From Meinhardsimonia xiamenensis (GTDB lineage Bacteria > Pseudomonadota > Alphaproteobacteria > Rhodobacterales > Rhodobacteraceae): a stretch of DNA of 64,000 nt. Position numbers and translations under genes: made by a program. Below, piece after piece: positions 1 to 64,000 of this stretch (positions within the stretch are counted from its first letter, which is position 1; every line of letters starts with the position of its first letter). The stretch lies in assembly GCF_900102905.1 (NCBI RefSeq), contig NZ_FNFV01000002.1, positions 1-64,000 on the forward strand. The letters are read 5' to 3'. Below the pieces are notes generated by a model, which searched no databases, was not told where the DNA came from, and was given only the letters and a program-made list of their open reading frames with translations.

Positions 1-742
<742 letters not shown>

Positions 743-791
743 GCCCGCCCGCCCGCAAAAGGGCGGGGAGCGACTGACAAACCGGTTCGAC

Positions 792-818
792 GTGGGTCGG
801 GGGTGGTCCCCGGCCCAC
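792..818 (+). promoter_or_regulatory. Stem-loop in the tuf-rpsJ spacer
   Basis: The spacer contains an 11-bp stem (left arm 792-802, right arm 808-818, one G-U pair) closed by a 5-nt loop, about 20 nt before the rpsJ ribosome-binding site. No run of T follows, so it does not look like an intrinsic terminator. It lies where S10-operon leaders carry ribosomal-protein control structures in other bacteria; that role is inferred from position only. Confidence 0.45.
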
Positions 819-849
819 CTCTCAACCGAAGCCCGGAAAGGCAAGAAAG

Positions 850-1164
850 ATGGCCATTCAAAGCCAGAACATCCGTATCCGCCTGAAGGCGTTCGACTAC
901 CGGGTGCTCGACGCCAGCACCCGCGAAATCGTCAACACCGCCAAGCGGACCGGTGCGCAGGTGCGCGGGCCGATCCCGCTGCCCAACAAGATCGAGAAGT
1001 ACACCGTGCTGCGTGGCCCGCACATCGACAAGAAGAGCCGCGACCAGTGGGAAATGCGCACCCACAAGCGGCTTCTCGACATTGTCGACCCGACGCCGCA
1101 GACGGTGGACGCCCTGATGAAGCTCGACCTCGCCGCCGGCGTGGATGTCGAGATCAAGGTCTGA
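850..1164 (+). CDS. rpsJ: 30S ribosomal protein S10
   Basis: S10 is a small-subunit head protein that also serves as NusE in transcription antitermination. The 104-residue product has the family length and hallmark stretches ([14 protein letters not shown] near the start, [19 protein letters not shown] in the middle). The ATG is preceded by an AGGCAAGAAAG purine tract. It opens the S10 operon, 107 bp after tuf and 16 bp before L3. Confidence 0.99.
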
Positions 1165-1180
1165 CGGGAGGGCATCAGCG

Positions 1181-1924
1181 ATGTTGCGCTCTGGAGTGAT
1201 CGCGAAGAAGCTGGGGATGACCCGGCTCTTCATGGAGGACGGACGGCAGGTGCCGGTCACCGTGCTGCAGCTCGACGGCTGCCAGGTGGTCGCGCAGCGC
1301 ACCCCCGAGAAGGACGGCTACTGCGCTGTGCAGCTCGGCGCAGGCACGGCCAAGCCCAAGCGCGTCTCCAAAGCCATGCGTGGGCATTTCGCCGTGGCCA
1401 AGGTGCCGCCGAAGCGCAAGCTGGCCGAATTCCGCGTCGACCCCGAGAACCTGATCCCGGTCGGCGCCGAGATTTCCGCCGACCACTACGTGGAAGGCCA
1501 GTATGTGGACGTCTCCGGCACCTCGATCGGCAAGGGCTTTCAGGGGGCGATGAAGCGCCACAACTTCGGCGGCCTGCGCGCCAGCCACGGTGTGTCGATC
1601 AGCCATCGGTCGCACGGATCGACCGGCCAGTGCCAGGATCCGGGCCGGGTGTTCAAGGGCAAGAAGATGGCGGGCCACATGGGCGCGGTTCGCGTGACCA
1701 CGCAAAACCTGCAGGTGGTCAGGACCGACCCGGAACGCGGGCTCATTATGGTCAAGGGCGCGGTTCCCGGTGCCAAGGGCGGCTGGGTGACGATCAAGGA
1801 CGCGGTCAAGAAGCCGCTTCCCGAGAACGTCGCGAAGCCTGCCGCGCTGAAGACCAACGGCGCCGCCGCCGAGGCTGGCGAGGCCACCGAGGCCGCCCAG
1901 CCGGCCGAAGGAGGTGAGGCATGA
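1181..1924 (+). CDS. rplC: 50S ribosomal protein L3, with Ala/Glu-rich C-terminal tail
   Basis: L3 is an early-assembly large-subunit protein beside the peptidyl-transferase centre. The chosen ATG gives [17 protein letters not shown], the normal L3 start; an upstream in-frame start at 1145 would run into rpsJ and is rejected. The core contains the conserved [15 protein letters not shown] segment and the [14 protein letters not shown] loop. The product is 247 residues, about 35-40 longer than the roughly 209-residue E. coli protein; the extra length is a C-terminal low-complexity tail rich in Ala, Glu and Pro after residue ~215. The stop overlaps the rplD start (ATGA), indicating translational coupling. 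Confidence 0.98.
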
Positions 1925-2541
1925 AACTCGACGTGATCAAGCTTGACGGCAGCAAGGCCGGAACGGTCGAGCTGGCCGACGAGATCTTCGATCTCGAGCC
2001 GCGGGCGGACATCCTGCACCGCGTGGTGCGTTGGCAGCGCAACAAGGCGCAGGCCGGGACCCACAAGGTCAAGACCCGCTCGGAGACGAGCTACTCGGGC
2101 AAGAAGATCTACCGCCAGAAAGGCACCGGCGGCGCCCGCCACGGTGACCGCAACGCGCCGATCTTCCGCCACGGTGGCGTGTACAAGGGCCCCGTGCCGC
2201 GCAGCCACGCGCATGACCTTCCCAAGAAGGTGCGCAAGCTGGGCCTGAAGATGGCGCTTTCGGCCAAGGCCAAGGCCGGCGAGATCGTCGTGCTCGACGC
2301 CGCCGAGGTGGCCGAGCCCAAGACCGGGCCGCTTGCGCGGCAGGTGCGTGCGCTCGGCTGGAAGCGCGCGCTCGTGATCGACGGGCCGGAGGTTGATGCC
2401 AATTTCGCCCGCGCCGCGGCCAACATCGAGGGCCTCGATGTGCTGCCGTCGGTCGGGGCCAACGTCTATGACATCCTGCGCCGTGACACGATCGTGCTCA
2501 CGAAGGCCGGTGTCGAAGCTCTGGAGGCGCGGCTGAAATGA
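1921..2541 (+). CDS. rplD: 50S ribosomal protein L4
   Basis: L4 lines the peptide exit tunnel and, in enterobacteria, represses its own S10 operon. The 206-residue product has the expected tunnel-loop motif ([19 protein letters not shown], about residues 65-85) and the C-terminal globular fold. It overlaps L3 by 4 bp (ATGA) and L23 by 4 bp. Whether L4 autoregulates here is not known; the stem-loop before rpsJ is the obvious place to look. Confidence 0.98.
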
Positions 2542-2834
2542 GTGCGAAACCCGAACACTACGACGTGATCCGCAAGCCGATCATCACCGAGAAGGCAACC
2601 ATGGCCTCCGAGAACGGGGCCGTTGTCTTCGAAGTGGCGATGGATGCCAACAAGCCGCAGATCAAGGAAGCGGTGGAGGCGCTGTTCGGCGTGAAGGTGA
2701 AGGCGGTCAACACCACCATCACCAAGGGCAAGACCAAGCGGTTCCGCGGCATTCGCGGCCGCCGCAAGGACGTCAAGAAGGCCTACGTGACCCTCGAGGA
2801 GGGCAACACGATTGACGTGACCACCGGTCTCTAA
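2538..2834 (+). CDS. rplW: 50S ribosomal protein L23
   Basis: L23 sits at the tunnel exit and docks trigger factor and SRP. The 98-residue product opens with [20 protein letters not shown], the usual N-terminal motif, and carries the [20 protein letters not shown] extension that enters the tunnel wall. It starts within the rplD stop (ATGA overlap). A 140-bp spacer with a hairpin separates it from rplB. Confidence 0.98.
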
Positions 2835-2850
2835 TAGAGAGCGGCGACCT

Positions 2851-2872
2851 CGGCCCCGGGCAACCGGGGCCG
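2851..2872 (+). promoter_or_regulatory. GC-rich hairpin between rplW and rplB
   Basis: The perfect 9-bp stem CGGCCCCGG/CCGGGGCCG is closed by a GCAA loop. It is followed by only weak T content (CATTTCGG), so it may be an RNA-stabilising or processing hairpin inside the S10 operon, or a weak terminator. The function is inferred from structure only. Confidence 0.45.
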
Positions 2873-2974
2873 CGGGCATTTCGGCTATCGGACGGGATAT
2901 GCGCCCCCGGCGGCCGGACAGCAACCGAAATGAACCGGGCCCACGGGCCCACGAGCCAACGGAAGACAGGAAGC

Positions 2975-3817
2975 ATGGCACTCAAGTCGTACAAGCCGAC
3001 GACGCCTGGCCAGCGCGGGCTGGTGCTGATCGACCGTTCGGAGCTTTGGAAAGGCCGCCCTGTGAAGGCCCTCACCGAGGGCCTCACCAAGAAGGCAGGC
3101 CGGAACAACACCGGACGGATCACGATGCGCCGCCGCGGAGGTGGGGCGAAGCGTCTTTACCGCATCGTCGATTTCAAGCGTCGCAAGTTCGACGTTCCGG
3201 CCACGGTGGAGCGGATCGAATACGACCCGAACCGCACCGCCTTCATCGCGCTGATCCGTTACGAGGACGGCGAGCAGGCCTACATTCTGGCTCCCCAGCG
3301 TCTGGCGGTGGGCGACAAGGTGGTCGCCGGCCTGAAGGTTGACGTGAAGCCGGGCAACGCGATGCCCTTCACCGGCATGCCGATCGGCACCATCGTGCAC
3401 AATATCGAGCTCAAGCCCGGGCGCGGCGGGCAGCTGGCGCGTGCCGCCGGCACCTATGCCCAGTTCGTCGGCCGGGACGGCGGCTACGCGCAGATCCGTC
3501 TGAGCTCGGGCGAGCTGCGGATGGTGCGCCAGGAGTGCATGGCCACGGTCGGCGCCGTGTCGAACCCGGACAATTCGAACCAGAACCTCGGCAAGGCCGG
3601 GCGCAGCCGGCATCTGGGCCGCCGTCCGGCGGTGCGCGGCGTGGCGATGAACCCGGTCGATCACCCGCATGGTGGTGGTGAGGGCCGGACCTCCGGCGGC
3701 CGTCACCCGGTCACTCCCTGGGGCAAGCCCACGAAGGGCGCGCGTACGCGCGACCGCAACAAGCCGTCGTCGAAGCTGATCATCCGCTCGCGGCACGCCA
3801 AGAAGAAGGGGCGCTGA
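2975..3817 (+). CDS. rplB: 50S ribosomal protein L2
   Basis: L2 is the universally conserved large-subunit protein needed for subunit association and peptidyl transfer. The 280-residue product starts [15 protein letters not shown] and includes the [18 protein letters not shown] motif, whose His is important for activity in the family. The start at 2975 is preferred over an upstream in-frame ATG (2930) because it matches the family N-terminus and has an AGGAAGC purine box. It begins after the 140-bp rplW spacer and leads directly into S19. Confidence 0.98.
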
Positions 3818-3820
3818 TCC

Positions 3821-4099
3821 ATGGCACGTTCGGTTTGGAAGGGGCCCTTTGTCGACTCCTACGTCCTGAAGAAGGCGGAAAAGGCGCGCGCATCGGGCCG
3901 CAAGGAAGTCATCAAGATCTGGTCGCGGCGATCCACGATCCTGCCGCAGTTCGTCGGCCTGACCTTTGGAGTGTACAACGGCCGCAAGCACATCCCGGTG
4001 CTCGTCACCGAGGAGATGATCGGCCAGAAGTTCGGCGAATACGCGCCCACCCGCACCTTCTACGGGCACGCGGCCGACAAGAAAGCGAAGAGGAAGTAA
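3821..4099 (+). CDS. rpsS: 30S ribosomal protein S19
   Basis: S19 binds the 16S 3' domain with S13 in the head of the small subunit. The 92-residue product begins [20 protein letters not shown] and contains the conserved [21 protein letters not shown] segment split by no insertions. It lies 3 bp after L2 and 3 bp before L22, in the standard order. Confidence 0.98.
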
Positions 4100-4102
4100 G
4101 CC

Positions 4103-4483
4103 ATGGGTAAGGAGAAGAATCCGCGCCGCGTGGCCGAGAACGAGGCGATGGCCAAGACGCGCATGCTGCGTGTCAGCCCGCAGAAGCTGAACCTCGTCGC
4201 CGCCATGATCCGCGGCAAGCCGGTGGAAAAGGCATTGGCCGATCTCACCTTCTCGAAAAAGCGCATCGCCGTCGACGTCAAGAAGTGCCTGCAGTCGGCG
4301 ATTGCCAATGCCGAGAACAACCACGGGCTGGATGTGGACGAGCTTGTCGTCGCCGAGGCCTGGGTGGGCAAGAACCTTGTGATGAAGCGGGGCCGTCCGC
4401 GGGCCCGTGGTCGCTTCGGCCGCATCAACAAGCCGTTCTCCGAGCTCACGATCAAGGTGCGTCAAGTCGAGGAGCGAGCCTAA
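4103..4483 (+). CDS. rplV: 50S ribosomal protein L22
   Basis: L22 lines the exit tunnel with a long beta-hairpin. The 126-residue product has the tunnel-tip region [17 protein letters not shown] near its C-terminus and the helical core [16 protein letters not shown]. Its last base is shared with the rpsC ATG, so the two genes are tightly coupled. Confidence 0.98.
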
Positions 4484-5190
4484 TGGGTCACAAGGTCAAC
4501 CCCGTCGGCATGCGTCTGCAGGTCAACCGCACCTGGGACAGCCGCTGGTATGCCGACAAGAAGGAATATGGCGATCTGCTTCTCGAGGATGTGCGCATCC
4601 GCGATTTCATCCGGAAGGAGTGCAAGCAGGCCGGCATCAGCCGCGTGATCATCGAGCGCCCGCACCGCAAGTGCCGCGTGACGATCCACACCGCGCGGCC
4701 GGGTGTCATCATCGGCAAGAAGGGCGCCGATATCGAGACTCTGCGCAAGAAGCTTGCGAAGATGACCGACTCGGAGCTGCACCTCAACATCGTCGAGGTG
4801 CGCAAGCCCGAGCTTGACGCCCAGCTTGTCGCCGAGTCGATCGCTCAGCAGCTCGAGCGCCGCGTGTCGTTCCGCCGGGCCATGAAGCGGGCGGTGCAGA
4901 ACTCGATGCGCATGGGCGCGCTCGGGATCCGGGTCAACGTTGCCGGCCGCCTTGGCGGTGCGGAGATCGCCCGCACCGAGTGGTATCGCGAAGGCCGCGT
5001 GCCGCTGCACACGCTGCGTGCGGACATCGACTACGCCCGTGCCGAAGCGATGACGCCGTACGGTGTCATCGGGGTCAAGGTGTGGATCTACAAGGGCGAC
5101 ATCATGGAGCACGATCCCTCGGCCCATGACCGTCGCATCCAGGAGATCCAGGAAGGCCCTGCGCCGCGTGGCGCCGGCGGCCGCCGCTGA
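4483..5190 (+). CDS. rpsC: 30S ribosomal protein S3
   Basis: S3 forms part of the mRNA entry channel and has helicase-like function with S4 and S5. The 235-residue product has the KH-domain GxxG loop ([11 protein letters not shown], residues ~73-83) and the C-terminal [17 protein letters not shown] motif. The ATG at 4483 overlaps the L22 stop by one base and gives the family start [13 protein letters not shown]; the long upstream open extension lies inside rplV and is not coding. Confidence 0.98.
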
Positions 5191-5202
5191 GGAGAATGCG
5201 AG

Positions 5203-5616
5203 ATGCTTCAACCCAAGCGCACCAAATACCGCAAACAGCAGAAGGGCCGCATCCACGGTCAGGCCAAGGGCGGCTTCGAGCTCAACTTCGGCACCTACGG
5301 GCTGAAGGCGCTTGAGCCCGAGCGGATCACCGCCCGCCAGATCGAGGCCGCGCGCCGCGCGCTGACCCGACACATGAAGCGTCAGGGCCGGGTGTGGATC
5401 CGCATCTTCCCCGATGTGCCGGTGACCTCCAAGCCCACCGAAGTGCGGATGGGCAAGGGCAAGGGCTCGGTCGATTACTGGGCGGCCAAGGTCAAGCCGG
5501 GGCGGATCATGTTCGAGATCGACGGCGTGAGCGAGGCGGTGGCGCGCGAGGCGCTCAGGCTCGCGGCGATGAAGCTGCCGATCAAGACGCGCACCGTGGT
5601 TCGCGAAGACTGGTAG
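5203..5616 (+). CDS. rplP: 50S ribosomal protein L16
   Basis: L16 organises the A-site region of the large subunit. The 137-residue product starts [16 protein letters not shown] and includes [16 protein letters not shown]; its Arg82 aligns with E. coli Arg81, the arginine hydroxylated by the oxygenase RoxA/YcfD. Normally L29 and S17 follow immediately; here a strong intrinsic terminator and an unrelated transporter cassette follow instead, so L16 is the last gene of this S10 transcription unit. Confidence 0.98.
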
Positions 5617-5642
5617 ATTTCGCGCTTCCGCGAGAGTTCAAG

Positions 5643-5682
5643 GGCCCCCGCCGGCATCCCCGGCGGGGGCCTTGCATTTTTC
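5643..5682 (+). terminator. Intrinsic terminator after rplP
   Basis: A 12-bp perfect GC stem (5643-5654 with 5660-5671, 5-nt loop) is followed by TTGCATTTTTCG. This is the clearest rho-independent terminator in the window. It closes the S10 operon after L16 and isolates the downstream tct cassette from ribosomal protein transcription. Confidence 0.85.
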
Positions 5683-5849
5683 GTGGACATCCTCTCCTTC
5701 CGGTTCTCCCGGTGCGGCCGCAGTCCCGCCATGACACGTGGAGCTCGGCGCATTCGTGCAAAGTCTTCCCAAAACGGCGGCGAAATGTAATGTGGTCGGA
5801 CCGGACGGAGCCTGGCGTTCCGTCCCGCGCAATCCATGGGAGGGAACAC

Positions 5850-6824
5850 ATCAAGAGAAGAGGATTTTTCGCCAGCCTCGCGGCAGGCGTTCTCATGACT
5901 TTCGGCGCTGCTGCGCCGGCCTCGGCGGCGATGGAGTGCATCGCGCCCGCGAACCCGGGTGGTGGATGGGACTTCACCTGCCGGCAGATCGGCAAGATCA
6001 TGTACGAGCTTGGCCTTGTCGACGAGCCGGTGCAGGTGACCAACATGGCCGGCGGCGGCGGGGGGCTCGCCTTTGCCCATGTCGTCAACGAGCGCAATGA
6101 CGATCCGAACCTGATCGTGGCGGCCAGCCAGGCCACAGCGACGCGGCTGGCGCAGAACGCCTATGGCGGTCTGAAGGCCGATCAGGTGCGTTTCGTGGGG
6201 GCCATCGGCGCTGACCCCGGCGTGATCGTCGTGGCCGCCGACAGCCCCTACAAGTCGCTCAAGGATCTCGTGGAAGCGGTGAAGTCCGACCCGTCATCCG
6301 TCAGCTTTGCCGGCGGCTCGGCCGCGGGTGGCTTCGACCATCTGAAGGTTCTGATGATCCTCAAGAAGGCCGGCTTCGACGACATCCGCAAGGTCAAGTA
6401 CATCGGCGTTGACGGCGGCGCCGACGCGATCACCCAGGTGATCGGCGGTCATGCCACGGCGATGACCGGCGACATGTCCGAAATCGTCGGTTTCCTGAAG
6501 TCGGGCGAGGTGCGCGCGCTTGCGGTCCTGACCGAGGAGCGCGTTCCGGGCTTCGAGGACATCCCGACCGCCAAGGAGCAGGGCTATGACGTGGTGGCGG
6601 TGAACTGGCGCGGCCTCTACGTGCCCAAGGGCATCTCCGACGAGCGCTTCAACGAGATCGCCGAGATGCTGCGCAAGGTCGCCGAAAGCGAGCAGTGGAA
6701 GGAAGCGATGAAAGCCAATGGTCTGGCTCCCTTCACCAAGGTCGGCGGCGACTTCCAGGAGTGGGTGAATCAGGTGATCAAGGACACCGAGGAGCTCAGC
6801 CGCGAAATCGGGGTCATCCAGTGA
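5850..6824 (+). CDS. tctC: Tripartite tricarboxylate transporter, periplasmic substrate-binding protein (TctC/Bug family)
   Basis: TctC-type proteins capture carboxylates in the periplasm and pass them to the TctA/TctB membrane pair. From 5850 the product reads (I/M)KRRGFFASLAAGVLMTFG then APASAA, a textbook signal peptide, followed by a ~300-residue Bug fold (MECIAPANPGGGWDFTCRQI, then AGGGGGLAFAHV). The total of 324 residues fits the family. The codon at 5850 is ATC, not ATG, with GGGAGGG 5 nt upstream; the nearest in-frame ATG (5790) would bury the signal peptide behind 20 residues and lacks a ribosome-binding site, and ATG 5894 would cut the signal peptide. I therefore place the start at ATC, either a rare AUC start or a base error. 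The stop overlaps tctB. The substrate is unknown. Confidence 0.9.
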   Translation: MKRRGFFASLAAGVLMTFGAAAPASAAMECIAPANPGGGWDFTCRQIGKIMYELGLVDEPVQVTNMAGGGGGLAFAHVVNERNDDPNLIVAASQATATRLAQNAYGGLKADQVRFVGAIGADPGVIVVAADSPYKSLKDLVEAVKSDPSSVSFAGGSAAGGFDHLKVLMILKKAGFDDIRKVKYIGVDGGADAITQVIGGHATAMTGDMSEIVGFLKSGEVRALAVLTEERVPGFEDIPTAKEQGYDVVAVNWRGLYVPKGISDERFNEIAEMLRKVAESEQWKEAMKANGLAPFTKVGGDFQEWVNQVIKDTEELSREIGVIQ

Positions 6825-7264
6825 TGATCTCCGACCGGATCTTCGGTCTGGTCGTCACTCTGGTGGCGCTCGCCTACATCGCGAGCGCCACGCAGATCCA
6901 GACGAGCTTTCTGTCCGATCCGGTGGGGTCGAAGACCTTTCCGATCCTGATCGGCGCGGTGGCGGCGCTGTGCGGCGTCATCGTCATGCTCCGCCCCGAC
7001 CCCGACCCGCAATGGCCCGGCCTGCGCCGCCTCGGCGCAATCGCCTTCGCGCTGGTGGTGCTGGTCGCCTACGCCTATGCGCTGAAACCCATGGGCTTTC
7101 TCATTCCCACCGCCATCGCCGCGGGGCTCCTGGCCTACCAGATCTCGCCGCGCCCCGTGCCGGCGGCGCTGACGGGGCTTGGGCTGTCGCTGGGTCTGTT
7201 CGTGATCTTCAAATATGCTCTCGGGCTTGGCCTTGTGGCTTTTCCGAAGGGCTGGCTTGGCTGA
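6824..7264 (+). CDS. tctB: Tripartite tricarboxylate transporter, small membrane subunit TctB
   Basis: TctB is the small four-helix inner-membrane subunit of the Na+- or H+-coupled TTT importer. The 146-residue product has about four hydrophobic helices (around residues 5-20, 34-52, 63-82, 92-135). The ATG overlaps the tctC stop by one base. tctA follows 3 bp later, so the three genes form one unit. The sequence is weakly conserved, as usual for this subunit, and the call leans on position and helix pattern. Confidence 0.9.
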   Translation: MISDRIFGLVVTLVALAYIASATQIQTSFLSDPVGSKTFPILIGAVAALCGVIVMLRPDPDPQWPGLRRLGAIAFALVVLVAYAYALKPMGFLIPTAIAAGLLAYQISPRPVPAALTGLGLSLGLFVIFKYALGLGLVAFPKGWLG

Positions 7265-7267
7265 ACC

Positions 7268-8773
7268 ATGGACATTCTGACCAATCTCGCGCTGGGTTTT
7301 TCGGTGGCGCTCACGCCCTTCACGCTGATGCTGGCGGTCATCGGCTGTTTTCTCGGCACCATCATCGGCGCGCTGCCGGGGCTCGGGCCATCGAACGGTG
7401 TGGCGATCCTCATTCCGATCACCTTCACCATGGGTCTCGATGCCACGTCGGCTCTGGTGCTGATGACGGCGGTCTACTACGGGGCGATGTATGGGGGGCG
7501 GATCTCGTCGATCCTTCTCAACATCCCCGGTGACGAACCGGCGCTGATGACCACGCTTGACGGCTACCCGATGGCCAAGCAGGGCCGGGCGGGGGATGCG
7601 CTGGTGATCTCGGGGGTGGCCTCCTTCGTCGGTGCCTTTCTCGCCACCATCGGGCTGATGCTGCTTGCCCCGCTGCTTGCGGGCATAACCTACCGTTTCG
7701 GCCCGCCCGAGTATTTCGCGCTCTACATGCTGGCCTTCTGCACGCTGGGCGGCATTGCCTCCAACAACCAGGCGAAGGCGGCGATCTCGGCCTGCATCGG
7801 CCTTGGCATCGCCATGATCGGGCTCGACAACACCACCGGCATGCCGCGCTTCACCTTCGGCAACATGCATCTGATGGACGGGGTGGATTTTCTCGTGGCG
7901 ATCGTCGGGCTCTTCGCCATTTCCGAGGTGTTCGTGTTCATCGAGAGCCACGGTCAGAGCACGTCCATCGGCGTGCGGCTCAAGAAGGTCACCGTGCCGG
8001 TGCGCGACATCCTGGCCAGCGGCTGGACGATGCTCCGCGGCTCGCTCGTGGGCTTCATTGCCGGGGTTCTGCCGGGCGCGGGCGCCTCGCTCGGCTCCTT
8101 CCTTGCCTACATGTCGGAGAAGGCGATTGCCGGTGATAAGGCGGGTTTCGGCACCGGCAACCCCAAGGGCGTGGCCGCGCCGGAGGCCGGCAACAACGCT
8201 GCCGCCGGTGGCGCGCTGGTGCCGATGCTGACGCTCGGCGTGCCGGGCTCGGGTACCACCGCGGTACTGCTCGCGCTGCTGATGACGCTCAACATCACGC
8301 CGGGGCCGACGCTCTTTGCCGAGAAGCCCGATGTGGTGTGGGGGCTCATCGCCTCGCTGCTGATCGCCAACTTCGTGCTTCTGGCGATGAACGTGCCCAT
8401 GGTGAAGCTTTTCGTGCGCATCCTGCAGGTGCCGCCCCATGTGCTCCTGCCGGGGGTGACGATGGTCTCCTTCGTCGGCATCTACTCGCTCTCGGGCAGC
8501 TATTTCGACCTTCTGATGATGGTCGGCTTCGGCCTGCTCGGCTGGGCGCTGCGCAAGCTCGACGTGCCGACGGTGCCGATCATCCTCGGCATCCTGCTCG
8601 GCAACAACATGGAGGACTCCTTGCGCCGCGCGATGGTGCTGTCGGACGGGGACTGGACCTATCTGTTCTCCTCGCCCATCTCCATCGGGCTCTGGATCGC
8701 CGCGGTGGTCGGGTTCGTCGCGCCGATCTTCCTGCGTCCGTTCCTGCGCCGGCCGCAGGCGATCACCGACTGA
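7268..8773 (+). CDS. tctA: Tripartite tricarboxylate transporter, large membrane subunit TctA
   Basis: TctA is the large (about 12-helix) permease subunit. The 501-residue product has the family-typical length and conserved glycine-rich stretches: GALPGLGPSNGVAILIPITF near the N-terminus, YGGRISSILLNIPGDEPALM, and GVAAPEAGNNAAAGGALVPM with GVPGSGTTAVLL in the second half. It is co-transcribed with tctC and tctB. The next gene (AtuA family) starts 13 bp downstream, suggesting the imported compound is handled by those enzymes. Confidence 0.96.
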   Translation: MDILTNLALGFSVALTPFTLMLAVIGCFLGTIIGALPGLGPSNGVAILIPITFTMGLDATSALVLMTAVYYGAMYGGRISSILLNIPGDEPALMTTLDGYPMAKQGRAGDALVISGVASFVGAFLATIGLMLLAPLLAGITYRFGPPEYFALYMLAFCTLGGIASNNQAKAAISACIGLGIAMIGLDNTTGMPRFTFGNMHLMDGVDFLVAIVGLFAISEVFVFIESHGQSTSIGVRLKKVTVPVRDILASGWTMLRGSLVGFIAGVLPGAGASLGSFLAYMSEKAIAGDKAGFGTGNPKGVAAPEAGNNAAAGGALVPMLTLGVPGSGTTAVLLALLMTLNITPGPTLFAEKPDVVWGLIASLLIANFVLLAMNVPMVKLFVRILQVPPHVLLPGVTMVSFVGIYSLSGSYFDLLMMVGFGLLGWALRKLDVPTVPIILGILLGNNMEDSLRRAMVLSDGDWTYLFSSPISIGLWIAAVVGFVAPIFLRPFLRRPQAITD

Positions 8774-8786
8774 GGAGGAGCGGCGG

Positions 8787-10142
8787 ATGGGCGTGCGGGT
8801 GCTGGTTCCCTCGGGCGCCCTCGGCCTTGGCTGGGAGGAGGCGGCGCTCGCCGCGGGGCTCGCGGCGGGGCCCGATCTCATCGCCATCGACGGGGGCTCC
8901 ACCGATTCGGGGCCACATTACCTTGGCACCGGCACTTCGAAATACTCCCGCGCCTCGACCAAGGCGGAGTGGGCGGCGCTCATCGACGCCCGCGCGCGGG
9001 CGGGCGTGCCGCTCATCATCGGCACCGCCGGCACCTGCGGGGCGGATGCGGCGGTGGACTGGCTCGTTGACATCACCCGCGAGATCGCCGCCGAGCGCGG
9101 CGAGCGGCTGCGCCTTGCGGTGCTGAAGAGCGGGCAGGCGCCGGCCGAGATCGCCGAGGCGCTCGCCGAGCGCCGGCTCGAGCCGCTGCCCGGCGCGCCG
9201 GAAGTGACGCCCGAGGCGGTGGCCGAGTGCACCAACATCGTTGCGCTTGCCGGCGCCGAGCAGGTGCAGGCGGCACTTGCCACGGGAGCGGACATCGTCA
9301 TTGCCGGGCGCACCACCGACACGGCGATCATCGCCGCCCTGCCGCTTGCGCGCGGCTGTCACGCAGGGGCGGCCTGGCATGGCGCCAAGGTCGGCGAATG
9401 CGGGGCGCTCGCCACCACCCGGCCGAATTCGGGCAGCATCCTTCTCGATTTCGATGAGGAGGGTTTCACCCTCACCGCGCTGGGTCCCGGCGCGGGCGCC
9501 ACGCCGCGCAGCGTCTCGGCGCACATGCTCTATGAAAACGCCGACCCGTTCATCCTGCATGAGCCGGGCGGTCATCTCGATGTGCGGCGCGCGCGGTACG
9601 AGGCGCTCGATGCGGCGCGGGTGCGGGTGACGGGCAGCCGCTGGGTGGCTTCTCCGCGCTACACCGTCAAGCTTGAGGGGGCGCGGCGCGCGGGCTTTCA
9701 GGTGGTCACGCTCGCGCTGGTGCGCGACCCGCGCTACGTCGCCGCGATCCGGGAATGGACGGCGGACATCGCTCGCCGCGTGGTCGAAAAGGCGCGGGCC
9801 AGAACCGGGCGGGCGGATTTCTCGGTGGAACTCAGGCTGATCGGGCTTGACGCCACGCTCGGGGCGCTCGACCGCGCGGCGCGGGCGGGCAGCGAAGTGG
9901 GGGTTCTCGGCATCGTCACCGCGGGCGACGAGACCCTCGCCGGAGAAGTGGCCAAGACACTCAACCCCTACCTCTTGCACCATCCGCTGACGGAGGATGA
10001 GCCCATGCCCACCTTCGCCTTCCCCTTCTCGCCGGCGGAGATCGCGCGCGGAGCGGCCTATGAGTTCTGCCTGCACCATGTCATGGCGCTCGACGATCCG
10101 ATGCAGGCCTTCCGGCTGACGACGCTCGAGGTCGGGCCATGA
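8787..10142 (+). CDS. AtuA/DUF1446 family protein (acyclic terpene utilization AtuA-like)
   Basis: This 451-residue protein matches the AtuA (DUF1446) family: start VLVPSGALGLGWEE, then IDGGSTDSGPHYLGTG, the GTAGTCGADAAVDW segment and VIAGRTTDTAIIAAL. AtuA is named from the Pseudomonas acyclic-terpene cluster, but its reaction is not established, and most family members occur beside transporters of organic acids. GAGGAGGAG precedes the ATG. The gene overlaps the DUF4387 gene by 4 bp, the usual partner. Here it probably acts on the carboxylate brought in by TctCBA; the reaction is unknown and terpene use should not be assumed. Confidence 0.88.
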   Translation: MGVRVLVPSGALGLGWEEAALAAGLAAGPDLIAIDGGSTDSGPHYLGTGTSKYSRASTKAEWAALIDARARAGVPLIIGTAGTCGADAAVDWLVDITREIAAERGERLRLAVLKSGQAPAEIAEALAERRLEPLPGAPEVTPEAVAECTNIVALAGAEQVQAALATGADIVIAGRTTDTAIIAALPLARGCHAGAAWHGAKVGECGALATTRPNSGSILLDFDEEGFTLTALGPGAGATPRSVSAHMLYENADPFILHEPGGHLDVRRARYEALDAARVRVTGSRWVASPRYTVKLEGARRAGFQVVTLALVRDPRYVAAIREWTADIARRVVEKARARTGRADFSVELRLIGLDATLGALDRAARAGSEVGVLGIVTAGDETLAGEVAKTLNPYLLHHPLTEDEPMPTFAFPFSPAEIARGAAYEFCLHHVMALDDPMQAFRLTTLEVGP

Positions 10143-10447
10143 GCACGCTCGGCGAGGTTGCAAGCCATATCCGCTCGAAGAACGCGGGGCCATTCTGGCT
10201 CACGATCGATGTTTTCCTGCCCGACGCCGCGAGCTTCGAGAAGGTGTGCGCGCAGCTTTCCACCGATGAGGTCGCCCGGCGCCTCGGTGCGGCGCCCGCG
10301 AGCGTGCGGCGCTTCGAGATCGCCGATCTCGCCGTCATCAAGTTCAGCCTGCCGCGCCCCGCGGTTCAGGGCAGTGTGGCCGATCGCGACATGCACGGCG
10401 CCTCCTTCGCGCTGCTCATCGGCGACATCGAGCTTGAGGCGGGGTAG
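10139..10447 (+). CDS. DUF4387 family protein
   Basis: This small protein of 102 residues resembles DUF4387: EVASHIRSKNAGPFWLTIDV at the N-terminus, VRRFEIADLAVIKFSLPRP, and a C-terminal DRDMHGASFALLIGDIEL. DUF4387 is typically encoded next to, or fused with, AtuA-type proteins, implying one two-component enzyme. Here the two genes overlap by 4 bp (ATGA). No signal peptide or membrane helix is visible, so it is cytoplasmic. It is the last gene of the tct cassette; a structured repeat follows. Confidence 0.85.
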   Translation: MSTLGEVASHIRSKNAGPFWLTIDVFLPDAASFEKVCAQLSTDEVARRLGAAPASVRRFEIADLAVIKFSLPRPAVQGSVADRDMHGASFALLIGDIELEAG

Positions 10448-10529
10448 AGCGAGCTGCGCTCAATCGAATTCGGCCCGGGCGGGGCGCGCGCGGCCTCAGG
10501 TGACAAGGGCGCAGCCGTCTGCATCCTCC

Positions 10530-10611
10530 GGCCCGGCCGTCAGGCCGGGCAGCGCCCGCCCCGCCCCCTCGGGCAGGCGCTTCGCACCCGCCCCGGGCCG
10601 GGCGCTGCCCT
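10530..10611. repeat. Structured dispersed repeat, copy A (82 bp)
   Basis: This element recurs almost unchanged at 52176-52257 and in diverged form at 42174-42254. Two pairings are possible: a 5' hairpin (10531-10538 with 10543-10550, GTCA loop) and a 12-bp long-range stem (GGGCAGCGCCCG at 10547-10558 with CGGGCGCTGCCC at 10599-10610). The two share GGGC, so they are mutually exclusive. It lies between the convergent DUF4387 and oxygenase genes. The features resemble REP/BIME-type palindromic elements; there is no T-run. Confidence 0.8.
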
Positions 10612-10674
10612 TGACGACATGAGCGCGGCCGTCTCCACCCTCCCGCGCGGCCGGGGGCGGATGCGCCGGCGTTC

Positions 10675-11295
10675 TCATTCCCAGCGATAGTTGAAGCTCA
10701 CCGAGATGCGCTCCTCCTCGGCCATGTTCATCGGCACCTCGTGGCGCAGCCAGCTTTCCCACATGAGCACCTCGCCCACCTGCGGGCGGATGTAGATGAA
10801 GGGGCGCAGCTCCTCGCGCGCGTCGCGGCGGCGGGCGGGCGAGGCCATCATGCGCGCAAGGCGCGGATCCTCGAGCTTCAGCGCCGAGGCGCCCTCGGGC
10901 ATGGCCACGTAGGTGGTTCCGGAGATCACCGAATGGGGGTGGATGTGGCTCGCGTGCATGCCCCCCTCGGGCAGGATGTTGATCCAGATGTCCTCGAGCA
11001 CGAGCGCCCGGTCTTCCAGATCGAACTCGAGATCCTCGGCAAAGGCGGCGACGTGCGCATCGAGCGCCTCAACGAGATCGGCGAAGACCGGAAAGCGCCA
11101 CGGCAGGTCGGTGAGCGAGGCGTAGCTCGTGTAACCCGGATAGCCGTTTTCCGCGCACCAGCGCTGGCCGGCCTCGTCATCCTCGGCGATGGAGAGGCAG
11201 GAGGCTTCAAGCTCGTCGGGGTCGATCTCGGGGCCGTGCTCGGAGAGATGGGCGCGGTAGAGGCGCGTGACGAAGAGCGAAGATATCTGTGCCAT
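10675..11295 (-). CDS. TIGR02466 / 2OG-Fe(II) oxygenase-like protein (PF13759 type)
   Basis: The 206-residue product shows the layout of the 2OG-Fe(II)_5 family: an IWINILPEGGMHASHIHPHS segment with candidate metal His residues, SGTTYVAMPEG, then LMWESWLRHEVPMN with a further His, and RISVSFNYRW at the end with the Arg expected to hold 2-oxoglutarate. Family members are predicted iron/2-oxoglutarate oxygenases of unknown substrate. An ATG at 11304 adds three residues; the start is uncertain. It faces against the ribosomal genes between the tct cassette and rpmC. Proximity to L16, a known oxygenase substrate in E. coli, is suggestive only. Confidence 0.82.
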   Translation of the reverse strand: MAQISSLFVTRLYRAHLSEHGPEIDPDELEASCLSIAEDDEAGQRWCAENGYPGYTSYASLTDLPWRFPVFADLVEALDAHVAAFAEDLEFDLEDRALVLEDIWINILPEGGMHASHIHPHSVISGTTYVAMPEGASALKLEDPRLARMMASPARRRDAREELRPFIYIRPQVGEVLMWESWLRHEVPMNMAEEERISVSFNYRWE

Positions 11296-11371
11296 GGCGC
11301 CCATCTAGACGAGGCGCGCGCGAGAGGCGAGAGGGTTTGCACGCCTGCGCGCGAAATCCGCGAAAAAAGGG

Positions 11372-11400
11372 TTGCCATGCGCGGCGCCTCGGCGTAAACG
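11372..11400 (+). promoter_or_regulatory. Candidate promoter for rpmC and downstream ribosomal genes
   Basis: TTGCCA (11372) is separated by 17 nt from TAAACG (11395). A promoter is required here because the upstream neighbour is on the other strand and the S10 operon terminates after L16. The -10 match is modest (3 of 6), so confidence is moderate. Confidence 0.5.
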
Positions 11401-11419
11401 GCCCGCTCATCCACCGCTC

Positions 11420-11457
11420 CACCGGAATCAGGGTGACCCTTCGGGGGCCATCCGGTG
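11420..11457 (+). promoter_or_regulatory. Structured leader of rpmC with UUCG tetraloop
   Basis: A 7-bp closing stem (CACCGGA 11420-11426 with TCCGGTG 11451-11457) encloses CCC-TTCG-GGG (11437-11446), a hyperstable UUCG-type hairpin. It ends about 8 nt before the rpmC purine box. Such leaders often bind a ribosomal protein; that role is inferred. Confidence 0.45.
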
Positions 11458-11476
11458 ATGTTGAAAGGGAAGAACG

Positions 11477-11683
11477 ATGGCACTGGATGCCAAGGAACTG
11501 CGTGACAAGACGCCCGACCAGCTGCGCGACCAGCTGGCTCAGCTGAAGAAGGAGGCCTTCAACCTGCGCTTCCAGCAGGCCACGGGCGCTCTGGAAAACA
11601 CCGCGCGCATGCGTGTGGTCCGCCGCGACATTGCGCGGGTGATGACCGTGCTCAACGAAAAAGCCCGCGCGGCGGCCGAGTGA
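11477..11683 (+). CDS. rpmC: 50S ribosomal protein L29
   Basis: L29 lies at the tunnel exit next to L23. The 68-residue helical-hairpin protein has the family motif [20 protein letters not shown] and [31 protein letters not shown] box precedes the ATG. In most bacteria it directly follows rplP; here it heads a separate transcription unit after about 5.9 kb of unrelated genes. Confidence 0.98.
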
Positions 11684-11697
11684 GGGGAGCCTGAGAG

Positions 11698-11931
11698 ATG
11701 CCGAAGAGAATCCTGCAGGGCACCGTGACCTCGGACAAGAACGACAAGACCGTGACCGTTCTGGTCGAGCGGCGCTTCAAGCATCCGCTTCTGCAGAAGA
11801 CGGTGCGCAAGACCAAGAAGTACCGGGCGCATGACCCGAACAACGAGTTCAAGATCGGCGATGTCGTGCGCATTCAGGAATGCGCGCCGATCTCGAAGAC
11901 CAAACGCTGGGAGGTGGTGGCGCGAGCCTGA
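11698..11931 (+). CDS. rpsQ: 30S ribosomal protein S17
   Basis: S17 is a primary 16S-binding OB-fold protein. The 77-residue product starts [20 protein letters not shown] and contains [20 protein letters not shown], as expected. It sits 14 bp after rpmC; a 76-bp spacer leads to rplN. Confidence 0.98.
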
Positions 11932-12007
11932 CCACATTCCGGTTTGAACGAAACCCTGGGGTCGATGTCCGGACTGCACGGCGGCCCCAAAGGTCGGGAG
12001 AAACCAC

Positions 12008-12376
12008 ATGATCCAGATGCAGACCAATCTGGATGTCGCTGACAACTCCGGTGCCCGGAAGGTTCAGTGCATCAAGGTTCTGGGCGGGTCGAAGCGGAAA
12101 TATGCCTCCGTCGGCGACATCATCGTCGTCTCGGTGAAGGAGGCGATCCCGCGCGGCCGCGTCAAGAAGGGCGACGTGCGCAAGGCCGTCGTCGTGCGGA
12201 CCGCCAAGGAGGTGCGCCGCGAGGATGGCACCGCCATCCGCTTCGACCGCAACGCCGCGGTGATTCTCAACAACGCCGGCGAGCCCATCGGCACCCGCAT
12301 CTTCGGCCCCGTCTGCCGCGAGCTGCGGGCCAAGAACTTCATGAAGATCATCTCGCTCGCGCCGGAGGTGCTGTGA
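12008..12376 (+). CDS. rplN: 50S ribosomal protein L14
   Basis: L14 is a subunit-interface protein that forms bridge B8. The product is exactly 122 residues, the family norm, beginning [20 protein letters not shown] and including the conserved [20 protein letters not shown]. It is the usual first gene of the spc operon; here L29 and S17 precede it within the same unit. The stop overlaps the rplX start by one base. Confidence 0.98.
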
Positions 12377-12690
12377 TGGCTGCCAAGCTGAAGAAGGGCG
12401 ACAAGGTCATCGTCCTTGCCGGCAAGGACAAGGGCCGCACCGGCGAGATCGTCTCGGTCGACCGCAAGGCCGGCAAGGCGATCGTGGAGGGCGTCAACAT
12501 CGCCATCCGCCACCAGCGCCAGACGCAGACGAGCCAGGGCGGCCGCATTCCCAAGGCGATGCCGATCGACCTGTCGAACCTGGCGCTTCTGGACAAGAAC
12601 GGCAAACCCACCCGCGTCGGCTTCCGCATCACCGAGGATGGCCGCAAGGTGCGCTACGCCAAGACCACGGGGGACGTGATCGATGCTTGA
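12376..12690 (+). CDS. rplX: 50S ribosomal protein L24
   Basis: L24 initiates large-subunit assembly. From the ATG at 12376 the 104-residue product reads [20 protein letters not shown], the KOW motif of the family. An upstream in-frame extension lies inside rplN and is rejected. The 3' end overlaps rplE by 8 bp. Confidence 0.98.
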
Positions 12691-13246
12691 TGCCGCCAAC
12701 TACACCCCGCGTCTGAAGGCGCTCTACCGCGAGAAGATCCGGCCGGCCCTCAAGGAGGAGTTCGGCTACCGCAACGACATGCAGATCCCGCGGCTCGACA
12801 AGATCGTGCTCAACATCGGCTGTGGTGCGGAGGCGGTGCGCGACTCGAAGAAGGCCAAGTCGGCGGCAGACGACCTCACCCTGATCGCCGGTCAGAAGGC
12901 GGTGATCACCCGGGCGAAGAAGTCGATCGCCGGTTTCCGCGTGCGCGAGGGCATGCCGCTTGGCGCCAAGGCCACGCTGCGCGGCGACCGCATGTACGAG
13001 TTCCTTGACCGGCTCATCACCATTGCGCTCCCGCGCGTGCGCGACTTCCGCGGCGTGCCGGGCAAGTCCTTTGACGGGCGCGGCAACTACGCCATGGGGC
13101 TGAAGGAACACATCGTCTTCCCCGAGATCGACTACGACAAGGTCGATGAGGTCTGGGGCCTCGACATCATCATCTGCACCACCGCGCAGACCGATGCGGA
13201 AGCGAAGGCGCTTCTGAAGCACTTCAACATGCCGTTTTCGAGCTGA
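12683..13246 (+). CDS. rplE: 50S ribosomal protein L5
   Basis: L5 binds 5S rRNA and contacts the P-site tRNA. The 187-residue product carries [18 protein letters not shown] and [14 protein letters not shown], followed by the [15 protein letters not shown] motif. It starts inside the last codons of rplX (8-bp overlap), which suggests coupled translation. Confidence 0.98.
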
Positions 13247-13266
13247 GCGCGGGAGGAGAAAGAGAC

Positions 13267-13572
13267 ATGGCCAAGAAATCCATGGTCGAGCGCGAGAAGA
13301 AGCGCCAGCGCCTGGTTCAGAAATACGCCGCCAAGCGCGCGCGCCTGAAGGAAATCGCGAACGACGAGTCGCTGCCGATGGAGGAGCGCTTCAAGGCCCG
13401 GCTGAAGCTTGCCAAGCTGCCGCGCAACTCCTCGCCGACGCGACTGCACAACCGCTGCCAGCTGACCGGCCGGCCGCATGCCTATTACCGCAAGCTCAAG
13501 ATCAGCCGTATCATGCTGCGCGAGCTGGGCAGCGAGGGCCAGATTCCGGGCCTCGTGAAATCGAGCTGGTAA
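13267..13572 (+). CDS. rpsN: 30S ribosomal protein S14 (zinc-free, long type)
   Basis: S14 completes the head of the small subunit. The product has 101 residues and lacks the CxxC...CxxC pairs of the short zinc form; only one Cys is seen, in [20 protein letters not shown]. This is the type normally found in proteobacterial spc operons. GGGAGGAGAAAGAG provides a strong ribosome-binding site. Confidence 0.98.
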
Positions 13573-13584
13573 GGAGGACAGGGA

Positions 13585-13977
13585 ATGAACGATCCTCTCG
13601 GCGATATGCTCACCCGGATCCGCAACGCGCAGATGCGCGGCAAGACCTCCGTTGTCACGCCGGCCTCCAAGCTGCGCGCCTGGGTGCTCGATGTGCTGGC
13701 CCAGGAGGGCTACATCCGCGGCTACGAGAAGACGGTTGACGAGCGCGGCCACCCGGCGCTGCGCATCGAGCTGAAATACTATGACGGCGCTCCCGTGATC
13801 CGCGAGATCAAGCGCGTCTCCAAGCCTGGCCGTCGCGTCTACATGGGTGTGAAGGACATCCCCGAAGTCCGGCAGGGGCTGGGCGTGGCGATCGTCTCCA
13901 CGCCGAAGGGCGTGATGTCGGATGCAGCCGCGCGCTCGGCCAATGTCGGCGGCGAAGTGCTCTGCACCGTGTTCTGA
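13585..13977 (+). CDS. rpsH: 30S ribosomal protein S8
   Basis: S8 binds the central domain of 16S rRNA and, in E. coli, represses the spc operon by binding the L5 translation-initiation region. The 130-residue product starts [20 protein letters not shown] and ends with the [27 protein letters not shown] signature. Spacing is 12 bp on each side. Confidence 0.98.
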
Positions 13978-13989
13978 GGAGGAAGGCAG

Positions 13990-14523
13990 ATGTCTCGAAT
14001 TGGTAAGAAGCCGGTCGAGCTGCCCGCGGGGGTCGAGGCCTCCGTCTCCGGCCAGACCGTGCAGATCAAGGGCCCCAAGGCCACCCGCAGCTTCACCGCC
14101 ACCGATGACGTGACCATCACGCTCGACGGAAATGTCATCACGGTGAAGCCACGCGGCAACTCCAAGCGCGCGCGCCAGCAGTGGGGGATGACCCGCACGA
14201 TGGTGGCAAACATGGTGCAGGGCGTGACCCAGGGCTTTCGCAAGGAGCTCGAGATCCACGGCGTCGGCTACCGCGCGCAGATGCAGGGCAACACGCTCAA
14301 GCTGTCGCTCGGCTACAGCCACGAGGTGAATTTCGAGGTGCCGCCGGGCGTCACCGTCACCTGCCCGAAGCAGACCGAGATCGTGGTGGAAGGCACCGAC
14401 GAGCAGCTCGTCGGCCAGGTTGCCGCGAACATCCGTGAATGGCGGCCGCCGGAGCCCTACAAGGGCAAGGGCATCCGCTACAAGGGCGAGTTCATCTTCC
14501 GCAAGGAAGGCAAGAAGAAGTAG
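13990..14523 (+). CDS. rplF: 50S ribosomal protein L6
   Basis: L6 has two related RNA-binding domains near the sarcin-ricin loop. The 177-residue product begins [15 protein letters not shown] and has the C-terminal motif [16 protein letters not shown]. The length and order are normal for the spc operon. Confidence 0.98.
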
Positions 14524-14534
14524 GGACGCGACAG

Positions 14535-14894
14535 ATGGCAAACAGCAAACGGGACCTGTTTCTGAAGCGCCGCCTGCGCGTTCGGAACAAGCTGCGCAAG
14601 GTGAACGCGGGCCGGCTGCGGCTATCCGTTTACCGGTCGAACAGGAACATCTCCGCCCAGCTCATCGACGACGTGGCCGGCCGCACGCTGGCCTCGGCCT
14701 CGACGCTGGAGAAGGATCTCGGCGTGGTCGGCAAGAACAATGCCGCCGCCGCCGCCAAGGTCGGCGCGGCGATTGCCGAGCGCGCGAAGAAGGCCGGGAT
14801 CGAGGAGTGCTACTTCGACCGCGGCGGCTACCTCTATCACGGGACGATCAAGGCGCTTGCCGATGCGGCCCGTGAAGGCGGTCTGAAATTCTGA
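14535..14894 (+). CDS. rplR: 50S ribosomal protein L18
   Basis: L18 brings 5S rRNA to the large subunit. The 119-residue product starts [20 protein letters not shown] and has [19 protein letters not shown] and the ending [20 protein letters not shown]. The start at 14535 is chosen for the family N-terminus and the ACGCGACAG spacing; upstream in-frame sequence belongs to rplF read in another frame. Confidence 0.98.
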
Positions 14895-14905
14895 GGAGAC
14901 GGGAG

Positions 14906-15469
14906 ATGGCAAGAGAACCGCAACGCCGGGATCGTCGCGAGCGCGAGGAAACCCCGGAATTCGCCGATCGTCTCGTCGCGATCAACCGTGTGTCCAAGAC
15001 GGTGAAGGGCGGAAAGCGCTTCGGCTTCGCGGCACTCGTCGTCGTGGGCGACCAGAAGGGCCGGGTGGGTTTCGGCAAGGGCAAGGCCAAGGAAGTGCCC
15101 GAAGCGATCCGCAAGGCCACCGAGCAGGCGCGCCGCAACCTCATCCGCGTGCCGCTGCGTGAGGGCCGGACGCTGCATCACGACATGGAGGGCCGTCACG
15201 GGGCCGGCAAGGTGATCATGCGCTCGGCGCCGGCCGGCACCGGCATCATCGCCGGCGGTCCGATGCGCGCGGTGTTCGAGATGCTCGGCGTGCAGGACGT
15301 GGTCGCCAAGTCGCTGGGGTCTCAGAACCCCTACAACATGATCCGCGCCACCATCGACGGGCTGAAGAAGGAATCGAGCCCGCGCATGGTCGCCCAGCGT
15401 CGCGGCAAGAAGGTGGCCGAGGTGCTGCACCGCACCGAACAGCCCGCCGAAACCGGCGCCGAAGCCTGA
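14906..15469 (+). CDS. rpsE: 30S ribosomal protein S5
   Basis: S5 is part of the decoding and mRNA-entry region and influences accuracy. The 187-residue product has the N-terminal dsRNA-binding fold ([20 protein letters not shown]), the [20 protein letters not shown] motif and the [16 protein letters not shown] loop. It sits between L18 and L30 in normal order. Confidence 0.98.
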
Positions 15470-15483
15470 GGGAGACCCGGACG

Positions 15484-15675
<192 letters not shown>

Positions 15676-15701
15676 TCCGCGCTGATCCTCGGCGACAATC
15701 C

Positions 15702-15742
15702 GGCGCCCCGGTTGCTCACGCGGCCGGGGCGCCTGGCTTTTC
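15702..15742 (+). terminator. Candidate intrinsic terminator after rpmD
   Basis: A perfect 10-bp stem (GGCGCCCCGG at 15702-15711 with CCGGGGCGCC at 15724-15733, 12-nt loop) is followed by TGGCTTTTC. The T-run is short, so termination may be partial. It would end the L29-L30 transcript. Confidence 0.65.
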
Positions 15743-15835
15743 TGGGTGCATCATCCTGGTCCAAGTACCCTCGCCGAAGGCGCCGCGCGCCAGCGCGGCC
15801 CCGCGAGGGGCGGGCAAACGCCGTCATCGACGGCC

Positions 15836-15864
15836 TTGATCCTCCCGTTCCGCTCGCCTATACG
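15836..15864 (+). promoter_or_regulatory. Candidate sigma-70-type promoter for rplO-secY-adk
   Basis: TTGATC (15836-15841), a 17-nt spacer and TATACG (15859-15864) lie about 100 bp before the L15 start. Together with the upstream terminator hairpin, this suggests that L15, secY and adk form their own transcription unit. The rest of the 286-bp gap shows no open frame I can support. Confidence 0.6.
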
Positions 15865-15961
15865 CCGCGGGTGGCCCGGCATTCGGGGCCGCATCCATCG
15901 ACAACATGCCGTGGCCGCCCCGTCTCGCTTCGCAGGGCGCGTCCGGCCAAGGAGAAGCGAC

Positions 15962-16438
15962 ATGAAACTGCACGAATTGCGCGACAACCCCGGCGCGGCC
16001 AAGAAGGCCAAGCGCGTCGGCCGTGGCCCCGGCTCCGGCAAGGGCAAGACCGCCGGGCGCGGCATCAAGGGCCAGAAATCCCGCTCCGGCGTGGCCATCA
16101 ACGCCTTCGAAGGCGGGCAGATGCCGCTCTACCAGCGCCTGCCCAAGCGCGGCTTCAACAAGCCCAATCGCAAGAAATACGCCGTGGTCAACCTCGGCAT
16201 CCTCCAGAAGTTCATCGACGCGGGCAAGATCGATGCGGGCAAGCCGATCACCGAGGAAGTCCTCGTCGAATCGGGGCTGGTGCGCCGGCGGCTCGACGGC
16301 GTCCGCGTGCTCGCGAAGGGCGAATTCTCCGCCAAGGTCGATCTCGCCGTCACCGGCGCCTCGCGTCAGGCCGTGGCCGCGGTGGAGGCGGCCGGCGGCA
16401 CGCTGAAGACCGCCCAGGCGGCTCCGGCGGCCGAGTGA
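15962..16438 (+). CDS. rplO: 50S ribosomal protein L15
   Basis: L15 is a late-assembly large-subunit protein with an extended N-terminus. The 158-residue product begins [20 protein letters not shown] and contains [20 protein letters not shown]. An AAGGAGAAG box precedes the ATG; the longer upstream open frame covers the predicted promoter and terminator and is rejected. secY follows after 106 bp. Confidence 0.98.
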
Positions 16439-16489
16439 GAGGTTGTGGGCCGGCCCGGGCCGGCCTAAATGACGCTCGAGTTTTCCTTG

Positions 16490-16522
16490 CGCCGCCGGAC
16501 CGGGAAGACCGGGCCGGCGGCG
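16490..16522 (+). promoter_or_regulatory. Hairpin in the rplO-secY spacer
   Basis: CGCCGCCGG (16490-16498) pairs with CCGGCGGCG (16514-16522), enclosing a smaller CCGG/CCGG pairing; TTCAACTGAG follows. A second GC palindrome (GGGCCGGCCCGGGCCGGCC) occurs at 16447-16465. They may limit read-through from L15 to secY or stabilise the ends; neither has a T-run. Confidence 0.4.
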
Positions 16523-16544
16523 TTCAACTGAGAAGAGACCGCAA

Positions 16545-17918
16545 ATGGCATCTGCAGTAGAGCAAATGGCGGCGAACCTCAGCTGGAGCGCGCTGGGCAA
16601 GGCGAAGGAACTTCGCCAGCGCATCTTCTTCACGCTGGGGCTTCTGATCGTCTACCGGCTCGGCACCTACATCCCGGTGCCGGGAATCGACGGTCAGGCA
16701 CTGCGCGAGTTCATGGATCAGGCGCAGGCGGGGCTCGGGGGCATGCTCAACATGTTCACCGGCGGCGCCATCGCCCGCATGGGCATCTTCGCGCTGGGGA
16801 TCATGCCCTACATCTCCGCCTCGATCATCGTGCAGCTGCTTGCGGCCATGGTGCCCGCGCTCGAGCAGTTGAAGAAGGAGGGCGAACAGGGGCGCAAGAA
16901 GCTCAACCAGTACACACGCTATGGCACGGTGTTCCTGGCCACCTTCCAGGCCTACGGCCTTGCGGTCTCGCTGGAGGCGGGCGACCTTGTTACTGATCCC
17001 GGCTGGTTCTTCCGCGCCTCCACCGTCATCACCATTGTCGGCGGCACGATGTTCCTGATGTGGCTGGGCGAGCAGATCACCGCCCGCGGCGTGGGCAACG
17101 GCATCTCGCTGATCATCTTCGTGGGGATCATCGCCGAGGTGCCGGCGGCGCTGGCACAGTTCTTCGCCTCCGGGCGGTCGGGCGCGCTGAGCCCGGCGGT
17201 GATCGTTGGCGTGATGGTGATGGTGGTGGCGGTGATCACCTTCGTGGTGTTCATGGAGCGCAGCTTGCGCAAGATCCACATCCAGTATCCGCGCCGGCAG
17301 GTGGGCATGAAGATCTATGACGGCGGCTCCTCGCATCTGCCGATCAAGGTCAACCCCGCGGGCGTGATCCCGGCGATCTTCGCCTCCTCGCTTCTGCTGC
17401 TGCCCACCACCCTCGCGACCTTCTCGGGCAACCAGACCGGGCCGATCATGAGCACGATCCTTGCCTATTTCGGGCCCGGCCAGCCGCTTTACCTGCTGTT
17501 CTTCGGGGCGATGGTGGTGTTCTTCACCTACTTCTACACCTTCAACGTCGCCTTCAAGCCCGAGGAGGTGGCCGAGAACCTCAAGAAGCAGAACGGCTTC
17601 ATCCCCGGCATCCGCCCCGGCAAGAAGACGGCCGAATATCTGGAGTATGTGGTCAACCGCGTTCTGGTGCTGGGCTCGGCCTATCTTGCGGCGGTGGTGC
17701 TTCTGCCCGAGATCCTGCGCTCGCAGCTGGCGATCCCGTTCTATTTCGGCGGCACCTCGGTGCTGATCGTCGTCTCCGTGACCATGGACACGATCAATCA
17801 GGTTCAGTCACACCTTCTGGCGCATCAGTATGAAGGGCTGATCGAGAAATCACAGCTGCGCGGTCGCAAGCGCGGTGGCAAGACGACGAAGACGAGAAAG
17901 GCTCCGGCTCGGCGATGA
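16545..17918 (+). CDS. secY: Protein translocase subunit SecY
   Basis: SecY is the channel of the Sec translocon in the inner membrane. The 457-residue product has ten predicted helices, the [20 protein letters not shown] start of helix 1, the plug region around [20 protein letters not shown], and the conserved cytosolic loops ([36 protein letters not shown]). The basic C-terminal tail ends KAPARR. It overlaps adk by 4 bp. Confidence 0.98.
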
Positions 17919-18577
17919 ACATCATTCTTCTCGGCCCCCCGGGGGCAGGCAAGGGAACCCAGGCGCGCATCCTCGTGGAAGAGCGCGGCATGGTGCAGCT
18001 CTCCACCGGCGACATGCTGCGCGAGGCGCGCTCCTCGGGCACGGAGATGGGCAAGCGCGTGGCCGAGGTGATGGACCGCGGCGAGCTCGTGACCGACGAG
18101 ATCGTCATCGGCCTGATCCGCGAGAAGCTCGAGACGGCCGAGGCGCCCGGCGGCTTCATCTTCGACGGCTTTCCGCGCACGCTGGCGCAGGCCGATGCGC
18201 TGGGAGCGCTGCTGGAAGAGGAAGGCCAGAAGCTTGATGCCGTGATCGAGATGCAGGTGGATGACGAGGCGCTCGTCCAGCGCATCACGGCCCGTTCGAC
18301 CTGCGCCACGTGTGGCGAGGTCTACAACGACATCACCAAGCCCATTCCGGCCGATGGAAAATGCGCCAAGTGCGGCGGCACGGAGTTTGCCCGCCGCGCC
18401 GACGACAACGAGGAAAGCCTGCGCACGCGGCTTTTCGCCTATTACAAGCAGACCGCGCCCCTGATCGGCTACTACTACTGCAAGGGGCTTCTGCGGCCGG
18501 TGAATGCCATGGGCGAGATCGAGGAAGTCGCGACCGAGATCCGCGGCATTCTCGACGGGCTTGCCAAGGCCGCGTGA
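17915..18577 (+). CDS. adk: Adenylate kinase, zinc-binding LID type
   Basis: Adk interconverts ATP + AMP and 2 ADP. The 220-residue product has the P-loop [11 protein letters not shown] (residues 5-15), the STGDMLR AMP-binding segment and DGFPRT. Its LID domain carries four cysteines (Cys130, Cys133, Cys150, Cys153) in CxxC pairs, the zinc-binding version. The start overlaps the secY stop (ATGA), the conserved secY-adk pairing. Confidence 0.98.
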
Positions 18578-18588
18578 AGCGCAGAAAG

Positions 18589-18613
18589 GCGCCCCCTTGA
18601 CGGGGGGCGCATT
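18589..18613 (+). terminator. Hairpin after adk, possible terminator
   Basis: GCGCCCCC (18589-18596) pairs with GGGGGCGC (18603-18610), followed by ATTTGCGCC. The stem is strong but the T-run is only three bases, so termination is uncertain. The 201-bp adk-rpsM spacer holds no other feature I can support. Confidence 0.45.
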
Positions 18614-18778
18614 TGCGCCTAACTCGCAGCGTCTCTGCAGGGAATCGCTTCGGGCGGCTTTCTGCCCCGCATCTCCGGGCATCATCCGCCCAAGCCGGGC
18701 CGCACGGCATCCGCCGCGCGGCCAGCGTTGTGAAAAAAGGTTCTGGAATTACGGAACCGCAACGAAAGGACAGACCAC

Positions 18779-19147
18779 GTGGCACGCATTGCCGGCGTCA
18801 ACATCCCGACCAACAAGCGCGTTCCGATCGCGCTGACCTACATCTACGGAATCGGCCCGACCACGGCCAACCAGATCGTCGAGGCGGTGGGGATCGACCC
18901 CGCCCGCCGCGTCAACGAGCTCTCGGATGCCGATGTGCTGCGCATCCGCGAGTACATCGACCAGAACCTGACGGTGGAAGGCGACCTGCGCCGTGAGGTG
19001 CAGATGAACATCAAGCGCCTGATGGATCTTGGCTGCTACCGCGGCCTGCGTCATCGCCGCAACCTGCCCGTGCGCGGTCAGCGCACCCACACCAACGCCC
19101 GCACCCGCAAGGGTCCGGCCAAGCCCATCGCGGGCAAGAAGAAGTAA
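18779..19147 (+). CDS. rpsM: 30S ribosomal protein S13 (GTG start)
   Basis: S13 is the head protein contacting tRNA and L5. The 122-residue product starts (GTG)[20 protein letters not shown] and has the [21 protein letters not shown]-terminal motif. GTG is the only start that gives the universally conserved N-terminus; AACGAAAGGAC supplies the ribosome-binding site. Confidence 0.97.
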
Positions 19148-19162
19148 GGGAGGGCAGAAACA

Positions 19163-19552
19163 ATGGCACGCGATCGTCGCACCCCCAAGCGCAAGGAACG
19201 CAAGAACATCGCCACCGGCGTGGCGCATGTGAATTCGTCCTTCAACAACACCAAGATCCTGATCTCCGACGTGCAGGGCAACGCCATCGCCTGGTCGTCC
19301 GCCGGCGCGATGGGCTTCAAGGGCTCGCGCAAGTCCACGCCCTATGCCGCGCAGATGGCCGCCGAAGACGCTGGCCGCAAGGCGCAGGAGCACGGCGTGA
19401 AGACACTTGAGGTCGAGGTGCAGGGCCCCGGCTCGGGTCGTGAAAGCGCGCTGCGCGCGCTGGCCGCCTGCGGCTTCACCATCACCGCGATCCGCGACGT
19501 CACGCCGATTCCGCACAACGGCTGCCGTCCGCCCAAGCGTCGCCGGGTCTGA
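19163..19552 (+). CDS. rpsK: 30S ribosomal protein S11
   Basis: S11 lies on the platform of the small subunit and partners S21 and S18. The 129-residue product includes [20 protein letters not shown] and the ending [15 protein letters not shown], the family signature. It follows S13 by 15 bp. Confidence 0.98.
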
Positions 19553-19569
19553 TCGGGCACGAATTCGCT

Positions 19570-19614
19570 CCGGCCCGCCGCGGAATGCGCGCGGGCCGGA
19601 TGCGTCATTTTATC
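19570..19614 (+). terminator. Hairpin plus T-rich tail between rpsK and rpoA
   Basis: CCGGCCCGC (19570-19578) pairs with GCGGGCCGG (19591-19599), followed by ATGCGTCATTTTATCC. It looks like a weak terminator or attenuator that could set the ratio of rpoA-rplQ to upstream ribosomal genes. Confidence 0.45.
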
Positions 19615-19667
19615 CTCGGGCGTCCCCGGCTTCGGACATGGGCCGGGGGCAGGAATGGAGGTTTCAC

Positions 19668-20684
19668 ATGATCCACAAGAACTGGCAGGAACTGATCAAG
19701 CCCACGCAGCTCGAGATCAAGCCCGGCGACGACCCTGCACGCAAGGCCACCATCGTGGCCGAACCGCTGGAGCGCGGCTTCGGCCTGACGCTCGGCAACG
19801 CGCTGCGCCGGGTTCTCCTGAGTTCGCTGCAGGGCGCGGCGATCACCTCCGTGCAGATCGACAACGTGCTGCACGAGTTCTCCTCCGTCGCGGGCGTGCG
19901 CGAGGATGTCACCGACATCGTGCTCAACCTCAAGGGCGTCCGGCTGAAGATGGAGGTCGAGGGGCCCAAGCGCCTGACGATTTCCAAGAAGGGGCCGGGT
20001 GTGGTGACGGCCGGCGACATTTCCGAGACCGCCGGCATCGAAATTCTGAACCGCGATCATGTGATCTGCCACCTCGACGAGGGCGCCGATCTCTACATGG
20101 AACTCACCGTGAACACCGGCAAGGGCTACGTCTCGGCCGACAAGAACCGCCCCGAGGACGCCCCGATCGGCCTCATTCCGATCGATGCGATCTACTCGCC
20201 GGTGCGCAAGGTCAGCTACGAGGTGCAGCCCACCCGCGAGGGCCAGGTGCTCGACTATGACAAGCTGACCATGAAGATCGAGACCGACGGTTCGGTCACG
20301 CCCGAGGACGCCGTGGCCTATGCCGCCCGCATCCTCCAGGACCAGCTGCAGATCTTCGTCAACTTCGAGGAGCCGGAAGCGGCCGGCCGCGCCGACGAGG
20401 AGGAGGGGCTGGAGTTCAACCCGCTCCTGCTGAAGAAGGTGGACGAGCTCGAGCTTTCGGTGCGTTCGGCAAACTGCCTGAAGAACGACAACATCGTCTA
20501 CATCGGCGACCTCATCCAGAAGACCGAGGCCGAGATGCTGCGCACGCCGAACTTCGGGCGCAAGTCGCTCAACGAGATCAAGGAGGTGCTGTCCTCCATG
20601 GGTCTGCACCTCGGCATGGAGGTCGAGAACTGGCCGCCCGAGAACATCGAGGAGCTGGCCAAGAAATACGAAGATCAGTTCTGA
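19668..20684 (+). CDS. rpoA: DNA-directed RNA polymerase subunit alpha
   Basis: The alpha subunit nucleates polymerase assembly and, through its C-terminal domain, contacts UP elements and activators. The 338-residue product starts [20 protein letters not shown], with [20 protein letters not shown] in the N-terminal domain and a complete alpha-CTD ([19 protein letters not shown], then [16 protein letters not shown]). GGAATGGAGG lies before the ATG; upstream in-frame sequence is not conserved. Confidence 0.98.
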
Positions 20685-20726
20685 GGGGGGCGCCCCCTCA
20701 CACCGGGCGGCAACGCCCCAAGGAGA

Positions 20727-20748
20727 GCGACCGGCGCGCACCGGTCGC
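20727..20748 (+). promoter_or_regulatory. Hairpin in the rpoA-rplQ spacer
   Basis: GCGACCGG (20727-20734) pairs with CCGGTCGC (20741-20748). A second palindrome (around GAGGGGGGCGCCCCCTC) directly follows the rpoA stop. With no T-runs these are probably mRNA processing or stabilising structures rather than terminators. Confidence 0.4.
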
Positions 20749-20780
20749 CGGACAAAGCAAAACACGAAGGAGATGAAACA

Positions 20781-21200
20781 ATGCGTCACGCCCGCGGCTA
20801 CCGTCGCCTGAACCGCACCCATGAACACCGCAAGGCGATGTTTGCCAACATGGCCGGCTCGCTGATCGAGCACGAGCAGATCAAGACCACCCTGCCCAAG
20901 GCCAAGGAGCTTCGCCGCATCGTCGAGAAGCTGGTCACGCTGGCCAAGCGCGGCGATCTTCATGCGCGCCGGCAGGCCGCCGCGCAGCTCAGGCAGGACA
21001 AGCACGTCTCGAAGCTCTTCGAGGTGCTCGGCCCGCGTTACAAGGAGCGTCCCGGCGGCTATGTGCGCGTGCTGAAGGCCGGGTTCCGTTATGGCGACAT
21101 GGCGCCCATGGCGATCATCGAGTTCGTCGATCGCGACCCCGCGGCAAAGGGGGCGGCCGACCGGGCCCGCCTCGAGGCCGAGGAAGCCGCCGAGGAATAA
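20781..21200 (+). CDS. rplQ: 50S ribosomal protein L17
   Basis: L17 is the last gene of the alpha operon. The 139-residue product begins [20 protein letters not shown] and contains [20 protein letters not shown]. It has a short acidic Ala/Glu tail (LEAEEAAEE) beyond the conserved core. A clear terminator follows. Confidence 0.98.
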
Positions 21201-21228
21201 CAGTCTCGACGTGCAGGCTCGTTTCGCG

Positions 21229-21262
21229 GCCCCGCCCGGCGCGTCCGGGCGGGGCTGTTTCG
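21229..21262 (+). terminator. Intrinsic terminator after rplQ
   Basis: GCCCCGCCCGG (21229-21239) and CCGGGCGGGGC (21245-21255) form an 11-bp stem followed by TGTTTCGTT. This marks the end of the ribosomal protein region. Confidence 0.75.
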
Positions 21263-21399
21263 TTCGTGGGTGCGGCGTGTTTCCGTTGCGTCAATATTGG
21301 CGCGAAACCGCAGGTTCGACACAATTCAGGGTTGACACAAGGCCTTCGCCGATGGTTCACTCCCCGGCAGCATCGACTCACGCGTAGGGTGTCTTGTGC

Positions 21400-22014
21400 A
21401 TGTCTGGGGTTGTCTCGGTTCGCGACGGGCTCAACGAGCTTTCACGTCTTGCGCCCAAGGGCTATGCGCTTGCGTTGCGCATCCAGTATCAGTCGGCCCT
21501 GAAGCTTGAGGTTACCTATGGCCGGGAGTGGGCCGAGCATTATGGGCGCAACAGCTACGCGCTCTGTGACCCGGTCATCTCCTGGGGGCTCGGGTGCGAA
21601 GGCGTGGTGCGCTGGAGCGAGCTTGTTGACTACCCAGACCCGCATGACGTCATCGGACAGGCCCGGCGCTTTGGTCTGCTCTACGGCATGGCTGTTTCCT
21701 GCGGCTGCCAGGAGAGCCGCACGATCGGTGGATTCGCCCGGGCAGATCGCGAGTTCACCGACGGGGAGATGGAGCGTGTTGCCGAGGTGGTGCGTGCCCT
21801 GCACGAGCTGACCCGCCCGCCACGGTCGCTCACCGAGGCGCAACGCACGGCGCTGCGGCTTGTTGCTGGTGGATGCCGCTACAGCCAGGCGGCTGCGGAG
21901 CTGCGCATTTCGGAAAGTGCGTTCAAGGCGCGGCTGAAGGCGGCGCGCGAGCGGCTTCTGGCCCGCACCACGACCGAAGCCATTGCACGGGCCCGCGAGC
22001 ACAATCTGCTCTGA
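21400..22014 (+). CDS. LuxR-family regulator with autoinducer-binding domain
   Basis: The 204-residue product has an N-terminal autoinducer-binding-type domain (LEVTYGREWAEHYGRNSYAL, then DPVISWGLGCEGVVRWSEL, with the aromatic/acidic pocket pattern of LuxR proteins) and a C-terminal LuxR helix-turn-helix (SLTEAQRTALRLVAGG, then AAAELRISESAFKARLKAAR). No luxI-type synthase is in the window, so it is an orphan or responds to a signal made elsewhere. The ATG at 21400 is preferred to a TTG two codons upstream. The 199-bp upstream region has a consensus TTGACA at 21332 but no good -10, which fits an activator-dependent promoter. Confidence 0.88.
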   Translation: MSGVVSVRDGLNELSRLAPKGYALALRIQYQSALKLEVTYGREWAEHYGRNSYALCDPVISWGLGCEGVVRWSELVDYPDPHDVIGQARRFGLLYGMAVSCGCQESRTIGGFARADREFTDGEMERVAEVVRALHELTRPPRSLTEAQRTALRLVAGGCRYSQAAAELRISESAFKARLKAARERLLARTTTEAIARAREHNLL

Positions 22015-22048
22015 CAATCGCTTGTCGCGGAGGGCCGCAAAACGGGCT

Positions 22049-22076
22049 TTGATCCGCTTGGGCGTGGGCCTAAATT
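22049..22076 (+). promoter_or_regulatory. Candidate promoter placing rarA in a leaderless transcript
   Basis: TTGATC (22049-22054), 16 nt and TAAATT (22071-22076) end only 6 nt before the rarA ATG, so transcription would begin at or next to the start codon. No Shine-Dalgarno sequence precedes the ATG. Confidence 0.5.
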
Positions 22077-22082
22077 CGGCCC

Positions 22083-23402
22083 ATGCCGGACTTGTTTGAC
22101 CTTCAGCCTCAGCCGCCAGCCGCGAGCGCGGCGCCTCGCCCGCTGGCCGACCGGCTCCGCCCAAGGGCACTCTCGGAGGTCATCGGGCAAGCGCATCTTC
22201 TCGGCGAGGACGGCGCGCTGACGGTAATGCTGCGGGCGGGCAGCCTCGGCTCGCTCATCCTTTGGGGGCCGCCGGGGGTGGGCAAGACGACCATCGCCCG
22301 GCTTCTCGCCGCCGAGACCGATCTTTCCTTCGTGCAGATCAGCGCGATCTTCACCGGCGTCGCCGAGCTCAGGCAGGTGTTCGAGGCCGCGCGCGTGCGT
22401 CGCGCGAACGGGACGGGGACGCTCCTGTTCGTTGACGAGATCCACCGCTTCAACAAGGCGCAGCAGGACAGCTTCCTGCCGCACATGGAGGATGGCACCA
22501 TCCTTCTGGTGGGGGCCACCACCGAGAACCCCTCCTTCGAGCTCAACGCGGCGCTCCTGAGCCGGGCGCAGGTGCTGGTGCTCGAACGCCTCTCCCCGGC
22601 CGATCTCGAGCGCCTCGCCCAGCGTGCCGAGCATGAGCTTGGCCGCGCGCTGCCGCTTGACGGGCCCGCGCGCGAGGCGCTCATCGAGATGGCCGATGGC
22701 GATGGGCGCGCGCTGCTCAACCTCATCGAGCAGGTGATGGCCTGGAAGGTCGAGGGCAGGCTCGACACCGCCGCACTGGCCGCACGGCTGCAGAAGCGCG
22801 CGGCGCAGTATGACAAGTCGGGCGACGCGCATTACAACCTGATCTCGGCCCTGCACAAATCGGTGCGCGGCTCGGACCCGGACGCCGCGCTCTACTGGCT
22901 CGCGCGCATGCTCGCCGGCGGCGAGGACCCGCGCTATCTCGCGCGCCGCATCACCCGCATGGCCACCGAGGACATCGGCCTTGCCGACCCGCAGGCGCTC
23001 AGGCTCTGCCTCGACGCGTGGGAGACTTATGAGCGGCTTGGCTCGCCCGAGGGGGAGCTGGCGCTTGCCCAGGCGGTGGTGCATCTGGCGCTGGCGCCGA
23101 AGTCGAACGCCACCTACACCGCCTTCAAGGCGGCGATGGCGGCGGCGAAGAAGACGGGCTCGCTGCCGCCGCCCAAGCACATCCTGAACGCACCGACGAA
23201 GCTCATGGCCGAGCAGGGCTATGGGGCGGGCTATGAATACGACCACGACGCCGAAGGCGGGTTCTCGGGGCAGAACTACTTTCCCGACGGCATGAAGCGC
23301 GGCGTCTACTACCAGCCCGTCGAGCGCGGCTTCGAGCGGGAACTGAAGAAGCGGCTCGACTATTTCACCCGCCTGCGCGCGCGCCGGCAGGCGGGCGGTT
23401 GA
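22083..23402 (+). CDS. rarA: Replication-associated recombination protein A (AAA+ ATPase)
   Basis: RarA/MgsA is a clamp-loader-like AAA+ ATPase acting at stalled forks with SSB. The 439-residue product has Walker A (GPPGVGKTT, residues 62-70), Walker B and box VIII region VDEIHRFNKAQQD, sensor 1 GATTENPSFELNAALLSR, and the C-terminal oligomerisation region (GQNYFPDGM). No ribosome-binding site is visible; see the promoter just upstream. It overlaps the open frame of crcB only in a non-used extension. Confidence 0.95.
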   Translation: MPDLFDLQPQPPAASAAPRPLADRLRPRALSEVIGQAHLLGEDGALTVMLRAGSLGSLILWGPPGVGKTTIARLLAAETDLSFVQISAIFTGVAELRQVFEAARVRRANGTGTLLFVDEIHRFNKAQQDSFLPHMEDGTILLVGATTENPSFELNAALLSRAQVLVLERLSPADLERLAQRAEHELGRALPLDGPAREALIEMADGDGRALLNLIEQVMAWKVEGRLDTAALAARLQKRAAQYDKSGDAHYNLISALHKSVRGSDPDAALYWLARMLAGGEDPRYLARRITRMATEDIGLADPQALRLCLDAWETYERLGSPEGELALAQAVVHLALAPKSNATYTAFKAAMAAAKKTGSLPPPKHILNAPTKLMAEQGYGAGYEYDHDAEGGFSGQNYFPDGMKRGVYYQPVERGFERELKKRLDYFTRLRARRQAGG

Positions 23403-23434
23403 CTCCGGGCGGGGCGAACGGTGTAAGGCGCGCC

Positions 23435-23812
23435 ATGGTCTGGACCTTGTTGCAGGTTGCCGCGGGCGGTGCGGTCGGCGCCTCGGGGCGCTACCTTTTG
23501 GGGGTGGCGGTCTATCGCCTCGCCGGCCCCGGCTTTCCGCTGGGTGTGCTCGCCGCCAACATCCTTGGCAGCTTTGCCATGGGCTTTCTCGTCTCGCTCT
23601 TCGCGCTCCGCGGACTCACCCATCTGAACCCCTTGGTGATGACGGGATTTCTCGGCGGCTTCACCACCTTCTCCTCCTTCTCTCTCGAGGCGGTCACGCT
23701 TTATGAGCGGGGCGAGCTCGGAGCCGCTGCCTTCTATGTGGGGGCGTCGGTAGGCGTGAGCATCCTCGCGCTTCTCGCCGGGCTCTGGCTCGGCCGGACG
23801 CTCACGCCATGA
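23435..23812 (+). CDS. crcB: Fluoride ion exporter CrcB/FluC
   Basis: CrcB/Fluc forms a dual-topology dimeric channel that exports fluoride. The 125-residue product has four hydrophobic helices and the family motifs GAVGASGRYLLG, ANILGSFAMGF and TGFLGGFTTFSSFSLE. The ATG at 23435 (AAGG upstream) is chosen over a TTG at 23399 that adds 12 non-conserved residues. No fluoride riboswitch is recognised before it. It overlaps the next gene by 4 bp. Confidence 0.93.
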   Translation: MVWTLLQVAAGGAVGASGRYLLGVAVYRLAGPGFPLGVLAANILGSFAMGFLVSLFALRGLTHLNPLVMTGFLGGFTTFSSFSLEAVTLYERGELGAAAFYVGASVGVSILALLAGLWLGRTLTP

Positions 23813-24855
23813 GCGGGGTGCAGATTCTCACCGTCGCGCCTGACGAAGCCGACCAGCGGCTTGACCGCTGGTTCCGCCGCCGCTTCCCGCATGTCGGGCA
23901 GGGGCGGATCGAGAAGATGTGCCGCAAGGGCGAAATCCGGGTCGATGGCGGGCGGGTCAAGGCCTCCACGCGGCTTGCCGCGGGGCAGAAGGTGCGCATC
24001 CCGCCGCTTCCCGAGCCCGATGCTGCCCCGGCTTCGAGGCCCGCCGCCCGGATCACCCCCGCCGAGGCCGAGGCGATGCGGCAGGCGGTGATCTATCAGG
24101 ACGACGCGATGATCGTGCTCAACAAGCCGCCGGGGCTCGCCACCCAGGGCGGCAGCGGCCAGCACCGGCATGTGGACGCGCTCGCGCAAGCGCTCGTGGG
24201 CGCGGGGGAGGAGCGGCCGCGCCTCGTGCACCGGCTTGACCGTGACACCTCGGGCATTCTCGTTCTGGCGCGCACGCGGGCGGCAGCGGCGGCCCTCACG
24301 GCAGCCTTCCGCGCCCGCGAGACGCGCAAGATCTACTGGGCGGCGGTGGCGGGCGTGCCGAGCCCCCGCATGGGCACGATCCGCACGGGGCTGGTAAAGG
24401 CGCCCGGCCACGGCGCGCGCGGGGAGGGCGAGAAGATGCGCGTGATCCCGTGGGAGGTGGTCACCGACACCCCCGGCGCGAAGCGCGCGGTGAGCGATTA
24501 CGCGGTGCTCGAGGCACTTGCGAAGCGCGCCGCCTGGGTGGCGCTGGTGCCGGTCACCGGGCGCACCCACCAGCTGCGCGCGCACATGGCTGCGATCGGC
24601 CATCCGATCGTGGGCGATGGCAAATACGGCGGCTCCGGGCAGGAGAACCGCGGAGAGGGCTGGGGCGCGCAGCTTGGCGGCGAGATCTCGCGCAAGCTGC
24701 ATCTGCACGCGCGCTATCTGAAGATCGCCCACCCTTTGACGGGGCGGCAGATGGAGTTCACCGCGCCCTTGCCCGAGCACATGGCGCGCAGCTGGGCCAT
24801 CTTCGGCTGGCGCGAAGAGGATGTGCCGGTTGACCCTTTCGCGGAGGAAGCATGA
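23809..24855 (+). CDS. RluA-family 23S rRNA pseudouridine synthase (RluC-like)
   Basis: Members isomerise uridines in 23S rRNA. The 348-residue product has an S4 RNA-binding domain (residues ~17-65) and the catalytic motif HRLDRDTSG (residues 141-149, catalytic Asp144), plus the RTHQLRAHMAAIGHPIVGD motif. It resembles RluC in domain layout and order, but the target positions cannot be read from sequence. It overlaps crcB and the HAD gene by 4 bp each, so the four genes form one unit. Confidence 0.92.
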   Translation: MSGVQILTVAPDEADQRLDRWFRRRFPHVGQGRIEKMCRKGEIRVDGGRVKASTRLAAGQKVRIPPLPEPDAAPASRPAARITPAEAEAMRQAVIYQDDAMIVLNKPPGLATQGGSGQHRHVDALAQALVGAGEERPRLVHRLDRDTSGILVLARTRAAAAALTAAFRARETRKIYWAAVAGVPSPRMGTIRTGLVKAPGHGARGEGEKMRVIPWEVVTDTPGAKRAVSDYAVLEALAKRAAWVALVPVTGRTHQLRAHMAAIGHPIVGDGKYGGSGQENRGEGWGAQLGGEISRKLHLHARYLKIAHPLTGRQMEFTAPLPEHMARSWAIFGWREEDVPVDPFAEEA

Positions 24856-25541
24856 GCGGCCCCCTTCGCCTTGTCCTCTTCGATGTGGACGGCACGCTGG
24901 TCGACAGCCAGCACGCGATCCTCGCGGCCATGGGCGAGGCCTTCGCCGCCTGCGGCCTTGCCGCGCCCGCGCGCGAGGCGGTGCTTTCCATTGTCGGGCT
25001 TTCCCTGCCGCAGGCGATGGCGCGGCTGGCACCGGAGGCCGACGACGGCCTGCGCGGGCGCCTTGCTGACGCCTATCGTGAGGCCTTCTTCGCCCAGCGC
25101 AGCGCGCCCGGCGGCGGCCCGCCCTCGCCGCTCTTTCCGGGCATGCGCGCGCTTCTCGACGATCTCGCGGCGCGGCCCGAGGTGCTTCTCGGGGTGGCCA
25201 CCGGCAAGGCGCGGCGCGGGCTTGACCATCTGTGCGCCGTGCACGGGCTCGAGGCGCATTTCGTCACCCGCCAGACGGCCGACCTGAACCCTTCAAAGCC
25301 GCATCCGGCCATGGTGCTTGCCGCGCTTGCCGAAACCGGGGTGGAGCCGCGTCATGCGGTGATGGTGGGCGACACCACCTTCGACGTGGAGATGGCCCGC
25401 GCGGCGGGCGTCCGCGCCATAGGCGTCGGGTGGGGCTACCATGATGGCGCGGCGCTGGCAGCAGCGGGCGCCGAGCGGGTGGTTGCGAGCGCCCCGGAGC
25501 TTAGGACCGCATTTGAGCAAATCTGGGAGGCCGCATGGTGA
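24852..25541 (+). CDS. HAD-superfamily hydrolase, phosphoglycolate-phosphatase-like
   Basis: The 229-residue product has HAD motif I (LFDVDGTLVDS, Asp11 and Asp13), motif II in GVATGKARRG, motif III Lys around NPSKPHP and motif IV MVGDTTFDVEMA. The cap domain is the helical C1 type, as in Gph. The substrate is undetermined. It is translationally coupled to the pseudouridine synthase upstream (ATGA) and overlaps the ATP12 gene downstream. Confidence 0.9.
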   Translation: MSGPLRLVLFDVDGTLVDSQHAILAAMGEAFAACGLAAPAREAVLSIVGLSLPQAMARLAPEADDGLRGRLADAYREAFFAQRSAPGGGPPSPLFPGMRALLDDLAARPEVLLGVATGKARRGLDHLCAVHGLEAHFVTRQTADLNPSKPHPAMVLAALAETGVEPRHAVMVGDTTFDVEMARAAGVRAIGVGWGYHDGAALAAAGAERVVASAPELRTAFEQIWEAAW

Positions 25542-26254
25542 CGCTCTGGAAGGCCAGACGCTTCTGGAAGGAGGCCACCGCCGGCCCCGCTGAGGGCGGC
25601 GGCTGGGAGGTGCTGCTTGACGGCCGGCCCCTGCGCACGCCCGCGAAGGCACCGCTCATCCTGCCGACCGAGGCGCTCGCCCGCGCCATTGCCGCCGAAT
25701 GGCAGGCCCAGGGCGAGGAGATCGACCCCGCCGCCATGCCGATGACCCGCACCGCCAACACCGCCATCGATCGCGTCCGCGCCCACCGCGCCGATGTCGA
25801 GCGCGAGCTTGCCGGCTACGGCGAGACCGACCTGACATGCTATCGCGCCGAGGCCCCGCAGGCGCTGGCCGCGCTGCAGGCGGAGGCGTGGGATCCGCTT
25901 CTTGACTGGGCGCATGCGCGCTTCGGGGCGCGGCTCCTGCCCGTGGAGGGGATCATCCACCAGCCGCAGGACGCGCGCGCCCTCGCCGCGCTGGCGGAGG
26001 CCTTGGCGGCAGTCGACGAGTTCCGCCTCGCCGCCCTCCATGAGCTGGTCACGCTCTCGGGCTCGCTGGTGATCGGGCTGGCCGCCGCCGAGGGCATGCT
26101 TGCCCCCGAGGAGCTCTGGCAGCGCTCGCGCGTGGACGAGGAGTGGCAGATCGCCCAGTGGGGCCGGGACGAGGAGGCCGAGGCCGCCGCCGCGCTCAAG
26201 CGCGAGGCCTTCCTGACCGCGGCCGAGTTCTGCCGCCTGGCCGCGCCCGTCTGA
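25535..26254 (+). CDS. ATP12 family chaperone (F1-ATPase assembly)
   Basis: ATP12 proteins chaperone the F1 alpha subunit in mitochondria and alphaproteobacteria. The 239-residue product has RFWKEATAGPAEGGGWEVLL, LDGRPLRTPAKAPLILPT, the MTRTANTAIDRV segment and the ERELAGYGETDLTCYRAE motif ending in WDPLLDWA. No ATP synthase genes are in the window. It overlaps the HAD gene by 7 bp and closes that operon. Confidence 0.93.
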   Translation: MVTLWKARRFWKEATAGPAEGGGWEVLLDGRPLRTPAKAPLILPTEALARAIAAEWQAQGEEIDPAAMPMTRTANTAIDRVRAHRADVERELAGYGETDLTCYRAEAPQALAALQAEAWDPLLDWAHARFGARLLPVEGIIHQPQDARALAALAEALAAVDEFRLAALHELVTLSGSLVIGLAAAEGMLAPEELWQRSRVDEEWQIAQWGRDEEAEAAAALKREAFLTAAEFCRLAAPV

Positions 26255-26268
26255 GCCCGCCACGGCAT

Positions 26269-26297
26269 TTGCGCCCGCCCTCGCTTCGCCCTATGTA
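26269..26297 (+). promoter_or_regulatory. Candidate promoter for ettA
   Basis: TTGCGC (26269-26274), a 17-nt spacer and TATGTA (26292-26297) lie in the 86-bp gap before ettA, giving a leader of about 35-40 nt. Confidence 0.5.
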
Positions 26298-26340
26298 GCG
26301 CCGCTGAGACTCACCGACAGACACGATGAACGGCAGGACC

Positions 26341-27996
<1,656 letters not shown>

Positions 27997-28004
27997 ACGC
28001 CTCC

Positions 28005-28025
28005 GCCGGCCCTGACCGGGCCGGC
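28005..28025. terminator. Hairpin between convergent ettA and livF
   Basis: The perfect 8-bp inverted repeat GCCGGCCC/GGGCCGGC with a TGACC loop lies in the 42-bp gap between two convergent genes. It can form on either transcript. No T-run follows, so it may act as a weak bidirectional terminator or 3' protector. Confidence 0.5.
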
Positions 28026-28038
28026 CTCGGCGGGGGGC

Positions 28039-28740
28039 TCAGACGCCCAGATAACGATGCAGCGCCTCGCGGTCTGCGCGCAGCTCGTCCGACGTGCCGC
28101 GCCAGACCACCCGCCCGCGCTCGACGATGAAATTGACGTCGGCGATGCGCAGAAGGTCGGAAAGGTTCTTGTCCACGACAAGGATCGAGAGGTTCTCGCC
28201 GCGGATGCGGCTCAGCGCCTCCCAGATGCGCCGGCGCACGAGTGGTGCGAGCCCCTCGGTGGCCTCGTCGAGGATCAGAAGCTTCGGGTTCGTCATCAGC
28301 GCCCGGCCGATGGCGAGCATTTGCTGCTCGCCGCCCGAGAGCAGGTTGCCCATCGACGAGCGCCGCTCGGCAAGTTCGGGGAAGAGGTCGAAGACTTTCT
28401 CCACCGTCCAGGGGTCGGGCAGGCCGAGGTGGTTGGAGGCGGTGGCGACGAGGTTTTCCCACAGCGTGAGGTTGGGGAAGATCTGCCGCCCCTCCGGCAC
28501 CAGCCCGATGCCGAGATTGGCGATGCGGAAGGAGGGCTTGCCCACCAGCTCCTCGCCGTCGAAGACGATCGAGCCGCCCGAGGGGCGCACAATGCCGCAG
28601 ATCGAGTGAATGGTGGTGGTCTTGCCCATACCGTTGCGGCCCAGAAGTGTGGCCACCTGCCCGGTGCCGAACTCGAGGTCGATGCCGAACAGCACCTGCG
28701 AGCTGCCGTAATGGGTGGTGAGGCCTTCGACCTTGAGCAT
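28039..28740 (-). CDS. livF: Branched-chain amino acid-type ABC transporter, ATPase LivF
   Basis: LivF is one of two ATPases that power the HAAT-family importer. The 233-residue product has Walker A LLGRNGMGKTT (residues ~36-46), signature LSGGEQQMLAIGRAL and Walker B LLILDEATEGLAP. The start MLKVEGLTTHYGS is chosen at 28740; the longer open frame overlaps livG. It is the last gene of the unit, 4 bp after livG. Confidence 0.95.
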   Translation of the reverse strand: MLKVEGLTTHYGSSQVLFGIDLEFGTGQVATLLGRNGMGKTTTIHSICGIVRPSGGSIVFDGEELVGKPSFRIANLGIGLVPEGRQIFPNLTLWENLVATASNHLGLPDPWTVEKVFDLFPELAERRSSMGNLLSGGEQQMLAIGRALMTNPKLLILDEATEGLAPLVRRRIWEALSRIRGENLSILVVDKNLSDLLRIADVNFIVERGRVVWRGTSDELRADREALHRYLGV

Positions 28741-28744
28741 GCCC

Positions 28745-29491
28745 CTAGTCCTCCTCGCCCAGATAGGCGTGGCGCACATGGTCGTTGGCGCGGATCTCGG
28801 CCGGGGTGCCGGTGGCGATGACATGGCCGTAGACCAGAACGCTGATGCGGTCGGCCAGCGCGAAGACCGCGTCCATGTCGTGCTCGATCAGAAGGATGGT
28901 GCGCTTGCCCTTGAGCCCCTTGAGGAACTCGACCAACTGCGCCGATTCCTCCGGCCCGAGCCCCGCCATCGGCTCGTCAAGCAGGAGGAGCGGCGCCTCG
29001 GAGGCGAGCGCGATGGCAATCTCCATCAGCCGGTGCTCGCCATGGGAAAGGGCAGCCGTCTCCGCCTCGGCCCGGTCGGCAAGCCCGACCTGGGCGAGAT
29101 AGCCCATCGCCGCCTCGCGCAGCTCGGGAATGCGCCGGGCGTCCCGCAGGAAGCGGAAGGAGTGGCCCTGCCGCGCCTGAACGGCGAGCGCGATGTTGTC
29201 GATCACGCTCATCTCCATGATGAGCGAGGTGATCTGGAACGACCGCGCAATGCCCGCATGCGCCCGCCGCCAGGGCGGCATGCGGGTGATGTCGCGGCCG
29301 CGGAAGCGCACATGGCCGGCGTCGGGGCGTTCGAGCCCCGAGAGCTGGGCAACGAGCGTGGTCTTGCCCGCGCCGTTGGGGCCGATGACGGCGTGCAGCT
29401 CGCCCTGCTCGATGACGAGATTGACGTTGTCGGAGGCCTTGATGCCGCCGTAGTTCTTGGAGAGCCCCTCGATTTCCAGCAGTGCCGCCAT
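28745..29491 (-). CDS. livG: Branched-chain amino acid-type ABC transporter, ATPase LivG
   Basis: This is the second ATPase of the importer. The 248-residue product has Walker A IGPNGAGKTT, the signature ALSHGEHRLMEIAIAL (the family's LSHGE variant) and Walker B LLLDEPMAGLGPEES. Its C-terminus shows the extra RANDHVRHAYLGEED tail typical of LivG. It is packed one base from livM. Confidence 0.95.
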   Translation of the reverse strand: MAALLEIEGLSKNYGGIKASDNVNLVIEQGELHAVIGPNGAGKTTLVAQLSGLERPDAGHVRFRGRDITRMPPWRRAHAGIARSFQITSLIMEMSVIDNIALAVQARQGHSFRFLRDARRIPELREAAMGYLAQVGLADRAEAETAALSHGEHRLMEIAIALASEAPLLLLDEPMAGLGPEESAQLVEFLKGLKGKRTILLIEHDMDAVFALADRISVLVYGHVIATGTPAEIRANDHVRHAYLGEED

Positions 29492-29492
29492 G

Positions 29493-30464
29493 TCAGCGCC
29501 TCCTGCCCCAGCGGCCCTCGATCAGCCCCATGATGCCGCCGCGCACGTAAAGGACGACGAGAATGAGCATCAGCCCGAAGGGCAGGTGCCAGTAGATGGT
29601 GACGTGGCTCAGCACCTCCTCGATGACGATGAAGGCGGCGGCACCCATCAGCGGGCCGAAGGTGGTGGCCGCGCCCCCGAGGATGACCATGAACATCAGC
29701 TCGCCCGAGCGTGTCCAGTCCATCATCTCGGGGCTGATGAAAGTGGTGAAATTGCCCAGAAGCGCGCCGGCATAACCGGCCATCGCGCCCGAGATCACGT
29801 AGGCCGTGAGCCGGTAGATGTAGGTGTTGAAGCCCATCGTCTTCATGCGCGTGTCGTTGCCCTTGGCGCCCTGGATCACCATGCCGAAGCGGGAGTTGAC
29901 GATGGTGCGCACGATAACAATGGCAAGGACAAGGCTCACGAAGGCGAGGTAGTAGAGCTGCAGCGGCCGGTCGAGGTTGATCCCCGGCAGCTCCGAGCGG
30001 ACGTCGATCACCAGCCCGTCGTCGGCGCCATACTCCTCGATGGAGACGAAGAGGTAATAGACCATCTGCGCGAAGGCCATGGTGATCATGATGAAATAGA
30101 CGCCCTTCGTGCGCAGGCAGATGGCGCCGGTGACAAGCGCGAAGAGCGCGCAGACAGCCACCGCAAGCGGAATCTGGAAGCTGCCCGAAAAGCTCGCGAT
30201 GGCGTCGAAGCCGCCGTAGAGCTCGTGATAGGCGGGGATGCCCACGGCATAGGCGCCGAGGCCCACATAGGCCGCGTGCCCGAAGGAGATCATCCCGCCA
30301 TAGCCGAGAATGAGGTTGAGGCTCGTCGCGGCGATGGCAAGGATGACGAGCCGCGTGGCGAGATCGACGTAGAATGGGTTGCCCGTCCAGATGAAGATGG
30401 GCGGCAGCACGGCGAGAAGCGCAAGCACGAAGAGGCCGGCGGCGGTCTTGCGGTCAGGCTTCAT
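29493..30464 (-). CDS. livM: Branched-chain amino acid-type ABC transporter, permease LivM
   Basis: LivM is an inner-membrane permease. The 323-residue product has 8-10 hydrophobic helices and the BPD_transp_2 signature regions SLNLILGYGGMISFGHAAYV and GIYFIMITMAFAQMVY-like segment (here GVYFIMITMAFAQMVYYL), with the coupling loop GAKGNDTRMKTMGFNTYIYR. It overlaps livH by one base. Confidence 0.95.
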   Translation of the reverse strand: MKPDRKTAAGLFVLALLAVLPPIFIWTGNPFYVDLATRLVILAIAATSLNLILGYGGMISFGHAAYVGLGAYAVGIPAYHELYGGFDAIASFSGSFQIPLAVAVCALFALVTGAICLRTKGVYFIMITMAFAQMVYYLFVSIEEYGADDGLVIDVRSELPGINLDRPLQLYYLAFVSLVLAIVIVRTIVNSRFGMVIQGAKGNDTRMKTMGFNTYIYRLTAYVISGAMAGYAGALLGNFTTFISPEMMDWTRSGELMFMVILGGAATTFGPLMGAAAFIVIEEVLSHVTIYWHLPFGLMLILVVLYVRGGIMGLIEGRWGRRR

Positions 30465-31387
30465 CAGCGCACCTTGGGCGGAAACAGGCCTTGCGGGCGC
30501 ACCGCGAGGACCGCTGCCATGATGATGTAGATCAGCATCGCCGAGACCGCCGGCGCCGAGGTCTCCGCGGCGGCCGTCGACATGAAGAGCTTGAAGATGT
30601 CATCGAGGAAGGAGCGGCCCAGCGTGTCGATGAGCCCGATCATCAGCGCGGCGATGAAGGCCCCCTTCATCGAGCCGATGCCGCCGACGATGATGACCAC
30701 GAAGGCGGTGATGATGATGTTGTTGCCCATGCCGATCGAGGCTTCCGTGATGGGGGCAACCAGCATGCCCGCGAGCCCCGCGAGCACCGCGCCGAGCGCA
30801 AAGACGAGGCTGAAGAGAAGCTGGATGTTGATGCCGAGCGCGGCCACCATGGTGCGGTTCGAGGCGCCCGCACGGATGAGCATGCCAAGCCGGGTGTAGT
30901 TGACGAGCCAGAAGAGCCCGCCCGCCGTGGCAAGACCCGTGGCGATGATGAGAAGCCGGTAGGTCGGGATCACCAGCGTCTCGGTCACGGCGATCTGTCC
31001 GTCGAGCCAGGCGGGCAGCGGAATCGCCATGCCCTCCGGCCCCCAGATCAGATGCGCAAGCGTATCGAGCACGAGAATGAGACCGAAGGTGGCCAGCACC
31101 TGATCGAGGTGATCGCGGGTGTAGAGGCTGCGCGCCACCAGCCGTTCGATGGCAAAGCCGATCGCGCCCACGACGGGCAGCGACAGGATCACCGAGAGAA
31201 CGAAGCTTCCCGTCCACATCGTCAGCGTCGCGCAGATGAACGCGCCCAGCATGTAGAGCGCGCCATGGGCGAGATTGACGAAGTCGAGGATGCCGAAGAT
31301 CAGCGTGAGCCCCGAGGCCACGAGAAACAGCAGGAGCCCCAGCTGCAGCCCGTTCAGAAGCTGGATGACGAAAAGTGCCGTGTCCAC
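30464..31387 (-). CDS. livH: Branched-chain amino acid-type ABC transporter, permease LivH
   Basis: LivH pairs with LivM to form the transmembrane pathway. The 307-residue product has the start QLLNGLQLGLLLFLVASGLT, the LIFGILDFVNLAHGALYMLG motif, and the coupling region AGASNRTMVAALGINIQLL with VVIIVGGIGSMKGAFIAALM. It follows livK after a 77-bp spacer that contains a strong hairpin. Confidence 0.95.
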   Translation of the reverse strand: MDTALFVIQLLNGLQLGLLLFLVASGLTLIFGILDFVNLAHGALYMLGAFICATLTMWTGSFVLSVILSLPVVGAIGFAIERLVARSLYTRDHLDQVLATFGLILVLDTLAHLIWGPEGMAIPLPAWLDGQIAVTETLVIPTYRLLIIATGLATAGGLFWLVNYTRLGMLIRAGASNRTMVAALGINIQLLFSLVFALGAVLAGLAGMLVAPITEASIGMGNNIIITAFVVIIVGGIGSMKGAFIAALMIGLIDTLGRSFLDDIFKLFMSTAAAETSAPAVSAMLIYIIMAAVLAVRPQGLFPPKVR

Positions 31388-31412
31388 GCCTGCCCCCTTG
31401 CCCCATGATCAA

Positions 31413-31440
31413 GCGGCCGGGCGTTTGACCGCCCGGCCGC
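31413..31440 (-). promoter_or_regulatory. Strong stem-loop between livK and livH
   Basis: A perfect 11-bp stem (GCGGCCGGGCG at 31413-31423 with CGCCCGGCCGC at 31430-31440, 6-nt loop) sits in the operon right after the binding-protein gene. Such hairpins commonly stabilise the upstream message and lower downstream permease output. No T-run is seen on the minus-strand transcript. Confidence 0.6.
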
Positions 31441-31464
31441 CCGGTTCCTGCAATGCGGCGCGTC

Positions 31465-32646
31465 CTATTTCAATGGGCATTCCTCGTAATAGGGGTCTTT
31501 CATGTTCTCGTAGACGAGTCCCGCGACCTTCGTCGTCCAGTTGCCCTCGTCGTCCACCACCACCTCGCGCAGGTAGAAGTTCTGAATCGGGAAGTGGTTG
31601 GTGTTGTAGGTGTAAGGGCCGCGCACGCTCTCGTAATCGGCCGCCATGAGCGCGGCGCGCACCGCGTCCTTGTCGGACATGTCGCCGTCCACCGCTTCCA
31701 CGGCCGAGGCGATCAGGTTGATCGCGTCATAGGCCTGGGCCGCGTAGAAGGAGGGGTAGGAGCCGTATTTGGCCTTGAAATCGGCCACGAAGCGCCTGTT
31801 GGCGGCGTTGTCGAGGGTCGGATCCCAGTGCTGGGTGGTGAAGGAGCCGATGACGCTGTCAAGCCCGGCGGCCTGAAGCCGCGGCAGGCTCAACGCATCC
31901 ACCGTGAAGACGGTGTAGAGCGGCAGGATGTCCTTCAGCCCGGCCTGGTGATACTGCTTGATGAAGGCGCCCCCCGCGGCACCGGGGTAGAACACCAGCA
32001 GCCCATCGGCGCCGCTCGCCTTGGCCTTGGCGAGCTCGGCGGAGAAGTCGAGCTGCGCATCCGCGCCCCATTTGGTGAGATCCTTGCCCACGATCTCGCC
32101 CTTGAAGGTGCGCTCCACGCCCGCGACCATGTCCTTGCCGGCCGCATAGTTGGGCGCCATCACGTAGAGCGACTTCACCCCGCGCTGGTTCAGAACCTCG
32201 CCCATCGCCATCGGTGTCTGGTCGTTCTGCCAGGAGGTGGAGAAGAAGTTTTCATGGCAGAGCTTGCCCGCCAGCGCGCTCGGCCCGGCATTGGCGGAGA
32301 TGAGGAACTTGCCGGCATCGAGCACCGACTTGCGGCTGGCCAGGAGCACGTGGCTCCAGATGTAGCCGGCGACGAAATCGACATTGTCCTGCTTGACGAG
32401 CTTGTCGGTCACCTGCTTGCCGGTCTCGGGCGCGAACTGGTCATCGCCGAAGATCACCGTGAGCGTGTGATCGCCGGCCTTGCCGCCCAGATGATCGAGC
32501 GCCAGTTCCACGGCCTTCTTCATGTCGTTGCCGATCACCGCCGCGCCGGTGGTCAGCGTGGTGACGAAGCCGATCTTGATCTCGGCCGCGGTGGCGGGAA
32601 CGGCCATCATCGCCGTCGCCACCAGAGCCGTCAGTGTCCTCTTCAT
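31465..32646 (-). CDS. livK: Periplasmic substrate-binding protein of the Liv-type ABC importer
   Basis: The 393-residue product starts MKRTLTALVATAMMAVPATA with cleavage expected before AEIKIGFV, then shows a type I periplasmic-binding fold (GFVTTLTTGAAVIGNDMKKA, VDFVAGYIWSHVLLASRKSV, and the hinge region GADGLLVFYPGAAGG). The substrate could be a branched-chain amino acid, an amide or an aromatic acid; the HAAT family is broad and the LivK symbol is by position. GGGAGA precedes the ATG; an upstream in-frame extension is not signal-like and is rejected. A possible TTGCAT-16-CACAAT promoter lies in the 201-bp upstream gap. Confidence 0.9.
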   Translation of the reverse strand: MKRTLTALVATAMMAVPATAAEIKIGFVTTLTTGAAVIGNDMKKAVELALDHLGGKAGDHTLTVIFGDDQFAPETGKQVTDKLVKQDNVDFVAGYIWSHVLLASRKSVLDAGKFLISANAGPSALAGKLCHENFFSTSWQNDQTPMAMGEVLNQRGVKSLYVMAPNYAAGKDMVAGVERTFKGEIVGKDLTKWGADAQLDFSAELAKAKASGADGLLVFYPGAAGGAFIKQYHQAGLKDILPLYTVFTVDALSLPRLQAAGLDSVIGSFTTQHWDPTLDNAANRRFVADFKAKYGSYPSFYAAQAYDAINLIASAVEAVDGDMSDKDAVRAALMAADYESVRGPYTYNTNHFPIQNFYLREVVVDDEGNWTTKVAGLVYENMKDPYYEECPLK

Positions 32647-32847
32647 GCACAGTCTCCCTGAGTTTGATCCGGCACTTCCGCTGACCGCCGGACATGGGTG
32701 GGCGGCGTGGCGCGGCCCCCTGCCGCTGCGCTGCAGACGCATCCCCACCACCGCACGGGCGGGCATTGTGCCGAGCCGGCGGTGAAATGCAAATCCTGCG
32801 TCCCTCCTGCGGCCGGTGAGGCATGAGGTTGCGCCCCGTCACCCCAA

Positions 32848-34068
32848 TCACGCCGCCTGTGGCTGCCCGCGACGTGCGCGCATCAGCAGGAGCGCCATGA
32901 TCGCGATGTTGAGCAGGTTCCAGCCGATGCCGTTGAGAATCGCGAGCCGGTATGAGCCGGTGGTGTCATGGATCCAACCGGCCATCCAGCCGCCGGCGGC
33001 CATGCCGACGATCGTGGCCATGATGACGAAGCCCACCCGTGCGCCCGCTTCGCGCGGGGGCATGTATTCGCGCACGATCACGGCGTAGCCGGGCACGATC
33101 CCACCCTGCGAAAGGCCGAAGACGAGGCTGACGACATAGAGAGAGACCATGCTGCCCGCCGGCAGATAGAGCGCCAGCGCCACGCACTGCAGCACCGAAC
33201 CGAGAAGCAGCGAGGCGACGCCGCCGAGCCGGTCGGCGAGCAGCCCGAAGACGAGCCGCGAGACGACGCCGCCGGCGAGCATGAGCGAGAGCATTTGCGC
33301 CCCGACGGCCGGGCCGTAGCCCAGATCGACGCACCAGGCGACGATATGCACCTGCGGCATCGACATGGCGACGCAGCAGCCTATGCCCGCGAGCGCCAGA
33401 AGCCAGGCGAGCGCGCGCGGCGACAGGCCCACGCTGCCCGCCCGCAGCGCGGCGGCGGCCTCGGCGGCGCGGACGGCCTCCTCGGGCAGCCGGCGCCTGA
33501 GCGCAAGCGCGCCCGGCACCATGATGGCCAGGGTCAGGAGCGCCAGCGCCTGATAGACGGCGCGCCAACCCTCTGCGGCCAGCGTGTCGGCAAGCAGCAT
33601 CGGCCAGATCGCGCCCGAAAGGTAGTTGCCGCTTGCGGCCACCGCCACGGCGATGCCGCGCCGGCGCAGGAACCAGTGCGAGACATCGGCGATGAGCGGG
33701 CCGAAGCTTGCCGCCGTGCCGAAGCCGATGGCAAGCTGCACCGTCGCGAGCGCCGGCACGGAGGCCGACAGCCCCGCTGCGAGATAGCCGGCCGCGATGA
33801 TCGCCGCGGCACCGATCAGCGCGGCGGTCACGCCCCAGCGGTCCACCGCCCGGCCGATCATCAGGTTGCCGGCGGCGTAACCGACCATGGTCATGGTGTA
33901 CGGCAGGGCGGCCGCGGCGCGGTCCACGCCGAACTCGGCCTGCACCGCGGGCAGGACCATGATCACCGCCCACATTCCTGCATTGCCGATGGCGGCGATG
34001 ACCAGCGTGATCGCCAGCCGCAGCCACGAATAGCCACTGTCAACGGCGCTGGGCGCTTGGGGTGTCAT
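32848..34068 (-). CDS. MFS transporter
   Basis: The 406-residue product has about 12 hydrophobic helices and the MFS loop 2-3 motif in the form GRAVDRWG (family pattern GxLaDrxG), with a second copy, GLLADRLGG, in the C-terminal half. Overall it resembles the monocarboxylate/oxalate-formate branch, but the substrate cannot be assigned. The start MTPQAPSAVDSGY at 34068 is chosen because the 66 residues encoded upstream are not membrane-like and overlap the next gene. It lies 55 bp after the glycosyltransferase gene on the same strand. Confidence 0.85.
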   Translation of the reverse strand: MTPQAPSAVDSGYSWLRLAITLVIAAIGNAGMWAVIMVLPAVQAEFGVDRAAAALPYTMTMVGYAAGNLMIGRAVDRWGVTAALIGAAAIIAAGYLAAGLSASVPALATVQLAIGFGTAASFGPLIADVSHWFLRRRGIAVAVAASGNYLSGAIWPMLLADTLAAEGWRAVYQALALLTLAIMVPGALALRRRLPEEAVRAAEAAAALRAGSVGLSPRALAWLLALAGIGCCVAMSMPQVHIVAWCVDLGYGPAVGAQMLSLMLAGGVVSRLVFGLLADRLGGVASLLLGSVLQCVALALYLPAGSMVSLYVVSLVFGLSQGGIVPGYAVIVREYMPPREAGARVGFVIMATIVGMAAGGWMAGWIHDTTGSYRLAILNGIGWNLLNIAIMALLLMRARRGQPQAA

Positions 34069-34123
34069 CCGGCCTCCGCTGTCGGGCGCCCTTCCGCCAG
34101 CTCGGGCCTCGATCGGGTCCGGA

Positions 34124-34987
34124 TCAGCCGGTGACGGGTTCGCCGAGATCGTATTGCCACCACAGATCACCGTAGGGAACCCCCCGGTCGGACCACGGCT
34201 TGCGGTGCCCGCCGCTCCAGTGGATGATCGAGGTCTCATCGAGCGGCTTGGCCAGAAGCTTCGCAAGCCACGGCGCGTTGCCGTAGCCGCAGCGGTTCCA
34301 GCGCGCCGAGAAGCGGGCGTAGTCCTTGAACAGAAGGTTCAGCACCGGCTCGTCGTGCAGGCTGAAGAGCCCGTAGCCGTTGGCCTCGTTCCAGTCGAAG
34401 ATGACCTTGAGCCGCGCCTTGACCCCGTCATCCCAGAGCCGCCGGTCGATCACCGTCACGCCGGCGTTGAAGGGGCGCATGCCGCGCACCGCGCGCCAGC
34501 CCTTCCATGGCTGGCGGAAATAGAGAAGCCCGTGAAAGAGCTGCGGCGAGGCGGCGAACACGGCCGGCCCGGCCGCTTCGGCCTCGGCCCAGAGCCCGGC
34601 GATGTCGTCGATCACGATCACGTCGCAGTCGAGGCAGATGAAGCGGCCCACATCGGCGGGCAAATCGTCGCTCATCCACAGCCGGGCATAATGGATCGAA
34701 CGGCGCACGAAGGCCTCTTCCTCCATCGGCGTGCCGTAGCGGGCGCGGATGTAGCGTGCGATCCACTCGGGCGCGCGGGTCGGCACCACGCGCCAGGCAA
34801 AGGGCGCATCGGGAAAGGCATGGGCGAGGGCGGTCTCCATCGCCGCGACCTCGTCGGCGAGATCCGGCGCGACGATGGTGAAGCGCAGCGCCTCGGGCGC
34901 GGCGGCGTTCTTCACCACCGAATTCATCGCCGCAAGGAGCGGGCGAAGAACCCCGGTGTTGAGGAAGAAGACGATGTCGATGGTCAT
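34124..34987 (-). CDS. GT8-like glycosyltransferase
   Basis: The 287-residue product resembles family 8 glycosyltransferases: a nucleotide-sugar and metal-binding DxD (ICLDCDVIV, Asp120 and Asp122), FNAGVTVIDRRLW, and the C-terminal HWSGGHRKPW, where His helps bind the metal. There is no signal peptide, so it is cytoplasmic. Family members transfer galactose or glucose to lipopolysaccharide cores or other acceptors; the acceptor is unknown here. It is transcribed divergently from an ABC exporter, with back-to-back -35 boxes, which hints at a shared envelope-glycolipid task. Confidence 0.85.
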   Translation of the reverse strand: MTIDIVFFLNTGVLRPLLAAMNSVVKNAAAPEALRFTIVAPDLADEVAAMETALAHAFPDAPFAWRVVPTRAPEWIARYIRARYGTPMEEEAFVRRSIHYARLWMSDDLPADVGRFICLDCDVIVIDDIAGLWAEAEAAGPAVFAASPQLFHGLLYFRQPWKGWRAVRGMRPFNAGVTVIDRRLWDDGVKARLKVIFDWNEANGYGLFSLHDEPVLNLLFKDYARFSARWNRCGYGNAPWLAKLLAKPLDETSIIHWSGGHRKPWSDRGVPYGDLWWQYDLGEPVTG

Positions 34988-35024
34988 GGCAGAAATCCGC
35001 TTGCGCGCCCGGCGGGGCGGCGCG

Positions 35025-35091
35025 CTTAGAGCATGGAGCGCGCGCGCCGGTCAAGCTGCGGTTTGACCGCTCCCGCGCGAGCGGCTAGAGC
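35025..35091. promoter_or_regulatory. Divergent promoter pair for the GT8 gene and ABC exporter
   Basis: On the plus strand, TTGACC (35063-35068), 17 nt and TAGAGC (35086-35091) point to the exporter. On the minus strand, TTGACC (35054-35049), 18 nt and TCTAAG (35030-35025) point to the GT8 gene. The two -35 boxes form an inverted repeat separated by 8 bp, so one regulator or competing polymerases could couple them. Confidence 0.6.
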
Positions 35092-35130
35092 GGGCGCGGC
35101 GGGCCAGCCCCGCCCAAGCCGCGAGGGACC

Positions 35131-36927
<1,797 letters not shown>

Positions 36928-36937
36928 GAGGGCAGCG

Positions 36938-37375
36938 ATGCGGGCGGTGGTGCAAAGGGTCACGCGCGCCTCGGTGGATGTCGCCGGCGAGCGGATCGCC
37001 GAGATCGGACCGGGGCTTCTGGTACTGGTCTGCGCAATGCAGGGGGACGGCGAGGAGGACGCCCGCCGCCTTGCCGGCAAGATCGCGCGGCTGAGGATCT
37101 TCCGCGACGAGGCGGGGCGGATGAACCGCTCGGTGCTTGACACGGGCGGCGCGGCGCTGGTCGTCAGCCAGTTTACCTTGGCCGCCGATACCTCGCGCGG
37201 CAACCGCCCCGGCTTCTCCACCGCCGCCCCGCCCGGTGAGGGCGAGCGGCTCTACCGCCTCTTTGCCGAGGCACTCGCGGGCGAGGGCGTGCCGGTTCAG
37301 ACAGGCCGCTTCGGCGCCGACATGGCGGTGAGCCTTGTCAATGACGGGCCGGTGACGATCCCGATGGGGTTCTGA
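36938..37375 (+). CDS. dtd: D-aminoacyl-tRNA deacylase
   Basis: DTD hydrolyses D-aminoacyl-tRNAs to keep protein synthesis stereochemically clean. The 145-residue product starts [20 protein letters not shown] and has the two hallmark motifs: [17 protein letters not shown] (family SQxTL) and the ending [12 protein letters not shown] (family NxGPxT). GGAGGGCAGCG precedes the ATG; the longer frame overlaps the exporter gene. Confidence 0.96.
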
Positions 37376-37399
37376 GCCCCCGGCCCGCCCTGCGGCGTG

Positions 37400-37600
37400 T
37401 CACTCCTGCCCGGCGGCGCGTGCGGCCTCGATGGCGGCGGAGAGAAGCTTCCGGTCGCCGATGTGATTGGCGAGGATCAGGATGAGCCGGGCATTGAGCG
37501 CGTCGCTCTCGGCCTTCGTCAGCCCCTCATGGGCGGCGAGAAGCTCGGCGTAGAAATCATCCGGGTCGGGGATGTTCGGGGTCAGGTTCAACTCGCTCAT
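37400..37600 (-). CDS. DUF2783 family protein
   Basis: This 66-residue acidic helical protein contains DPDDFYAELLAAHEGLTKAE and LILILANHIGDRKLLSAAIE, matching the DUF2783 pattern. Members are usually encoded just after a class A FAD hydroxylase, as here (3 bp gap), so it may be an accessory subunit of that enzyme. No membrane segment is seen. It is the last gene of the aromatic operon. Confidence 0.82.
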   Translation of the reverse strand: MSELNLTPNIPDPDDFYAELLAAHEGLTKAESDALNARLILILANHIGDRKLLSAAIEAARAAGQE

Positions 37601-37603
37601 CGC

Positions 37604-39214
37604 TCAGCTCCTTGCCGTCGCGCGGTTCAGCGCCGCACGGGTGGCGGTCTCGTCGAAGGCGGGCCAGCGGGCTACGACATGCTGGTCGGGGCGGATGAGA
37701 TAGACGGCCGAGGGCGCCTCGCCGAGATAGCGCTCGCGCAGCTCCTTGCCGATCTGTGAGGGCGCAACGGTTAGCCCCTCGGCGATGATGCCCTGCTCCT
37801 CCAGTCGCTCGGGCGCCTCTGTGCCGAGCGCGAGCAGCACGAAGCGGTTGCCGAGCCGGTCGAGGAGGAAGCCCTGCCCAAGCGGCGCATCGGTGGCTGG
37901 TGCGCCGGGGCGGGTGCGGGCGGGTGCACCGAAAAGCGCATCAGGGCCGTTGAGCGGCGAGCCGTCATGCACGGCCGGCACCGAAAGCCGGCCGGAGTTG
38001 ACCAGCGGCCGGGCGAATTCGTGATGCTCGGAGAGATCGAGCACGGCGTCGCGGAAGATGCGGCTGATCTCCGATTTCGGCGTTATGAATTCGGTCGAGC
38101 GCGTGGAGTTGAGAATGTTCTCGTCGGCGGCCTGGATGCGCTCGACATCATAGCTGTCGAGCAGGCTCTCGGGCGCCTTGCCCTCGATGACGAGCCTGAG
38201 CTTCCAGCACAGGTTGTCGGCATCCTGCAGCCCCGAGTTCGCCCCGCGCGCGCCGAAGGGGGAGACCTGATGCGCCGAGTCGCCGGCGAAGATCACCCGC
38301 CCGTGGCGGAACTTCTCCATCCGCCGGCACTGGAAGGTGTAGATCGAGGACCATTCGAGCTCGTACCTGATGTCCTCGCCCAGCATCGCCCTGAGTCGGC
38401 GGTCGATGTTCTCGGGCTTGAGCTCTTCCTTGCGGTCGATGTTCCAGCCGAGCTGGAAGTCGATGCGCCAGACATTGTCGGGCTGCTTGTGCAGAAGCGC
38501 CGACTGGCCGGGGTTGAAGGGCGGGTCGAACCAGAACCAGCGCTCGGTGGGGAAATCCGCCTCCATCACCACGTCGGCGATCAGGAAGTTGTCCTCGAAG
38601 ACCTTGCCCACGAAGTCGAGCCCCAGCATGCCGCGGATGGGCGATCTTGCGCCGTCACAGGCGATGAGCCAGTCGCAGGTGAGCTCGTAGGGGCCTTCGG
38701 GCGTGGTGATTTCCAGGTGCACATGGTCGGGGTGCAGCCCCACCGCCTCGACCCGGTTCATGCCGCGCAGTTCGATGGGCGCGCCCTCGGCCTCGATCTC
38801 GCGCAGCCGGTCGACGAGGAATTTCTCGAAGTAATACTGCTGGAGATTGATGAAGGCCGGCCGCCGGTGGCCGCTCTCGGGCAGGAGGTTGAAGGAATAG
38901 ACCTCGCGGTCGCGGAAGAAGACGCGCCCGAGGTTCCATACAACGCCCTTGTCCACCATGCGCTGCCCGGCGCCGAGCCGGTCGAGAATCTCGAGCGGCC
39001 GCTTGGCGAAGCAGATGGCGCGGGAGCCGAAGCTGACCTTGTCGTTCTCGTCGAGGACCAGAACCTCGACCCCCTGCAAGGCAAGGTCGATCGCCGCCGC
39101 CAGCCCCACTGGCCCGGCGCCGACCACCACCACGCGGTGGTGGGGCGCCGACAGGGCGTCCTGATCGGCGGAGCGCGTGTAAGGATAAAGCGGGGTCTCG
39201 AAGATCCGGTTCAT
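37604..39214 (-). CDS. Class A FAD-dependent aromatic hydroxylase (MhpA-like)
   Basis: The 536-residue product has the FAD-binding GxGxxG (VVVVGAGPVGLAAAIDLA, residues 32-37), the DG motif (CDGARSPIRG) and the GD motif (IFAGDSAHQVSPFGARGANS), and a C-terminal thioredoxin-like region as in MhpA-type 3-(3-hydroxyphenyl)propionate hydroxylases. It would use NAD(P)H and O2 to hydroxylate a phenolic acid. In a homogentisate operon without an hpd gene it may supply homogentisate or a related dihydroxyaromatic; the substrate is not proven. The start at 39214 gives MNRIFETPLYPY; upstream residues look non-coding. Confidence 0.9.
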   Translation of the reverse strand: MNRIFETPLYPYTRSADQDALSAPHHRVVVVGAGPVGLAAAIDLALQGVEVLVLDENDKVSFGSRAICFAKRPLEILDRLGAGQRMVDKGVVWNLGRVFFRDREVYSFNLLPESGHRRPAFINLQQYYFEKFLVDRLREIEAEGAPIELRGMNRVEAVGLHPDHVHLEITTPEGPYELTCDWLIACDGARSPIRGMLGLDFVGKVFEDNFLIADVVMEADFPTERWFWFDPPFNPGQSALLHKQPDNVWRIDFQLGWNIDRKEELKPENIDRRLRAMLGEDIRYELEWSSIYTFQCRRMEKFRHGRVIFAGDSAHQVSPFGARGANSGLQDADNLCWKLRLVIEGKAPESLLDSYDVERIQAADENILNSTRSTEFITPKSEISRIFRDAVLDLSEHHEFARPLVNSGRLSVPAVHDGSPLNGPDALFGAPARTRPGAPATDAPLGQGFLLDRLGNRFVLLALGTEAPERLEEQGIIAEGLTVAPSQIGKELRERYLGEAPSAVYLIRPDQHVVARWPAFDETATRAALNRATARS

Positions 39215-39239
39215 GGGCGCTCCTCCCTCCTGCGCCGCT

Positions 39240-40190
39240 TCAACCCTGCAGCGCGTTCCACATCTCAAGATCGCGCTCGGCGGTCCAGATGCGCGGCGTG
39301 TCGATGCCCCGCGCCTCGTCATAGGCCCGGCTGACGTTGAACGGCAGGCAGTGCTCGTAGATGGCGTAGTCGGAGAATTTCGGGTCGCACTCGGCGCGGC
39401 AGGCCTCGAAGGCCTCCTTCAGCGAACCGCCGCGCGCGGCGACCCGCGCCACGGGGCGATAGGTGGACTCCACGAAGTCACGCGTCGATTCGATCGCCGC
39501 CTCCACCATCTCGCGGCCCTGCAGCGCATCGCCCCGCCCCGGCGCGATGGCCACCGGGTCGAAGGCGTGGATGGCATCGAGCGTCTCGCCCCAGTCGGAG
39601 AAATGCCCGTCGCCGCAGTAGCAGGCGGAGTGATATTCGACGATGTCGCCGGTGAACATCACCTCGGCATCGGGCACCCACACCACCGCGTCCCCTGCCG
39701 TGTGCGCCCGGCCCAGATGCATGATGTCCACCCGCCGGTTGCCGAGATAGACGGTCATCGCCTCGGAGAAGGTGGTGGTGGGCCAGGTCAGGCCGGGAAT
39801 TTCCTCGTGCCCCTGAAAGAGCCGCGGGAAGCGCTGGAACTCGCTCTCCCAGTCCTCCTTGCCACGCTCGGCCACCATGGCGCGGGCGGTGTCGGACATG
39901 ATGATCTGCTGCGCGCCATAGGCCGAGGCGCCGAGCACGCGCACGGCGTGGTAGTGGGTGAGCACCAGATGCGTGATCGGCTTGTCGGTGACCTCGCGCA
40001 CATGCTCGATCACCTTGCGGGCAAGGCGCGGGGTGGCCTGCGCCTCGACCACCATCACCGAGTCGTCGCCGATGATGACGCCCGAATTCGGGTCGCCCTC
40101 GGCGGTGAAGGCGTAGAGGCCGGGGCCGATCTCGGTGAAGCTCGTCTTCTTTTCCTCAAGGTCGCCTTGCGACGCGAAGGCCTTGGTCAT
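39240..40190 (-). CDS. Metallo-beta-lactamase-fold protein with altered metal motif
   Basis: The 316-residue product has an MBL fold, but its signature reads LVLTHYHAVRVLG: His79 and His81 are kept, whereas the Asp and His of HxHxDH are Val83 and Arg84. A later GRAHTAGDAVVW and a MFTGDIVEYHSACYCGDGH segment supply other possible ligands. It may be a mononuclear hydrolase or use another metal. It is encoded between fahA and the FAD hydroxylase, 17 bp after fahA, which suggests a lactone or thioester hydrolysis step. Start 40190 matches MTKAFASQGDLEEKK; the long upstream frame overlaps fahA. Confidence 0.85.
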   Translation of the reverse strand: MTKAFASQGDLEEKKTSFTEIGPGLYAFTAEGDPNSGVIIGDDSVMVVEAQATPRLARKVIEHVREVTDKPITHLVLTHYHAVRVLGASAYGAQQIIMSDTARAMVAERGKEDWESEFQRFPRLFQGHEEIPGLTWPTTTFSEAMTVYLGNRRVDIMHLGRAHTAGDAVVWVPDAEVMFTGDIVEYHSACYCGDGHFSDWGETLDAIHAFDPVAIAPGRGDALQGREMVEAAIESTRDFVESTYRPVARVAARGGSLKEAFEACRAECDPKFSDYAIYEHCLPFNVSRAYDEARGIDTPRIWTAERDLEMWNALQG

Positions 40191-40207
40191 GTGTTCCGTC
40201 CTTTCTC

Positions 40208-41479
40208 TCAGCGGCGGTTGAAGGGCAGCTCGTCTTCGGGCAGCGCGGGCAGAACCTTGCCGGTGCACTCCCCGAAGCCGATGCGATAGCCGTCGCCTTG
40301 TGCCCAGCCGCGCATGGTGATGGTGTCGTTGTCCTCGATGAAGCTGCGCTTCCCGCCGCCCTTCAGCGTGATCGGCTCCTTGCCGCCCCATGAAAGCTCC
40401 AGAAGGCTGCCGCGGCTCTCCTTCGTCGGGCCCGAGATGGTGCCCGAACCCAGAAGATCGCCCACATTCATCGGGCAGCCCGAGCTTGTGTGATGGGCAA
40501 GCTGCTGGGCGGAGGAGTAGTACATCTCGCGGTAATTCGTGCGGGTGATGGTGGTGGGTTCGCCGCCTTCGGGGGTGAGGTCCACCTCAAGATGAATGTC
40601 ATAGAGCATCGGCCCCGGCTCCTGCAGATAGGGCAGGAGCGGGCGCTCGCGCGGTGGCGTGGAGACGCGGAAGGGCTCAAGCGCGGCGGCCATCACGATC
40701 CAGGGGCTGATGGTGGTCGCCGTCGCCTTGGCCTGGAAGGGGCCGAGCGGCTGGTATTCCCAGGCCTGGATGTCGCGCGCCGACCAGTCGTTCAGGAGGA
40801 CGTAGCCGAAGATCATCCGGTCGGCCTCGGCCACGGAGACCATGCCCTGCGAGGGCTGGCCGACGATGGCGCCGATCTCAAGCTCGAAGTCGAAGCGGCG
40901 CGAGGGCAGGAAGGCGGGCAGCTCGTGTTCGGGCGATTTCAGCTGCCCCCAGGGGCGGCGGAAGTCGGTGCCCGAGACGACGACCGAGGAGGCACGGCCG
41001 TTGTAGCCGATGGGGATCGACAGCCAGTTCGGCGGCAGCGCGTTCTCGGGGCCGCGGAACATGGTGCCGACATTCATGGCGTGATGCTTGCCGGCATAGA
41101 AGTCGGTGAACTCGGAGACCGAGAAGGGCATGTGCAGCCTCGCCTCGGCCATCGCCACGAGGTGCGGCTCCACACGGCCGCGCTCGGCCGCGCCCTCGGC
41201 CAGAAGCTCGGTGAGGCGGGCGCGGAAGGCGGCCCAGGCCTCGGGCCCGAGCTCCATGAAATCGTTCCAGTGGGCGACGTCGAAGACGGCGGCCTCGGGG
41301 TCGGGGGCGATGAGGCCGGCCTCCTCGAGGCCGGTGACATCGAGGATCATCTCGCCGATGGCCACGCCGCAGCGCATCTCGCCATCGCCGAGCGAGAACA
41401 CGCCGCAGGGAAGGTTGTTCAGCGGAAAGTCGGTGTCGGGCGCGTTCGCGCTTTCCACCCAGCTTCGCATCAGCGGCAT
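40208..41479 (-). CDS. fahA: Fumarylacetoacetase
   Basis: This enzyme cleaves fumarylacetoacetate to fumarate and acetoacetate, the last step of homogentisate breakdown. The 423-residue product has the N-terminal SH3-like domain (FPLNNLPCGVFS) and the catalytic FAH domain: FSVSEFTDFYAGKHHAMNVG with the catalytic His and metal Asp, FDFELEIGAIVG with metal Glu residues, and LLNDWSARDIQAWEYQPLGP. It is the third gene of the operon. The start MPLMRSWVESANAP at 41479 is preferred over one nine codons upstream. Confidence 0.97.
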   Translation of the reverse strand: MPLMRSWVESANAPDTDFPLNNLPCGVFSLGDGEMRCGVAIGEMILDVTGLEEAGLIAPDPEAAVFDVAHWNDFMELGPEAWAAFRARLTELLAEGAAERGRVEPHLVAMAEARLHMPFSVSEFTDFYAGKHHAMNVGTMFRGPENALPPNWLSIPIGYNGRASSVVVSGTDFRRPWGQLKSPEHELPAFLPSRRFDFELEIGAIVGQPSQGMVSVAEADRMIFGYVLLNDWSARDIQAWEYQPLGPFQAKATATTISPWIVMAAALEPFRVSTPPRERPLLPYLQEPGPMLYDIHLEVDLTPEGGEPTTITRTNYREMYYSSAQQLAHHTSSGCPMNVGDLLGSGTISGPTKESRGSLLELSWGGKEPITLKGGGKRSFIEDNDTITMRGWAQGDGYRIGFGECTGKVLPALPEDELPFNRR

Positions 41480-41502
41480 GGGGCTCTTCCTCTCGTCACT
41501 TG

Positions 41503-42138
41503 TCACATAGCATCGGGCTGCGCCTCGGGCATCGCCTGCGCAATGGCCGGGATCTTCCGCAGCCGTTCGTCGATTTCCACGAGGCGGGGGAAGGGCGCAA
41601 GGTCGAGCCCCCAGCGGCGGGCGTTGATCATCTGCCCGGCAAGGCAGAGGTCGGCAACGTCAGGAGCCTCGTCGTTGAAGCAGAAGCGCGCGCCCGGCTC
41701 GATCAGCTCGTTGAAGGCGGTGAAGCCCTCGTGCATCCAGTGGCGCATCCACGCGACTGCCTCATCCTGCGAATGGCCCAGCCTTTCCTTGAGGTAGTTC
41801 AGAACCTTGAGGTTGTTCACCGGGTGAATGTCGCAGGCGATGACGAAGGCCGCGCCCAGCACCCGGGCACGGGCAATCGGGTCTTCGGGCATCAGCCGCG
41901 GCAGGAAACCGGCGGCATCGAGCCAGTCGAGAATCGCCATGGACTGGGTGAGCACCGTCCCGTCATCGAGCACCAGCGTCGGCACGCCGCCGATGGGGTT
42001 GAGGGCAAGATAGGGGGCGGCGCGCTGCTCGCCTTCGACGAGGTTCACCGGCACGATCTCGTGCGGGATGTCCTTGATGTTGAGCGCAGCCCGCACCCGG
42101 AAGGAGGTGGTCGAGCGCCAGTAGGAGTAGAGCTTCAC
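41503..42138 (-). CDS. maiA: Maleylacetoacetate isomerase (zeta-class GST)
   Basis: It isomerises maleylacetoacetate to fumarylacetoacetate using glutathione. The 211-residue product has the zeta-class active-site region YSYWRSTTSFRVRAALNIK, NPIGGVPTLVLDDGTVLTQS, which binds glutathione, and a C-terminal helical domain with DLCLAGQMINARRWGLDL. It lies 23 bp upstream of fahA and 167 bp downstream of hmgA; that gap contains a structured repeat. Confidence 0.96.
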   Translation of the reverse strand: MKLYSYWRSTTSFRVRAALNIKDIPHEIVPVNLVEGEQRAAPYLALNPIGGVPTLVLDDGTVLTQSMAILDWLDAAGFLPRLMPEDPIARARVLGAAFVIACDIHPVNNLKVLNYLKERLGHSQDEAVAWMRHWMHEGFTAFNELIEPGARFCFNDEAPDVADLCLAGQMINARRWGLDLAPFPRLVEIDERLRKIPAIAQAMPEAQPDAM

Positions 42139-42173
42139 GGCGAGTCCTCCCTGTCTGGAGCGAGAGCCGATCC

Positions 42174-42254
42174 GCCCGGGCCGTCAGGCCCGGGCATGCG
42201 CCCGCCCGCCCCCATGGGTGGCGCATTCCCGCCTACCCGGGCGGCCGCATGCCC
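42174..42254. repeat. Structured dispersed repeat, copy C (diverged)
   Basis: This copy has the same architecture as 10530-10611 and 52176-52257. The 5' hairpin is a perfect 9-bp stem (GCCCGGGCC-GTCA-GGCCCGGGC, 42175-42196). The long stem pairs GGGCATGCG (42193-42201) with CGCATGCCC (42246-42254); relative to copies A and B, a T inserted in the left arm is matched by an A inserted in the right arm. It sits inside the aromatic operon between hmgA and maiA, where it could shape processing. Confidence 0.7.
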
Positions 42255-42305
42255 GCCATGAACGGTCCGGGCGCCGGCTCTTCCGTTGTTCTTCACGCGC
42301 CAAGG

Positions 42306-43667
42306 CTACTTCGTCCCCGGCGTGCCGTCGAACTTCTTCTCCAGCCCTGCCCAGCAGTCGATGTAATCGTCCTGCAGGGGCGCCTCCTTCGCCGCGAAGG
42401 GCGTCAGATGCTGCGGGAAACGCGTCTCGAACATGAAGGACATGGTGTTGTCGAGCTTCTCGGGCCCCAGGTTCGAGTAGCTCGCCTTCTCGAAGGCTTC
42501 CCGGTCGGGGCCGTGCGGCAGCATCATATTGTGAAGGCTCATGCCGCCCGGCACGAAGCCGGTGGGCTTGGCGTCATACTGGCCGTAGATGTTGCCCATC
42601 AGCTCGGACATGATGTTCTTGTGATACCACGGCGGGCGGAAGGTGTTCTCGGCCACCATCCAGCGCTCGCGGAACAGCACGAAGTCGATGTTTGCCGTGC
42701 CCGGCACCCCCGAGGGCGCTGTCAGCACCGTGAAGATCGAGGGGTCGGGGTGGTCGAAGAGGATCGCGCCGACCGGGCAGTAGGTTTTCAGGTCATACTT
42801 GCAGGGCGCGTAGTTGCCGTGCCAGGCGACGATGTCGAGCGGGCTGTGGTCGATCTCGGTGATGTGGAACTGCCCGCACCACTTGACCGTCACGGTCGAG
42901 GGCACCTCGCGGTCCTCGAAGGCGGCGACGGGCGTCTTGAAGTCGCGCGGGTTGGCAAGGCAGTTGGCGCCGATCGGCCCGCGGTTCGGCAGCTCGAACT
43001 TCTGCCCGTAGTTCTCGCACACGAAGCCGCGCGCGGGGCCCTCGATGAGCTCGACGCGATAGACGAGCCCGCGCGGGATGATGGCGATCTCGGAAGGCTC
43101 GAGGTCGATGATGCCAAGCTCGGTGCAAAACCGCAGCTTGCCCTCCTGCGGCACCACCAGAAGCTCGCTGTCGGCGGAGTAGAAATACTCGTCCACCATC
43201 GATTCGGTGACGAGGTAGATGTGCGCCGCCATGCCGACCTGGGTATTCACGTCGCCCGCGGTAGTCATGGTGCGCATGCCGGTGATCCAGTTGAGCGGCC
43301 GGCCATCCTCGGGCAGCGGCACCGGATCCCACCGGTACTGGCCGAGCGAGATGATGTCGTCGTGGATGGCGGGCGCGGTCAGCCAGTAGGGCACCTCGAT
43401 GCGCTTGAAGCGGCGGGTGTGCTTGACCGAGGGGCGGATGCGGTAGCACCAGGTGCGCTCGGGGCCGGGCTGGGTGAAGGCCGAGCCCGAAAGCTGCTCG
43501 GCGTAGAGGCCGTAGTTGCAACGCTGGGGGGAGTTCATCCCCTGCGGGAGCGCCCCCGGCAGCGCCTCGGTCTCGAAGTCGTTGCCGAAGCCGGGCATGT
43601 AGCCCGGATGGGTGCCCGTGGTGGAGCTGGCGCGAATCATCCTCTCGGGCGCGTTGGCAATGTTCAT
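42306..43667 (-). CDS. hmgA: Homogentisate 1,2-dioxygenase
   Basis: This iron dioxygenase opens homogentisate to maleylacetoacetate. The 453-residue product has the family core [20 protein letters not shown] and the iron-ligand region [12 protein letters not shown] (His and Glu) with [15 protein letters not shown] (second His). It heads the six-gene minus-strand operon, behind a predicted promoter whose -35 overlaps a putative MarR operator. With maiA and fahA it gives a complete route from homogentisate to fumarate and acetoacetate. Confidence 0.97.
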
Positions 43668-43722
43668 GGGCGTCCTCCCTCAAGCACGACGCCGGAGGCT
43701 CAAGCCGCCCCCGGCGCCACCG

Positions 43723-43751
43723 CTTCTAGCGCGAAGCGAAGTTCATTGCAA
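43723..43751 (-). promoter_or_regulatory. Candidate hmgA promoter
   Basis: Read on the minus strand, TTGCAA (43751-43746), 17 nt and TAGAAG (43728-43723) precede hmgA, giving a leader of roughly 50 nt. The -35 lies inside the palindrome at 43742-43761, so a bound repressor would block polymerase. Confidence 0.6.
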
Positions 43752-43761
43752 GTGCAACGAT
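43742..43761. promoter_or_regulatory. Putative MarR operator at hmgA
   Basis: TTCATTGC-AAGT-GCAACGAT is an imperfect palindrome that matches the marR-proximal site (TTCATTGC-ACAC-GCAATGAA) at 13 of 16 arm positions, with the same 4-bp spacer. It overlaps the predicted -35 of hmgA. Confidence 0.6.
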
Positions 43762-43770
43762 TTTGCCGGT

Positions 43771-44148
43771 TCAGGCTTCCGTCCGCCCGATCCCGTTTTT
43801 CAGCACGATCCAGCCGAACATGAGCATGGTCAGCACGCCGAGGAGGGAGGCGATCTTGGCCAGCCCTTCGCCCTGCTGGCTCACGGCCATGTAGATGCCG
43901 ACGACCATCAGCACCGTCGTGACCGCCCAGAGCGCATAGAGCGCCTTGGCAAGACCGCCGTCAGCCTGCGGTGTGACGACGAAATACAACGCGAAGACCG
44001 CTCCAATGACGAAGCCGATCAGATTGAGATGCGCATGCGCCGGCGTCATCTTGAAGTCCGCCCGCACGCTCATCTCGATCCCCCAGGCCATGCCCAGGAG
44101 TACAAACACGATTGCCGTGATCATGAACAGAAATGCCGTCCCTCTCAT
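43771..44148 (-). CDS. Small four-helix membrane protein with HAHLN motif
   Basis: The 125-residue product has four hydrophobic helices (residues ~6-24, 40-60, 69-87, 97-115). The loop before helix 2 reads MTPAHAHLNLIGFVIG, resembling the His-rich HAHLN segment of heme-copper oxidase-like or CcoN-related membrane proteins, but it is far too short for an oxidase. I do not recognise a specific function. It lies between hmgA and the divergent marR, so its promoter region (44149-44297) also contains the MarR palindrome. Confidence 0.75.
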   Translation of the reverse strand: MRGTAFLFMITAIVFVLLGMAWGIEMSVRADFKMTPAHAHLNLIGFVIGAVFALYFVVTPQADGGLAKALYALWAVTTVLMVVGIYMAVSQQGEGLAKIASLLGVLTMLMFGWIVLKNGIGRTEA

Positions 44149-44264
44149 GTCTTTCTCCCTGTTGCCCCCTTCCCGTCGCAGGCGGGGTGCGACAATCTAG
44201 CACAGGCAGCGGCTCTCGGTCTCGGGCGATGACCCGTGCCCTTGCCTGTCGGGGCCGGGCGTGA

Positions 44265-44286
44265 CTTCATTGCACACGCAATGAAG
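44265..44286. promoter_or_regulatory. Perfect palindrome, putative MarR operator
   Basis: CTTCATTGC-ACAC-GCAATGAAG has two 9-bp perfect arms around a 4-bp spacer and ends 11 bp before the marR ATG. The size and position fit MarR autoregulation. It also faces the divergent small membrane protein gene. Confidence 0.7.
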
Positions 44287-44297
44287 GTGCGGTGACG

Positions 44298-44789
44298 ATG
44301 ACCCGTTTCGTTCTGGACGACTTCCTGCCCTATCAGCTCGCCGTTCTGGCCGAGCGCACGAGCCGGGAATTTTCCGCCCTCTATCGCGAGCGTTTCGGCA
44401 TCTCGATCCCCGAGTGGCGGGTTGTGGCGCATCTGAGCCAGGCCGGCACGGTGAGCGTGCGCGAGATCCACGCCCGCGTGGCGATGGACAAGTCCAAGGT
44501 CAGCCGCGCCGCCGCGCGGCTCGAGGCGGCGGGTTACATCACCAAGACGGTCGATCCGCGCGACCGGCGGCTCGTGGCGCTCTCGCTCACCGAAAAGGGC
44601 CGCGCGATGATGGAGGAGATCGCTCCGCTCGCCGAGGCGTTCCAGGCCGAGTTTCTCGCCCGGCTGGGGGCGCGCGCCGAAGACTTCCGCGAGGCGCTGG
44701 CGGTGTTGCTGGAGCCGCAGGGGAAGGATGAGGCGCCGGAGGAGGAAGGCATCCAAGGGGAGGCTGGCGCCCGCGCGCGAGCCCGCTAG
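44298..44789 (+). CDS. MarR-family transcriptional regulator (likely HmgR-type)
   Basis: The 163-residue product is a winged-helix MarR protein: dimerisation helix DDFLPYQLAVLAERTSREFS, ISIPEWRVVAHLSQAG, recognition helix region MDKSKVSRAAARLEAAGYIT and wing DPRDRRLVALSLTEKG. MarR proteins usually repress aromatic catabolic genes and release DNA on ligand binding. The palindromes at its own start and at hmgA support control of the homogentisate operon. GTG at 44292 is a possible alternative start adding two residues. The C-terminus has a charged tail beyond the fold. Confidence 0.9.
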   Translation: MTRFVLDDFLPYQLAVLAERTSREFSALYRERFGISIPEWRVVAHLSQAGTVSVREIHARVAMDKSKVSRAAARLEAAGYITKTVDPRDRRLVALSLTEKGRAMMEEIAPLAEAFQAEFLARLGARAEDFREALAVLLEPQGKDEAPEEEGIQGEAGARARAR

Positions 44790-44822
44790 AGTGCGTGGTG
44801 ACCCCTGAGGAGGAGACTTCGC

Positions 44823-45998
44823 ATGACCGACATCGTGATTCTGTCAGGCGCCCGGACCGCGATCGGCACATTCGGCGGCGCGCTCGCGGGCACCCCGCCC
44901 TCAAGCCTTGGTGCTGCCGCCGCGCGCGCCGCGCTCGAGCGCGCCGGCGTCGAGGGCGGGCAGATCGGGCATGTCGCCTTCGGCCATGTGATCAACACCG
45001 AACCGCGCGACATGTATCTTTCGCGGGTGGCGGCGATGGAGGCGGGCATTCCCGAGACCACCCCGGCGATGAACGTCAACCGCCTGTGCGGATCGGGCGC
45101 GCAGGCCATCGTTTCGGTGGCGCAGTCGCTGATGCTGGGCGATGCCGATTTCGGCCTTGCCGGCGGGGCGGAATCCATGAGCCGCTCGCCCTACGCCCTG
45201 CCGGCCGCGCGCTGGGGGCAGAAGATGGGCGATGTGCAGGTGATGGACATGATGCTCGGCGCGCTCAACTGCCCCTTCGGCACCGGTCACATGGGCGTGA
45301 CGGCCGAGAATGTGGCTGCCGAATATGGCATCAGCCGCGAAGAGCAGGATGCCTTCGCGCTCGAAAGCCAGCGCCGCGCCGCCCGTGCCATCGCCGAGGG
45401 GCGCTTTGCCGAGCAGATCCTGCCCTTGGAGGTCAAGCGCGGGCGCGAGACGGTCGTCTTCGACACCGACGAACACCCCAAGGAAACCTCGGCAGAGGCG
45501 CTCGCCGCGCTGCGACCGGTGTTCAGGAAGGACGGTACCGTGACCGCGGGCAACGCCAGCGGCATCAATGACGGGGCGGCGGCGCTGGTGCTCGCGCGCG
45601 CCGAGGCGGCCGAGCGCGCCGGGCTCAGGCCGCGCGCACGCATCCTTGGCTATGCGCACGCGGGCGTGCCGCCGCAGATCATGGGCGTGGGGCCGATCCC
45701 GGCTGTCAGGAAGCTCATGGAGCGCACCGGGCTTTCTGTCGACGACTTCGACGTGATCGAGTCGAACGAGGCCTTCGCCGCTCAGGCGCTGGCGGTCAGC
45801 AAGGAGCTTGGTCTCGACCCCGCCAAGGTGAACCCCAACGGCGGCGCCATCGCGCTGGGCCATCCGGTGGGGGCGACGGGCGCGATCATCACCGTCAAGG
45901 CGCTCTACGAGCTCGAGCGCATCGGTGGCGCCAAGGCGCTCATCACCATGTGCATCGGCGGGGGGCAGGGCATCGCGCTGGCCATCGAGCGGATCTGA
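44823..45998 (+). CDS. Acetyl-CoA C-acetyltransferase (thiolase II family)
   Basis: Thiolases form or cleave acetoacetyl-CoA. The 391-residue product has the nucleophilic Cys89 in NRLCGSGAQA, the GHMGVTAENVAAEYGISREE region, ESNEAFAAQAL, NPNGGAIALGHPVGATGA with the active His, and the second catalytic Cys in CIGGGQG. It is 33 bp downstream of marR on the same strand. It could process acetoacetate from the fumarylacetoacetase reaction after CoA activation, or serve other acetyl-CoA pathways. Confidence 0.94.
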   Translation: MTDIVILSGARTAIGTFGGALAGTPPSSLGAAAARAALERAGVEGGQIGHVAFGHVINTEPRDMYLSRVAAMEAGIPETTPAMNVNRLCGSGAQAIVSVAQSLMLGDADFGLAGGAESMSRSPYALPAARWGQKMGDVQVMDMMLGALNCPFGTGHMGVTAENVAAEYGISREEQDAFALESQRRAARAIAEGRFAEQILPLEVKRGRETVVFDTDEHPKETSAEALAALRPVFRKDGTVTAGNASGINDGAAALVLARAEAAERAGLRPRARILGYAHAGVPPQIMGVGPIPAVRKLMERTGLSVDDFDVIESNEAFAAQALAVSKELGLDPAKVNPNGGAIALGHPVGATGAIITVKALYELERIGGAKALITMCIGGGQGIALAIERI

Positions 45999-46010
45999 GG
46001 GAGCGCGCGC

Positions 46011-46340
46011 CTACTGTCCCTGATGCATGCGTTCGACGTAGGCGCGCAGTTCCTCGGCCTCGCGGCGGGCATCGCGCAGCCCGTCCATGGCCGCCTCGAG
46101 CTCGGCCTCGAGCTGGGCCATCTGATTGGTCAGCTCCGCCTCGCGGTTCTGGAAATAGGCCACCGCCTGATCGCGCTGTTCCTCGGCCTCGTGCAGCGCC
46201 TGGGCCATGCGGTCGAGCTCGTCCATGTCGGACTGGCCGATGCGCACGAAGCGGTGCACGAGCCAATGGGCAAACCAGCCCAGCGCGAAGGCCACGAAGA
46301 GAATGATCGCGGTGACCGCGATGAACTCGGTCCTGTTCAT
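46011..46340 (-). CDS. Small membrane-anchored coiled-coil protein
   Basis: The 109-residue product has one N-terminal helix (residues ~8-28, IAVTAIILFVAFALGWFAHW) followed by a highly charged heptad-like coiled coil from about residue 38 to 107 (EAEEQRDQAVAYFQNREAEL). No known domain is recognised. Its ATG overlaps the stop of the OmpA/BON gene by 4 bp, so the two are co-translated and may form one envelope complex. It ends 12 bp from the convergent thiolase. Confidence 0.75.
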   Translation of the reverse strand: MNRTEFIAVTAIILFVAFALGWFAHWLVHRFVRIGQSDMDELDRMAQALHEAEEQRDQAVAYFQNREAELTNQMAQLEAELEAAMDGLRDARREAEELRAYVERMHQGQ

Positions 46341-48247
46341 TGACGTGCCTCCTGTTGCGCCGCACTGGCCGCGTCCGCCTGCCCCGCCCCTTCCTGTTCG
46401 GCCGCCGGAGCTTGGTCACCAGCCGTTTCCGCCACGATCAGCCTGAACTCGATACGCCGGTTGGCCTCGCGCCCCTCCTCGGTGTCGTTGGGGGCGATGG
46501 GTTGGGTTTCCCCATAACCCTTGGCGCTGAGGTTGCGGGTATCCACCCGGCGGGCGAGAAGCGCATTCAGCACCGCATCCGCACGGTTCTGGCTGAGGCG
46601 AAGGTTCATGGATTCCCGCCCCTGGCTGTCGGTATGGCCGCCGATCTCCATCGGCACATGCTCGCAGCCGCGCATCGCCTCGGCAATGCGGTCGAGCGTG
46701 TCGCCGGCCTCGGGGGTGATGTCGGCCGAGCCCGGCGCAAAGGTGATCTTCGCCGCGGCGAGGATGCCGTTGATCCGATCGACGCAGTCCTGCGGGCTTG
46801 GTAGCGCCTCGTCGGGCTCGGGGGGCGGCACATACCTGACCTCGATGGCGAAATTCTCCGCCTCGCCGAGCTCGGCCGAGAGGATGCGCGAGATTTCCGC
46901 CTTGCCTTCCTCGAGCGTGGTGGTGCCGCGGATCTCGACGTAATCGGGCTGCACCACCACTGCCCCGTGTTCGAGATGCGCAAGCGCCTCCAGCGCGGCC
47001 AGGACGCGCTTCGGCCAGCCGTCGGGAAGCTCGGGGTCCACCCGCATCGCGCCATAGACATCGGCGCCCGAGAAGCGCGCGCGAGAGAAGCCGATGACGG
47101 CGTCACGAATGCGCTGGTCGGGCACGCGCCCGCGCAGCTGCAACAGCCCCTCGGGGCTCAGCGTGGCCAGAAACTGCGGCTTGTCGTCGCCGGCGAGGCC
47201 GGCGCTGGTGTCCACCGGCTCGGGCAGGACCGCATGCAGCGCAAAGGCCGGGGGCAGGCGCGACTCCAGCTCGCCAACCACCGTGTCGAACAGATCCGGC
47301 GGTGTGGTGTCGCGTGCCACCAACGTCACGTCGCCATCGGAGAAGGTCACCGAGCCACCGCCAAGCCGGGCCAGGGCGCCGATCGCCATCTCCACCGCCT
47401 CCGGCCAGCGCGGGCTTGGCGCGCCGAGCGCCAGCGTGCAGCTTGCCTCGCCGGAAAGCCCGGCCGCGCGGGCGGCGGCGAGGATGCGCGCGCGCCCCTT
47501 CTCGTCGCGGGCGGTGCAGGCATCGAAGCGCGCGCCGGCGTCGTCGATGAGAAATCGCAACGTGAAGGGCGTGACGACGGGGCGCGGGGCGGAAATGTCC
47601 ATTGACAGCCGCACGCCCTCGGGCAGCGCCGCCTGCAAGGCCGCCTCGATCCGGCGCTTTTCGGCGGCCGAGGCGGTGATTGCGGTGACTGCGACCTCGT
47701 CCGCGGCCACCGAAATTTTCGACCGTGGAAGCTGCGCCAGGGCTTCGAGCGCGAAATGCAAGGCCGCCTGCCAGCCGGCGGGCACCGGGTAATCGGCGCT
47801 TTCGGTGAGTTCGGTCACGGGCGCGTCGCCCGCGAACGCGCGGATCCGGGCGATCACGGCTTGCCGGTCAGTGGTGCTCGGCACGAGGCCGATGAGCGAG
47901 ACGCCCTCGGCGTTGCGCAGGATCTCGACGGAAAAGCGCGGCGGCTCTACCGCCTTGCCGGGGCGCACGCGGATGGCGTCGATCACGCGGGTGGGGTCGA
48001 CCACCTTGCCGGCGAGCGCGACGGCGCGAAAACGGGTGGCCTCATCGGGTGCGGTGCCGGTGAGCGTCACCTGAAGCCCGTCCACGCTCACCTGCGCCCA
48101 GTCGAGCCCGGCGATGCCAAGCTCGGTCTCGACCTGGCGTTTCGAGCCTGTCTCGATGCGTTCCACCGCAAGCACGGCCGCCCCCACCGCGGCAGCGCCC
48201 GCGAGCGCGAAAACGGCAATGACGATCATGAGTTGCGAGATGCGCAT
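46337..48247 (-). CDS. OmpA-family protein with BON-like repeats
   Basis: The 636-residue product starts with a signal anchor (MRISQLMIVIAVFALAGAAA), then several BON-like repeats (for example VSVDGLQVTLTGTAPDEATR and the next EGVSLIGLVPSTTDRQAVIA), and ends with an OmpA peptidoglycan-binding domain: KITFAPGSADITPEAGD, IGGHTDSQGRESMNLRLSQN with its Asp, and GYGETQPIAPNDTEEGREAN-RRIEF with its Arg. The tail after it is Ala/Glu/Gln-rich. It likely tethers envelope layers. The partner coiled-coil gene overlaps its stop. Confidence 0.88.
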   Translation of the reverse strand: MRISQLMIVIAVFALAGAAAVGAAVLAVERIETGSKRQVETELGIAGLDWAQVSVDGLQVTLTGTAPDEATRFRAVALAGKVVDPTRVIDAIRVRPGKAVEPPRFSVEILRNAEGVSLIGLVPSTTDRQAVIARIRAFAGDAPVTELTESADYPVPAGWQAALHFALEALAQLPRSKISVAADEVAVTAITASAAEKRRIEAALQAALPEGVRLSMDISAPRPVVTPFTLRFLIDDAGARFDACTARDEKGRARILAAARAAGLSGEASCTLALGAPSPRWPEAVEMAIGALARLGGGSVTFSDGDVTLVARDTTPPDLFDTVVGELESRLPPAFALHAVLPEPVDTSAGLAGDDKPQFLATLSPEGLLQLRGRVPDQRIRDAVIGFSRARFSGADVYGAMRVDPELPDGWPKRVLAALEALAHLEHGAVVVQPDYVEIRGTTTLEEGKAEISRILSAELGEAENFAIEVRYVPPPEPDEALPSPQDCVDRINGILAAAKITFAPGSADITPEAGDTLDRIAEAMRGCEHVPMEIGGHTDSQGRESMNLRLSQNRADAVLNALLARRVDTRNLSAKGYGETQPIAPNDTEEGREANRRIEFRLIVAETAGDQAPAAEQEGAGQADAASAAQQEARQ

Positions 48248-48312
48248 CGGCGCCCGCCCTTCCCAGCCCCCTGTTGCGGCCACTGCTTAGGCACTCGCGC
48301 CGGAGCTGTCCA

Positions 48313-49281
48313 TCACAGCACCAGCGCGGCGGCAAGAAACAGCACAACGATCAGCCCCGCGTCGCGGTTGGCGCGGAAGAGCGCGAGGCAGCGGTCGGGG
48401 TCGTCGATGTCAAGCCGGCGGAGCTGCCACATCAGGTGCCAGCCAAAGGCCCAGACGCCCCCGAGCGCGACGACGAGCGAGAGGATGTCGGCGCCGGGCA
48501 CCATCGCCCCGATCACCGCCACCATCATCAGAAACACCGCCGCCAGCATGAAGCCCGCGAGCACCCGATGCGTGGCCGCGCCGAAGAGACGCGCGGTGGA
48601 TTTCACCCCGATCAGCGCGTCGTCCTCCTTGTCCTGATGGGCATAGATGGTGTCGTAGAACACCGTCCACGCAATGCCGGCAAGCCACGGCACCGCCGCG
48701 GGCCATTCCAGCGTGCCGCGATGCGCGGCCCAGCTTAGAAGCGCGCCCCAGTTGAAGGCGATGCCCAGAAACACCTGCGGCCACCATGTGAAGCGCTTGG
48801 CGAAGGGGTAGATTGCAACCGGGACGAGCGAGGCGAGCCCGAGCATGATCGCCGCGGGCGGGAAGGTGAGCAGGATGGCGAAGGCGAGAAGTGCCTGCGC
48901 CACCATCCACGCCGCCGCGCCCTTCACGCTGACCTGGCCCGAGGGAATGGGGCGTGAGCGCGTGCGCGCCACGCGGGCGTCGAACTCGCGGTCGGTGATG
49001 TCGTTCCAGGTGCAGCCTGCCCCCCGCATGAGCCAGGCGCCAAGCCCGCAGCCGATGGCGATCCAGAAGTCGTAGAGCCCGAAGCGGCCGTCGGCATTGG
49101 CGGCGAGCAGAAGCCCCCACCAGCAGGGCAGGAGCAGAAGCCAGGTGCCGATCGGCCGGTCGGCGCGGCTGAGGCGCAGATACGGCCGCGCCCAGGCGGG
49201 CGCGCGCCGGTCCACCCAGTTGCCGGCCACCGCGTCGGCCACGGTGCCGGTGGTCTCTGGCGCCTCGAAGGAAGCGGGCAT
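48313..49281 (-). CDS. ubiA: 4-hydroxybenzoate polyprenyltransferase
   Basis: UbiA attaches the polyprenyl chain to 4-hydroxybenzoate in ubiquinone synthesis, in the inner membrane. The 322-residue product has 8-9 helices and both Asp-rich motifs: TWNDITDREFDARVARTRSR and DTIYAHQDKEDD. The start at 49281 is chosen because the long upstream open frame lies antisense to rsmE. Its start codon is 12 bp from that of the divergent rsmE. Confidence 0.95.
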   Translation of the reverse strand: MPASFEAPETTGTVADAVAGNWVDRRAPAWARPYLRLSRADRPIGTWLLLLPCWWGLLLAANADGRFGLYDFWIAIGCGLGAWLMRGAGCTWNDITDREFDARVARTRSRPIPSGQVSVKGAAAWMVAQALLAFAILLTFPPAAIMLGLASLVPVAIYPFAKRFTWWPQVFLGIAFNWGALLSWAAHRGTLEWPAAVPWLAGIAWTVFYDTIYAHQDKEDDALIGVKSTARLFGAATHRVLAGFMLAAVFLMMVAVIGAMVPGADILSLVVALGGVWAFGWHLMWQLRRLDIDDPDRCLALFRANRDAGLIVVLFLAAALVL

Positions 49282-49293
49282 AAGAACGTTCCC

Positions 49294-50019
49294 ATGACAG
49301 AGGCAAGGATCCGTCTTCATGTAGACCATCCGCTGGCGGCGGGGCAATCGGTGAGCCTCACGCGCGAGCAGGCGCATTATCTCTTCAACGTCATGCGCCT
49401 TGGCCCCGGCGCGCGGGTGCTGCTCATCAACTCCCGTGACGGCGAATGGCTGGCCGAGGTTCTCGAGGCCGGCAAGCGCGCGGGAAGGCTCGCGGTGCTC
49501 GAGCAGACCCGGCCCTTGCAGCCGCCGCCCGACCTGTGGCTTCTCTTCGCGCCGATCAAGAAGGCCCGCACCGACTTCATCGTCGAGAAGGCCGCGGAGA
49601 TGGGGGCGGCGCGGATCCTGCCCGTTCAGACCGAGTTCACCAATGCCGAGCGCATCCGTCGCGACCGGCTGCAGGCGCATGCGGTGGAGGCGATCGAGCA
49701 ATGTGGGGGCACCTATGTGCCGCCGGTCGAAGAGCTGCAGCCGCTCGACCGGCTGCTCGCGGGCTGGACCCCTGAACGGCGGATCATGTTCGCCGACGAG
49801 TCGCTCGTGGGGGCGCGCGCCGCGCTCGAGGGGGCGGCGCCGGGGCCGTGGGCCATTCTCATCGGCCCGGAGGGCGGGTTTTCGCCGGCCGAGCGGGCGC
49901 GGCTCAGGTCGCTCGACTTCGTGGTGCCGGTGAGCCTCGGCCCGCGCATTCTGCGCGCCGACACCGCGGCGGTGGCGGCCATGACCGTCTGGCAGATGAC
50001 GCTGGGTGACTGGCGGTGA
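49294..50019 (+). CDS. rsmE: 16S rRNA (uracil(1498)-N3)-methyltransferase
   Basis: RsmE methylates U1498 at the decoding centre using S-adenosylmethionine. The 241-residue product has an N-terminal PUA-like domain (SLTREQAHYLFNVMRLGPGA) and a SPOUT domain: LLFAPIKKARTDFIVEKAAE, the knot region ILIGPEGGFSPAERARL and VSLGPRILRADTA. It is divergent from ubiA with a 12-bp gap between start codons. The following gene is on the same strand. Confidence 0.95.
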   Translation: MTEARIRLHVDHPLAAGQSVSLTREQAHYLFNVMRLGPGARVLLINSRDGEWLAEVLEAGKRAGRLAVLEQTRPLQPPPDLWLLFAPIKKARTDFIVEKAAEMGAARILPVQTEFTNAERIRRDRLQAHAVEAIEQCGGTYVPPVEELQPLDRLLAGWTPERRIMFADESLVGARAALEGAAPGPWAILIGPEGGFSPAERARLRSLDFVVPVSLGPRILRADTAAVAAMTVWQMTLGDWR

Positions 50020-50098
50020 GGCGCGCCACAGAATTGCCGGGATCAAGGGTTAGCCTTGCGCTCCGCGAGCAGATGGCTTTGTGCCGAGAGAACAGAGA

Positions 50099-50662
50099 AT
50101 GACGCAGGCGATATCTGCCATGTCTTTCATACGTCCCGAGCTGCGGGTCCAACTCATGCGCTGGCGCGAGGCGCTGCTTGGCGCGGCGGTGGCTTGCGTT
50201 GCCGCCTATTGGGCCGTGACATCCCTGAGCACGGTCGGCCGTGCCGCGGGGACGAGCTTTGCCATAGTCGGGCTCCTGATTCTCTTTGCCGGGATCCAGC
50301 GCGCGCGCTTCCGCCGCGGCAGCGGCGGGGCCGGGGTGGTGCAGCTCGACGAGGGCGTGGTTGTCTATTTCGGCCCTTTCGAGGGCGGCGCCGTGGCCGT
50401 CGAGGCGCTCGAGCGGGTGGAGCTTGACCCGGCGCCGCCCGCCGGGGCCTGGGTTCTCACCACGGCGGAGAATCGCGCCCAGCCGCTTGTCATCCCCACC
50501 GACGCGGCGAATGCCGAGGCGCTGTTCGACGTCTTCGCCGCGCTCGAGGGGCTCGATACCGAGCGGATGCTGCGCCATCTTGCAAGCCACCCCGGCGAGC
50601 GCGTTCCGGTGTGGGAGGCCCCGCAAAGGGCAGGCCGCGCGCCGCGTCTGACGCGCTCCTGA
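50099..50662 (+). CDS. Conserved two-helix membrane protein of unknown function
   Basis: The 187-residue product has two close membrane helices (AAVACVAAYWAVTSLS and TSFAIVGLLILFAGIQ, residues ~30-65) and a cytoplasmic C-terminal domain of about 115 residues (GVVVYFGPFEGGAVAVEALE, DAANAEALFDVFAALEGLDT). I do not recognise a named domain. A GTG at 50081 could add six residues; ATG 50099 and ATG 50120 are alternatives. It lies between rsmE and gshA. Confidence 0.7.
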   Translation: MTQAISAMSFIRPELRVQLMRWREALLGAAVACVAAYWAVTSLSTVGRAAGTSFAIVGLLILFAGIQRARFRRGSGGAGVVQLDEGVVVYFGPFEGGAVAVEALERVELDPAPPAGAWVLTTAENRAQPLVIPTDAANAEALFDVFAALEGLDTERMLRHLASHPGERVPVWEAPQRAGRAPRLTRS

Positions 50663-50745
50663 AGGCGGCGGCCGCGCTGCATTGACACCGTCAAGCTTTC
50701 CTTTCACTCCTGCGGTCCGATCGTGACAGACCCGGAAGGTATCCG

Positions 50746-52116
50746 ATGTCCATCCCCCAGTCGGGCGGCGGCCCCGTTGAGCGTTACGAACAGCTGGTCG
50801 AGTATCTCGAAGCCGGCTGCAAGCCGAAGTCCGAATGGCGCATCGGCACCGAGCACGAGAAGTTCGGCTACTGCCGCGACACGCATCTGCCGCTGCCCTA
50901 TGACGGGCCGCGCTCGATCCGCGAGATGCTCGAGGGCCTGCGCTACCGCTTCGGCTGGTCGCCGGTCTTCGAGGGGGAGTATCTCATCGGGCTCGAGAAG
51001 GACGGCGCCAACATCAGCCTCGAGCCGGGCGGGCAGCTCGAGCTTTCCGGCGCGCCGCTCGAGACCATTCACCAGACCTGCGACGAGGTGAACGCGCATC
51101 TGCGCCAGGTCAAGGAGATCGCCGAGACGATCGGCGCGGGCTTCATCGGCCTGGGCGTGGCACCGGAATGGACGCATGAGCAGATGCCGATGATGCCCAA
51201 GGGCCGCTATCGGCTGATGACGGGCTACATGGACCGCGTCGGCAGATTCGGAAAGGCGATGATGTATCGCACCTGCACGGTGCAGGTGAACCTCGACTTC
51301 GGCTCCGAGGCCGACATGGTCAGGAAGCTGCGCGTGGGGTTGAGCCTGCAGCCGGTGGCCACGGCGCTCTTTGCCAACTCGCCCTTCTTCGAGGGCAGGC
51401 TGACCGGCTACAAGAGCTTCCGCTCGCGCATCTGGCGCGATCTCGACCCGGCGCGCACCGGCATGCTGCCCTTCGTCTTCGAAGAAGGGTTCGGCTTCGA
51501 ACGCTGGGTGGAATACGCGCTCGATGTGCCGATGTATTTCGTCTACCGCGACGGCAAGTACATCGACGCGCTGGGCCAGTCCTTCCGCGACTTTCTCGAG
51601 GGGCGGCTTCCGGCGCTTCCGGGCGAGAAGCCCACGCTTTCGGACTGGGCCGATCACCTGACCACGATCTTCCCCGAGGCGCGGGTGAAGCGCTTCATCG
51701 AGATGCGCGGGGCCGATGGCGGGCCGTGGCGGCGGCTCTGCGCGCTGCCGGCGCTGTGGACGGGGCTGATGTATGATGAGGGCGCGCTCGATGCGGCGTG
51801 GGATCTCGTCAAGGGCTGGGACGCTGAGACGCGCGAGGCGCTGCGCGTGGCCGCCTCCAAGGACGCGCTTCAGGCGAAGGTGGGCAACATTGACATGCGC
51901 GCGCTGGCCGGCGAGGTTGTCGAGATCGCCAAGGCCGGGCTCAAGGCGCGTGCGCGGCCGGGGCTTGGCGGCATGGTGCCCGACGAGCGGCATTTCCTGC
52001 ACGCGCTCGAGGAGAGCATCGAGACGGGGCAGGTGCCGGCCGACGAGCTCATCGCCCGCTACAAGGGCGCGTGGCAGGGCGACCTGAGCCGGATCTACGA
52101 GGAATACAGTTACTGA
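50746..52116 (+). CDS. gshA: Glutamate-cysteine ligase (plant/alphaproteobacterial type)
   Basis: This is the first enzyme of glutathione synthesis. The 456-residue product belongs to the GCS2-type fold shared by alphaproteobacteria and plants: FGYCRDTHLPLPYDGPRSI, EGEYLIGLEKDGANISLEPG, GGQLELSGAPLETIHQT and RTCTVQVNLDFGSE. Glutathione is a cofactor of the maiA product encoded elsewhere in the window. A TTGACA lies at 50682 without a clear -10. A structured repeat follows the gene. Confidence 0.96.
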   Translation: MSIPQSGGGPVERYEQLVEYLEAGCKPKSEWRIGTEHEKFGYCRDTHLPLPYDGPRSIREMLEGLRYRFGWSPVFEGEYLIGLEKDGANISLEPGGQLELSGAPLETIHQTCDEVNAHLRQVKEIAETIGAGFIGLGVAPEWTHEQMPMMPKGRYRLMTGYMDRVGRFGKAMMYRTCTVQVNLDFGSEADMVRKLRVGLSLQPVATALFANSPFFEGRLTGYKSFRSRIWRDLDPARTGMLPFVFEEGFGFERWVEYALDVPMYFVYRDGKYIDALGQSFRDFLEGRLPALPGEKPTLSDWADHLTTIFPEARVKRFIEMRGADGGPWRRLCALPALWTGLMYDEGALDAAWDLVKGWDAETREALRVAASKDALQAKVGNIDMRALAGEVVEIAKAGLKARARPGLGGMVPDERHFLHALEESIETGQVPADELIARYKGAWQGDLSRIYEEYSY

Positions 52117-52175
52117 GAGCGACAGCCCCGAGCAAATCGCAGTGGAATAGGAAGGTGTGCTGCTTTCGACCGTTT

Positions 52176-52257
52176 GGCCCGGCCGACACGCCGGGCAGCG
52201 CCCGCCCCGCCCCCCAGGCGGGCGCTTCCGCGCCCACCTCGGGCCGGGCGCTGCCCT
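52176..52257. repeat. Structured dispersed repeat, copy B (82 bp)
   Basis: This copy is nearly identical to 10530-10611 over 82 bp, including GGGCAGCGCCCG and the complementary CGGGCGCTGCCC that form the 12-bp stem. The 5' hairpin is slightly weaker (GCCCGGC with GCCGGGC). It occupies the 297-bp space between gshA and the secreted protein gene. Nothing else in that gap is supportable apart from an alternative start for the downstream gene. Confidence 0.8.
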
Positions 52258-52413
52258 CCCCCCTTTGATCGAGGTGGTGACTTCCGGCACGTTGGCCGGC
52301 GTGAGCGCCAAATGCGATTGCCCCGGCAGTATCCCGCCGCCGGCTTGATCGGCTTCTGCATCGCCGTATCATTACCAGGCCTATCTGGTTCGGAGGAAGT
52401 CGCGGGATCCGCC

Positions 52414-53202
52414 ATGCTGAGGAGGGTTTCGGGATGCCTCGTCCTCGCCCTTGCGACTGCAGCGACCGGGGTTTTCGCTGAGGACATCGAGGGCCTCTAT
52501 CGCCCGCCAGGCAGCAATTGGAGTTGCGACATTGTTGATCTTGGAATGGACGGCGGTGCGCTGGGGTTCATCGACAACACGTTCTATGGTGTCGAGAATG
52601 CCTGTGACGTGATTTCGGCGGTGCCGGACGGCGATTGGACCGCGCTGAGGCTGGCCTGCGCCGGCGAAGGTGAAACCTATTACGACGCGTTCCGTGTCCG
52701 AAAGATCGATGGCGGGCTCGAATTTGACCGGGAGGGGAACCGCTTTGTCTGGGAAAGCTGCGCGCGCGGCTCCACAGTCCTCGCCGAGGGCGGCAGCGAA
52801 ACGCGTAACCGCGGCTGGACCGCGAGCTTTGGACAGGGCTGGCTCGAATTCGCAACGCGGGACGATCTGGGCAATGAAATCATCCTGGCCTGCAACACCG
52901 GCGGCTTCCCTCTCGAACATGCAGGTTCAATCTTTGTGAGGATCGCAGGGCGCCCGGTTCCGCCCGGACCGATCGTCTTTTCCGTCGATGGCCAGCGCAT
53001 GACCTATGAGGCCGACAGGGAGGGAGGCGTCACCATCATGGACTGCCGGGTCTGCCTCGACAATTTCAACCACCTTCTGGAAAAGATCGCGGCTGGACAG
53101 AAGCTGACGATCATCCCCTCCGGTGGCGGCTCGGTCAGCTTCTCGTTGCGGGGTTCGCGCCGGGCGATCGGCCGGTATCCGGCGTGTCCGGGGCCGGGCT
53201 GA
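52414..53202 (+). CDS. Secreted protein of unknown function, Cys-containing
   Basis: The 262-residue product starts MLRRVSGCLVLALATAATGV with likely cleavage after GVFA. The mature part contains eight or so cysteines (CDIV, NACDV, LACAG, ESCARG, LACNTG, MDCRVC, PACPG), consistent with an oxidising periplasmic or extracellular setting. No known domain is recognised. An upstream in-frame ATG (52310) would add 35 residues but weakens the signal peptide. Codon choice is less GC-biased than its neighbours, which may indicate acquisition. Its stop is 3 bp from the convergent plsY stop. Confidence 0.72.
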   Translation: MLRRVSGCLVLALATAATGVFAEDIEGLYRPPGSNWSCDIVDLGMDGGALGFIDNTFYGVENACDVISAVPDGDWTALRLACAGEGETYYDAFRVRKIDGGLEFDREGNRFVWESCARGSTVLAEGGSETRNRGWTASFGQGWLEFATRDDLGNEIILACNTGGFPLEHAGSIFVRIAGRPVPPGPIVFSVDGQRMTYEADREGGVTIMDCRVCLDNFNHLLEKIAAGQKLTIIPSGGGSVSFSLRGSRRAIGRYPACPGPG

Positions 53203-53205
53203 CGC

Positions 53206-53799
53206 TCAGCCCTTCCGCCCGATCCTGGGCTCCGTCCCGTCGATGAGCCGTCGGATGTTGGCGTGGTGGCGGGCGATGACGCAGGCCGACATCACCGCCA
53301 CCAGCGCCGCCCCGTGCCAGTGATAGAAAAGCCCCGTCCAGAGCGGCGCCAGCGCCATCGCCACGATGGCCGAGAGCGAGGAGTAGCGACTGATCGCGGC
53401 GGTCACGAGCCAGCTTGCGCAGGTCGCAAGCCCCGCCGGAAAGCTCAGCGCCAGCAGCATCCCAAGCGCCGTGGCCACGCCCTTGCCGCCGCGAAAGCCC
53501 AGGTAGAGCGGGAAGAGATGACCGAGCATGGCAAAGAGGCCAGCGACGCCCGCCGCCGCCTCGCCCGCCCAGAGCCGCGCGAGCACAACGGCGATCGCGC
53601 CCTTGCCCGCGTCGCCGATCAGCGTCAGGAGCGCGGCGAGCTTGTTGCCGGTGCGCAGCACATTGGTCGCGCCGATGTTGCCCGAGCCGATCTTGCGGAT
53701 GTCGCCAAGCCCGAAGGCGCGGGCCACCACGATGCCAAAGGGGATGGAGCCCAAAAGATAGGCGGCAAGTGCTGCAAGGCCGAGGGTTGTCCAGTCCAT
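53206..53799 (-). CDS. plsY: Acyl-phosphate:glycerol-3-phosphate acyltransferase
   Basis: PlsY acylates glycerol-3-phosphate with acyl-phosphate in the inner membrane, starting phospholipid synthesis. The 197-residue product has five helices and the three motifs: LLGSIPFGIVVARAFG, the GSGNIGATNVLRTGNKLAAL loop and HLFPLYLGFRGGKGVATALG. It is the third gene of the pyrB-pyrC-plsY unit, 10 bp after pyrC. Confidence 0.95.
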   Translation of the reverse strand: MDWTTLGLAALAAYLLGSIPFGIVVARAFGLGDIRKIGSGNIGATNVLRTGNKLAALLTLIGDAGKGAIAVVLARLWAGEAAAGVAGLFAMLGHLFPLYLGFRGGKGVATALGMLLALSFPAGLATCASWLVTAAISRYSSLSAIVAMALAPLWTGLFYHWHGAALVAVMSACVIARHHANIRRLIDGTEPRIGRKG

Positions 53800-53809
53800 C
53801 GCGCGCTTC

Positions 53810-55102
53810 CTACTCCGCCGTGAACACGGGCGCCCCGCCGACCCAGGTCTTCTTCACCTTGCCCTGAAGGCGGGCGCCGTCAAACGGCGTGTTCTTCGAC
53901 TTCGAGCGCAGCGTGAAGCGGTCGAGCACGAAGGGCGCGTCGGGGTCGAAGAGCACCAGATCGGCCGGCGCACCCGCCACGAGCCGCCCGCCTTCGAGCC
54001 CGAGCCGGCGCGCGGGATTGAGCGAGAGCACCCGGAAGAGCTGCGGCAGCGTGAGGATTCCGCCGTGATAGAGCCGCAGCGCCGCGGGCAAGAGCGTCTC
54101 GAGCCCCACCGCGCCCGAGGCCGCCTCCTCGAAGGGCAGGCGCTTTGACTCCTCGTCCTGCGGCGTGTGCATCGAACATATGACATCGATGAGCCCCTCG
54201 GCCACCGCCTCGGCCACGGCAAGGCGGTCTTCCTCGGAGCGCAGCGGCGGCTTGAGCTTGAAGAAGGTGCGATAGTCGCCCACGTCGAGCTCGTTGAGCG
54301 TGAGGTGATGGATCGACACGCCAGCGGTCACGTCGAGCCCGTTTTCCTTGGCCCGGCGCAGCGCGGGCAGGGCACGGGCGGTGGTGATCTGGTCGGCGTG
54401 GTAGCGCGCGCCGGTCATCTCCACGAGCGCAAGGTCGCGGTCGAGCGCCATGCGCTCGGCCATCGGCGAGACGGACGGCAGCCCGCGCAGCGAGGCGAAT
54501 TTTCCGGAGGTGGCGCAGGCGCCGGCCGAAAGCCCCGGATCCTGCACATGCGCGACGACGAGCGCGCCGAGCCCGCGCGCATAGGTCAGGCAGCGCGAGA
54601 ACACCTTGGTATCGGCAACCACCCGGTCGCCATCGCTGAAGGCAACGGCGCCGGCATCGCTGAGAAAGCCGATCTCGGTCATCTCGCGCCCCTCGCGCCC
54701 CTTGGTCAGCGCGGCCATCGGCGCGATGCGCACGACCGAATCGACCTGCGCCCGGCGCGAGACGAATTCGAGCTGCTCGGGGCTGTCGATGGGCGGGGTG
54801 GTGTCGGGGCGCGTGACCATGGTGGTCACCCCGCCCGCCGCGGCCGCCTGCCCGGCCGAGCGGAAGCTCTCCTTGTGCCGTTCGCCCGGCTCGCCGACCT
54901 TCACGCCGAGATCGACGATGCCGGGGGCGAGAAACAGCCCGCCGCAGTCTTCCACCCGGGCGGCGCGGCTGCGCGCGGCCGTGATTTCCGCTCCCGCCGA
55001 GAGGATCGCCTTGATGCAGCCGTTCTCGATGAGCAGCGCGCCGGGCTGGACCCTGTCTTTCTCGGGGTCGATCAGCCGGGCGTTTTCCAGAAGCAGGCTC
55101 AC
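53810..55102 (-). CDS. pyrC: Dihydroorotase homologue lacking metal ligands (PyrC'-type)
   Basis: The 430-residue product is a dihydroorotase-fold protein ([79 protein letters not shown]). The metal-binding DxHxH is replaced by D64-L-G66-V-K68, and the catalytic TDHAPH region reads [13 protein letters not shown]. It is therefore probably catalytically inactive, like the PyrC' proteins that scaffold aspartate carbamoyltransferase in Pseudomonas. A working dihydroorotase should be encoded elsewhere. It overlaps pyrB by 4 bp. Confidence 0.9.
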
Positions 55103-56040
55103 GCTGCCCTCCTTCGGCGCAGGTTGCGCGCCAGAAGCTCCATCACCGCCATGCGCACCGCAACGCCCATCTCCACCTGATCCTGGATCACCGAGCGGTT
55201 GATGTCGTCGGCGAGCGTGCCGTCGATCTCGACCCCGCGGTTCATCGGGCCGGGGTGCATGACGATGGCATCATCGGCGGCATGGGCGAGCTTCTCGGCA
55301 TCGAGCCCGTAACGATGGTAGTATTCACGTTCGGAGGGAATGAAGCCGCCGTCCATCCGCTCCTTCTGCAGCCGCAGCATCATCACCACATCCGCGCCCT
55401 TGAGCCCCTCGCGCATGTCCTCGAACACCTCCACCCCGAAGCTGTCTATTCCCGCGGGCATGAGGGTGGGTGGCCCGATGAGGCGGATGCGGCTTTCCAT
55501 CTTGCCCAGAAGCAGGATGTTGGAACGGGCAACGCGCGAGTGGGCGATGTCGCCGCAGATCGCCACGGTGAGCCGATGAAGCCGGCCCTTGGCGCGGCGG
55601 ATGGTCAGCGCGTCGAGCAGCGCCTGGGTGGGGTGCTCGTGCCGCCCGTCGCCGGCGTTGATGACCGCGCAGTTGACCTTCTGGGCGAGCAGATCGACCG
55701 CCCCGGACTGGGGATGGCGGACGACGAGAAGGTCGGGGTGCATGGCATTGAGGGTGAGCGCGGTGTCGATCAGCGTCTCGCCCTTCTTGATGGAGCTTGC
55801 CTGCATCGACATGTTCATCACATCCGCCCCCAGCCGCTTGCCGGCAAGCTCGAAGGAGGCCTGGGTGCGGGTGGAGGCCTCGAAGAACATGTTGATCTGG
55901 GTGAGGCCCGCGAGCGCGTCGGCATGCTTGCGCGGGCCGCGGTTGAGCTCGACGTAGCCCTCGGCGAGGTCGAGCACGGCGAGGATTTCGTCAGGGCCCA
56001 GATGCTCGATGCCCAGGAGGTGATCCTTGCGGAATGTCAT
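55099..56040 (-). CDS. pyrB: Aspartate carbamoyltransferase catalytic subunit
   Basis: PyrB makes carbamoyl-aspartate, the committed step of pyrimidine synthesis. The 313-residue product has the carbamoyl-phosphate motif [20 protein letters not shown], the [12 protein letters not shown] 80s loop, [15 protein letters not shown] and the [12 protein letters not shown] segment. No pyrI regulatory gene follows; instead the inactive PyrC homologue overlaps by 4 bp. A good promoter (TTGCCG-18-TATAAG) and an inverted repeat lie just upstream. Confidence 0.96.
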
Positions 56041-56069
56041 CGTTGCGCCCCGCCCTTGTCTTTCGGGCG

Positions 56070-56099
56070 CTTATAGGGCGGGGCAACGGTGGCCGGCAA
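56070..56099 (-). promoter_or_regulatory. Candidate pyrB promoter flanked by inverted repeat
   Basis: On the minus strand, TTGCCG (56099-56094), 18 nt and TATAAG (56075-56070) precede pyrB. An imperfect 13-bp inverted repeat (GGGCGGGGCAACG at 56076-56088 with CGTTGC(GC)CCCGCCC at 56041-56055) brackets the -10 box and could be an operator. Confidence 0.55.
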
Positions 56100-56262
56100 G
56101 CGCGGGTAATCGCCCGCAGCGAGAGGCGGCGGACCGGGGGGCGAGGCCCGGACGGGGGAATGGGTATTTTCACCAGGGTGATGGAACAGGACGCTGGCGC
56201 TGCCGTCCGGCCGGGCCGGGCAAGGGCGCGTCGGATCGCGGGGGCGGCCGGTCGCGGGGCCG

Positions 56263-56291
56263 TTTACCTTGCCCGCGCTTCCACCTAGCTT
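56263..56291 (+). promoter_or_regulatory. Candidate promoter giving a leaderless udg transcript
   Basis: TTTACC (56263-56268), 17 nt and TAGCTT (56286-56291) end 6 nt before the ATG at 56298. No Shine-Dalgarno sequence is present, consistent with initiation at the start codon. The -10 match is only fair. Confidence 0.4.
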
Positions 56292-56297
56292 CGCGGC

Positions 56298-57104
56298 ATG
56301 GGACGCGATCTCACACAGGCCGAGATTCGGGCGCTTCTGGAGTGGCAGGCGGAGCTGGGCGCCGACGAGGCGATCGGCGAGACGCCCCTCAACCGCTACG
56401 AGCTGCCCGAGGAGGCGCCGCGCGTGCTGGACAAGCCCGTGGCGCGGGGGGAGCGGCCCACTGATTCGCTGGCGCCGGCGCCGGCGCAGGCAGAGGCGAC
56501 CGATCCGGTCGCCGTTGCCCGCGCCGCGGCCGAGCGGGCGCAGAGCCTTGAGGAGCTGCGCGCGGCGATGGAGGCTTTCGATCTGTGCGAGCTCAAGCGG
56601 GGCGCGCGCCAGCTTGTGTTTGCCGACGGCAACCCGGAGGCGCGGGTGATGATCGTGGGCGAGGCACCCGGCCGCGACGAGGACCGCATCGGGCGACCCT
56701 TCGTGGGCCGGGCGGGCCAGCTTCTTGACCGGATGCTGGCGGCGATCGGGCTCTCGCGCAACGCACCCGACCCCGCGCATGCCGTCTACATCACCAATGT
56801 GCTGCCTTGGCGGCCGCCGCAGAACCGCGACCCCACGCCGCAGGAAATCGCCATGATGCTGCCGTTTCTCAAGCGGCACATCGAGCTTGTCGACCCCGAG
56901 GTGCTGGTGCTGATGGGCAATATCGCCACCCAGGCGCTTCTGGGCCGGCGCGGCATCACGCGGCTGCGCGGGCAATGGACGGAAGTGATGGGCCGGCCGG
57001 CACTGCCGATGTTCCACCCCGCCTATCTTCTGCGGAATCCCCATGCCAAGCGCGAGGCATGGGCCGATCTTCTCGAGCTGCAGGCGAAACTGAACGGGAA
57101 GTGA
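56298..57104 (+). CDS. Uracil-DNA glycosylase family protein (family 4/5-like), no Fe-S cysteine set
   Basis: The 268-residue product has a C-terminal UDG domain: motif [36 protein letters not shown], and motif [11 protein letters not shown]. The N-terminal ~80 residues are a less conserved Ala/Pro-rich region. Classic family 4 enzymes hold a [4Fe-4S] cluster with four Cys, but the whole protein has a single Cys (Cys97), so that cluster cannot form in the usual way. It likely removes uracil or a related lesion. A metallophosphoesterase follows one base after the stop. Confidence 0.85.
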
Positions 57105-57105
57105 C

Positions 57106-57717
57106 ATGCGCATTCTGGCCTTTTCCGACCTGCACCTCTCCCGCACCCGCGCCGAGGCGCTGGTGGAGGCGAGCCGGGGTGTCGATCTCGTCATCGGCGC
57201 GGGCGACTTCTGCAACGCGCGCGCCGGGCTCGATCAGGCGATGGCGATGCTCTCGGGCCTCGCCGCCCCGCTTCTTGCGGTGCCGGGCAATGCCGAAAGC
57301 GCCGAAGAGCTGCGCGCGGCGGCACCTGAGGCGACGGTGTTGCACGGGGAGGGTGCGGTGATCGGGGGCGTGCGCTTCTTCGGCCTTGGCGGCGGGGTGC
57401 CGGTGACACCCTTCGGCGCCTGGTCCTTCGATCTGACGGAGGCGGCGGCGGAGGAACTGCTCGCTGCCTGCGAGGCGGCCGATGTGCTTGTCACCCACTC
57501 CCCGCCCAAGGGCGTGGCGGATGCGACGTCCGCGGGGCTTTCGGTTGGCTCCACGGCGATCCGAGCCGCCATCGAGCGGCTGCAGCCGGCGCTTGCGCTT
57601 TGCGGCCATGTCCATGAAGCATGGCGGCAGGAAGGGCGGATCGGCAGAACGCGCGTCGTCAATCTCGGCCCGTTTGCGCATGTGTTCGAGGTGTCGCCGG
57701 AAGCGGGCGGCCAGTGA
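57106..57717 (+). CDS. Metallophosphoesterase family protein
   Basis: The 203-residue product has the calcineurin-like set: FSDLHLS (Asp, His), IGAGDFCNA (Gly-Asp), VPGNAES in place of the usual GNH(D/E), VTHSPPKG (His) and LCGHVHEA. The missing His in motif 3 could alter catalysis, although such variants are known in YfcE-like small esterases. No membrane segment is seen. It is tightly coupled to the glycosylase gene upstream and precedes moaB by 16 bp. Confidence 0.85.
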   Translation: MRILAFSDLHLSRTRAEALVEASRGVDLVIGAGDFCNARAGLDQAMAMLSGLAAPLLAVPGNAESAEELRAAAPEATVLHGEGAVIGGVRFFGLGGGVPVTPFGAWSFDLTEAAAEELLAACEAADVLVTHSPPKGVADATSAGLSVGSTAIRAAIERLQPALALCGHVHEAWRQEGRIGRTRVVNLGPFAHVFEVSPEAGGQ

Positions 57718-57733
57718 AGGGGGAGGCGTCGAG

Positions 57734-58276
57734 ATGAGCCGGATTGACGAGAGCAGGGAATTCATCCCGGTCCGCATCGCGGTGCTGACGGTGTCGGACA
57801 CGCGCAGCCTCGCCGAGGACCGCTCGGGCGACACGCTGGTGCAGCGCATCAAGGCGGCGGGTCACATCCTCGCCGACCGCAAGATCCTGCCTGACGAGCG
57901 TGAGGAGATCGCTGCGCAGCTGCGTGCCTGGTGCGCCGATCCGAACGTTGACGTGATCATTTCCACGGGCGGCACGGGGCTGACCGGCCGCGATGTGACG
58001 GTGGAGGCGCACCGCGACGTCTATGAAAAGGAGATCGAGGCCTTCGCCACCGTCTTCACCATCGTCTCGATGCAGAAGGTCGGCACCTCCGCCGTGCAGA
58101 GCCGGGCCACGGGCGGCGTGGCGCAGGGCACCTATCTCTTCGCGCTTCCGGGCAGCCCCGGTGCCTGCCGTGACGCCTGGGACGAGATCCTCGCCTTCCA
58201 GCTCGACTACCGCCACCGGCCCTGCAACTTCGTCGAGATCATGCCGCGGCTCGACGAGCATCTGCGACGGAAGTGA
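57734..58276 (+). CDS. moaB: Molybdenum cofactor biosynthesis protein MoaB
   Basis: MoaB adenylates molybdopterin in molybdenum-cofactor synthesis. The 180-residue product has [20 protein letters not shown], the MPT-binding [15 protein letters not shown] and the [17 protein letters not shown] signature. The start at 57734 (GGGAGGCGTCGAG upstream) gives [14 protein letters not shown]; a longer upstream frame overlaps the esterase and is rejected. Confidence 0.95.
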
Positions 58277-58309
58277 GCGCGGGGCGCGTATCAGCCTGTG
58301 CATTGGAGA

Positions 58310-58338
58310 TTGGAGGGCAGTTGCGCCGGCACTATCTT
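58310..58338 (+). promoter_or_regulatory. Candidate promoter of the RND operon with operator-like inverted repeat
   Basis: TTGGAG (58310-58315), 17 nt and TATCTT (58333-58338) precede the adaptor gene. CCGGCAC (58326-58332) and GTGCCGG (58342-58348) form a 7-bp inverted repeat with a 9-bp spacer covering the -10 box, a typical repressor position. Confidence 0.5.
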
Positions 58339-58370
58339 GAGGTGCCGGACCATGCGGGAGTTGCGCGCCG

Positions 58371-59831
58371 ATGCGTTTTCTGCGCCGCACGCTTGTGGGG
58401 CTGTTTCTCGCCGCGCTGACGGCGGGGCTGCTGGCGCTTGCAGGAGATCTTCTCGTCTCGGCGCTGCAGGCGCGCTGGGCGAAGGAAGACCGGCCGTTTC
58501 GGGCAAGCGAGAGGGTTTTTGCCGTTGACGTGGTGCGCGTGGAGCCGGGCCGCGTGACGCCGGTAATCACCAGCTTCGGCGAAATCAGAAGCCGCAGGGC
58601 GCTTGACCTGCGCGCCGCGGCCGGCGGGCCGGTGATCGCCATCGGCCCCAACTTCGAGGAAGGGGGGCGGGTGGAGGCGGGCGAGCTGCTCTTCGCCATC
58701 GATCCGGCTGATGCGGAAGCCGCGCGGGATGTCGCCCGCACCGATCTGGCCGAGGCCGAGGCGGAGCTTGCCGAGGCCACGCGGGCGGTGACGCTGGCAG
58801 GGGATGATCTTCAGGCGGCGCTCGAACAGGAGGCGCTGCGGGTGCAGGCGCTCGAGCGGCAGAAGAGCCTGCTTGCCCGCGGCGTGGGCACCGAGGCGGC
58901 GGTGGAGGCGGCCGCACTGGCCGCGGCCTCGGCAAAGCAGGCGGTGGTCTCGCGCCGGCAGGCTCTGGCGCAGGCCGAGGCGCGGGTGGATCAGGCCCGC
59001 ACGGCGCTCGAGCGGCGGCGCATCGCGCTTGCCGAGGCCGAGCGGCGGGTGGCCGAGACGGAAGCACGGGCCGAATTCGCCGGCACGCTCGCAGATGTGA
59101 CGCTGGTGGAGGGCGCAATCATTCAGGCCGGTGAACGTGTCGCGCGACTCATCGACGCCGCTGCGCTGGAGGTCGCCTTTCGCCTGTCCGCCCAGCAGTA
59201 TGCGCGCCTTCTTGGGCCGGACGGGCGGCTCTTGCCCGCGCACGTTAGCGTGTCGCTCGAGGTGCTGGGGCTCGACATCACCGCCAGCGGCCGGATCAGC
59301 CGCGAGAGCGCCGTGGTCGGCGAGGGGCAGACAGGCCGGCAGCTTTTCGCCACGCTCGAGGCGGCGCGCGGCTTCCGGCCCGGCGATTTCGTCACCGTCA
59401 CCATCGAGGAGCCGGAGCTTGAGGGCGTCGCGCTCCTGCCGGCCACGGCGGTTGACGGCGCCGGGCGGGTGCTGGTGGTGGGCGAGGGCGAGCGGCTTGA
59501 GGTCGCACAGGTGGAGGTGCTGCGCCGTCAGGGCGACGCGGTGATCGTTGCTGCGGGCGCGCTCGCGGGGCGCGAGGTGGTGGCCCGACGCTCGCCGCTT
59601 CTGGGCGAGGGCATCCGCGTGCGGCCGCTGCGCGACACGGGCGAAGAGGCGCCGCCCCCCGAGCCGGAAATGCTGGAGCTTTCCGAGGAGCGGCGGGCGC
59701 GGCTCATTGCCTTCATCCAGTCGAACGAACGCATGCCTCGGGAGGTGAAGGAGCGCCTTGTTGGCCAGCTTTCCCAGCCGAAGGTTCCCGCCGCCATGGT
59801 CGCCCGCCTCGAGTCGCGGATGGGAGGCTGA
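58371..59831 (+). CDS. RND efflux periplasmic adaptor (membrane fusion) protein
   Basis: The 486-residue product begins with an N-terminal membrane anchor (MRFLRRTLVGLFLAALTAGL), then a barrel-sandwich half (ALDLRAAAGGPVIAIGPNFE), a long alpha-helical hairpin rich in Ala/Glu/Arg (residues ~120-240), the second half-barrel (AEFAGTLADVTLVEGAIIQA) and a beta-barrel domain (PGDFVTVTIEEPELEGVALL). It couples the permease to an outer-membrane channel; no TolC-type gene is in the window. The stop lies 4 bp before the permease gene. Confidence 0.92.
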   Translation: MRFLRRTLVGLFLAALTAGLLALAGDLLVSALQARWAKEDRPFRASERVFAVDVVRVEPGRVTPVITSFGEIRSRRALDLRAAAGGPVIAIGPNFEEGGRVEAGELLFAIDPADAEAARDVARTDLAEAEAELAEATRAVTLAGDDLQAALEQEALRVQALERQKSLLARGVGTEAAVEAAALAAASAKQAVVSRRQALAQAEARVDQARTALERRRIALAEAERRVAETEARAEFAGTLADVTLVEGAIIQAGERVARLIDAAALEVAFRLSAQQYARLLGPDGRLLPAHVSVSLEVLGLDITASGRISRESAVVGEGQTGRQLFATLEAARGFRPGDFVTVTIEEPELEGVALLPATAVDGAGRVLVVGEGERLEVAQVEVLRRQGDAVIVAAGALAGREVVARRSPLLGEGIRVRPLRDTGEEAPPPEPEMLELSEERRARLIAFIQSNERMPREVKERLVGQLSQPKVPAAMVARLESRMGG

Positions 59832-59835
59832 GGCG

Positions 59836-62800
59836 ATGGCGGAGCGTTTCGCCCGGCTGGGCGGGCTTCTTTCCTATTTCACCCGCCACCGCACCGCGGC
59901 GAATCTGCTTCTGGTCGTGCTGGTCGCGCTTGGCCTTGCCGCGGCACCGCGCATGCGGGCGCAGTTCTTTCCCGATGTGGTGATCGAGACGGTGAGCGTC
60001 TCGGTTGCCTGGCCCGGCGCGGGGGCGGAGGATGTCGATGCCGGCATCGTGCAGCTGCTCGAGCCCGCGCTTCTCGCGGTGGAAGGGGTGGAGAGCAGCA
60101 CCGCCGTCTCGCGCGAGGGCGGCGCCACCATCATGCTCGACTTCGAGCCGGGCTGGGACATGGCCCGCGCCGCCGACGAGGTGCAGGCGGCCGTCGATGC
60201 CGTCACCACGCTGCCCGAGGAGGCCGAGGAGCCGCAGGTGCGGCGCGGTGCCTGGCGCGACCGGGTGACCGATGTGGTCATCACCGGCCCGGTGGGGGTG
60301 GAGCAGCTCGGCCGGTTTGCCGACGAGTTCGTCACCCGCCTTTTCGCCGAGGGCGTCACGCGCACCACCATCCGCGGCGTGGCCGCGCCCGAGATCGTGG
60401 TGGAGGTGCCCTCCATCGCGCTCATCCGCCATGACCTGACCATGGCCGAAATCGCTGCCGCGATCGCCGAGGAGGCCGCCGCCGACCCTGCCGGCGATGT
60501 GGAGGGAGCGAATGCGCGCGTGCGCACCGGAAGCCCCAAGCGCAGCGCCGCCGAGATCGCCGCCATCGCGCTGCGCTCCAACCCCGATGGCTCGAAGCTC
60601 ACCATCGGCGATGTCGGCCGCGTGATCGAGGGCGGGGCGGATCGCGACCGCGCCTATTTCGTGGGGGAAAATCCGGCTGTGTCGATCCGCGTCGACCGCT
60701 CCGACCTGGGCGACGCCATCGGCATCCAGCGCACGGTGGAGAAGGTGGCGGCCGAAATGGCGCCGGCGCTGCCCGAGGGCGTGAGCATCGACCTCATCCG
60801 CACGCGCGCCGAATACATCACCGGGCGGCTGAAGATCCTCATGGACAACGGCCTGTTGGGGCTGGGGCTCGTTCTCGCGCTTCTGTTCCTGTTTCTCAAC
60901 GCGCGCACGGCCTTCTGGGTGGCCGCGGGCATTCCGGTGGCGATGGCGGCTACCATCGCGCTGATGTACGCCTTCGGGCTGACCATCAACATGATCTCGC
61001 TCTTTGCGCTCATCATCACGCTGGGCATCGTGGTCGATGACGCCATCGTGGTGGGGGAGCATGCCGACTTCCGCGCGCGGCGGCTGGGCGAAGGTCCGGT
61101 CGAGGCGTCCGAGAACGCCGCGCGGATCATGTTCGCGCCGGTGTTCTCGGCCACCATGACCACCGTCATTGCCTTCTTCGGCCTTGTCGCCATTGGCGGC
61201 CGCTTCGGCGACCTGATCGCCGACATTCCCTTCACCGTGATCGTGGTGCTGCTTGCCTCGCTCGTGGAGTGCTTCCTGATCCTGCCCAACCACATGGCGC
61301 ATTCCCTGCGCCACTCGGCAAGGCGCCACTGGTACGACCTGCCGAGCCGGGCCGTGAACGCGGCCTTCGGATGGTTCCGCGAAACCCTGTTCAGGCGGCT
61401 GATGCGGGTGGTCATCCACGCCCGTTATCCGGTGCTGGCCGGGTTGGTGGCGCTTCTGGCCTGGCAGGCGGCAGCGTTCATCCGCGGTGATCTGCCGTGG
61501 CGCTTCTTCAACGCGCCCGAACAGGGCTCGGTCACCGGGAACTTCGCCATGGCGCCGGCAGCGCGGCGCGAAGACACGCTCGCCCAGCTGCGCGAGATGC
61601 AGCGCGCGGTGGAGGCGGTCGCCCGGCGCTACGAGGCGCAATACGGGCGCAACCCGGTCGAATACGTGATCGCCGAGATCGGCGGCAATGCCGGGCCCGG
61701 GCTCTCGGGCTCCGACACCAGGGAGCCGCATCAGCTGGGCGCCATCTCCATCGAGCTCATCGATGCCGACCTTCGCCCCTACTCTTCCTTCGCCTTCGTG
61801 GCCGATCTGCAGGAGGAGGTGCGCCCCCATCCGCTGAGCGAGACGATCAGCTTCCGCGGCTGGCGGTCCGGACCCGGCGGCGATGCGCTCGATGTCGAGC
61901 TTTACGGCGCGGACGGGGAAACGCTCAAGGCGGCCGCCGAGGAGCTCAAGCGCATGCTTGCCACCTTCCCCGAGGTCAGCGGCCTTGAGGACAGCCTTGC
62001 CTATGACAAGGAGGAGTTCATTCTCGATCTCACCCCGCAGGGGCAGGCGCTGGGCTTCACCATCGACGCGTTGGGGCGTGTCCTGCGCAACCGGCTGAAC
62101 GGCATCGAGGCGGCGAGCTTCCCCGACGGTCCGCGTTCGGCAACGATCAGGGTGGAGCTGCCCGCGGGCGAGCTGACGGCCGATTTCCTCGACCGGATGC
62201 AGATCAGGAGCCCGGCGGGCGAGTACGTGAGCCTTTCGGACATCGTCAGCGTCGAACGGCGTGCGGGCTTTTCCACCGTCAGGCGGGAGAACGGGCTGCG
62301 GGTTGTCTCCGTCACCGGCGACATCGCCGAGGACGACGCCGCCCGCGCCGCCGAGATCGACGCGCGGTTGCGGGATGAACTGCTGCCACAGATCGAGGAG
62401 CGCTTCGGCATCTCCATCCGCCTTGCCGGGATTGCGGAGGAGGAAAGCGCGTTTCTGTCGGATGCGCGCACGGGCTTTCTTCTGTGCCTGCTCGGCATCT
62501 ACCTGACGCTTGCGTGGATCTTCGCCAGCTGGTCGCGGCCGCTGGTGGTGATGGCGGTGATCCCCTTCGGGCTCATCGGTGCCTTCTGGGGCCACCAGCA
62601 CTGGGACGTGCCGCTCAGCATGTTTTCGGTGGTGGGGCTCATCGGCATGACCGGCATCATCATCAACGACTCGATCGTGCTGGTGACCACGGTGGACGCC
62701 TACGCACGCGAGCGCGGGCTCTTTCCCGCCATCGTCGACGCCGCCTGCGACCGGCTGCGGGCGGTGCTGCTGACCACGGCGACCACCGTGCTGGGGCTTG

Positions 62801-63264
62801 CGCCGCTCCTTTACGAGACCTCTCAGCAGGCGCAGTTTCTCAAGCCCACGGTGATCACGCTGGTCTATGGCCTCGGCTTCGGCATGGTGCTGGTGCTGCT
62901 GCTGGTGCCGGTGCTTCTGGGCATCGGGCAAGACATTGGGCGGCACATCCGCGCCCTGCGCCGGGCGCTCGGCCGGCCACTGCGCGCGCGTGGCATCGGC
63001 CTGGCAGCTGCGGGCGGCCTTGTGGGGGTCGTGGTGCTGTTTGCGCTGACGCTTGGCGCGGTGTTCGTGCGCGGCCGCCTGCCGTCGGGGGTGGAAGCGC
63101 TTCTGGCTGCTCTGCCGGTGCCGATTCGGGTTGCGGCACCGGCGCCGACGGCGCTCGGGGTGTTTCTTGCCGGCGCCGCGCTATGGCTTCTCGCGCTCTA
63201 TGTGGTTGCGGCTTTGGCGATGGCGCTGTCGGGGCGGCAGCGGCGGGCGCGCGGGGCGGGTTGA
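59836..63264 (+). CDS. RND efflux transporter permease (AcrB/MdtB-type)
   Basis: The 1142-residue product has the RND layout: helix 1 (TAANLLLVVLVALGLAAAPR), large periplasmic loops, the proton-relay motif ITLGIVVDDAIVVGEHADF near residue 400 (paired Asp), and the second-half repeat with VGLIGMTGIIINDSIVLVTT. It lacks the usual C-terminal end after helix 12 and instead extends about 90 residues with two or three more hydrophobic segments (GIGLAAAGGLVGVVVLFALT and GVFLAGAALWLLALYVVAAL). The substrate is unknown. It is co-transcribed with the adaptor. Confidence 0.93.
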   Translation: MAERFARLGGLLSYFTRHRTAANLLLVVLVALGLAAAPRMRAQFFPDVVIETVSVSVAWPGAGAEDVDAGIVQLLEPALLAVEGVESSTAVSREGGATIMLDFEPGWDMARAADEVQAAVDAVTTLPEEAEEPQVRRGAWRDRVTDVVITGPVGVEQLGRFADEFVTRLFAEGVTRTTIRGVAAPEIVVEVPSIALIRHDLTMAEIAAAIAEEAAADPAGDVEGANARVRTGSPKRSAAEIAAIALRSNPDGSKLTIGDVGRVIEGGADRDRAYFVGENPAVSIRVDRSDLGDAIGIQRTVEKVAAEMAPALPEGVSIDLIRTRAEYITGRLKILMDNGLLGLGLVLALLFLFLNARTAFWVAAGIPVAMAATIALMYAFGLTINMISLFALIITLGIVVDDAIVVGEHADFRARRLGEGPVEASENAARIMFAPVFSATMTTVIAFFGLVAIGGRFGDLIADIPFTVIVVLLASLVECFLILPNHMAHSLRHSARRHWYDLPSRAVNAAFGWFRETLFRRLMRVVIHARYPVLAGLVALLAWQAAAFIRGDLPWRFFNAPEQGSVTGNFAMAPAARREDTLAQLREMQRAVEAVARRYEAQYGRNPVEYVIAEIGGNAGPGLSGSDTREPHQLGAISIELIDADLRPYSSFAFVADLQEEVRPHPLSETISFRGWRSGPGGDALDVELYGADGETLKAAAEELKRMLATFPEVSGLEDSLAYDKEEFILDLTPQGQALGFTIDALGRVLRNRLNGIEAASFPDGPRSATIRVELPAGELTADFLDRMQIRSPAGEYVSLSDIVSVERRAGFSTVRRENGLRVVSVTGDIAEDDAARAAEIDARLRDELLPQIEERFGISIRLAGIAEEESAFLSDARTGFLLCLLGIYLTLAWIFASWSRPLVVMAVIPFGLIGAFWGHQHWDVPLSMFSVVGLIGMTGIIINDSIVLVTTVDAYARERGLFPAIVDAACDRLRAVLLTTATTVLGLAPLLYETSQQAQFLKPTVITLVYGLGFGMVLVLLLVPVLLGIGQDIGRHIRALRRALGRPLRARGIGLAAAGGLVGVVVLFALTLGAVFVRGRLPSGVEALLAALPVPIRVAAPAPTALGVFLAGAALWLLALYVVAALAMALSGRQRRARGAG

Positions 63265-63278
63265 GGCCGGCTCACCCC

Positions 63279-64000
63279 TCATCCGGTGCAGCCGCGGATG
63301 TCCACCGCCGCGCCGCTCCCATCCAGAACCGTGATGCGCAGCGCGTCCGGCGAGAAGGGGAAGGGGCGGGCGAAGGGAGGCACCATCTCCGCCATCGCGA
63401 CCAGCTCGCCGCCTTCGCGTCGGGTTCTGGCCTCGGAGATCCAGACGCTGCGGTCGGGCAGCTCGAACACGGCGATCTCCTCTCCGCTGCCGAGCGCGGG
63501 CATCGCGATGCGGGCGGTCACGCGCAGCCCGTCGGCGATGTCCTCGGCCGTGCAGCGGACTTGCGCCACGCCCGCCGCCTGTGCCGCCAGCGGCCTGCGG
63601 GCGAGCGCGGCATCGATGCGCGGATCGGGTGCGCCCGGCCCGGCGAGCTCGGCCGAGAGGGTGAGCGCCACCGGCAGGCACACGGTCTCGCACACCCCGA
63701 GCTCGAGACTGGCGTGAAGGCGCACCGGGCCGGGACGCTCGGGCGTGATTTCGACCGGAAGGATGACCTCGGTCCGGTAGCCCAGGATCGTCAGGCCGTT
63801 CTGGCGGATCACCTCGGGGGCCGGCCAATGCAGCGCCGCCGCCGCGAGGTTGGACGAGCCGCTCCAGTCGAAACGGGGCGGTATGCCCGCATCGCCCGGT
63901 GCGCGCCAGTAGGTCTTCCAGCCCGGCGCCAGCCGTATCCTGACCGCCGACATCCGGGTGCCCGCCTCGGTGAGCCAGCCGGGCAGGATGTCAACCGAAG
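63279..64000 (-). CDS. DsbD N-terminal-type domain protein (5' end outside window)
   Basis: Read from the window edge, the product shows SVDILPGWLTEAGTRMSAVR, LAPGWKTYWRAPGDAGIPPR, the ELGVCETVCLPVALTLSAEL segment with a CxxxC pair, and the ending DALRITVLDGSGAAVDIRGC. It matches the periplasmic N-terminal domain seen in DsbD-type proteins and related stand-alone proteins, which pass electrons to periplasmic partners. The signal peptide lies beyond base 64000. An internal ATG at 63953 is not the real start. It converges on the RND permease with a 14-bp gap. Confidence 0.85.
   Translation of the reverse strand, partial: SVDILPGWLTEAGTRMSAVRIRLAPGWKTYWRAPGDAGIPPRFDWSGSSNLAAAALHWPAPEVIRQNGLTILGYRTEVILPVEITPERPGPVRLHASLELGVCETVCLPVALTLSAELAGPGAPDPRIDAALARRPLAAQAAGVAQVRCTAEDIADGLRVTARIAMPALGSGEEIAVFELPDRSVWISEARTRREGGELVAMAEMVPPFARPFPFSPDALRITVLDGSGAAVDIRGCTG

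Follow-up and report, generated by a model that had tools for sequence, protein, structure and literature searches.

A TctCBA importer encoded with an AtuA/DUF4387 pair in Meinhardsimonia xiamenensis: a candidate uptake-and-cleavage module for a small hydroxy-acid

Introduction

Which reaction is catalyzed by an AtuA-family protein and its DUF4387 partner that are encoded directly behind a TctCBA importer, and do importer and enzyme pair act on the same acid? This question is raised by five genes in the window, i.e., the 64,000 nucleotides analyzed here from Meinhardsimonia xiamenensis (contig NZ_FNFV01000002.1, positions 1 to 64,000). An initial annotation had regarded these genes as a candidate module for uptake and conversion of a carboxylate.

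Gene content and genomic setting

All five genes are located on the forward strand. They encode the periplasmic substrate-binding protein TctC (5850..6824; Pfam PF03401, 97.4 bits), the small membrane subunit TctB (6824..7264; PF07331, 67.1 bits), the large membrane subunit TctA (7268..8773; PF01970, 501.6 bits), an AtuA-family protein resembling the large lyase subunit CmlA (8787..10142; PF07287, 76.7 bits; matches to 9erq_A and 9evf_A) and a DUF4387 protein resembling the small subunit CmlB (10139..10447; PF14330, 85.2 bits; match to 9erq_B). The Pfam scores of all five proteins exceed the curated cut-offs, and TctC, TctB and TctA are encoded together as expected for a TctCBA transporter. 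TctC and TctB share one base, gaps of 3 bp and 13 bp separate TctB from TctA and TctA from AtuA, and AtuA and DUF4387 overlap by 4 bp; open reading frames and Pfam matches thereby confirm the gene identities and the spacing originally assigned. The start of TctC at 5850 holds in part, as the reading frame is real but the codon at this position is ATC. In the closest homologue (locus L008) an ATG stands opposite this ATC, which has GGGAGGG upstream, and a standard in-frame start is found further upstream at ATG 5790. No consensus promoter site was found by a promoter scan, and Rfam gave no match anywhere in the window at gathering thresholds.

The module lies in the variable gap between rplP and rpmC, flanked on both sides by a group of ribosomal-protein genes, a position that the initial annotation did not mention. 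The last gene before it is rplP, encoding ribosomal protein L16 (5203..5616, forward strand; open reading frame, with tblastn synteny in 15 of 20 relatives' regions). It is followed by a hairpin resembling an intrinsic terminator (5641..5673, forward strand; 14 pairs, 12 of them G-C, then a T run), and a comparable hairpin 3' of rplP was judged by eye to be present in 10 of 15 relatives. On the other side, a 2OG-Fe(II) oxygenase-like gene on the reverse strand (10675..11304; TIGR02466) precedes rpmC, encoding ribosomal protein L29 (11477..11683, forward strand), which is the first ribosomal gene past the gap. The oxygenase-like gene is probably not part of the module. It is frequent in this gap, and of 20 relatives' regions 11 have a homologue ahead of rpmC (9 of 15 without the five regions lacking rplP). 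The gap itself probably constitutes an operon boundary.

This ribosomal position was not found in the relatives: none of seven ribosomal proteins queried was detected in 80 related loci (best 80 of 188) or in 42 further AtuA regions. Furthermore, DUF4387 and rpmC are located on different contigs or far apart in the 10 relatives where both were located. An origin of the module as foreign DNA was rejected for lack of any compositional sign, with a GC content of 0.675 vs. 0.66 in the flanking ribosomal genes; GC3 is 0.87-0.90 across the five genes compared in the composition test.

Linkage of importer and enzyme pair in relatives

The relatives comprise the best 80 of 188 loci found by similarity, which are related to each other and do not represent independent counts. 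AtuA and DUF4387 adjoin on the same strand in all 80 of these best 80 of 188 loci, in agreement with the earlier description of DUF4387 as the usual AtuA partner. TctA is encoded at most 6.5 kb from AtuA in 70 of the 80 (best 80 of 188), and most of the 80 keep the same gene order. A search for TctA in 13 genomes returned 52 matches, two of them fragments, i.e., about 4 per genome, and the chance of a random gene lying so near a TctA was estimated as roughly 1% for about 4.2 Mb per genome. In the AtuA tree, groups with different gene arrangements nest in one clade, while the TctA partners of these groups form three separate lineages, with TctA proteins unlinked to AtuA beside or inside them. 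The neighbourhood survey for TctCBA that had been proposed with the initial annotation thus revealed recurrent clustering. The importers having been swapped around one enzyme, there is a good case for a common substrate of the two, and comparative genomics supports the assignment of importer and enzyme pair to one putative functional unit.

That importer and enzyme pair are chance neighbours working on different acids was already disfavoured and is very improbable given the 70 of 80 TctA linkages (best 80 of 188) and the pairing with three TctA lineages. This explanation could draw on three close relatives among the 80 (best 80 of 188) that are without Tct although both flanks exceed 5 kb, and on the 23 of 36 sampled DUF4387 regions without any Tct gene (about 9 kb viewed to either side; less in 8 of these 23, owing to a short contig or stretch). 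The latter count also led to the rejection of the idea that AtuA-DUF4387 is always accompanied by Tct; the Tct coupling is limited to one AtuA/DUF4387 subfamily. The coupling postulated initially therefore stands as one unit in close relatives but is not general for DUF4387.

Among 46 loci that are arranged as in the window and whose upstream stretch exceeds 8 kb, 26 encode a divergent response regulator together with a sensor kinase and a binding protein. One representative of these regulators has TctD as its top NCBIfam match, at 185.9 bits below the cut-off of 337. TctDE-type regulators do not adjoin the window module, and the best TctD-like match in the window's genome is located near another TctA gene. 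According to an excerpt of PMC5812351, citrate is the substrate imported by prototype TctCBA systems, and the tctD regulator gene of Salmonella is oppositely oriented. The module resembles the citrate TctCBA systems of Salmonella and Bordetella with TctD or BctDE (same excerpt) in the subunit order C-B-A and, in those 26 relatives, in the divergent two-component genes. It differs in the two enzyme genes that come after tctA, and the window copy is without an adjoining two-component system.

The AtuA/DUF4387 pair and citramalate lyase

The earlier statement that the reaction of AtuA/DUF1446 with DUF4387 is not established is outdated. By their titles and molecule names, the PDB entries 9erq and 9evf contain CmlA (AtuA family) and CmlB (DUF4387) as the subunits of a "citramalate lyase", one entry being titled as an ADP-pyruvate complex; a literature search found no publication describing them. 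The window AtuA matches 9erq_A with 283.7 bits over 4-440, and its structural model aligns to 9evf_A with a Z-score of 48.1 and an rmsd of 2.0 over 447 residues at 36% identity, showing homology to CmlA along the full length. The adjoining DUF4387 protein matches 9erq_B with 38.1 bits over 4-90, and in two sampled genomes AtuA and DUF4387 are encoded in one frame. Given the sequence matches of both subunits to the solved citramalate lyase and the fold match of AtuA over nearly its whole length, the pair is read as a candidate lyase.

Other systems are less similar. AtuA was named for its role in acyclic terpene utilization; Pfam family PF07287 is common to both proteins, but no other terpene-pathway gene was recognized beside the five genes in the general annotation. 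Carrier-protein citrate/citramalate lyases of the CitDEF type are three-subunit complexes with an acyl carrier protein, and Pfam matches to their families were absent among the five module proteins. The E. coli glutamate-to-citramalate cluster contains a close CmlA relative, which adjoins glutamate mutase, methylaspartate ammonia-lyase and a class I fumarase, with no Tct in the 16 kb viewed. An excerpt of PMC4682846 leaves unclear what becomes of citramalate in this cluster. Methylaspartate-pathway genes are present next to the pair in E. coli and at locus L143; none lies beside the window pair, the neighbours of which are tct, the oxygenase gene and ribosomal genes.

Window pair and CmlA/CmlB have in common the two families, the full-length fold of the large subunit and a conserved core. 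An alignment of 57 AtuA sequences, CmlA types among them, has thirty positions that are identical in 97% or more of the rows, and all of these positions are kept in the window protein, which thereby carries the core residues of the family, among them D35, S38, D40, R175, D178, K201, E204, C205, H246, Y249, E250, K295, E297, and H431. In 31 window-clade rows, which include the loci L004, L046 and L079 without a Tct gene in view, K52, Y53, T177, T179, W197, N251, E259, W286, and T409 are constant. The 10 CmlA-type rows show F52, Y177, P179, L197, K251, G259, and R393, a residue set derived from our own alignment and not a published one, whereas the window AtuA has K52, T177, T179, W197, N251, E259, and N393. 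Within 16 further rows of neither type, K52 occurs in 9, W197 in 11, N251 in 10 and E259 in 11, and as these residues are frequent there, CmlA is the group that departed. The identity to CmlA of only 36%, the CmlA-type residues missing at 52, 177, 179, 197, 251, 259, and 393 and the lack of methylaspartate-pathway genes and TctDE-type regulators beside the module count against the proposed function.

Substrate and proposed function

At ten checked sites, K52/F52 among them, the window clade is unlike the CmlA types, and therefore citramalate or a related acid such as citrate may be the substrate. If the Tct-linked subfamily cleaves citrate or another tricarboxylate and not citramalate, K52 in the putative pocket would hold the additional carboxylate, and TctCBA would genuinely transport tricarboxylates into the cell. 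This is rather unlikely, although the nine window-clade constants, set against the residues of the CmlA-type rows, would be in line with it, as would citrate import by the prototype TctCBA with Salmonella tctD (excerpt of PMC5812351) and a neighbour gene at locus L057 that scores 442 against a citryl-CoA lyase model with a cut-off of 261. However, the window-type residues are not confined to the Tct clade, being present in many of the 16 other rows, and CmlA for its part carries additional basic residues, K251 and R393, so that charge counting favours neither substrate.

It is improbable that the pair instead uses the same fold for an isomerase, hydratase or activating reaction, with CoA-dependent enzymes encoded elsewhere cleaving the product. 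Neighbours of AtuA pairs elsewhere are varied, and by tblastn a CoA-transferase relative lies within 6 kb in 13 and a citryl-CoA lyase relative in 10 of the 80 loci (best 80 of 188). Nevertheless, 67 of these loci are without a CoA-transferase relative of the tested kind and 70 without a citryl-CoA lyase relative within that distance, some contigs being short, and fold and core residues are kept with an enzyme called a lyase by its depositors. For a stand-alone lyase, such CoA enzymes near some relatives are partly redundant, which counts against it, or they may point to citrate.

The TctC model matches solved TctC/Bug-type binding proteins with Z-scores of 29.9-36.0 (top 11 rows). Its best sequence match is 25hk_A (E 4.9e-35), an entry that names no ligand, and among the nearest folds are binders of terephthalate, oxoadipate and malate and others whose titles give no ligand; none of the sequence or fold matches identified the TctC ligand.

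Taken as an uptake-and-cleavage unit, which is the probable reading, the five genes combine import by TctCBA with a CmlAB-type lyase that would split the acid, and most likely the module imports and splits a small hydroxy-acid. In the periplasm, TctC would bind the acid, a small hydroxy di- or tricarboxylate, which TctAB, judged by their family, would carry inward. AtuA and DUF4387 would then act as a two-subunit lyase converting the acid to a 2-oxo acid and a two-carbon acid; in the case of citramalate, the products would be pyruvate and acetate, as suggested by the names of 9erq and 9evf. The ADP-bound structure of the relative suggests by analogy that a nucleotide may take part in the reaction. 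As substrate, citramalate is the tentative first choice, with a little less than an even chance, followed at lower likelihood by citrate or another citrate-like acid and, lower still, by something else. It is more doubtful whether the Tct-linked AtuA/DUF4387 proteins represent a new kind of lyase that stands alone, uses a nucleotide, cleaves a tricarboxylate such as citrate and needs neither CoA nor acyl carrier protein, in an alphaproteobacterial transporter-enzyme cassette with an importer swapped more than once.

Implications

With this module, a transporter family for which few ligands are known is linked to an enzyme family of which the first solved member (9evf) was released in 2025. As its closest solved relative is named citramalate lyase, the enzyme pair has ceased to be entirely uncharacterized. 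Two database unknowns thereby become a concrete and cheaply assayed question, and the ligand of either TctC or the enzyme pair should reveal that of the other.

Five-gene module and its genomic site

The initial annotation had described five genes (5850-10447, + strand) as a tripartite tricarboxylate transporter coupled to an AtuA-family/DUF4387 pair without established reaction; the observation of the five genes is correct and the coupling reading is right, while the enzyme reading is outdated. All five are identified by Pfam as TctC, TctB, TctA, AtuA and DUF4387, in this order on a single strand, and the overlaps and gaps claimed among them are correct. The codon at the proposed TctC start, 5850, is ATC, which is a rare start codon; the nearest homologue (L008, a locus from another genome, 81% identity) has its ATG at the aligned position. 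The ATC is preceded by GGGAGGG, and an ATG in the same frame occurs further upstream, at 5790. TctC may start at the ATC (5850) or upstream, e.g., at ATG 5790, giving a 20-residue extension ahead of the signal peptide. An AtuA search of the genome matched this one gene, in two pieces; the genome has two TctA genes, the second located on a different contig with a TctD-like regulator nearby.

The module sits between rplP and rpmC, which are normally adjacent in the S10/spc region. In the window's family this boundary (5617-11476) is a variable cargo site: the gap is 5864 bp in the window compared to 125-3244 bp in the 15 of 20 relatives for which both genes were fetched, with rplP not found within approximately 10 kb upstream of rpmC in four relatives and one further relative cut by a contig end. 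Downstream of rplP the window has a terminator-like hairpin, and, judged by eye, so do 10 of the 15 relatives. The window also carries a TIGR02466-family 2OG-Fe(II) oxygenase gene (10675-11304, - strand); a similar oxygenase lies inside the gap in 9/15 relatives and, in either orientation, upstream of rpmC in 11/20. Based on the variable gap, the hairpins and the resident oxygenases, rplP is probably the last gene of the S10 operon in much of this family, and cargo is tolerated in the gap behind it. In the stretches fetched from the 20 relatives no match to Tct, AtuA or DUF4387 was found, and a limited literature search yielded no paper evidently about this gap. Elsewhere in the window, ARAGORN reported an odd tRNA-like gene with a four-base anticodon (63047-63140, + strand), for which Rfam gave no support at the gathering threshold.

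Association of AtuA/DUF4387 with Tct importers

The importer-enzyme coupling was borne out by a survey of 80 loci, the best 80 of 188 by AtuA similarity, with TctA of three lineages as partners. DUF4387 adjoins AtuA on the same strand in all 80 of these, and TctA lies within 6.5 kb of AtuA in 70 (59 upstream and seven downstream on the same strand, four divergent), at about four TctA copies per genome in the genomes searched. TctC alone scored in two of the 80, one of which (L064) has TctA just past the limit; no Tct gene was found in three loci with more than 5 kb of flank on both sides, nor in five where one or both flanks fall short of 5 kb.

DUF4387 itself is present in 25 of 398 genomes of a phylum sample and in 11 of 61 relatives, the window's genome included in both. 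Tct genes occur in 13 of the 36 stretches retrieved around DUF4387 genes; every one of the 13 belongs to the window's family and has an AtuA that scores as the window type. The other 23 lack Tct genes. In one Tct-bearing region (L174) the contig end falls inside tctA. In another (L173, approximately 7526-8700) AtuA is split across two reading frames by a frameshift or sequencing error. Among 109 neighbouring proteins from 19 of the 23 Tct-less regions, ABC transporter ATPases (8) and oligo_HPY (6) are commonest; carboxylate-related families are CitMHS (4), HpcH/HpaI (4), DctM (2), aconitase (2), CoA-transferase III (2) and citrate synthase (2), and in region L143 SDF. According to annotation, the plasmid-borne relatives examined carry full Tct sets in Shinella and Paracoccus, TctC-type binding protein and oxoprolinase genes adjoining AtuA/DUF4387 in Variovorax and Cupriavidus, and no Tct in Streptomyces, Martelella and Klebsiella; in a plasmid-borne Comamonadaceae record AtuA occurs together with a TctC-type gene, but DUF4387 is not annotated. 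In two regions AtuA and DUF4387 share one reading frame (L158:7374-9566, 731 residues; L159:7357-9447, 697 residues), with a partial AtuA match and the Pfam matches about 300 residues or more apart.

Relation to citramalate lyase

The pair had been regarded as lacking an established reaction, a view superseded by the structures 9erq and 9evf, which are named citramalate lyase. In a sequence search of solved structures, the sole relative of the window AtuA was 9erq_A (citramalate lyase subunit A, cmlA; 283.7 bits), and DUF4387 matched 9erq_B (subunit B, cmlB; 38.1 bits) besides one insignificant match. The AlphaFold model of AtuA (mean pLDDT 92.4, 56 sequences) superposes on 9evf_A, entitled "Citramalate lyase - ADP - pyruvate complex", with Z 48.1 and rmsd 2.0 over 447 residues at 36% identity; the next match drops to Z 9.2 over 103 residues.

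An E. coli AtuA aligns with 9erq_A across all 456 residues (968.6 bits), and a near-identical stretch of its gene is present in 1081 of 5426 E. coli genomes. Its locus encodes glmS, glmL, methylaspartate mutase subunit E and methylaspartate ammonia-lyase ahead of AtuA, followed by DUF4387, a dicarboxylate symporter and a class I fumarase. PMC4682846 describes an E. coli O157:H7 cluster with glutamate mutase, methylaspartate ammonia-lyase and FumD that can make (S)-citramalate; what became of this product next was unclear in 2015. The E. coli gene order places AtuA and DUF4387 at the step needing citramalate cleavage, and the cluster gives independent support for a lyase function of the family. 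L143, from the phylum sample, has the order MutL, one gene that a scan of the individual proteins left unnamed, methylaspartate ammonia-lyase, AtuA, DUF4387 and dicarboxylate symporter.

Substrate

Thirty positions are identical in at least 97% of 57 AtuA sequences, indicating a core in common with the CmlA types. The window's clade (31 sequences) differs from the CmlA types (10 sequences) by K52/F, T177/Y, T179/P, W197/L, N251/K, E259/G and N393/R (D393 in one window-clade sequence), and also at positions 53, 286 and 409, which is the main reason why the window enzyme is not called a citramalate lyase outright. Since window-clade states are frequent among the 16 remaining sequences (K52 in 9, W197 in 11, E259 in 11), CmlA is the departing type and these residues do not prove a Tct-specific substrate.

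Within the best 80 of 188 loci, a divergent response regulator, sensor kinase and binding protein accompany 26 of 46 window-arrangement loci with long upstream flank; for one representative regulator the top NCBIfam match, which falls below threshold, is TctD. By tblastn, relatives of citryl-CoA lyase (one representative exceeding the curated cut-off) and of CoA-transferase III lie within 6 kb in 10 and 13 of these 80 loci, respectively. The TctA of L232, near the window's lineage and without AtuA, has genes for a family III CoA-transferase and for an HMG-CoA-lyase-like protein nearby. These three enzyme families act on tertiary hydroxy acids or acid CoA esters, and the divergent regulators and CoA-enzyme neighbours hint at citrate-like acids. 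Citramalate is favored only because the nearest solved enzyme bears its name.

Evolution of the importer arrangements

Trees of AtuA (62 sequences) and TctA (59 sequences) were built by a quick method and contain long branches. On the AtuA tree, the loci with TctA downstream form one nested clade (support 99); a second nested clade (support 95) unites the SAR116-type divergent group with the Rhodospirillaceae/Geminicoccus-type group. AtuA of L004, a record titled Anaerolineae, is 73% identical to the window's AtuA and groups within the alphaproteobacterial clade as sister to L005, reflecting either transfer or metagenome bin contamination. On the TctA tree, the partners of these groups split into three lineages (each with support 100), the order of which is not resolved, and TctA genes without AtuA or DUF4387 around (L229-L233, L229 being a short contig) lie inside or beside two of them. 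The AtuA link requires a minimum of five gains or losses on this tree. Losses and gene exchange could be behind part of the varied arrangements. As judged from these trees, the arrangements around AtuA and DUF4387 are no single inherited block, and the simplest reading is that the enzyme pair was repeatedly joined to different importers.
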